From positions 1 through 33,747 of the forward strand of contig SCQY01000040.1 in the NCBI GenBank assembly GCA_004298665.1: a stretch of DNA of 33,747 nucleotides. Direction: 5' to 3'. Of this stretch, positions 1-33,747 are shown piece after piece (the first letter of the stretch is position 1; every line of letters begins with the position of its first letter). The translations under genes and the position numbers were made by a program. The notes under the pieces are model-generated. The model saw nothing but the letters and a program-made list of their open reading frames with translations. It was not told the origin of the DNA and made no database searches. The DNA is from a bacterium. Its GTDB lineage: Bacteria > Vulcanimicrobiota > Vulcanimicrobiia > Vulcanimicrobiales > SCRA01.

Positions 1-307
1 GCTCGAGCTGGTTTACCTCGCCGGGAGCCTCTTTCGCGTGGAACTCCGCGGCTTGCCAGTCGTTGACGTACTTCCCGCCGAACATCGTATCTTTGAAGTG
101 CGTCTTCCAGTCGTCGCGCGCATCGACATTGCCAAGCGCCGCGGCGATGCCGCCTTCGGCCATGACCGTGTGGGCCTTGCCGAGCAGCGACTTGCTGACC
201 ACCGCGACGCGCGCACCGGCCTCCTTGGCGGCGATCGCCGCGCGCAGCCCGGCGCCGCCGGCACCGATGATGAGGACGTCGATCTCATGTACCTGATTGC
301 GTTCCAT
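1..307 (-). CDS. sdhA: Succinate dehydrogenase/fumarate reductase flavoprotein subunit, N-terminal part
   Basis: The first ~102 residues are present; the gene runs off the left edge. SdhA oxidises succinate with covalently bound FAD at the cytoplasmic face of the membrane complex. The sequence shows the dinucleotide-binding motif IIGAGGAGLRAA at residues 13-24, then GKAHTVMAEGG, in which His46 is the expected FAD attachment site in this family. The ATG at 305-307 lies 3 nt after the stop of the membrane-anchor gene, so the two are co-transcribed and probably translationally coupled. The iron-sulfur subunit gene is not in the window and may follow to the left. Family assignment is secure. Whether it works as succinate dehydrogenase or fumarate reductase cannot be read from this piece, though the five-helix anchor next door favours an Sdh1-type enzyme. 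Confidence 0.93.
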   Translation of the reverse strand, partial: MERNQVHEIDVLIIGAGGAGLRAAIAAKEAGARVAVVSKSLLGKAHTVMAEGGIAAALGNVDARDDWKTHFKDTMFGGKYVNDWQAAEFHAKEAPGEVNQLE

Positions 308-310
308 CGG

Positions 311-1087
311 TTAGAAGATCCTCGGATCTTGGAGTACGCCTGCAGCCAGGAGGCGGACGTAGAGGTCGGCGATGGCGACCATGTAGAGGCTAAGCCATGC
401 CCACATCGGATGCTGACCGGTTAGGTACGAGACGATCTTCCAACCACGGTAGCGCAGATCGCCGCCCGTGCCGCAGGCAAAGCACTTCTGATTTCCGCCT
501 ACGAGGCTGCGCAGCGCGTGGCAGCCGAAGGTGAAGGCCGTGAGCATCGCCGCGTTGACCAGCAGCACGATCGTTCCCAGACCCAGCCCGAAGTGCCCGT
601 CGAAGTCGAACGCGCGGAACGCGTCGTACCAGAGAATGGCGAGTACGATGATCGACAGGTAGAGGAACCAGCGGTGAAGGACCGGGAGCCAGTACATCCA
701 GCCGCCCGACTCTCCGCGGTACTCCTTGGGCCGCTCGCTGACCGCGCAGGCCGGCGGGCTCCAGAGGAACGCCCGGTAGTACGCCTTGCGGTAGTAGTAG
801 CAGGAGCCGCGAAAGCCCAGCGGGACCCACAAGACGAAGATCGCAGGCGAGATCCACGCAAGTCCGGGGATCCGGATCAGCGGTGAGTAGAACGGCGAGA
901 TGTATGGGCCGGACTGGTAGTTCGTGCCGACCAGCGCCGCCCAGGTCGAGTAGATGATGAAGACCACCAACCCGATCGTGACGAGCGTCGGCTCGATCCA
1001 CCATCCGTCGCGGCGAGCGGTCTGACCAGCACCGCCTTCGCCGACGTGAGCGACAAAAGTTTGATTCCGCGTTTGTAAATCTTGCAT
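311..1087 (-). CDS. sdhC: Succinate dehydrogenase membrane anchor (Sdh1-type, five helices)
   Basis: A 258-residue integral membrane protein directly upstream of sdhA. Five hydrophobic segments are visible, at about residues 30-53, 75-92, 138-158, 169-190 and 229-250. Length and helix number fit the single large anchor of mycobacterial Sdh1 better than the short SdhC/SdhD pairs of proteobacteria. Candidate cofactor ligands are Cys96, Cys114, His138, Cys189-His190 at the end of helix 4, and Cys202/Cys205 just after it. The ATG at 1087 was chosen because AGAGG lies 11 nt upstream; an in-frame TTG at 1096 would put the same AGAGG too close. The anchor passes electrons to quinone. Confidence in the family is good from context and topology. 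The cofactor type (heme or iron-sulfur) is open. Confidence 0.82.
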   Translation of the reverse strand: MQDLQTRNQTFVAHVGEGGAGQTARRDGWWIEPTLVTIGLVVFIIYSTWAALVGTNYQSGPYISPFYSPLIRIPGLAWISPAIFVLWVPLGFRGSCYYYRKAYYRAFLWSPPACAVSERPKEYRGESGGWMYWLPVLHRWFLYLSIIVLAILWYDAFRAFDFDGHFGLGLGTIVLLVNAAMLTAFTFGCHALRSLVGGNQKCFACGTGGDLRYRGWKIVSYLTGQHPMWAWLSLYMVAIADLYVRLLAAGVLQDPRIF

Positions 1088-1171
1088 TGTTTGCAACGCC
1101 TCTGCTTAAGGTAACAATCTCAAATACGCCGCGGATACGACCTCTGTCGCTCCCTTGCTCCTGCAACGTGC

Positions 1172-2224
1172 TCACGCGCGCAGCACGTCGGCGAGAGTAT
1201 AACTATTGCCCCACCCCCCCGGGTCTATCCTTCGCATCAGGGGGCGATAGCCTCGTAGGAGTTCTTCGGCCGTTGATAAACCCCCGCCGATCAACGGCGC
1301 TAGGCGGGCGGCAAACCACGGCCAGCTCGTCGCGAGGTCTCCATCGATGTCCAGCGAGCCGCCCTCGTTGACCAGAGCCGCGTCGGCGGCACGCAGTAGA
1401 CGCTCCGCGTACGCGGCGATAGCCGCCATCTTGCCTGGACGCAGACGATCCACCGTATCGCTCTCGCGATGGTAGTGGCGCCAGCGTCCGCAGGTGAGAA
1501 AGACGAAGGGGTGCCCCATGGCGCGGAAGACGTGGTAGTCGCTGACGTCGCCCGTGACCCCGTTGGGCACGGGGATCGGCTGCAGCGCCAAGCCCCGTTC
1601 GAGGTGCTGATCGAAGATGGTTCGCAAGACCCTCGAGCGTTCCAGGCCCATCACCATCACGCTCTCGGCTAACGCTCCGTCCTCCGCGTCGTGGCCGCAG
1701 AGATCGAGCACGACGGGGAGCGCCACGCGCTCGCCGCGCGGTACCAGGACTTCGCGATAGAAACGCATCGAGCCCATGTCGGACGTGCGGAAATACGGCG
1801 GCTCTTCGGCATCGTAGAGCGCGATCGCCACGTCGTGGACGGGCGGATCCTCGCGCAGCCGGCGCGCCACCTCCAAGACGATGGCGACGGCTGCGGCGTT
1901 GTCGTCGGCCCCCGGCGAGGCCGACAGATGATCGAAATGGGCGCCCAGCAGCAACATCGGCCGGGCCGTCCCGCTGCCGCGAACGCGGGCCGCGAGATTC
2001 GTCAGCTGCGCGCCGTCCCGATGCGCCGCGAATTCGTGGCGATACGACGAGCCGTCGAAGAACGCGAGCCCTTCGCTGCGGAGTACCGCTTCCAAGTATG
2101 CAATGGCCGCGGCATGTCCGGGCGCGCCGGGGTTGCGGCGCACGCTCGGCGGATCGGCGAGCGCGCGCGCGTGATCCACAAGACGCCTTTCGTCGTAACG
2201 GCTCACAAGCGCTCGATCCGGCAT
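1172..2224 (-). CDS. M28-family zinc aminopeptidase-like protein
   Basis: A 350-residue peptidase with the M28 metal-binding set. It has GAHFDHL (His96, Asp98), the bridging aspartate region PGADDN near residue 107, the catalytic glutamate pair in YDAEEPPYF (Glu140/141), a later DLCGHD, and the final histidine in HYHRESDT. M28 enzymes are co-catalytic di-zinc exopeptidases that remove N-terminal residues or related groups. No signal peptide is visible at the chosen ATG (2222-2224), which has GGAG 3-4 nt upstream, so a cytoplasmic site is likely. The start overlaps the 3' end of a thiolase-like remnant by 22 nt. Codons upstream in the same frame read as non-protein-like sequence, supporting this start. 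The sdhC gene follows after 84 nt. Substrate is unknown. Confidence 0.85.
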
Positions 2225-2385
2225 ACGCTCCAGACTCGGCTCGAGGCGTACCTCTTCTGATCGCCGGCCGCCACGGCCCAGGCCGCGAAGTGGATGGCCC
2301 GCCGCGCGGGCGGCACGCCCGGGAGTCCCCCTTGGGCTTTGCCGATCGGCGTGCGGACCGCATCGACGATGACGGACTCCCCCAT
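2203..2385 (-). pseudogene. Thiolase N-terminal remnant (60 codons)
   Basis: An ATG at 2383-2385 preceded by a strong purine-rich ribosome site (GAGGGGG, 5 nt spacer) opens a 60-codon frame. It begins [20 protein letters not shown], which matches the conserved first ~20 residues of acetyl-CoA acetyltransferases. After about residue 24 the similarity stops: the family's usual continuation and catalytic-cysteine region are absent from all three frames, and the frame ends inside the start of the M28 peptidase. The simplest reading is a thiolase gene reduced to its promoter, ribosome site and first codons by a deletion that placed the M28 gene behind them. It sits divergently from a 3-hydroxyacyl-CoA dehydrogenase, a natural thiolase neighbour. 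A functional small peptide is possible but unsupported. Confidence 0.6.
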
Positions 2386-2484
2386 TGCTTCCCCCTCTCG
2401 AAACGCGCCCAGCCTTCGACGCAGGTATCGCTCGTGACATTTTGCAAATCCGAGGCAGCATCGAGAGCACACGAGAGGAGTACC

Positions 2485-3249
2485 ATGCGCATCGAAGGCT
2501 TGAGCGCGATCGTCACGGGGGGAGCCTCCGGACTCGGAGCGGCTACTGCCCGCAAGCTCCACGCGCAGGGGGCAAGCGTCGTCATCGCCGACGTAAACGC
2601 CGCAGCAGGCGAGGCCGCCGCCAAAGCACTGGGCAACCGCGCCGTCTTCGTGCGCACCGACGTCACGGACGAAGCCTCGGTCCAGGCGGCCGTCGCCGCC
2701 GCCTCCGCGCTGGCGCCGCTGGGCGTGGTGGCCAACTGCGCCGGCATCGCAATCGCCGAGAAAGTCGTCGGCCGCGAGGGACTGCACAGCTTGGAGCGCT
2801 TCACCAACGTCATCCGGGTCAACCTCATCGGAACCTTCAACGTAACGCGCTTGGCGGCCGCCGCCATGAAAGCCGGCGAGCCCAACGCGGAAGGCGAACG
2901 GGGCGTGGTGATCTGCACGGCCTCCGTAGCCGCCTTCGAAGGGCAGGTCGGGCAGGTTGCGTATAGCGCTTCGAAGGGCGGCGTCGTCGCCATGGTGCTT
3001 CCGCTCGCGCGCGAGTTCGCGCCGCTGGGCATCCGCGTCTGCGCCATCGCGCCGGGCATTTTCGACACCCCAATGCTGGCTGGGCTCCCCGAGGCGGCGC
3101 GCATCTCGCTCGGCCAGCAGGTTCCCTTCCCCTCGCGCCTGGGACGCCCCGACGAGTACGCGGACCTCGCCGCTCACATCGTCAGCAATCCCATGCTCAA
3201 CGGGGCGGTGATCCGCCTGGACGGCGCCATTCGCATGGCGCCGCGCTAG
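2485..3249 (+). CDS. SDR-family dehydrogenase, 3-hydroxyacyl-CoA dehydrogenase type 2-like
   Basis: A 254-residue classical short-chain dehydrogenase. It has the cofactor motif [10 protein letters not shown] at residues 11-20, the acidic residue after strand 2 in IADVN (an NAD preference signal), NCAG at 84-87, catalytic Ser147 in CTASVAAF, and Tyr160/Lys164 in YSASK. The stretch around [19 protein letters not shown] and the ending [13 protein letters not shown] resemble HSD17B10/type 2 3-hydroxyacyl-CoA dehydrogenases, which oxidise 3-hydroxyacyl-CoA in fatty or branched acyl degradation. The ATG at 2485 has GAGAGGAG 4 nt upstream. The gene is divergent from the thiolase remnant and is followed after 16 nt by the acyl-CoA synthetase/GNAT fusion, so an acyl-CoA role is likely. 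The exact substrate is inferred. Confidence 0.85.
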
Positions 3250-3265
3250 CGGCGGCGGAGCGGTT

Positions 3266-5950
3266 ATGGCCAAGGCTCGCCCGCGCGGCCTCGACGCGAT
3301 CTTCGCACCGCACACGGTGGCGGTGATCGGCGCCACCGAACGCCTAGGCAGCGTGGGCCGCGCCGCGCTCTGGAATCTCATCGGCCATCCGTTCGGGGGA
3401 ACGGTCTACCCCGTTACGCCGGCGCACGCGAGCGTCATGGGGATCAAGACCTACCCCACCATCGGCGACGTACCGGAGCCCGTCGACCTGGCAGTCATCG
3501 TGACGCCCGCCAAGAGCGTCCCGGATCTGGTGGGCGCCTGCGCCGACGCCGGCGTGCGAGGCGCCATCGTCATCTCCGCGGGCTTTCGCGAGATCGGCGC
3601 CGCCGGGGCGGAGCTGGAGCGGCGCATCCTCGAGCAAGCGGCCCGCGGCGACATCCGCATCGTAGGTCCGAATTGCCTGGGCGTCTTGCGCCCGGGCAGC
3701 AACTTCCACGCCACGTTCGTCGGCGAGTCGTCGCAGCCGGGGAGCGTGGCATTCATCACGCAGAGCGGCGCCTTGGGAGCCGCAATCCTCGATTGGTCGA
3801 CCGAGCAGCACATCGGCTTCAGCGCTTTCGTCTCGATCGGCTCGATGCTGGACGTGGGATGGGGCGATCTCATCACGTACTTCGGTGAGGACGTGCACAC
3901 GCATGCGATCGTACTGGCGATGGAGTCGATCGGCGATGCACGCTCCTTCCTCTCTGCGGCGCGCGAGGTAGCGCGCAGCAAACCGATCATCGTGCTCAAG
4001 GCCGGGCGTACCGAGGAGGCGGCCCGTGCAGCGGCCTCCCACATCGGCGCACTGGTAGGCATCGACCAGGCGCTGGACGCGGCCTTCCGGCGCTGCGGCC
4101 TGCTGCGCGTCGACACGATCGCCGATCTTTTCTACATGGCGGACGTGCTCGCCAAGCAGCCGCGCCCGCGCGGCAATCGTCTGGCCATCATCACCAACGC
4201 CGGCGGGCCGGGCGTGCTGATCACCGATGCGCTGATCGCCGGAGGCGGCGCCCTGGCCGCACTCTCGGACGAGACACTTGGGGCGCTCAACCGCGCGCTT
4301 CCCGAAGCGTGGAGCCGCAACAACCCGGTCGACATCTTGGGCGATGCCGACGCCGCGCGCTACGCCGCGTCGTTCGAGGTCGTCTGCCAAGACCCCGGAG
4401 TCGACGGAGTTTTGGTTGTCATGGCCCCGCAGGGGCTGGCCGAGGCGACACCCATCGCCAAGCGGCTTGCCCCCTTCGCCCACACCACGGGAAAGCCGCT
4501 GATCGCCAGTTGGATGGGCGGCATCGAAGTCGCCGAAGGGGCCGCCATTCTGAGGCGTGCCGGCATTCCCGCGTTCTCCTACGCCGACACGGCGGCGCGC
4601 GTGTTCAACTACCTCTGGCGCTATGACGAGAACTTACGCGCACTCTACGAGACGCCGCTGCCGCCGGACGACGTCGTGCCGAATACGGCAATTCCCAAGG
4701 CGGCCGGCGCGCTGATCGACGGGGCGTACGCAGCGGGCCACACGCTGCTCAGCGAGACGGAATCGAAGCGCCTGCTCGAGCTCTACCGCATTCCCGTCGT
4801 CGAGACGCATACCGCCGCCGACGCCGAGGAAGCGGAGCGCATCGCCGCACAGATCGGCTATCCGGTAGCTCTCAAACTCCACTCGCACACCGTCGCACAC
4901 AAGCGCAGCGCGGGCGGCGTGAAGCTCCACCTGCACGACGCCGCCGACGTGCGCGAAGCCTTCGAGCGCATCCGAGCGGCCGTACCGCCAGCGGACTTCG
5001 ACGGCGTCAGCGTCCAACCCATGGTCAACGAAGACGGCTACGAGCTCTTCCTCGGTGCAGCGCTCGACGCGCAGCTGGGCCCGGTGATCGCCTTCGGCCA
5101 CGGCGGGCGGCTCGTCGAGACGATCGAAGATCGCAGCCTCGCGCTCCCGCCCCTCAACTCCACCCTTGCTCGCCGCATGCTGGAGCGCACGCGGATCTTG
5201 CACGCATTGGCGGGAGAACACGGCGAGCCCGTTCTCGATCTGTCGCAGCTCGAGCAGGTGCTGGTGCGGTTCAGCTACCTCGTGGCCGAGCAGCGTCAGG
5301 TGCGCGCCATCGAGATCAATCCGCTCTTCGCCGCACCCGGGCGTATCGTCGCCCTCGACGCGCGCGTGGAGCTGCATGCGCCGGGGACCCCGGCCGCCTC
5401 GATTCCGCCGCTGGCGATTCGACCGTATCCCGTCCAATACGTCGACACGTGGCGCATGCCGGATGGCCAATCGGTTCTGATTCGCCCCGTGCGCCCGGAA
5501 GACGAGCCGCTCATGCGGGCCTTCCACGACACGGTCTCCGAGCAGAGCGTCTACATGCGCTACGCCCACGTGCTCTCGCTGCGCGAGCGCATCGCCCACG
5601 AGCGGCTCAGCCGCGTCTGCTTCATCGATTACGATCGCGAGATGGCGCTGGTCGCGCTCACGGGCGAGGAACCGCCGGCGATCATCGGGGTGGGCCGTCT
5701 GGTGCGGCTGCGCAACAGGCGCAGCGCCGAGTTCGCCGTCCTCGTGAGCGACCATTACCAGCAACGCGGCCTCGGTACCGAGCTGCTGCGCCGTCTCGTA
5801 GCGCTCGCCCCATGCGAAGGCATCGACCGGGTCGTGGGCTACATTCTGCGCGAGAACAGCGGCATGCAGGAGGTCGCGCGCCGCCTGGGATTCACGTTGC
5901 GATACTCGGAAGAGTACGGCATGATGGAGGCGGATATCCGTACGTTGTGA
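3266..5950 (+). CDS. ADP-forming acyl-CoA synthetase fused to GNAT acetyltransferase (Pat/Pka-like)
   Basis: An 894-residue multidomain protein. Residues ~8-140 form a CoA-binding Rossmann domain ([19 protein letters not shown]). Residues ~150-460 are succinyl-CoA-ligase-like domains containing [12 protein letters not shown] and ASHIGALVG with His259. Residues ~485-705 form an ATP-grasp domain ([23 protein letters not shown]). Residues ~730-894 are a GNAT domain with the acetyl-CoA loop QQRGLGTEL. This arrangement is that of the Pat/Pka protein acetyltransferases that silence acetyl-CoA synthetase by lysine acetylation. His259 sits where active ADP-forming synthetases carry the phosphorylated histidine, so the synthetase half might still be catalytic. 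The start ATG has GGCGGAG 5 nt upstream. The gene follows the SDR by 16 nt and probably shares its transcript. Confidence 0.88.
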
Positions 5951-6052
5951 ACGAATGATGTCCGTCGTGGTGACTCCGAAGCCCCCGTCGGCGTTGCGCG
6001 TCCGATCGTGCCGCGAGCCTGAAGCGCTCGCTTGGAGGGCACCTACGAAGTG

Positions 6053-6454
6053 ATGACGACCAGCGGCCGCTTCGACGACGCCATGCCCATTCCGGCAACG
6101 CGGCTGGGCCTCTCGAAGATACACGCCGAGCCGGGTTCCGTCGCGATCAGCGGCCGCGTCGATCCGGTGCTCGACGCCGATCCCGCGCTGATCCACGCGT
6201 TAGCCGCTGCAACGCTCGACTCCGCCGTCGATCGCGCCGTCCGCGCCGCGCTCGCCGCCGGCCACGACGCTACCACTATCGAGCTGAAGATACGCTTCGC
6301 GCGTCCCTTCAACAGCACGAGCGGCATCATGACCTGCCGCGCATCCGTGGTCGAGCTCGGCGAGCATCTTGGCACCGTCAGCGCGCACATCGTCGACTCG
6401 GCGGAAAACGTCTATGTCGAGGCGGACGCGACCTGCTTGATCCGCCGCTCGTGA
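6053..6454 (+). CDS. Hotdog-fold thioesterase-like protein (PaaI-like)
   Basis: A 133-residue protein with the pattern of a small hotdog acyl-CoA thioesterase: a helix-like segment LIHALAAATLDSAVDRAV at about residues 44-61, followed by beta strands ending VSAHIVDSAENVYVEADATC. Family members hydrolyse acyl-CoA as tetramers, with the acidic residue in the helix acting in catalysis. Here the HGG motif that usually precedes the helix is not obvious, and Asp in TLDSA is the candidate. GGAGGG at 6034-6039 could serve GTG 6050 (10 nt) or ATG 6053 (13 nt); an upstream TTG at 6032 lies over it and is unlikely. The 102 nt before it hold nothing recognised. The neighbourhood (acyl-CoA dehydrogenase and synthetase) fits a CoA-ester role, but the substrate is unknown. 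Confidence 0.6.
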   Translation: MTTSGRFDDAMPIPATRLGLSKIHAEPGSVAISGRVDPVLDADPALIHALAAATLDSAVDRAVRAALAAGHDATTIELKIRFARPFNSTSGIMTCRASVVELGEHLGTVSAHIVDSAENVYVEADATCLIRRS

Positions 6455-6507
6455 GAATCGGCCCGCTAGAGGGAGCGCCTGCGCGCAAGCGAACGCAAAG
6501 CACACTC

Positions 6508-9168
6508 ATGCGTCTGCTGGCTTTCGTCCTCTCGCTCTCGCTGCTCGCAGGAGCCGCGCCGCGCCCCGCGCACGCGGCCGGCGACCCAAGCATTCTGCGT
6601 GCCACGCTCGCCAACGGCCTGCGCGTGCTCGTGGTACGCGACACGTTGGCGCCGGTGGTTTCGACGGAGGTCTCCTATCTCGTCGGATCCAGCGACGATC
6701 CCGCCGCGTTTCCCGGGATGGCACACGCGCAGGAGCACATGCTGTTCCGCGGCACGCCGAACGTCTCCACCGATCAGCTCAACACCATCGCCACGGCGCT
6801 GGGCGGTGACTACAATGCTTTCACGCGGCCGACCGTAACGCAGTTTCTCTTTACCGTTCCGGCAAGCGACCTCGGCGTCGTGCTGCACATCGAAGCCGAC
6901 CGCATGCGCGACGTTCTCGACGCGCAGAGCGAGTGGTCCGACGAGCGCGGAGCCATCGAGCAAGAAGTAGCGATGGACGAGTCGCAGCCGGGCTCGGACT
7001 TCTTCAACGACGTGCGCGCCAAAGTCTACGCCGGCACGCCGTACGCCCGCGATCCCGTCGGCACGAAGGCCTCCTTCGACCACTTGACGGGCACGGAATT
7101 GAAGCGCTTCTACCATACCTGGTACGTGCCCAACAACGCCGTGCTGGTGATCGCCGGCGACGTCGATCCCGCGCAGACGCTGGCTGAAGTCAGCTCGCTC
7201 TTCGCAGGGATCCCGCGCCGCGCCGTTCCGGCGCGCACCGCCGTCCGTCTCGTGCCCGTACCTCGCACGGTGATCCGGCGCGTGACGACGCTGCCCTACC
7301 CGCTAGCCGCGGTCGGCTACCGGCTGCCGGGCGTCAACAGTAAGGATTACGTCGCCTCGTTCCTGCTTCAGGCCGTGCTCAACAGCGAGCGCGGAGCCCT
7401 GCGCAGTCTGACGACGCGCGGCCTCACCATCGGGTCCGGTTTCCAAGCGGACCCTGCCCTCCCGGAGAGCCAGCTCTGCTACGCCGTGGGCGCTGTCGCT
7501 CCCGGGCAAGATCCGTGGGCGATGACCGAGCGGCTCGAGTCGATCATGGCGCGCTACGCTCGCGACGGCATTCCGGCGGATCTTTTCGAGGCCACCAAAC
7601 GGCGCGTGATCGCCGACCAGCAGCTCAGCCGCAACTCGATCACCGAGCTGGCTTCGGATTGGTCCGATGTACTCGCCGTCGACAAGGAGCCCTCCGTCGA
7701 GCACGAAGTCGCGCTGCTGCGGGGCGTAAGCGTTGCGGACGTCAACCGGCTAGCCAGAACCTTCTTCAGCCCGGCGCACGCGATCGTGGGGGCACTCACC
7801 CCAACCTACCGGGCGGGCACGCAGAGCACAGAGAAACCTTCGGAGACGCTGCTGCCCCAGCGCCCCGCGGGGAACGTGGCGCTGCCCTCGTGGGCGCAGC
7901 CGGTAATCACGAACTTCGACGTACCGCAGCCTTCACTCAGCCCCACGGTCAGCGAGCTGCCCAACGGCATTCGCCTGATCGTTCGACCGGAGACGATCTC
8001 GCACTCGGTCTTCGTCTTCGGCGGGATCGAAACAGAGCCGCCGCTTCAGGAGCCTAGCGGGAGCGACGGCGTCTCCGCCGTGCTCGAGGGGATCTTCGAC
8101 TACGGTACCGCCACGGTGGATCGCGATCACTTTCAACGCCGCTTGGAGGCGATCGCCGCCCGCGAGGATGCGGGATCGAGCTTCTCGCTTCAGTTGACGA
8201 GCGACGCTTTCGAGCAAGGCGTCGAGCTGCTGGCCGACAACGAGCTCCACCCGCGCTTCGACGAGGCGAGCTTTCGCGCCGCACAGCGCCAAGCGGCGGG
8301 CAACGTCGCCGCCTCGCTCTCCGGCTCGCACGTGATCGCACTCCACGATCTCGACGCCAAACTTCTTCCCGCGGGCGATCCCGCGCTGCGCCAAGCGACA
8401 CCGCAGAGCATCGCGGCCGTCACCCTCGACCAAGCGAAAGCGTACTACGCCAAAGCCTTCCGCCCCGATCTCACGACCATCGTGGTCATCGGCGATATCT
8501 CCGCGCCGCGCGCACGCGCCGTCATCGAGCACGCCTTCGGCTCGTGGAAGGCCACGGGCCCGAAGCCGGATCTCACCTATCCCAGCGTTCCGCTCAACGC
8601 CCCCGCCCAGATCAAGATCACACCGCAGACGATGCAGCAGGATGCCGTCACGCTCGCCGAACTGATCGGTATCACGCGCAACGACCCCGCGCGCTATGCG
8701 CTGACGCTGGGCAATGCCGTACTCGGCGGAGGCGATGCGGGACCGCTAACCAGCCTTCTCTTCCGCGATCTGCGGATGAACGCGGGCTTGGTCTATCAGG
8801 TCAACACGTCGCTTTCGATCGGCCGCAGCCGCTCTCGCTTCGAGATCACGTACGCCTCCTCGCCGCAGAACGCGGCGCAAGCGCGCACGCTGGTGGACCG
8901 CGACCTGCGGGAGATGCAGCGGACGCCGATTCCGCAGCGCGAGCTCGAGCTTACCAAGGCTTCGCTGCTGCGCCGCACCGTCGTCGATGCCTCCGCGGAG
9001 GACGCCATCGCCGGCGGCCTGCTGCGGCGCTCGATCCAGGGGCTCCCCTTGGACGAGCCGGTGATCGCCGCGGGGCACATCAAGGCGACGACGGCGGAGC
9101 AGATCCGCGATGCCTTCGCGCGCTGGATCCGTCCCGCGGAGTTCGTCCAGCTCACCGAGGGGCCGTAG
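6508..9168 (+). CDS. Secreted M16-family zinc metallopeptidase (two-domain, pitrilysin type)
   Basis: An 886-residue protein beginning with a clear signal peptide (RLLAFVLSLSLLAGAAPRPAHA). The inverted zinc motif is HAQEH (His73, Glu76, His77), with the distal ligand probably Glu153 in IEQEVAMDE. A second M16 domain starts near residue 475 (LPNGIRLIVRPE). It lacks HxxEH and has only SAVLEGIFDYG at that place, as usual for the non-catalytic half, and it carries the family R/Y region LRMNAGLVYQ. Such fused proteins degrade peptides in the periplasm or cell envelope as one clam-shell chain. The ATG at 6508 was chosen for the signal peptide although its ribosome site is weak. A GTG at 6451 overlapping the thioesterase stop would add 19 residues before the signal. 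It ends 3 nt from convergent pxpA. Confidence 0.9.
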   Translation: MRLLAFVLSLSLLAGAAPRPAHAAGDPSILRATLANGLRVLVVRDTLAPVVSTEVSYLVGSSDDPAAFPGMAHAQEHMLFRGTPNVSTDQLNTIATALGGDYNAFTRPTVTQFLFTVPASDLGVVLHIEADRMRDVLDAQSEWSDERGAIEQEVAMDESQPGSDFFNDVRAKVYAGTPYARDPVGTKASFDHLTGTELKRFYHTWYVPNNAVLVIAGDVDPAQTLAEVSSLFAGIPRRAVPARTAVRLVPVPRTVIRRVTTLPYPLAAVGYRLPGVNSKDYVASFLLQAVLNSERGALRSLTTRGLTIGSGFQADPALPESQLCYAVGAVAPGQDPWAMTERLESIMARYARDGIPADLFEATKRRVIADQQLSRNSITELASDWSDVLAVDKEPSVEHEVALLRGVSVADVNRLARTFFSPAHAIVGALTPTYRAGTQSTEKPSETLLPQRPAGNVALPSWAQPVITNFDVPQPSLSPTVSELPNGIRLIVRPETISHSVFVFGGIETEPPLQEPSGSDGVSAVLEGIFDYGTATVDRDHFQRRLEAIAAREDAGSSFSLQLTSDAFEQGVELLADNELHPRFDEASFRAAQRQAAGNVAASLSGSHVIALHDLDAKLLPAGDPALRQATPQSIAAVTLDQAKAYYAKAFRPDLTTIVVIGDISAPRARAVIEHAFGSWKATGPKPDLTYPSVPLNAPAQIKITPQTMQQDAVTLAELIGITRNDPARYALTLGNAVLGGGDAGPLTSLLFRDLRMNAGLVYQVNTSLSIGRSRSRFEITYASSPQNAAQARTLVDRDLREMQRTPIPQRELELTKASLLRRTVVDASAEDAIAGGLLRRSIQGLPLDEPVIAAGHIKATTAEQIRDAFARWIRPAEFVQLTEGP

Positions 9169-9171
9169 CCC

Positions 9172-9960
9172 TCAGGCTGCGGCTTCCTGCCGCAGCACCT
9201 CCGTCATGGAGGCGATGCGCACCCCGGCACCCTCCAGCGCCACACGCAGGCGCGCGGCGAGATCGGCCGCTCCCGGCGTGTCGCCGTGCGTGCAGATGGT
9301 GTGAACAGGAATCGTCAGGACCGTACCGTCCACCGCGCGCACGCGGCCTTCGAGCACCATGGAGACGGCGCGCTCCACCACGCGCGCGGGGTCGGTGATC
9401 ACTGCGCCGGGGAGGCGTCGTGAGACCAGCGTCCCATCGGCATTGTACTCACGATCGGCGAAGACTTCGGAGGCCACGCGCATCCCCGCTGCCCGCGCGG
9501 CCTTGGCGAACTCTCCGCCGTATGCCACCACCAGCAGGTTGGGATCGAAGTCTTTGATCCCCGCGACGATGGCATCGGCCAGCACACGATCGGTCATGGC
9601 AAGGTTGTTGAGCTGCCCGTGCGGCTTGACGTGCTGAAGCGGAAGGTCGACGCGCCGGCAAAACGCGGAGAGCGCCCCGATCTGATAGAGCACGTCCGTG
9701 CGGGCCTCCTCCGGGGTGACGCCGATGTTGCGCCGCCCGAAGCCAACGAGGTCGGGAAACGCGGGGTGCGCGCCCACCGCCACGCCGTGGCGTTTGGCCA
9801 TCTCCACCGTGCGCGCCATGACGCGCGGATCACCGCCGTGGAAGCCGCAGGCCACGTTGGCCGAGGAGATCGACGGGAACATCCGCTCGTCGTCGCCCAT
9901 CGTCCAAGCGCCGAAGCTCTCGCCCATGTCGCAGTTGAGGTCCACCACTCGTTCGGCCAT
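9172..9960 (-). CDS. pxpA: 5-oxoprolinase subunit A (LamB/YcsF family)
   Basis: A 262-residue protein of full family length. It shows VDLNCDMGESFG at residues 6-17, SANVACGFHGGDP at 33-45, GAHPAFPD, VKPHGQLNN and VHTICTHGDTPGA, all hallmarks of the LamB/YcsF fold with its metal-dependent active site. Together with PxpB and PxpC it hydrolyses 5-oxoproline (pyroglutamate) to glutamate using ATP, repairing a spontaneous glutamine-derived by-product. The start ATG at 9960 has AAGGAG 7 nt upstream. It is the last gene of a pxpB-pxpC-pxpA unit, 53 nt after pxpC. Its last codons include a perfect hairpin described separately. Confidence 0.95.
   Translation of the reverse strand: MAERVVDLNCDMGESFGAWTMGDDERMFPSISSANVACGFHGGDPRVMARTVEMAKRHGVAVGAHPAFPDLVGFGRRNIGVTPEEARTDVLYQIGALSAFCRRVDLPLQHVKPHGQLNNLAMTDRVLADAIVAGIKDFDPNLLVVAYGGEFAKAARAAGMRVASEVFADREYNADGTLVSRRLPGAVITDPARVVERAVSMVLEGRVRAVDGTVLTIPVHTICTHGDTPGAADLAARLRVALEGAGVRIASMTEVLRQEAAA
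9176..9196. terminator. Hairpin at the convergent M16/pxpA junction
   Basis: Perfect 8-bp inverted repeat GCTGCGGC, loop TTCCT, GCCGCAGC. It begins 8 nt past the M16 peptidase stop and lies inside the last codons of pxpA. There is no U-tract, so any termination would be of the hairpin-only or Rho-assisted kind. Its symmetry allows it to act on the plus-strand transcript. Confidence 0.45.
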
Positions 9961-10013
9961 CGCAGCACTCCTTCTTTCGTCTCACTCGCCCCGTTCGACG
10001 GTGCGCGCCGCCC

Positions 10014-11162
10014 TTACTCGTCGGCGAGGATCTCGCACACCGGGGCGGTTTCGCGCACGCCGGCGCCGTTCTCCACCAACGCGCGCATGAATCGCCCGGC
10101 TATCGGCGTGCGCAACGCGCGCCGCTCGCCCATGACTTCCAGCTCCGCGATCGCGTCGCCGCGTTCCACACGCGCGCCCGGCGCCAACGTACCGTTCCAG
10201 ACGGCCCAACGCGGTGAGCGCAGCGTCACGGAGCGCTGCGCGCGCCAGGCCTCCAACGCCTCGCGCTCCTCGACGAGCCGAAGGCGCAGGCGGTCGCCCG
10301 GCTTGCGTTGCGCGAGCACCGGAAGATCGGCGGAGATCACCACGGCCAGCGTGGGATAGCCGCCGATCGAGCCGCGGCTGCGCAGCAGCAGGAGCGGCTC
10401 CCCGCTGGAGGTGATCTCGACGGCCCCGATGGCCATGCCTTCGGAGATTTCGTCACCGCGCACGTCCGCTGGCACGCGCGGGCCGCGCAGGCGCAGGCCG
10501 ACGCGATCCGAACGGGGGTCAACACGGTACCAGGTGTCCGCAAGGCGCCGCAGCCCGCTGCTCGCCGGGCCGGCTGCGCGGTGGCCGGGCAGGGCGCGGA
10601 CGATTTCGCGTTCGAGCAGCGTCGGAGGAATCTCGAAGCGCGCGTACTCCGCGCCCGCGGGCTCCGGCGGCAGCTCGCCGAGCGGGAGCGTATCTCCCGC
10701 GCGCAGCGCGCGCCCCTCGAAGCCGCCCATCGTCGCCAACGTATCGGTGGCGCGGCTCCCCAGGACAACCGGAACGTCGATGCCGCCGCCGACGGCGAGG
10801 TAGGCACGCACGCCGCGCCGGGCCGAGCCGCCGCCGATCCGATCTCCTGGGCGCAAGAGGCGCGCCTCCCCCGGGAGCCAGGGCCGGCCGTTGAGCGTGC
10901 AAGAGAGGTCTGCGCCGGCAAGCGCGGCCGCCCGCGGCACATCGTGCGCTCCGTCGCCCAGGACCTCGAGCGCGGCGCCCAGCAGGGTCATCTCCAAGAC
11001 AGCGGCGCCGTCGGGATTTCCCGCCTGCCGGTTGGCCCAGGCGGCGGCACGCGTGTCGAGCGCGCCGTTGATCATCACACCCAAATGCTCGTAGCCCAAT
11101 CGCCCACGATCTTGCACGGTGGTGGCAAGGCCGGGCACGATCACGCGGAGGCGCACAGCCAC
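10014..11162 (-). CDS. pxpC: 5-oxoprolinase subunit C with an extra C-terminal biotinyl/lipoyl-like domain
   Basis: A 382-residue protein. Residues 1 to ~310 are the KipA/AHS2 domain (VPGLATTVQDRGR, LGVMINGALD, AYLAVGGGIDVP, VLGSRATDT, RSRGSIGGYPTLAVV). With PxpB it phosphorylates the PxpA-bound substrate in ATP-driven 5-oxoproline cleavage. Unlike the usual protein, it continues into residues ~316-382 with the plan of a biotinyl/lipoyl domain (GTLAPGARVERGDAIAELE, then RTPIAG). At the position of the modified lysine in the EAMK motif it reads EVMG (Gly345), so it cannot be biotinylated there. The GTG at 11160-11162 has AGGTGAGGA next to it and overlaps the end of pxpB by 22 nt. The main call is sure; the function of the tail is unknown. 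Confidence 0.92.
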   Translation of the reverse strand: MAVRLRVIVPGLATTVQDRGRLGYEHLGVMINGALDTRAAAWANRQAGNPDGAAVLEMTLLGAALEVLGDGAHDVPRAAALAGADLSCTLNGRPWLPGEARLLRPGDRIGGGSARRGVRAYLAVGGGIDVPVVLGSRATDTLATMGGFEGRALRAGDTLPLGELPPEPAGAEYARFEIPPTLLEREIVRALPGHRAAGPASSGLRRLADTWYRVDPRSDRVGLRLRGPRVPADVRGDEISEGMAIGAVEITSSGEPLLLLRSRGSIGGYPTLAVVISADLPVLAQRKPGDRLRLRLVEEREALEAWRAQRSVTLRSPRWAVWNGTLAPGARVERGDAIAELEVMGERRALRTPIAGRFMRALVENGAGVRETAPVCEILADE

Positions 11163-11911
11163 TCCTCACCTGCCGCCGATGCGGCGGCTAGCTCCTCGTA
11201 CCGCACCCGATCGATAGCGTAGAAGCGCATCATGTCCCCCGGCGACCAAAGCACCGGGGACCGCCGCGCGGCCCTGAACGGAAGGGCAGGCGTACGCCCC
11301 AGCAGATGCCACCCGCCGGGGCTGGCGATGGGATAGATCGTGACCTGCTGCCCGGCGATGGCCACCGAGCCCGCCGGGACCGCCGAACGCGGTGCCCCGC
11401 GCCGCGGCAGGCGCAGCGCGTCCGGAAGGATTCCGCACAGCGGCTGGCCGGGGGCAAAGCCAACGGTGAAGATACGGAAATCGCGCGAAGTGTGGAGCTC
11501 GACGACTCGATCGGTCGACATGCCGGTGCGCTCTGCGACGTCCGTCAGGTCCTCGCCGGCGTACCAGACGGGGACCAGGAAGCGGCGCGACGGCGAAGTC
11601 TCTTCCTGAGCCGTTGCGAGGTGGGTACGCAGACGAGCGAGGATCTCGCTGCGCTCGATCGTCAAAGGGTCGAACTCGATGAGCAGGGTGGCGTACGACG
11701 GAATCGCGCCCCAGACGCCGGGGAGCTTACCATGCTCGATGAGCCGGTGGGCGGCGCGCGCGACGCGATGGACGCGTTCGTTGACGGCGATCTCGACGCG
11801 ATCGCCAAACTCCAACAAGATCGCAGCATCCCCTACGGGGAGCACGCTCTGCCATGGCCCCTCCTGCACGCCTACCTCCGCCCTCACTCTCCACCGCGCT
11901 TTTGCCGTCAT
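11141..11911 (-). CDS. pxpB: 5-oxoprolinase subunit B (KipI/AHS1 family)
   Basis: A 256-residue protein with the KipI/AHS1 pattern: VLPVGDAAILLEFG near residues 23-36, IPSYATLLIEFDP, then the family signature VGFAPGQPLCG, LRLPRRGAPRSAVPAGSVAI and PIASPGGWHLLGRTP. It forms the PxpBC complex that couples ATP hydrolysis to 5-oxoproline opening in PxpA. The start ATG at 11911 has GGCAGG immediately upstream; the longer frame upstream does not look like protein. It is the first gene of the pxpBCA unit. The 174 nt between it and the divergent chemoreceptor must hold the promoters of both, but no clear -35/-10 pair was found there. Confidence 0.93.
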   Translation of the reverse strand: MTAKARWRVRAEVGVQEGPWQSVLPVGDAAILLEFGDRVEIAVNERVHRVARAAHRLIEHGKLPGVWGAIPSYATLLIEFDPLTIERSEILARLRTHLATAQEETSPSRRFLVPVWYAGEDLTDVAERTGMSTDRVVELHTSRDFRIFTVGFAPGQPLCGILPDALRLPRRGAPRSAVPAGSVAIAGQQVTIYPIASPGGWHLLGRTPALPFRAARRSPVLWSPGDMMRFYAIDRVRYEELAAASAAGEEWLCASA

Positions 11912-12085
11912 CCTGCCGAAACGTGCCGGTCGCCCGCAGGCGCGCATTACGCGAGCTTTACGGTCTCGACCAAGGGCCAACTTCGACGGGAGTGGTAGAT
12001 ACGGCAGGTGTCCCAGAGATTCCGCGCCGCTCACGGAGAGGGCGAGGTTCTCTTTGGTTGCGCGGCCGGAAGGATGGCACAGGGA

Positions 12086-14185
12086 ATGGAAATTTCCACG
12101 CAGATCGCCAGAGAGCAAACAGTCCGTGCCGGACGCATGAGCTTGGAGCGAGGGCTCGTCGTCGCCTTCGGCGTCGTCCTGGCCATCGTCGTCGCCATCG
12201 CGCCGCTGGCCATCTGGGCGGTGCTCTCGATCTCTTCGCGCGCCGAAGTGCTCCACACCACAATCATCCGCGCGCAGGTCGCCTACGCCCAGGTAGCTTC
12301 AGACGCCGATCTGCTGCGTGCCGCTCTGCTGGAGGCGGCGACCACGCCGGACAAGACGCGCGCCGCCGCGTCAGCCGTTATCGTGGGGGAGATGCTCAAG
12401 CAGTTCCCCGACGACGCGCGCAAGTTGGAGGAAGTCGCCAAGAGCGATCCGGACTTCGCGAAACTGTTGGAGACGTTCCGCGCTTCGGCCAGCGCCTATG
12501 ACTTCGCCTCGCTCCCCGCCCTCTCGATGCTCTCCGCCGGCCAGCGCAAACAAGCTCAGACGCTCATCGACGGTCCGTCGTACACGGCCTACCGGCAGCA
12601 GAAGAGCGACGGAGACGCGCTCCTGCAAGCCTTCAACACGGCTTCCGACACACTCTGGAATCAGCTGCTGCGTGCGCGCGCCATCGCCATCTCCGTGCTC
12701 GTAGCGGGCGTAACGACGGCCTTCCTCGTGGCGCTCTTGGTGAGCGCATGGGTGCGGCGCATCGTGCTGCGCGGCATCGGCCGGTGCCTCGAGACGTTCG
12801 AGGCCATGGAGCGCGGTGACCTTACGCAGCGCATCGGCTGGGAAGGCGCCGACGTCCTCGGCCGCCTGGCCACCGCAGTCGACTCGCTAGCCGATCGTCT
12901 GAGCGGCATGATCGGTGCTATTCAGAGTGTTTCGGCCACCGTGCTCCAGGCCAGCGGCGAGGAGCGGCGCATCTCTCACGAAGTCGACGAGCGCGTGCGC
13001 GAGGAGCTGCAAGCCCTTCAAGAGGCCAGCGGCATCTCGGCCGAGGTCGGACGATCGGCGGCCGGAGTCGCCGAGAACGCCAATCGCATGGCAGGCCGCG
13101 TCTCCGACGTATCAGGTGCCGTCGCCGAGTTCGCCGCCTCGATCAAGCAGATCGAATCCAACGTCTCGAGCCTCTCCGCCGTCATTGCGCAGACCATCGT
13201 CGCTACGCAGGAGATGGCTGCCACCATCGTCCAGGTGGCCAACAACGCCGATCGCGTGCGCGGCGAGTCGACGCAGACCGACCGCGAGTTTCTCGAAGGC
13301 CGCGATGAAGTCGCCGCGCTCTCCGCGCGAGTCGGCAGCGTGCGCTCCACCGTCGCCAACGTCATGAGCGAGATGGGCGGACTCGACTCCGCCTCTCGCC
13401 AAATCGGCGAGATCCTCAGCCTCATCGAAGAGATTGCCGACCAGACCAATCTGCTCGCGCTCAACGCCGCCATCGAAGCCGCGCGCGCCGGCGAACACGG
13501 CCGCGGCTTCGCCGTCGTCGCCGAAGAAGTTCGCAAGCTTGCCGAAAAATCATCGACGTCGACGCGCGAGATCGGCGCCTTGATCGCCGACATCCAGCGG
13601 CGCACGCGCGCCGTTCTAGAGCGCACCTCGACAGCTAACCAAGACGTGCTGGCCAGCGCCGAGTCCGCAGCTTCCGTCAATCGAACCATCGAGGCGATCG
13701 CGCAGCGCGTCACGCAGATGGCACACTTGGTCGGCGAGATCAGCGTCGCCACCGCGCAGCAGGCGCAAGCGTCGGAAGAGTTGGCTAAGGCCAGCGGCCA
13801 GATGGGCAAGATGGCTGAGGAAGCGACGCTCGCCATCAGCCGGCAGACGGTTTCTTCCAATCAGATTCTCGATGCCGTGACGGAGATCGAGCAGCGCACC
13901 GGGGAAGCGGCCCGCGCGAGCAGCCAGCAGCGCGCGGCTATCGAGGCGCTGACCGCGCGCGTCGAGCGCACGGCCCAACTCGGCAAGGAGAACGCGCGCG
14001 CCGTCACCGGCATGCGCGTAGCCAGCGAGCGCATGGAGACGCAGGCCGGCTCGCTCGGCGAGATGATCGAGCAGTTCACGGTAGACTCGTACGGCCGGCT
14101 CGACGAACCGTTTGCCCCCTCGCTGGGACCCGCTCGCGTAGAACAATCCAGCGGCGCCGCGCCGCTGCAGGAACTGATCGGGTAA
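12086..14185 (+). CDS. Methyl-accepting chemotaxis protein
   Basis: A 699-residue chemoreceptor: first membrane helix at about residues 24-46, extracytoplasmic sensing region to about 193, second helix ~195-225 ([22 protein letters not shown]), HAMP segment ~225-280 ([10 protein letters not shown]), then a long coiled-coil signalling domain. The hairpin tip that binds CheA and CheW is intact: [20 protein letters not shown] followed by [20 protein letters not shown]. The sensing region has no recognised ligand motif. Start choice is uncertain: ATG 12086, ATG 12074 and GTG 12008 share the frame, and purine-rich sequence sits right before the first two. No che genes are nearby, and there is no C-terminal CheR tether pentapeptide. 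A small exported protein follows after 42 nt. Confidence 0.93.
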
Positions 14186-14227
14186 CGACCGTATCCACCG
14201 CACACCACACGACACGGAGCCACCTAC

Positions 14228-14536
14228 ATGCGCCGTTTCATCGCAACGCTCTTCAGCGCACTCGCGGTGTTCTCGTTTACCGCAGCGGTATCCGCCGCGC
14301 CGAGTCCTGGCACCACCGTCGATCCCGCGCTCATCCCCGATGGCACCTACACGGTCACGGTCACGAAGGTCGTCGATCCGCAACACCTTCTGGTCGTCAT
14401 GCCCGGCAACATGAAGACCGAGCTCGAAGCCGCGCGCACCAGCATCTCCTTCGCCAAAGTGAAGGAAGGCGACAGCCTCAAGGTCTCCACGGGCAAGGGA
14501 AAGATTCTCGTCTTCATGGACATGACGCAGAAGTAA
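14228..14536 (+). CDS. Small exported protein of unknown function
   Basis: A 102-residue protein with a typical signal peptide (RRFIATLFSALAVFSFTAAVSA, cleavage near AVSA-AP at residue 23) and a mature part of about 79 residues rich in beta-type pattern (GTYTVTVTKVVDPQHLLVVM) and lysine toward the end. It has no cysteine and no further membrane segment, so it is probably soluble in the periplasm or extracellular. The ATG has GGAG 8 nt upstream. It lies 42 nt after the chemoreceptor and before a strong hairpin, so the two genes probably share a transcript. A binding-protein role for the receptor is a speculation from position only. I do not recognise the family. Confidence 0.75.
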   Translation: MRRFIATLFSALAVFSFTAAVSAAPSPGTTVDPALIPDGTYTVTVTKVVDPQHLLVVMPGNMKTELEAARTSISFAKVKEGDSLKVSTGKGKILVFMDMTQK

Positions 14537-14545
14537 GCCGCACGC

Positions 14546-14592
14546 AGCGACGCACAAAGGGACTGGCAACCGCCGGTCCCTTTCGCGTCGCT
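14546..14592 (+). terminator. Two-part hairpin after the chemoreceptor/exported-protein unit
   Basis: Lower stem AGCGACGC pairs with GCGTCGCT and upper stem AAAGGGAC with GTCCCTTT, around a 12-nt loop, with small bulges between the stems. It begins 9 nt after the stop of the small exported protein. No U-tract follows, so it is a likely but atypical transcription terminator. Confidence 0.7.
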
Positions 14593-14603
14593 GTCTAGCA
14601 GGG

Positions 14604-14642
14604 TAGGGAGTCTCTGACCTGCGTTCAGACCAAGGCTCCCTA
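14604..14642 (-). terminator. Hairpin at the stop codon of the 198-residue gene
   Basis: Outer arms TAGGGAG and CTCCCTA and inner arms TCTGA and TCAGA form an interrupted stem around a 7-nt loop. On the minus strand the structure begins at the stop codon of the unknown 198-residue gene. It backs onto the plus-strand hairpin at 14546-14592, so the two insulate convergent transcripts. No U-tract is seen. Confidence 0.5.
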
Positions 14643-15236
14643 ATACCAGCCGTCGGCCAGTGCTGCCAGCTCGCTGACGACGCGGCGGCGCTCCCGCACA
14701 TCGGAGGCGTGCGCTCCGGCGTGCGCTTCGAGGATGCGCTCGAATGCCGCGCGCCGCTCCCGCTTGGCAATCGTCAATGTCTCGATCTCTACAGGCGTCA
14801 ACAGTACGAGCAGCAACGCGTTGACTTCACTCTTCAGGCGCTGCACTTCGCGGCGCGCCCGATCGGCGGCGTCGGCGGATCGAATACCATCGGCATGCGA
14901 GACGCCGTCAGCGGAAGGCACGTAGGTGTCGAGCGGATCGAAGTCGCCATACGTCTTGCCGAAGCGCCGATAGATCCCGTCGATCTCGCGGCGCACCTGC
15001 TCGCGAACTTCGTGAACGTTCACGCGGAACGCCGCCATGTGCCGCAGCATCTCTTCCGCCTTCGCGGCGGGCAGCGTGGCACGCACGGCATCACGGTACC
15101 GGCGGTCCGCTCCGTCCAGCTCGGCTACGGCCGGCGCCAAAGCAACGGCCGCGGTCTGCTCGCTGCCGGGCGGAAGGTCCAAGCGCACACGGAGAGCCGC
15201 CGCAAGCGCGGCAGCGAGGTGTAATTCGTTCGTCAT
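14640..15236 (-). CDS. Unknown alpha-helical cytoplasmic protein
   Basis: A 198-residue protein without signal peptide or membrane segment. It is rich in Ala, Arg and Glu and has long helical stretches with heptad-like spacing at about residues 45-95 and 125-190 (ADRARREVQRLKSEVNALLL). A central less-ordered piece holds YGDFDPLDTYVPSADG. I do not recognise a family. The ATG at 15236 has GAAGG 8 nt upstream; the longer frame upstream is less protein-like. It is divergent from the 153-residue gene, with 54 nt between starts, and ends in its own hairpin. A paired role with the divergent gene is possible from layout alone. Confidence 0.65.
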   Translation of the reverse strand: MTNELHLAAALAAALRVRLDLPPGSEQTAAVALAPAVAELDGADRRYRDAVRATLPAAKAEEMLRHMAAFRVNVHEVREQVRREIDGIYRRFGKTYGDFDPLDTYVPSADGVSHADGIRSADAADRARREVQRLKSEVNALLLVLLTPVEIETLTIAKRERRAAFERILEAHAGAHASDVRERRRVVSELAALADGWY

Positions 15237-15280
15237 CGCCTGCGCCTTCGATGCGAGGTTGCCGTACCCATCGCATGTAA

Positions 15281-15304
15281 CTCTCGCTGCATGGGCAGCG
15301 AGAG
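15281..15304. promoter_or_regulatory. Perfect 10-bp palindrome with the start codon in its loop
   Basis: CTCTCGCTGC, then ATGG, then GCAGCGAGAG: arms of 10 bp without mismatch. The loop ATGG contains the ATG of the divergent 153-residue gene. It could be an mRNA hairpin that hides the start codon, or a DNA operator between the two divergent genes. No other in-frame start lies just upstream. Confidence 0.65.
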
Positions 15305-15752
15305 GCAGCTGCGGGATGCGCTCCACGCGGCGCTCCGGTACCTCGAAAGTCTCGAAGCAGCAGCTTCCGGCGAAGACGCGGCGCGCCGCCGCATGATCGT
15401 CCAGCTTCAGCATGCTCTCACGGCGCCGCCCTCAACCGCCGAGCAGGCTCACCTCGCCACCACGGCGATCTTGGCGGAGGAGAGCGCGAGGGACGCCGCC
15501 GTGCGCGACGCGCTGGGCCCCGAGCTGCTGCGCCTAGCCGAACGAGCCAATCTTCAGGAGCGCTTCATCGCGGGGCGTCTGCTGGGCGCTCGCGCACCCT
15601 TCACCGCGACCGAGGTCGCTCTCGAATGCTTCGGCATGCCCAACAAACACGAGCGCGAGCGGATGCAGCAGGTGATCGAGGCGCTCGAGCGGGCCGGCCT
15701 GCTGGTTCGCCTGGACCCTTCAGGGACCCGTTGGAGCCCGCCGGGCCTGTAG
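15291..15752 (+). CDS. Unknown protein with a possible C-terminal winged-helix segment
   Basis: A 153-residue cytoplasmic protein. Residues 1-95 are mainly helical (QLRDALHAALRYLESLEAAA). Residues ~100-150 read like a small winged helix: FTATEVALECFGMPNKHE, a recognition-type helix RMQQVIEALERAGLLVRLD and a short wing SGTRWSP. This would fit a DNA-binding protein, but the call rests on pattern alone. The only usable start, ATG 15291, has no Shine-Dalgarno sequence and sits in the loop of a perfect hairpin, which suggests controlled or poor translation. It is divergent from the 198-residue gene and ends 4 nt from the convergent LolA-like gene. The family is not recognised. Confidence 0.6.
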   Translation: MGSERQLRDALHAALRYLESLEAAASGEDAARRRMIVQLQHALTAPPSTAEQAHLATTAILAEESARDAAVRDALGPELLRLAERANLQERFIAGRLLGARAPFTATEVALECFGMPNKHERERMQQVIEALERAGLLVRLDPSGTRWSPPGL

Positions 15753-15756
15753 CGCG

Positions 15757-16476
15757 TTAGGTTCCGTTGCGAACGAGGTGCTCGCCGGCTGCCGGCCCCG
15801 TTCTGCCGACCGTCAGGCGGTAGTCGCTGAACGTCGCGTGGGCTGTGGCCTTGAAGCCCGGCATCGCGATCTCGGCGTCCTGCGTGACGGGCAGCACGAA
15901 GCCCTGCATGGCCGTCGAGTGCTGCACGATCTCGATCGTGCCTCCATGCTCGTACAGGAAGCGCATGCGCTTCACGCTGCCCGTGACGGCGTCAATCGTT
16001 GCGCGCGCCTCGGTGATCTCGCCCTTGACCCGCTCGTGGAGGATCAGCTCGACGTCCGCGGCGTCTTGCCTGCCCACAGTGACCGCGTACTTCTCGGGCC
16101 AGCTCGAGGGGTCGAGCATCTCGCCGGTCACCTTCTGGTAGTTCTTCGCCAGCGCAGGCACTTGCCGGAACGCAACGCTGTACCGGCCCGGCTTTTCATA
16201 GGTACCGCTGCCGATGAGATAGGGCTGGAGCCAGGGGAAGGTATGCATAGCGATCTTCACGCGCAGATCGAACGAGTAGCCTTCCAGTGCGGCGTTTCTT
16301 TCGGCCAGCAGCGCCAGGACGCGTGCCGCATCGGGCGCAATGGGGTCACCGGGGGGCAAGGCCGCGGCGGCTGTGGGGACGGGGAGCGGGGACGCCGCTG
16401 CCGGGAGAACGACGCCCGGCAAAGCCAGAGCGAGCAGCACAACGTAGAACCAACCTCTTGACATCGCTATGTTCAT
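15757..16476 (-). CDS. Exported LolA-like protein of unknown function
   Basis: A 239-residue protein with an N-terminal signal peptide (WFYVVLLALALPGVVLPAAA) and a mature domain whose beta-strand order resembles the LolA/outer-membrane-lipoprotein-sorting fold: GYSFDLRVKIAMHTFP, then GSGTYEKPGRYSVAF, then strands up to YRLTV. It has no cysteine lipobox, so it is likely periplasmic and soluble. It is divergent from the MarR gene, and its promoter region carries the MarR-type palindromes, so it is probably part of that regulon. Start at ATG 16476 (AGGA directly upstream); ATG 16464 is an alternative. The LolA likeness is a fold impression, not a firm assignment, and the ligand is unknown. Confidence 0.65.
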   Translation of the reverse strand: MNIAMSRGWFYVVLLALALPGVVLPAAASPLPVPTAAAALPPGDPIAPDAARVLALLAERNAALEGYSFDLRVKIAMHTFPWLQPYLIGSGTYEKPGRYSVAFRQVPALAKNYQKVTGEMLDPSSWPEKYAVTVGRQDAADVELILHERVKGEITEARATIDAVTGSVKRMRFLYEHGGTIEIVQHSTAMQGFVLPVTQDAEIAMPGFKATAHATFSDYRLTVGRTGPAAGEHLVRNGT

Positions 16477-16486
16477 TTCCTAAACT
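16458..16486 (+). promoter_or_regulatory. Candidate sigma70-type promoter for the MarR-TolC-SCO unit
   Basis: TTGACA at 16458-16463, a 17-nt spacer, then TAAACT at 16481-16486 (4 of 6 to the -10 consensus). The expected start of transcription near 16493 falls inside the palindromic operator. The -35 box lies in the first codons of the divergent gene. Confidence 0.55.
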
Positions 16487-16516
16487 TAACTCGTTGAAAG
16501 TTTAACACTAAACTTT
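16481..16516. promoter_or_regulatory. Candidate MarR operator: three half-sites
   Basis: AAAGTTTA, 4-nt spacer ACAC, TAAACTTT forms a perfect palindrome at 16497-16516. A third half-site TAAACTT at 16481-16487 is inverted to the first arm. The block is strikingly AT-rich for this GC-rich region. It lies over the candidate promoter elements of both the divergent LolA-like gene and the MarR gene, the usual arrangement for MarR autorepression. Confidence 0.7.
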
Positions 16517-16528
16517 ATCGCCTGTAAA
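16499..16528 (-). promoter_or_regulatory. Candidate promoter for the LolA-like gene
   Basis: Read on the minus strand: TTTACA (16523-16528), an 18-nt spacer, TAAACT (16499-16504). The -10 box is one arm of the operator palindrome, so a bound repressor would block it. Confidence 0.4.
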
Positions 16529-16644
16529 GCGGTTTCGTGACTCGAGCATCGTCTCGCGAAAGCGGGACCGCGGAGCGCCTGAGACAGGACACTGTGCCGA
16601 AACCCGCCAGTTCAGAACGACGCCTTTCCGCCAACGGCTGTGCG

Positions 16645-17151
16645 ATGACGGTCCCGATACCCGACGAGATCTTCGACGGCTCTCTGGAGGGCTACCAGGG
16701 ATTCGACCGGCTGGCCATTCAGACGATCCTCGCACTCAAAGTCACGGCACACCGCTTGGAGAACTGTGCGGGCGCCTGGTTCGACGAATACGGCTTGACG
16801 CCGGCGAAGCTCAACGCACTCATCTGCCTGCGTGCTCACGGCGATCAGCCGATGCGCCTATCGGAGATCGGCGACTACCTCTTCTCCACGCGCGCAAACG
16901 TCACGGGCCTGATCGATGGGCTCGAGCGCGACGGCCTTGTCAAGCGCACTGCCAATCCAGGCGATCGCCGATCGACGCTCGTTTCGCTCACCAGCAAGGG
17001 CCTCAGCCTGCTCGCCCTCATTCTGCCCAAGCATTTCGCCCGTGTCCATCGCATCACGTCCCGCCTCTCTTCATCGGAGCAGCATCAGCTCATCGCACTG
17101 CTGGCTAAGCTCTTCGAAGCGATGGGCGATCTCAACGACTCGAACACGTAG
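16645..17151 (+). CDS. MarR-family transcriptional regulator
   Basis: A 168-residue winged-helix regulator with the MarR layout: an N-terminal dimer helix (QTILALKVTAHRLENCAG), a helix-turn-helix over about residues 55-90 (MRLSEIGDYLFSTRANVTGLI), the family wing motif VKRTANPGDRRSTLVSLTSKG, and C-terminal dimer helices. MarR proteins bind palindromes as dimers and release them on ligand binding. The candidate operator 130 nt upstream fits control of this gene, of tolC behind it and of the divergent exported protein. Start is uncertain: ATG 16645 gives a normal length but a poor ribosome site, while GTG 16537 would add 36 residues that do not look conserved. The tolC start follows after 9 nt. 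Confidence 0.9.
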   Translation: MTVPIPDEIFDGSLEGYQGFDRLAIQTILALKVTAHRLENCAGAWFDEYGLTPAKLNALICLRAHGDQPMRLSEIGDYLFSTRANVTGLIDGLERDGLVKRTANPGDRRSTLVSLTSKGLSLLALILPKHFARVHRITSRLSSSEQHQLIALLAKLFEAMGDLNDSNT

Positions 17152-17160
17152 AGGAGCTCG

Positions 17161-18477
17161 ATGTTTACCGCACTCTTCGCCGCGGCGCTCGTTGCCGCCG
17201 CACCCACCGCTCAGCCAAGCGCCGCGCCCGAACAGACGGTCACGATCTCGCTGAGCCAAGCCGTGAACCGCGGCCTGAGTGAGAACCTCACCTATCTCCG
17301 CGCCCTTGAGAACGTCTCCGCGGCCGTCGCGCGACTCAAGCAGGCACGCGCGCCGGAACTGCCGTTCCTGGTGCTCAAGGACGCGTACAAGTATACCAAC
17401 CCGCTGGCTTCGCTGACGCTTCCGCTCCCGCCGCCCCTAGGACCCGTCGACGTCAAACAGGGGCTGGAGAATGCCAACGATCCTCGCGTCGCGTTGCAGT
17501 ATACGCTATACGACGGCGGGAAGACGGCCTCGCGAGCCGGCGAGGCCGCCGCAGCCCTCGCTTCCATCGAATCGCAGCTGCGCGCCGCGGCCGATGGAAC
17601 CGTCCAGACCGTCTCCGACGGCTACTACCGCCTGCTCGTGGCACGGCGGCTCGCCGGCGTTGCCGACGAAGCACTGCAGGTCGATCAGGCTCACGTGAAA
17701 CAGGCCCAACAGTTCCTGCGTGCGGGAACGGTCGCACGCTCAGACGTCTTGCGCGCCGAGACGACGCTGGCCAACGACCAAGTCTCGGCGATCCGCGCGC
17801 ACAACGCCGCCGATCTCGCGGAATCCTCGCTCGACAGCGCACTCGACTACCCCGTGACGACGCATCTGGTCTTGACCGACTCCGTTGCGCCGAGCATTCC
17901 GGAGATCACGCTCGCGACGCTGCAGACGGCAGCGCATGCCAACCGCGGCGAGCTGCAGGCAGCGCGTTATGCGATCGATGCGGCGCACGCAGCCATCGGC
18001 ATCGCACGCTCCGATGAGATCCCCTCGATCTCGCTGGAGGCCTCCGAGGGCAATGCCCAACCCCAACTCGTCAGCGGCTTCCATGCGCAGTTCATGCTCC
18101 AGCTCGATGCTGTCTGGACGCTCTTCGACCACGGTTTGACCGCCGGCAGGATTCACGAGGCGGAGTCGCAGCTGCGCAATGCAGAGCTCGGATACCGGCA
18201 GACCCAACAGGACGTCGATCTTCAAGTCGAGCAGGCCTATCTCGATCTGCAATCTTCGCACTCGGGGGTCGAGGCGGCGCAGCGCCTCGTCGCCTTCGCG
18301 GAAGAGAACCGCCGGCTTGCCGAGGAGCGCTACAACGCCGGCGTGGGCACCGCCGTCGAGTTGGCCGATGCGCAACTCAACGCGACGTCGGCGCAGCAGG
18401 AGCTGGTGAAAGCCCTGGGCGACCAGCAGACGGCGTTGATCGACGCGCGCTACGCGGCGGGACTGCTGGGCCGATAA
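17161..18477 (+). CDS. TolC-family outer membrane efflux protein
   Basis: A 438-residue protein with a short signal peptide (MFTALFAAALVAAAPTAQP) and two repeats of the TolC/OEP fold, each ending in a long coiled-coil pair: about residues 120-220 (AGEAAAALASIESQL, VKQAQQFLRAGTVARSDVLRAE) and 330-435 (AAQRLVAFAEENRRLAEERYNAGVGT, VELADAQLNATSAQQEL). The motif F/RAGT-SDVL and its echo YNAGVGTAVELADA are typical. It forms a trimeric channel across the outer membrane for efflux or type I secretion. ATG 17161 has GGAG 4 nt upstream. It is placed between marR and the SCO gene, with no inner-membrane pump or periplasmic adaptor in the window, so it must pair with components coded elsewhere. Its presence implies a two-membrane envelope. 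Confidence 0.9.
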   Translation: MFTALFAAALVAAAPTAQPSAAPEQTVTISLSQAVNRGLSENLTYLRALENVSAAVARLKQARAPELPFLVLKDAYKYTNPLASLTLPLPPPLGPVDVKQGLENANDPRVALQYTLYDGGKTASRAGEAAAALASIESQLRAAADGTVQTVSDGYYRLLVARRLAGVADEALQVDQAHVKQAQQFLRAGTVARSDVLRAETTLANDQVSAIRAHNAADLAESSLDSALDYPVTTHLVLTDSVAPSIPEITLATLQTAAHANRGELQAARYAIDAAHAAIGIARSDEIPSISLEASEGNAQPQLVSGFHAQFMLQLDAVWTLFDHGLTAGRIHEAESQLRNAELGYRQTQQDVDLQVEQAYLDLQSSHSGVEAAQRLVAFAEENRRLAEERYNAGVGTAVELADAQLNATSAQQELVKALGDQQTALIDARYAAGLLGR

Positions 18478-18479
18478 GC

Positions 18480-19091
18480 GTGAGCCGCGCGCGCAACCTC
18501 CTCACCGTCACGCTCCTTGCCGCCCTCACCGCCTGCGCCCCGCATGCCGGACCGGCGACGTCCACCGCCGCGGCCGCCGACTATGGACCAGCCCCGGAGT
18601 TCACGCTGCCAAACGTCGCAGGCGGCGCCTTTACGCTGGGCAGCCATCGTGGAAGCGTGGTCGTGCTGAGCTTCACCGCCGCCAACTGCACGGAGGAGTG
18701 CCCCGTACTGGAGGCGATCCTGCAGCGCGCCGCACGCGTCTGGAAGGCACGCGGAACTCTCGATCGCGGGGTGACGATCGCCACGATGGAGATCGATCCC
18801 AAGACAAACGGCATGGCGGCAGAGGCCAAGCTGCGCGCGAAGTGGTGGCCGGCGCCGGGCTGGGCCTTCCTGCGCGGGGACGCCGCGCACACGACGGCCG
18901 TGCTCAACGCGTACCATATTCTCGTGCTCCCTCCGCCCAAGGGGCACGACGACGTCGAGCACACAGTCGAAGTCTACGTAATCGATCCCCAGGGCCGCGA
19001 GAGCGACATCCTCGCCCCCGGGGCGAATCTCTCGCTAGCCGCCCTCGAGCGCGCTGTCGAGCGCGCCTATAAGCCTTCCGGGAAGACGTAA
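18480..19091 (+). CDS. SCO1/SenC-family thioredoxin-like lipoprotein
   Basis: A 203-residue protein with a lipoprotein signal (lipobox LTAC, Cys19) and a thioredoxin-like domain. The copper-binding CxxxC is present as NCTEECP (Cys70, Cys74), and the third ligand is probably His161 in DDVEHTVEVYVID, the usual spacing and context in SCO proteins. SCO proteins deliver copper to, or reduce thiols of, the CuA centre of cytochrome oxidase. No oxidase gene is in the window, so its client is unknown. The GTG at 18480 begins 3 nt after the tolC stop and lacks a clear ribosome site, suggesting translational coupling. Its 3' end overlaps the convergent unknown gene by 25 nt. Confidence 0.85.
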   Translation: MSRARNLLTVTLLAALTACAPHAGPATSTAAAADYGPAPEFTLPNVAGGAFTLGSHRGSVVVLSFTAANCTEECPVLEAILQRAARVWKARGTLDRGVTIATMEIDPKTNGMAAEAKLRAKWWPAPGWAFLRGDAAHTTAVLNAYHILVLPPPKGHDDVEHTVEVYVIDPQGRESDILAPGANLSLAALERAVERAYKPSGKT

Positions 19092-19702
19092 AGGGGCGGC
19101 GTCACCACAGGCTTGCCCACTTCGAGGGTGATCTCCGAGCGCGGTGCCAGCGGGATCGCACGCAGGTCGCCCTGGTAGGCCATGCCATTGACATATGCGT
19201 GCACCTCGCCCGTGCGGCCGGCGATATCGTCGGGCGCCAACTCCTGCCCCCAGATGGCGAAGAATTGGCCCAGCGTGTAGGCGCCGTTGGGTTCAGGCGA
19301 CTCGATGTGGATCAGGCCCGTGGCATCGTGGGTGTGAAGCCAGTAGAGACAACCCTGGTTCTTGGGTTTCATGACGATCCCGATATACTGGGGCAGCGCC
19401 GTCTGCACGCCGTTGAAGAACAGCGTAAGGTGCACGTGCTGGTGCTTGGCAAGCATCTCCTGAACGTTGCACTCGACACCGTCGACCGTCTGTCCCCTGC
19501 CGCCGCTGGCCGTATCGCTATCCGCGAAGGCGGCCTTGCCGATCGTCGTCCCTTGGATGATGGGCGTCCCCTGCGGCGCGGGCGTCGCCGTTGCGCCGGC
19601 CGGCACTGCGACACTGTACGAATGGCGGACGCCCAGGGCGACGCCAACCACGATCAGCAAGCTGACGAGGGTGACGGCGATCGCCGGTCCGGAAGGCTTC
19701 AT
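19067..19702 (-). CDS. Unknown membrane-anchored, exported His/Cys-rich protein
   Basis: A 211-residue protein with one N-terminal hydrophobic helix (residues 7-25) and the rest outside the cytoplasm after a Pro/Ala/Thr-rich linker. The conserved-looking core carries possible metal ligands: Cys78; His87, His89, His91 in KHQHVHLTLFFNG; Cys118 in CLYWLHTHD; His123, His125; and His132 in LIHIESPE. It then reads YTLGQFFAIWGQ. The spacing H-x-H-x-H and H-x-H with two cysteines suggests a metal site, perhaps copper, in line with the SCO gene that overlaps its 3' end convergently. The ATG overlaps the dehydrogenase stop by 4 nt (ATGA), so the two are coupled. I do not know a named family; the function is open. 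Confidence 0.75.
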   Translation of the reverse strand: MKPSGPAIAVTLVSLLIVVGVALGVRHSYSVAVPAGATATPAPQGTPIIQGTTIGKAAFADSDTASGGRGQTVDGVECNVQEMLAKHQHVHLTLFFNGVQTALPQYIGIVMKPKNQGCLYWLHTHDATGLIHIESPEPNGAYTLGQFFAIWGQELAPDDIAGRTGEVHAYVNGMAYQGDLRAIPLAPRSEITLEVGKPVVTPPLYVFPEGL

Positions 19703-20706
19703 GCGATCCGCACCACGACCTTGCCGAACTGCTCCGAGCGCTCCAGAAGCGCGAACCCTTCGCCTGCCGATTCCAGCGGCAGGACGCGATCGACAGCCGG
19801 AACGATGTTGGCGCGCTCGACGAGCGCGAGCATCTGCGCAAAGTCTCGCGGGCTGCCCATCGTCGTCCCTTCGATGCGGATCTGCCGGAAGAAGACCAGT
19901 GCGGCGGGCACCGTCCAGTTGCCCAGCGTCGCGCCGTAGGCCACGATGCGCCCGGTGTTCGCCATGGCTTTGACGACTTCGGCAAACGTTTCGCCGCCGA
20001 CGGAGTCTACGGCCAGCGCGACGCCCGCGCCGCCCGTGGCTTCGCGTACCGCCTTCGACCAGTCGCCGTTGGAGATGTTGACGACGGCGTCGGCTCCCAG
20101 CCGCTTGGCGTGCTCCAGTTTCTCGTCGCTGCGCGAGGTGGCAACGACTTTGGCGCCGAGCGCTTTGGCAAACTCCAGGACGTACGTCTGCACGCCGCCG
20201 CCGATGCCGGTGGCCAAGAGCCACTCACCGGCCTCCAGCCGGCCTTTGGAGACGACGGAACGGTATGCGGTCAACCCCGCCAGCGGAAGCGCCGCCGCGT
20301 GCTCGAAGTCCAAGTGCGCCGGCATTGCGAAGACGCATGCTTCGGGAACCACGATGCGCTCGGCCAGCGTGCCCTGATCGGGCATGCCCAGAATACGGAA
20401 GCCGCCGCCGGGGAAGTCCTCACGCTCGCCCCATCCGACCTCCGGGAGGATGATGACCCGATCGCCCTGCTTCCAGCGCGTGACGCCGGCTCCGACGCCG
20501 TCGACTTCGCCGGCGCCGTCGGAGCCGGCGACGCACGGAAACTGGATCTTCGGGTAGAGCCCCACGGTGATGAAGTAGTCGCGACGGTTGAGCGCCGCGG
20601 CGCGAAGGCGAATCGAAACCTGACCCGGCCCAAGCTGGGGATCGGGCCATTCCTTGACGGTGACGCCGGCGGGGCCGGACTTATCGCTGATGACGACTGC
20701 ACGCAT
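19699..20706 (-). CDS. Zinc-less medium-chain dehydrogenase, quinone-oxidoreductase-like
   Basis: A 335-residue MDR-superfamily protein: GroES-like domain (residues ~1-125; LRAAALNRRDYFITVGLYP, GSDGAGEVDGVGAGV, GDRVII) and a Rossmann domain (~126-290) with the NADPH-type loop GIGGGVQTYVLEFAKALGAKV and serine/arginine after strand 2 (TSRSDEK), which favours NADPH. The cysteines that hold structural and catalytic zinc in alcohol dehydrogenases are absent, pointing to quinone or enone reduction. It starts 50 nt after the hydrolase and overlaps the next gene by 4 nt. The substrate is not evident from the neighbours. Confidence 0.88.
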   Translation of the reverse strand: MRAVVISDKSGPAGVTVKEWPDPQLGPGQVSIRLRAAALNRRDYFITVGLYPKIQFPCVAGSDGAGEVDGVGAGVTRWKQGDRVIILPEVGWGEREDFPGGGFRILGMPDQGTLAERIVVPEACVFAMPAHLDFEHAAALPLAGLTAYRSVVSKGRLEAGEWLLATGIGGGVQTYVLEFAKALGAKVVATSRSDEKLEHAKRLGADAVVNISNGDWSKAVREATGGAGVALAVDSVGGETFAEVVKAMANTGRIVAYGATLGNWTVPAALVFFRQIRIEGTTMGSPRDFAQMLALVERANIVPAVDRVLPLESAGEGFALLERSEQFGKVVVRIA

Positions 20707-20756
20707 GGCCCGGTTGTTTGCGAGTTCCGCTGCGGCGCTCCTGCTCGCCGACGCAG

Positions 20757-21527
20757 TCAGACGAAGCGCGCGAGCACCTCGGCAAGCTCAGCGGGAGCCT
20801 CGATCGGCACATTGTGACCCACTCCGCGCAGCGTCATGAAGCGGCATCCGGGTATCGCCTGAGCGACGTCGCGCTTGACGCGGCTGGGCGGCACGAGCGG
20901 GTCACGCTCTCCGGCAACGGCAAGCGTAGGGAGCGCGATCTCGCCGAGCCGCTCGGAGAAGTCAACGTTCCGTCCGTGGTCGTACCACCCGAACCATGCT
21001 TCGCGCTGGGCGATCAGCGCGTCGTCGACGATGCGCTCGAGCGTGGGCAGCGGTACTTCGCGCACCATGGCCGCATGCTGGAACCGCTCGATACGCTCGC
21101 GCGATCCGTAGGCATCGAGCGCCATCTGGCGATGGCGCGCGCTGGCCGTATAGCTGTGCGCCGTCCCCGGCGTGATCAGCGCGAGCTTGGCGAGATTGCG
21201 CGGCGGATCGATCGCTGCATATTGCGCGACTTTTCCGCCCATAGAGTGCGCGACCACGGTGACGGGTGCCTCCACGGAGGCGATTGCGGCGCGCAAGTCG
21301 CCCGCGTAGCCCTCGAGATCGTGGCCCTCGAGCGGACGGTCGCTGCGTCCAGCTCCGCGGAAGTCGAGCAGATGCAACGTGAACGCTGCGGCGTCGAAGC
21401 GCTCGACGAGGTCGTACCACATGCGCCGCGAGCTGATCCACCCGTGAGCGAAGAGCATGTGACGCGGTCCGCTGCCGCGGACCTCGACGTGAAGCTTCAC
21501 GCCGCCGTTGTCGATGAAACGATCCAC
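20757..21527 (-). CDS. Alpha/beta-hydrolase
   Basis: A 256-residue alpha/beta-hydrolase. It has the oxyanion region AHGWISS (residues 27-33), the LDFRGAGRSD motif, the nucleophile elbow VAHSMGG with Ser95, the acid probably Asp in GERDPLVPP, and His in GVGHNVPIEAP. Members hydrolyse esters, amides, lactones or C-C bonds, and the sequence does not decide which. The GTG at 21527 gives a start with the usual short lead to the first strand (VDRFIDNGGVKLHVEV); a ribosome site is weak. It lies 40 nt after the ABC-F gene and 50 nt before the dehydrogenase, so it is probably part of the purF-led transcript. Confidence 0.88.
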   Translation of the reverse strand: MDRFIDNGGVKLHVEVRGSGPRHMLFAHGWISSRRMWYDLVERFDAAAFTLHLLDFRGAGRSDRPLEGHDLEGYAGDLRAAIASVEAPVTVVAHSMGGKVAQYAAIDPPRNLAKLALITPGTAHSYTASARHRQMALDAYGSRERIERFQHAAMVREVPLPTLERIVDDALIAQREAWFGWYDHGRNVDFSERLGEIALPTLAVAGERDPLVPPSRVKRDVAQAIPGCRFMTLRGVGHNVPIEAPAELAEVLARFV

Positions 21528-21567
21528 GGATTGGTTGGTTGTTCCAACGCCGCTATGGACCCTGTCG

Positions 21568-23472
<1,905 letters not shown>

Positions 23473-23476
23473 GCGA

Positions 23477-24946
23477 TCAGAAAGCAGAACGGCCGGCGGA
23501 GAGCACGGGCTCGGGTCTGCTCACGATGCGCCCGTCGCGCTCGACGTCGTCCGCGATCACTTCGGGATAGCGGCCCGTCAGACAGCCCGTGCAGAAGTCG
23601 TTGGCTGGGCGGCCCGTCGAGGCCAGCAAACCCTGCAGGCTGAGATACCCCAGCGAATCGGCGCCAATGTGCGCTCGAATCTCCTCCACGCTCTGGTTGG
23701 CGGCGATCAGCTCCTCGTAGCTCGCCGTGTCGACACCCAAGTAGCACGGGTGGATCATCGGCGGCGAAGTGATCCGCACGTGCACTTGAACGGCGCCTGC
23801 CTCGCGAATGAGCTTCACGATGTTACCCGTCGTCGTGCCGCGCACGATCGAGTCGTCCACCACGACCACGCGTTTGCCGCGCAAATTCTCGGCCAGAGCG
23901 TTGAACTTGAGCTTGACGCCCCGCGCGCGCATGCTCTGGTCGGGGCTGATGAAGGTACGGCCGATGTAGCGGTTCTTGATCAAGCCCTCGACGTACGGCA
24001 AGGCGCTGCGCTCGGCATAGCCGATTCCGCCGGGAACCGCGCTGTCGGGCACGGCCATCACCACGTCGGCATCGGCGGGCTGCTCCTGGGCCAGGCGGCG
24101 GCCCATGGCGCAACGTGCCGTGTAGATCGAGCTGCCGGCCATGATCGAGTCCGGCCGCGCGAAGTAGATGTACTCGAAGACGCAGAAGGCGGACGCACGC
24201 GCCACCTCGGAGCGCGCCGAGCGCACTCCCGCGTCGTCGACGCAGATGATCTCGCCGGGCTCGATCTCGCGCACCAGCTCCGCGCCAACCGTACTCAGCG
24301 CACAGGACTCGCTGGCAATGACCCAGCCTTCGCCGAGGCGGCCCAGACAGAGCGGCCGGATGCCCCACGGGTCGCGGAAGGCGATCAGCTTGTCGGCCGT
24401 GGTCAGCACGATGGAATACGAGCCTTCCAAGAGCGGCATCAGGCCGCGAATGCGTGCGACGATGTCGTCCCCCGGCTCCCGCGCCAGCAGTCTGGCCACG
24501 ACTTCGGAGTCCGACTCCGCTTGGAAGCGGGCTTCGGGCGGGAGGAGCGCGCGCAGCCGATCGGTGTTGGTGAGATTTCCGTTATGAGCGAGAGCGAAAT
24601 CGCCCCACGGTGACGGCTCGAGCAGCGGCTGCGCGTTGACCACGAGCGAGCTGCCGGTGGTGGAATAGCGGGTGTGGCCGCAGGCCACGTATCCCGTCAG
24701 ACGCGAGAGGATCTGCTCGTCGAAGATGGCGCCGATGAGCCCCATCTCGCGGTGACACGCGATGCTGTGCCCGTCACCGACGGCGATGCCGGCAGATTCC
24801 TGGCCGCGGTGCTGCAGCGCGTACAGGCCGAAGTACGCGATGCGCGCGACGTCGGCACCGCGCATGCGCACGCCGAGGACTCCGCATTTCTCCTGGAGGG
24901 ACTCTCCGCCGGAATGCGGTGCCTCTTCGTCGAACGCTCGCGCCAT
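23477..24946 (-). CDS. purF: Amidophosphoribosyltransferase
   Basis: A 489-residue enzyme catalysing the first committed step of purine synthesis, PRPP + glutamine to 5-phosphoribosylamine. The N-terminal nucleophile domain begins at EKCGVLGV, with Cys21 exposed after removal of a 20-residue propeptide. CGHTRYSTTG and AHNGNLTN belong to the glutaminase site. The PRPP motif is VVVVDDSIVRGTTT. Cysteines in FCVFEYIYFARPDS, HPCYLGVDT and FCTGCLTGRYP match the four ligands of the 4Fe-4S cluster of the Bacillus-type enzyme, so this is the cluster-containing, oxygen-sensitive form. It heads a minus-strand unit with the ABC-F gene. The purD and guaA genes lie about 8 kb away rather than in the same operon. 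Confidence 0.97.
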   Translation of the reverse strand: MARAFDEEAPHSGGESLQEKCGVLGVRMRGADVARIAYFGLYALQHRGQESAGIAVGDGHSIACHREMGLIGAIFDEQILSRLTGYVACGHTRYSTTGSSLVVNAQPLLEPSPWGDFALAHNGNLTNTDRLRALLPPEARFQAESDSEVVARLLAREPGDDIVARIRGLMPLLEGSYSIVLTTADKLIAFRDPWGIRPLCLGRLGEGWVIASESCALSTVGAELVREIEPGEIICVDDAGVRSARSEVARASAFCVFEYIYFARPDSIMAGSSIYTARCAMGRRLAQEQPADADVVMAVPDSAVPGGIGYAERSALPYVEGLIKNRYIGRTFISPDQSMRARGVKLKFNALAENLRGKRVVVVDDSIVRGTTTGNIVKLIREAGAVQVHVRITSPPMIHPCYLGVDTASYEELIAANQSVEEIRAHIGADSLGYLSLQGLLASTGRPANDFCTGCLTGRYPEVIADDVERDGRIVSRPEPVLSAGRSAF

Positions 24947-25000
24947 CGTTTCTCGCTATTCGAAGCGCGCGGGTCCGACTCTTCCCCGCGGCAGAGCAGC

Positions 25001-25705
25001 CTACGGCGTTCGTTCGATCGGACGGTGGCCCAATGCCGCGGAGATCTCCTGCGCTGCGGAGGCGACGCGCGCGGCATACCGCTCTGCTTGCCCACGGCCG
25101 AAGCGATCGAGCGGACCGGTGACGTCGAGCGCAGCCACGAGGCGAGCTTCGGCATCGAAGATGCCGGCGGCGACGCCGCAGGCATTGGGGACCCGCTCTG
25201 CGCGCGTAATCACCGCGCCGGCACGCCATGCCTGTGCCGGCGTCATCGAGAGAATCCGTCCCGCCGCCCCGCGGTCGAGCGGCATGCGCTGGCCCACGTT
25301 GACCACCAGGCGCATGTCGTGCGACGACTCCAGACGCTCGATGCAGTAACGCGCATCTCCTTCGCGCACGTAGAGCCCCACGGTCTCGTTGACTTCGTCG
25401 CGCAGCCGCTCCATGACGGGGCGCGCTAGGCGCGGGACACCGTGGTCGGCATCGTACGCGCGCGCAAGCATCAGCACTTTCGCGCCCAGTGCGTAGCGCC
25501 CGGAGCGCTGATCCTGACGCAAGTAACCACAGTCGCGCAGCGTAGCCAGGAGCCGGTGCGCGGTGGACTTGGCGAGCCCAAGCATCATCGCCGCTTCTCC
25601 GACGCTCACTTCACGGCGCTCGGGCGTATAGAGATCGAGCAGCGTCGCGGCCCGCGCCACCGTCTGTGCTCCCTCGCTCGTAGCACGCTTCACGTATTTT
25701 GACAT
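25001..25705 (-). CDS. IclR-family transcriptional regulator
   Basis: A 234-residue regulator with the IclR plan: a winged helix at residues ~14-75 (QTVARAATLLDLYTPERREV, then VGEAAMMLGLAKSTAHRLL, GRYALGAKVL) and a GAF-like effector domain (~85-230; MERLRDEVNETVGLYVREGD, MPLDRGAAGRIL). IclR proteins sense small acids and act on the adjacent catabolic genes. It is divergent from the PLP decarboxylase, 84 nt apart. A candidate operator begins at its start codon and recurs before the CoA-transferase, so it probably controls both itself and that pathway. The ATG at 25705 has only a weak ribosome site. Confidence 0.92.
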   Translation of the reverse strand: MSKYVKRATSEGAQTVARAATLLDLYTPERREVSVGEAAMMLGLAKSTAHRLLATLRDCGYLRQDQRSGRYALGAKVLMLARAYDADHGVPRLARPVMERLRDEVNETVGLYVREGDARYCIERLESSHDMRLVVNVGQRMPLDRGAAGRILSMTPAQAWRAGAVITRAERVPNACGVAAGIFDAEARLVAALDVTGPLDRFGRGQAERYAARVASAAQEISAALGHRPIERTP

Positions 25706-25719
25706 TCCGTTAAGTGGGA
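25703..25719. promoter_or_regulatory. Candidate IclR operator at the iclR start
   Basis: Plus-strand CATTCCGTTAAGTGGGA. The core TTCCGTTAAGTGGGA (25705-25719) is an imperfect palindrome. It matches TTCCATTAATTGGAA at 27270-27284 in 12 of 15 positions, and its first 14 nt match the minus strand of 27253-27266 in 13 of 14. IclR-type sites often pair TTCC/TGGAA half-sites in this way. It touches the iclR start codon, so binding would block the gene itself. Confidence 0.55.
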
Positions 25720-25766
25720 CGGTGGCCCTGCCACGGAGCGGCGTTCTTTCGAGGAGGCATCCTGCC

Positions 25767-25796
25767 GTGACGCGAAGCCGCGCCACCCCATGTTGA
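25767..25796 (+). other. Possible 9-codon leader ORF before the decarboxylase
   Basis: GAGGAGG at 25751-25757 lies 9 nt before a GTG that opens nine codons (M-T-R-S-R-A-T-P-C) and a TGA at 25794-25796. The TGA overlaps the decarboxylase ATG at 25790. The main ATG has no ribosome site of its own, so coupling through this leader is plausible. Short ORFs like this also arise by chance. Confidence 0.35.
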
Positions 25797-27214
25797 ATGA
25801 CGATCGAGACTTCCGCCGCGCGCTCGAACGCGCGAGCGCCTGGGTCGCACGCTATTTCGAAGACGTCGCCGACCTTCCCGTGCTCTCCCGTTCGCGCCCG
25901 GGAGAGATCGCCGCACGCCTCCCCGCGGCGATGCCCGAAGAGGGCGAGTCGTTCGACGCTCTGCTCGACGACTTCGAGAGCATCGTGCTGCCCGGTATCA
26001 CGCATTGGAACCATCCGCGCTTCTTCGCCTACTTCGCCATCACGGGGTCGGAGCCGGGCATCTTGGGTGAGCTGCTCAGCGCCGCGCTCAACGTCAACGC
26101 GATGCTCTGGCGCACCTCGCCGGCAGCCACCGAGATCGAGGAAACCGCATTGCGCTGGCTGCGCCGGGCACTGGGCATCCCAGAGCGCTTCTTCGGCGTC
26201 GTCTACGATACGGCCAGCGTCTCGGGGCTCCACGCGCTGGCAGCGGCACGCGAGTCGCTCGATCTGGACATTCGCAACCGGGGCGCGAGCGGTCGCGATC
26301 TTCCCGCGCTGCGCGTCTATTGTACGGAGCAGACCCACTCGCACGTCGAGAAAGATGCGATCCTGCTGGGGATCGGCCGAGAGAACGTCGTCAAAGTCCC
26401 CACGGACGATGCCTTCCGCATGGACCCGCGTGCGCTCGCGCAGCTGCTCGGCGAGGATCGAGCCGCCGGGCACCTGCCGATGTGCGTGGCCGCCACGATC
26501 GGCACCACGTCCACGACGTCCATCGATCCCGTGCCGGAGATCGCACGGATCTGCAAAGAGGCCAACGTCTGGCTCCATGTCGACGCGGCCTACGCCGGGC
26601 CCGCGGCCATCGTCCCAGAGCTCGCCTGCCTGATGGACGGCGTCGAGCACGCCGATTCGCTGGTGGTCAACCCGCACAAGTGGATGTTCGTGCCCGTCGA
26701 TCTCTCCGTGCTCTACACGCCGCACGAGGAACTGCTGCGCCGCGCCTTCAGCCTCGTGCCCGCATATCTCGAGACGCCGGAGAGCGACGTGCGCAACTAC
26801 ATGGACTACGGCGTGCAGCTGGGGCGGCGATTCCGCGGGCTCAAGCTCTGGTTCGTCCTGCGCTCCTACGGGCGCCGCCGTCTGATCGAGCTGCTGCGCG
26901 GCCACGTCGCCATGGCCCAGGCATTGGCGGGTTGGATCGAGGCGGAGCCCGACTTCGAGATCCTGGCTCCGCATCCGCTCTCGGTGGTCTGCTTCCGTCA
27001 CGTCCCGCCACGCCTGCGCAACGACCGCGCAGCGCTGGACGCCCACAACGCGGCGCTTGCAGAGCGCGTCAACAGCACCGGCTTCGCCTTCATCTCGACG
27101 ACCCGGCTACGGGGTGCGACGACGCTGCGCGTAGCCATCGGCAATGCTCGCACGAGCGAGCGCGACGTCCGCGAGACATGGGAGCTGATCGCGAAATCCG
27201 CGCACGAAGGATAG
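25790..27214 (+). CDS. PLP-dependent group II amino acid decarboxylase-like protein
   Basis: A 474-residue fold-type I PLP enzyme of the aromatic-L-amino-acid decarboxylase group. The cofactor lysine is Lys297 in VNPHKWMF. The PLP ring is faced by His183 in QTHSHVEKDA, and the pyridine nitrogen is bound by Asp265 in HVDAAYAG. HPRFFAYF near residues 75-82 is typical. At the usual SEA(N/T)L loop it reads TASVSGLHAL, so the substrate carboxylate contacts may differ. Members release CO2 from Trp, Tyr, Dopa, Glu or similar; the substrate cannot be chosen from sequence. ATG 25790 is the first in-frame start. It is divergent from iclR and is followed after about 60 nt by the CoA-transferase, probably under the same regulator. 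Confidence 0.88.
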   Translation: MLNDDRDFRRALERASAWVARYFEDVADLPVLSRSRPGEIAARLPAAMPEEGESFDALLDDFESIVLPGITHWNHPRFFAYFAITGSEPGILGELLSAALNVNAMLWRTSPAATEIEETALRWLRRALGIPERFFGVVYDTASVSGLHALAAARESLDLDIRNRGASGRDLPALRVYCTEQTHSHVEKDAILLGIGRENVVKVPTDDAFRMDPRALAQLLGEDRAAGHLPMCVAATIGTTSTTSIDPVPEIARICKEANVWLHVDAAYAGPAAIVPELACLMDGVEHADSLVVNPHKWMFVPVDLSVLYTPHEELLRRAFSLVPAYLETPESDVRNYMDYGVQLGRRFRGLKLWFVLRSYGRRRLIELLRGHVAMAQALAGWIEAEPDFEILAPHPLSVVCFRHVPPRLRNDRAALDAHNAALAERVNSTGFAFISTTRLRGATTLRVAIGNARTSERDVRETWELIAKSAHEG

Positions 27215-27252
27215 CGAGGAGCCGCTTCGATGGTCAGCGAAGCCCCGTTCAG

Positions 27253-27266
27253 CACCTAACGGAATG
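27253..27266. promoter_or_regulatory. Candidate IclR operator half, inverted copy
   Basis: Minus-strand CATTCCGTTAGGTG, identical in 13 of 14 positions to CATTCCGTTAAGTG at the iclR start (25703-25716). It lies 3 nt upstream of the second site before the CoA-transferase. Confidence 0.5.
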
Positions 27267-27269
27267 GAG

Positions 27270-27284
27270 TTCCATTAATTGGAA
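27270..27284. promoter_or_regulatory. Candidate IclR operator over the CoA-transferase start
   Basis: TTCCA, TTAAT, TGGAA: perfect 5-bp arms around a 5-nt AT spacer, overlapping the TTG start at 27279. A further perfect palindrome AATGGA-GT-TCCATT (27263-27276) overlaps it. AT-rich sequence is unusual for this region. The resemblance to the site at the iclR start supports a shared regulator. Confidence 0.6.
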
Positions 27285-28457
27285 CGTACAGAGTGTCAAC
27301 CACCGCTCTTCGGTATCCGCGTCCTCGAACTCGGCAGCTCCGTCTCGGGGCCCTTCGCAGGGCGCCTCCTGGCCGACCTCGGCGCGGAAGTCTACAAAGT
27401 CGAGCCGCTCGAAGGCGAGCAGCTTCGCACCTGGGGTGTGCAGGCTCCCGACGGCTCCTCGTGGTGGTTCAAGTCGCACAATCGTGGTAAGAAGCTGCTG
27501 GCCTTCGACCTGCGCCAGCCGCAAGCAGTCGAAGCGGTCAAAGCCATCGCCCGTCGCTGCGATGTCCTGCTGGAGAACTTTCGCCCCGGGCGCTTGACCG
27601 AATGGGGCCTAGGCTACGAAGCGCTGGCCGCCGATCATCCAGGTCTGATCTACGTCTCCATCAGCGGTTACGGACAGGACGGCCCCTACGCAAATCGGCC
27701 AGGCTACGGCAACGTCGCCGAGTCGATGGGCGGCTTGCGCTACGTCACGGGCTTTCCCGACCGCCCGCCGGTACGCGTGGGTGTCAGCGTCGGCGACCAC
27801 GTCTCCGCGCTCTACGCCGTCATCGGGACGCTCGCGGCGCTCCAGGCGCGCGAGCGCGACGGCATGGGCGACTTCGTCGACGTGGCGCTCACGGAGTCGT
27901 GCTTCAGCTTGACGGAGGCCGCCTTGCCGGAGTACCAAGCCGCCGGCATCGTGCGCGAGCGCGGCGGCAATCGCTACCTGCGCGCTGCGCCCAGCAACGT
28001 CTACGAAACCCGCGACGGGCGCTGGATGGCGATCGGCGGTAACGGTCAGGGCATCTTTCGCCGGCTCTGCGAAGCCATGGGACGCCCCGAACTCGCCCAC
28101 AACGCGCGCTTTGCGGACAACGCCGCGCGAGTTGCCAACGCCGCGGAGCTCGACGCCCTCATCGAAACGTGGACCAAGACGCAGGAGGCCGACGCGTTGA
28201 ACGATCTGCTCGCCAAGGCGGGAGTCCCCGCAGGCCCGGTCATGTCGATCGCCGACATCGCCTCCGATCTGCACTTTCGCGCGCGCGGCATGATCGCCAG
28301 CATCCAGGACGAGCGCGGGCTGGAGATCGCCACACCCGGCATCGTGCCCAAGTTCCGCCGCCATGCCGCGCGCCTCACGACGGCCGCAGGGGCAGTCGAC
28401 CGCGACACCGCGGCCGTGCTGCACGAGCTGGGCCTTGCCGCGGAAACGCTGCGCTGA
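27279..28457 (+). CDS. CaiB/BaiF (class III) CoA-transferase
   Basis: A 392-residue family III CoA-transferase. The catalytic aspartate that forms the glutamyl/aspartyl-CoA type anhydride is Asp173 in SVGDHVSALYA. Other signatures are RVLELGSSVSGPFAGRLLADLGAEV at the start, LLENFRPGRL, VSISGYGQDGPYANRPGY and GMGDFVDVALTE. These enzymes move CoA between carboxylic acids without acyl-phosphate intermediates. The TTG start is supported by GGAG 9 nt upstream and by an in-frame TAA just before it; it lies within the operator. The gene is followed after 1 nt by an HMG-CoA-lyase-like gene, so the acceptor is probably a branched hydroxy-dicarboxylate, as for the human SUGCT homologue that uses glutarate and HMG. 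The exact acid is inferred. Confidence 0.88.
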   Translation: MERTECQPPLFGIRVLELGSSVSGPFAGRLLADLGAEVYKVEPLEGEQLRTWGVQAPDGSSWWFKSHNRGKKLLAFDLRQPQAVEAVKAIARRCDVLLENFRPGRLTEWGLGYEALAADHPGLIYVSISGYGQDGPYANRPGYGNVAESMGGLRYVTGFPDRPPVRVGVSVGDHVSALYAVIGTLAALQARERDGMGDFVDVALTESCFSLTEAALPEYQAAGIVRERGGNRYLRAAPSNVYETRDGRWMAIGGNGQGIFRRLCEAMGRPELAHNARFADNAARVANAAELDALIETWTKTQEADALNDLLAKAGVPAGPVMSIADIASDLHFRARGMIASIQDERGLEIATPGIVPKFRRHAARLTTAAGAVDRDTAAVLHELGLAAETLR

Positions 28458-28458
28458 C

Positions 28459-29370
28459 ATGGCCGAACACGTCACGCTGCTGGACGTCAGCGCTCGCGAC
28501 GGTCTCCAAGACGAAGCGTGCATCGTTGCCACCGGCGAGAAGCTCGCCGTTGCGCAGGCGCTGATCGAGGCCGCCGTCGAAGAGATCGAGATCACCTCGT
28601 TCGTGCATCCCGTCTGGGTGCCGCAGTTGGCGGACGCCGATGCTCTGGCGCCCCGTCTGCCGCGCGGCCCTCGCTATTCGGCGCTGATCATGAACGTCAA
28701 AGGGTACGACCGCGCGCGTGCCGCCTTCGCGGAACACGCTCCAGGAACGTGGTCGCTAGCGTTCGTGGCGTCGGCCAGCCAGCGCCACAACATGAGCAAC
28801 AACAACCGCACGATCGAGCAGACGCTCGAGATCTTCGACGCAGTCGCCGCGCGCGCACGCGTCGACGGCGTCGAGGTCCGCGGCGCCATCGCCTGTTCAT
28901 TCGTCTCACCGTACGCCGACGAGCCGACCGATCCCGAAATCGTGGCATCGATCGCACGGCGCTACGAGCGCGGCGGATGCACGTCGATCACGCTGGCCGA
29001 CACGATCGGCCGCGCCGATCCCTACACCGTAGCGCGCCGCATCGACGAGATCGCCGCCGTCACGCACGCCACGCTCTCGCTGCATCTGCACGACTCCTTC
29101 GGTTATGCCCTAGCCAACGTGTATGCCGGGCTCGCACATGGAGTGCGGCGCTTCGAAGGCGCGCTGGCCGGGCTGGGAGGCTGCCCCTTCGCGCCCGGAT
29201 CCCCGGGGAACCTCGACTTCGAGCGCCTTAACCGCTTCGTCAGCGACTGCGGATTCGAGACCGGCATCGACCCCGCAGCCCTTACGCGCGCGAGCGACCG
29301 CGTCCGTGCGGCGCTGCGCACCGCCAAACCCATCCCGGAAAGGACGACAACCGCAACGACCCACGCTTAG
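28459..29370 (+). CDS. Hydroxymethylglutaryl-CoA lyase-like enzyme
   Basis: A 303-residue TIM-barrel lyase of the HMG-CoA lyase family. It has [11 protein letters not shown] with Arg13/Asp14, the metal pair His209/His211 in SLHLHDSFG, and the family loop [14 protein letters not shown] with catalytic Cys242. HMG-CoA lyase splits 3-hydroxy-3-methylglutaryl-CoA to acetoacetate and acetyl-CoA; relatives act on longer or substituted 3-hydroxy-3-alkylglutaryl-CoAs. The loop differs slightly from the common AKGASGN form (APGSPGN), so a related substrate is possible. The ATG overlaps no gene but lies 1 nt after the CoA-transferase stop, showing tight coupling. Together the two would activate and then cleave the acid. 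Confidence 0.9.
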
Positions 29371-29381
29371 AAAGGACGAGC

Positions 29382-30773
29382 ATGGCAACGGCTACCACGT
29401 CCGCGCCTACGATCGCGGCTCGACTCGACCGACTCCCGGAATCCAACTACATACGCAATTTCATCACGCTGCTTTCGTTAGGCGGCGTTTTCGAGTTCTA
29501 CGATCTCTTCTTGATGGCGTACATCGCGGCCGGGTTCTTCAAGTCCGGTCTCTTCACGCCCACGACGCAGGGGTTCTTCGATCTCCACGGATTCGCCAGC
29601 TTCATCGCCTCGACGTTTGCCGGGCTGTTCATCGGCACGCTCGTCTTCAGCTGGGTCTCCGACCGGTACGGCCGGCGGTCGATCTTTACGTTCTCTCTGC
29701 TCTGGTACTCCGTCTGCACGTTCATCATGGCGTTCATGCAGACGTCGGTGACCGTCGATCTCTGGCGCTTCATCGCCAGCGTCGGCATCGGCGTCGAACT
29801 GGTGAACATCGACACCTACATCGCGGAGCTGGTGCCCAAGAACACGCGCGGCAAAGCCTTCGCCTTCAATCAGTTCGTCATGTTCCTCGTCGTACCGGTC
29901 GTAGCGTTCATCGCGTACATGCTCGTCCCGCATACGTTCGCCGGCTTGGACGGCTGGCGCTGGGTCGTGCTCATCGGCTCCGCCGGGGCGCTCTTCATCT
30001 GGTGGATCCGGCTGGGCCTCCCCGAGTCGCCGCGCTGGCTCGCCATGCACGGCCGCACGGCCGATGCCGACCGCGTCATGAGCGCAATCGAGCAGCGCGT
30101 TCAAGCGGAAGTCGGCCGGCCTCTGCCGGAGCCGGAGATGCTTGTTGGAGAGACCGAGCGTGCTCATGGCTCGTGGCTTGAGATCTGGAGCCCGCAGTAT
30201 CTCTCGCGCACCATCATGCTCATCATCTACAACTTCTTCCAGACGATCGGCTACTACGGCTTCGCGAGCTGGGTGCCCACGCTGCTGATCAAGCACGGCA
30301 TCACCGTCACCCATTCGCTCGAGTACACGTTCATCATCGCCTTGGCCAACCCGTTCGGCCCGCTCATCGGTATGGCCATCGCCGACCGCATGGAACGCAA
30401 GTGGCAGATCTGCAGTTCCGCAGCGCTGATTGCGATCTTCGGCATCATCTTCGCGCAAATGACCAGTGCCGCGGGGATCATCGTACTGGGCATCCTGATC
30501 ACGCTCTCGAACAACTGGCTCTCGTTCGCCTTCCATACCTATCAGGCGGAGCTCTATCCCACGCGCATCCGCGCCCAGGCCGTGGGCTTCGTCTACTCGT
30601 GGAGCCGCTTCAGCACGATCTTCACGAGCTTCTGGATCGCGGCGATCCTGCGCGGCTACGGCGTCAGCGGCGTCTTTCTCTTCATCGCGCTGGCGATGGT
30701 CGTGGTTATCGTGGTGGTCGGCGGCATGGGGCCGAAGACTGCACTTCAGCGCTTGGAGGCGCTCAGCGCCTAG
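29382..30773 (+). CDS. MFS transporter, sugar/dicarboxylate porter type
   Basis: A 463-residue membrane protein with twelve hydrophobic segments. The loop 2-3 motif is [10 protein letters not shown], the segment after helix 6 holds [13 protein letters not shown], and [13 protein letters not shown] starts the second half; all are usual in the metabolite:H+ symporter and sugar-porter branches. Acidic residues sit in helix 1 ([12 protein letters not shown]), as in carboxylate symporters. ATG 29382 has AAAGGA 5 nt upstream. It follows the lyase after 11 nt and precedes the alpha/beta hydrolase by 10 nt, so it is most likely the importer of the pathway's substrate. The substrate is inferred from the operon only. 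Confidence 0.9.
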
Positions 30774-30783
30774 GAGGCTAGCT

Positions 30784-31566
30784 GTGGCAGCGCTCGATCT
30801 CCACTTTCAGGTCTACGGAACGGGACCGCGCACGCTTCTGTTGATCCACGGATGGGCGTGCTCGCACCGTTACTGGGAGGAGCTCGCAGCGCTGCTGCCT
30901 TCAGAGTACCGCGCCGTCGCGGTCGACTTGCGGGGCTTCGGCGACTCGCCGAAGCCCCCAACTGGATATCACTTCGACGATCACGCGGCCGATCTCGTAC
31001 GGCTCATCCACCGCCTCAGCCTTCCGCGCGCCGCACTCGTAGGCCACTCAATGGGTGGGGCGATCGCACTCCATCTCGCCCTCGGTCACGCACCGCTCTT
31101 TCGAGCCCTGACGATCGTCGACGCGGGTGCTTACGTCGCTCAACGGCGACGCATCCTCGAACTCGCCGATGATGACCTTTTTCAAACGGGCATGACGACC
31201 GACCAACTCTCGCGGGCCGTCACTTCATGGTTTCACGACTCCGAGGATCCGCGCATCCCGGAGTTTCAACGGATCGCGCGCTCGTCACCCGGCCCGATCC
31301 GTGGCGAGGCGTTACGCTGTCACATCGCGCGCGACATGCGCAACGAGATCCGGAACATCGATCTTCCGACCCTCGTGCTCTATGGGGCCCTGGACGGCAT
31401 GCGTTCCTACGAAGAGGCGGAGTACCTGCGCGATACGATCCCGGGCGCCGAACTGCGCGTCATCGCGGGCGCTGCGCATTCTCCGCAGGTCGAGCGCCCT
31501 CACGAGACCGTGGTCGCGCTCCTCGACTTCTTCGAGCGCCGCCGCATTTGGGCGGACACGCTTTAA
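30784..31566 (+). CDS. Alpha/beta-hydrolase of the IclR-linked operon
   Basis: A 260-residue alpha/beta-hydrolase with HGWACSHRYW near residue 22, VDLRGFGDSPKP, the nucleophile elbow LVGHSMGG (Ser89), the acid region LYGALDGMRSY and the histidine in GAAHSPQVERP. It has no signal peptide, so it works in the cytoplasm. The GTG start has a full AGGAGG 6 nt upstream, one of the best ribosome sites here. As the last gene of the CoA-transferase/lyase/transporter unit it may open an ester or lactone form of the imported acid. The substrate is a guess from context. Confidence 0.88.
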   Translation: MAALDLHFQVYGTGPRTLLLIHGWACSHRYWEELAALLPSEYRAVAVDLRGFGDSPKPPTGYHFDDHAADLVRLIHRLSLPRAALVGHSMGGAIALHLALGHAPLFRALTIVDAGAYVAQRRRILELADDDLFQTGMTTDQLSRAVTSWFHDSEDPRIPEFQRIARSSPGPIRGEALRCHIARDMRNEIRNIDLPTLVLYGALDGMRSYEEAEYLRDTIPGAELRVIAGAAHSPQVERPHETVVALLDFFERRRIWADTL

Positions 31567-31625
31567 GGACCTCAACCCAGAGACGGAGGGGAATCGCGCC
31601 CTCGCGGCCGTAAGTCCTTCAGACC

Positions 31626-32414
31626 ATGGCGCTACGCTCAACGCCGCGGGCCCTCTCCGCCGCTACCCGCCGCGACGTCCTCTTTCACGCACTGGCCTTC
31701 ATCGCCGGCTTCACCATCGTCTTCGTCGCCGCGGGAGCGACGGCGAGCGCCCTCGGCCAGCTCTTCGCCGAATACCGTCAGGTACTCACGCGCGTCTTCG
31801 GCGTCATCGTGATCCTGCTGGGTCTCAACATGCTCGGCGTCTTCCGCCTCACGTTCCTGGCGATGGACAAGCGTCCGCACTTCCAGCGCAACGGCATCTC
31901 CTTGCTGGGCTCATTGCTGGCCGGTGTGGGCTTTGCCGCCGGCTGGACACCATGCATCGGACCGATCCTGGCGGGAGTGCTGGCTCTGGCCAGCGCCACG
32001 CAGAGCGTTGGCTCGGGGATCCTGCTCCTCTTCATCTACTCGATGGGGCTGGCGTTGCCGTTCTTCCTGATGGCCGTCGGCCTGCAGTACGCGCTGCCGT
32101 TGCTCGCCCGCATCAAACGCTTTCTGCCCGTCATCGACGTGGTGGCCGGCGTCATCGTGCTAGCGGTTGGTCTCGTGCTCTTCACCAACTCGTTTCTGCG
32201 TTTTACGGCGTGGCTCTATCAGACATTTCCCGCCGCGGCGACGCTGGGCACGGGGCCGACGCTCGGCGGCGGCGCGATCACCATCGGCGCAACGTTCTTG
32301 GCCGGACTCGTCTCCTGTATCTCACCATGCGTGCTGCCGCTGCTCCCGGCCTATCTCTCGCTGCTGACGGGACAGAGCATCGAGAGCCTCGTTGCTTCGT
32401 ACGAGAGCGCGTGA
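31626..32414 (+). CDS. CcdA-family thiol-disulfide membrane transporter, circularly permuted
   Basis: A 262-residue six-helix protein carrying all CcdA parts in a changed order. It opens with what is normally the loop and second helix (RRDVLFHALAFIAGFTIVFV, residues 15-34), continues through FAAGWTPCIGPILAGVLALA with redox Cys110, and ends with the usual first helix, FLAGLVSCISPCVLPLLPAY (residues 224-243, Cys235), plus its loop LTGQSIESL. CcdA/DsbD proteins carry electrons across the membrane for cytochrome c and thiol reduction through this cysteine pair. A TAA in frame four codons before the ATG rules out a missing N-terminal helix. Helices lie at about 19-43, 54-75, 92-120, 128-153, 165-197 and 221-248; positive loops place both ends inside. 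No ribosome site is clear. Confidence 0.85.
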   Translation: MALRSTPRALSAATRRDVLFHALAFIAGFTIVFVAAGATASALGQLFAEYRQVLTRVFGVIVILLGLNMLGVFRLTFLAMDKRPHFQRNGISLLGSLLAGVGFAAGWTPCIGPILAGVLALASATQSVGSGILLLFIYSMGLALPFFLMAVGLQYALPLLARIKRFLPVIDVVAGVIVLAVGLVLFTNSFLRFTAWLYQTFPAAATLGTGPTLGGGAITIGATFLAGLVSCISPCVLPLLPAYLSLLTGQSIESLVASYESA

Positions 32415-32418
32415 ACGC

Positions 32419-33696
32419 TTAACGCAAGGTTGTTTCGCTTGCGATGTCGGAGCGGAAGGTGAGCTTGTCGCCCACCACGGGACCGAGGCTACGCACGGCG
32501 CCATAAACGCACTGGCGCGCCGACTCGACATCGTCGCCAAGGGCAGTCACCGTCAACACGCGCCCCCCCGGCGAGGTGACCCGCCCGTTAGCGATTTCCG
32601 AGGTTCCCCAGAATGCGCTGCATCCCGCGGGCAGATCGACGGCCGCTGGAAGCCCTTCTACGGGCGTCGAGCGCACGGGATACTCGCGCGTGGCCAGCAC
32701 GACGCCGACGCACGCTTGGCGGCTGATGGAGATCGTCGAAGGATCGAGGACGCCATCGGCGCACGACTTCAGCAACAGCGGAAGATCGCCCGTGAAACGG
32801 GGCATCAGCACCTGCGTCTCCGGGTCCCCGAAACGGGCGTTGAACTCCAGTACCGAGGCGCCTTCTTCTTCGTTCCACATCAAGCCGAGATAGAGGGCGC
32901 CGCGATACTCCTCACCCTCCGCCTCCAGGCCCGCCATCACGGGCGCCAGGACCCTCTCGCGAACGGAGTCGAGGAGATCGTGGGGAAACGTCGCGGGCGG
33001 CGAGTAGGCCCCCATGCCGCCCGTGTTCGGTCCCGTGTCGCCATCTCCGGCGCGCTTGTAGTCGCAGGCGGCGCCCAGCATCACGCCGGCTCGCCCGTCG
33101 AGCAGCGCGAAGACGGAGACTTCACGCCCCTCCAGTTTCGCCTCCAGCACGACGTCGATTCCGCCGCCCGGGATACCTGCGCCGCCATACCAACCGCGCA
33201 GGACGGCACGCGCGTCGTGGGGCGAGTCGCAGACCACCACGCCCTTGCCGGCGGCCAAACCATCGGCCTTCACCACGACGGCCCCCTGCCAATCGTTGAG
33301 CGCCTTCTCGGCCTGCTCCAGCGAGTGCACGGCGCGGAAGTACGCCGTGGGGATATCATGGCGCTCCATGAAGCGTTTGGCGAAGATCTTGCTGGACTCC
33401 AGGCGCGCCGCGCTGCGAGCGGCGCCAAACGTCGAGATGCCCGCCGCCCGCATCTTATCGGCCACGCCGGCCGCCAGAGCCGTCTCCGGACCGATCACGC
33501 AGAGATCGATGCGCTCGGCGAGCGCCCGCTCGACCAGACGCTTGGCGTCGGTCACGGAGATGCCCCAATTGGTGCCGCGCGACGCCGTCCCGGCGTTGCC
33601 GGGCGACGCGAAGAGCGCCTCGCAGTGCGGCGACTGCGCAAGCTTCCACGAGAGCGCGTCTTCGCGTGCCCCGTTGCCGACGACCAGGATTCTCAT
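32419..33696 (-). CDS. purD: Phosphoribosylamine-glycine ligase (GARS)
   Basis: A 425-residue ATP-grasp enzyme, the second step of purine synthesis: phosphoribosylamine + glycine + ATP to GAR. It begins MRILVVGNGAREDALSWKL, a standard PurD start. Other signatures are GPETALAAGVADKMRAAG, KADGLAAGKGVVV in the ATP-grasp domain, DYKRAGDGDTGPNTGGMGAYSP and LEFNARFGDPETQVLMPR. The length is normal. It starts 1 nt after the guaA stop, forming a guaA-purD unit, and ends 4 nt from the convergent CcdA-like gene. It works on the product of PurF, encoded about 8 kb to the left. Confidence 0.97.
   Translation of the reverse strand: MRILVVGNGAREDALSWKLAQSPHCEALFASPGNAGTASRGTNWGISVTDAKRLVERALAERIDLCVIGPETALAAGVADKMRAAGISTFGAARSAARLESSKIFAKRFMERHDIPTAYFRAVHSLEQAEKALNDWQGAVVVKADGLAAGKGVVVCDSPHDARAVLRGWYGGAGIPGGGIDVVLEAKLEGREVSVFALLDGRAGVMLGAACDYKRAGDGDTGPNTGGMGAYSPPATFPHDLLDSVRERVLAPVMAGLEAEGEEYRGALYLGLMWNEEEGASVLEFNARFGDPETQVLMPRFTGDLPLLLKSCADGVLDPSTISISRQACVGVVLATREYPVRSTPVEGLPAAVDLPAGCSAFWGTSEIANGRVTSPGGRVLTVTALGDDVESARQCVYGAVRSLGPVVGDKLTFRSDIASETTLR
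32423..32443. terminator. Hairpin at the ccdA-like/purD convergent junction
   Basis: CGCAAG, 9-nt loop, CTTGCG. It starts 9 nt after the stop of the CcdA-like gene and lies within the last codons of purD. The stem is short and there is no U-tract, so it is a weak candidate terminator. Confidence 0.3.
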
Positions 33697-33697
33697 G

Positions 33698-33747
33698 CTA
33701 CTCCCACTCCACCGTGGCCGGCGGCTTCGAGGTGATATCGTAGACGA
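33698..33747 (-). CDS. guaA: GMP synthase, C-terminal end
   Basis: Only the last 15 residues are in the window: VYDITSKPPATVEWE followed by TAG. This is the near-invariant C-terminus of glutamine-hydrolysing GMP synthase (dimerisation domain), which converts XMP to GMP. The gene continues beyond the right edge. The stop lies 1 nt before the purD start, so the two are co-transcribed. Confidence 0.88.
   Translation of the reverse strand, partial: VYDITSKPPATVEWE

Follow-up and report, generated by a model that had tools for sequence, protein, structure and literature searches.

A putative natural circular permutant of the membrane protein CcdA, with probable repeated origins in bacteria and archaea

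The window, the whole stretch of 33,747 nucleotides analysed here (contig SCQY01000040.1 of assembly GCA_004298665.1, from a bacterium of the order Vulcanimicrobiales), carries on its forward strand an open reading frame at positions 31626-32414, with an ATG start and a TGA stop (32412-32414). The encoded protein is related to CcdA, a membrane protein that exports reducing power from the cell. The helix order TM1 to TM6 of ordinary CcdA is absent from it, and its chain is arranged as TM2-TM3-TM4-TM5-TM6-linker-TM1. The features of the gene, with their supporting evidence, are the following:

31626..32414, + strand: permuted ccdA, 262 aa (open reading frame, PF02683; single-HSP homologues in three congeners)
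31626..31679, + strand: new N-terminus (residues 1-18), the second half of the former cytoplasmic TM1-TM2 loop, with four Arg (A3 alignment, charge count)
31665..32192, + strand: core TM2-TM3-TM4-TM5-TM6, residues 14-189 (PF02683 model positions 40-216; 5vkv residues 39-216)
31953..31955, + strand: codon of Cys110, redox cysteine in the WTPC motif of TM4 (invariant column in A3 and A4)
32193..32288, + strand: old C-terminus and Gly-rich linker (residues 190-221), predicted to be extracytoplasmic (alignment, comparison of ends, charge count)
32289..32354, + strand: moved TM1 helix with SCISPCVLPLLPAYLS, residues 222-243 (profile positions 216-249 matching 5vkv residues 2-35)
32328..32330, + strand: codon of Cys235, redox cysteine in the SPC motif (invariant column in A3 and A4)
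32355..32411, + strand: new C-terminus (residues 244-262), the first half of the former TM1-TM2 loop (alignment; loops of ordinary-order proteins compared)

These assignments bear out the layout proposed in the initial annotation. The SPCVLPLLPAY helix had been placed at the C-terminal end of the protein and does lie there (residues 222-243, with SPC at 233-235). The Gly-rich linker expected at about residues 205-219 is present at exactly these residues, within a segment (190-221) that also bears an FP..LGTGP motif conserved across the window's class. The old TM1-TM2 loop, thought to be split over the two ends, was resolved by alignment into two halves, residues 1-18 and 244-262. An in-frame stop is found five codons upstream of the ATG, as claimed, and no SPC helix is encoded upstream, even in the three congeneric genomes G001-G003, in which the open frame reaches further 5'. 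The moved helix also contains an extra cysteine, Cys231 (SCISPC, codon 32316-32318), four residues before Cys235; it is common to the window's genus and genome G091 and is replaced by Phe in family f3.

A Pfam search with the window protein returned only DsbD_TM (PF02683), with an E-value of 2.5e-18 and a score of 66.6 bits against a curated cut-off of 27.1. The match falls into two stretches, the better of which aligns model positions 40-216 with residues 14-187; in the permuted genes, PF02683 places the core ahead of the SPC segment. A profile (A3) was then built from 35 permuted proteins and searched against the sequences of the PDB. Its sole strong match was the Thermus CcdA structure 5vkv (E 2.9e-53), aligned as two swapped blocks: profile positions 216-249 correspond to residues 2-35 of the chain, and positions 16-202 to residues 39-216. 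AlphaFold2 models made with 35 and then 61 sequences were alike and of moderate quality (pLDDT 74.8 and 76.4, pTM 0.72 and 0.73), with low confidence in the linker region. With these moderate models, 5vkv was the only PDB fold matched at a probability of 1.00, with TM-scores of 0.48-0.58 over the sequential part.

All 61 permuted proteins aligned retain P109-C110 and S233-P234-C235 without change. Cys110 and Cys235, previously suggested to form the redox pair, are thus both fixed in the permuted homologues, while electron transfer itself is inferred. The proposal that the positive loops agree with CcdA topology also held: in all 35 proteins examined, Lys and Arg are more abundant in loops predicted to be inside than in those predicted to be outside (mean 12.5 versus 3.0). 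Among four congeners, dN/dS for the gene as a whole is about 0.06-0.16. In most congener pairs the moved helix shows similar or stronger constraint, and purifying selection extends across the new junction. Judged from its sequence, the gene is a circular permutant of CcdA in which all segments of the parent occur once, in rotated order and with the old ends joined. Since its profile, cysteines and charge topology are those of CcdA and its order is 2-3-4-5-6-1, we classify the protein as a permuted variant rather than as an ordinary member of the family.

Homologues with the same order, which the initial annotation had suggested seeking in related genomes, were found in congeners, in another order and in other phyla. 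Matches spanning the junction in a single HSP were obtained in G001, G002 and G003 with 82-92% identity, as well as in G091, in 12 genomes of family f3 and in G108. Permuted ccdA is present next to purD in all four species sampled from the window's genus. Elsewhere in the window's class, it is found in the 12 f3 genomes, which belong to another order, and in one genome of the sister family f2 (G091). The single draft genome G108, from another class, encodes a more distant permuted protein that is 43% identical over the junction. To cover more lineages, 84,980 species genomes (one per species) were scanned and the best 80 loci were examined. Among these, 23 show a rotated order: one in a congener (L081), 15 in Chloroflexota, six in DPANN archaea, and one (L087) with another rotation. 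Even sampling detected permuted junctions in about 25 of 400 Chloroflexota genomes and in 27 of 279 genomes of one DPANN phylum (about 10%); the latter sample contained 22 further partial matches, and all 14 of those that were read have the ordinary order. The L087 locus (Chloroflexi bacterium SB0661_bin_43, about positions 2840-3615) encodes, in one frame, TM4-5-6 followed by TM1-2-3, so that the protein is cut in the TM3-TM4 loop and Pfam positions 128-215 precede 8-103; no other CcdA piece was seen nearby at this locus. Two Woesearchaeota loci (L104:331-3363 and L095:190-3366) carry a permuted ccdA and an ordinary-order CcdA-like gene in one run of genes, which also holds genes for TlpA-like lipoproteins.

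In the window, a hydrolase gene and an MFS gene lie upstream of the permuted ccdA and purD is convergent; no redox partner is encoded beside it. Further away in the window, positions 18480-19091 carry a SCO1/SenC-type gene (PF02630), of an extracytoplasmic, thiol/copper-linked type. The permuted gene of G091 is preceded by a gene for an AhpC-TSA/redoxin protein, and in DPANN archaea a gene for a Thioredoxin_8/Thioredoxin_10 protein lies directly downstream. G001 carries a second permuted ccdA (L051:2545-3308, the same as G001:C26:18559-19298), split by a frameshift near a contig end, which could be a pseudogene or reflect a sequencing error; a CcsA gene follows it. Retention of CcdA function in the permutants, although inferred, is the best reading and is backed by these thioredoxin-like and CcsA neighbours. 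Adjacent ResB and CcsA genes occur in the window's genome, and established knowledge of System II cytochrome c maturation leads one to expect a CcdA-type reductant here. The same genome also encodes an ordinary-order CcdA (G000:C256:10165-10923, 38% identity in the core) and a more distant relative, which means that the main CcdA is not necessarily the permuted one.

In family f2, the ordinary ccdA sits between divergent lgt and lspA-rluD, and in f3 the permuted ccdA occupies exactly this place. Because permuted and ordinary forms share the lgt-ccdA-lspA-rluD locus, the permutation in the window's class probably occurred in place. The contigs carrying lspA in the window's genus (G000:C308:7386-7790 and G001:C75:39415-39816) have no CcdA match, and permuted ccdA is found next to purD; in this genus the gene therefore seems to have moved away from the lgt-lspA locus. 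Ordinary f2 proteins end in FYQFVPTPKL and alphaproteobacterial ones in FPxLAxxG. In the permuted chain, the old end is kept and is followed by a short linker (GTGPTLGGG in the window) and then by the old N-terminus, which is what duplication, read-through and trimming would give. A possible route would thus start with a tandem duplication of ccdA, followed by read-through fusion and by loss of TM1 from the first copy and of TM2-6 from the second; the event would have taken place in an ancestor shared with f3, probably in the lgt-ccdA-lspA-rluD locus. No duplication intermediate was found, and no remnant of a duplicated gene was seen in three frames downstream of the permuted genes; in G120-G122, the frame continuing past the permuted ccdA stop is lspA.

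Whether the permuted genes descend from one event was addressed with trees of the TM2-TM6 core, from which the moved helix was left out. In a careful tree that excludes the long-branch rows L004, L086, L106, L109, L118, L127, L140 and L151, the window-class permuted genes group as one clade (support 100/99), sister to a clade of ordinary f2 genes, with 100/100 for their union. The permuted genes of Chloroflexota and DPANN fall elsewhere, and G108 groups with ordinary genes of Acidobacteriota and Pseudomonadota. When ordinary DPANN genes were added, the permuted DPANN genes formed a clade (97) placed within a DPANN clade (100) that holds ordinary genes too. A single ancient permutation, inherited or transferred, with the mixing of permuted and ordinary genes due to tree error, could be argued from the cut loop, which is identical in nearly all cases, from the small alignment (190-210 columns, with several long branches) and from G091, a permuted gene turning up within a lineage of ordinary ones. 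We consider it unlikely: the moved helix is not part of the tree, permuted genes of the window's class and f2 ordinary genes are fully united and, in f3 and f2, lie at one locus, and AU tests reject both a single clade of all permuted genes (p-AU 0.0009) and one of the DPANN and Chloroflexota genes (p-AU 0.00013). In principle the ancestor could have been permuted and the ordinary genes revertants, but each reversion would be a circular permutation too. Trees and AU rejections therefore support at least three independent permutations, and the best reading of the sequences is that these occurred at the TM1-TM2 loop in the window's class, in DPANN and in Chloroflexota. The count would rise further with G108, and also if the Chloroflexota permutants are split. 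We think it likely that permutation was repeated and took place in situ, with at least three to four events at the TM1-TM2 loop (probably including G108) plus the TM3-TM4 event of L087, the cysteines and topology being preserved, and in one case also the locus.

Three further explanations concern the order itself, the role of the protein and its packing. The window comes from a draft genome of 362 contigs, and one might suspect an error of assembly or sequencing, or an ordinary ccdA that is truncated and by chance ends in an SPC-like segment. This is hardly credible and was rejected, as the identical order recurs in many independent assemblies from several phyla, including long contigs (L088 in a record of 5.1 Mb, L139 in a contig of 2 Mb), and purifying selection acts across the junction; the earlier exclusion of a truncated normal gene is confirmed on the same grounds, with no assembly error. 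A new role, such as that of a metal or arsenical permease instead of thiol electron transfer, could draw on a weak, below-cut-off match to an ArsG-type transporter model and on the lack of a redox neighbour in the window. It appears very unlikely in view of the two invariant cysteines with their PC motifs, of the genes for thioredoxin-like proteins or CcsA that adjoin it in three lineages, and of several draft genomes in which the rotated gene is the sole CcdA match. Packing of the C-terminal SPC helix into an adjacent subunit, giving a domain-swapped oligomer, is not excluded given the low model confidence in the linker region; it seems quite unlikely, because the topology need not change for packing within one chain and because some linkers, such as that of G108, are short.

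The natural circular permutation claimed by the initial annotation, with TM1 moved to the C-terminus, is thus supported by the swapped match to 5vkv, by the same order across phyla, by purifying selection on the moved helix and by positive-inside loops. That the protein is a working CcdA-type thiol carrier is the best explanation and in our judgement very probably correct, although there is no experiment and the fold, packing and function are inferred. An ordinary six-helix bundle would form despite the permuted chain; this is inferred because the two ends of CcdA share the extracytoplasmic side. The linker would bridge the old ends on that side, and the new ends would be cytoplasmic, leaving every helix direction unchanged. 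Cys110 and Cys235 would be reduced by cytoplasmic thioredoxin and would in turn reduce a thioredoxin-like protein on the extracytoplasmic side, a transfer that may serve cytochrome c maturation by System II (ResB-CcsA) as well as related thiol reduction.

Circular permutation is well documented in soluble proteins, and such rearrangement is rare among membrane proteins. Here, permuted and ordinary orthologues are easily aligned, occupy one locus in related families, and recur in bacteria and archaea. Since such natural pairs differ mainly in chain order, any required order of helix insertion becomes directly testable: if the permutation is true, the pairs would allow the effects of insertion order on membrane-protein folding to be tested. 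As order-dependent profiles see the permutants only partly, these lineages may be wrongly scored for the presence of CcdA and for its start sites. No description of a permuted CcdA or DsbD was found in the open literature; reports elsewhere are not excluded.

Compared with known systems, the window protein shares with Thermus CcdA (PF02683, 5vkv) the six helices, both PC motifs, the redox cysteines and the loop charges. It differs in its C-terminal TM1 and in its ends, which are predicted to be cytoplasmic, whereas those of the Thermus protein are extracytoplasmic. An orthologous unpermuted relative exists in the ordinary f2 genes, which are sister in the tree, have 43-58% core identity and lie at the lgt-ccdA-lspA-rluD locus of the permuted f3 genes; they differ in having TM1 first. 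The central membrane domain of E. coli DsbD is homologous to the permuted CcdA (weak match, NCBIfam PRK00293), but the window protein has no periplasmic domains, has six helices and is permuted. The nearest precedent is VKOR/DsbB, thiol-redox helical membrane proteins circularly permuted through duplication and deletion, which their authors called in 2015 the first case in an alpha-helical membrane protein (PMC4555120). VKOR and DsbB are distant families linked mainly by structure, whereas the two ccdA forms are plain sequence orthologues found at one locus, and their permutation is recurrent.
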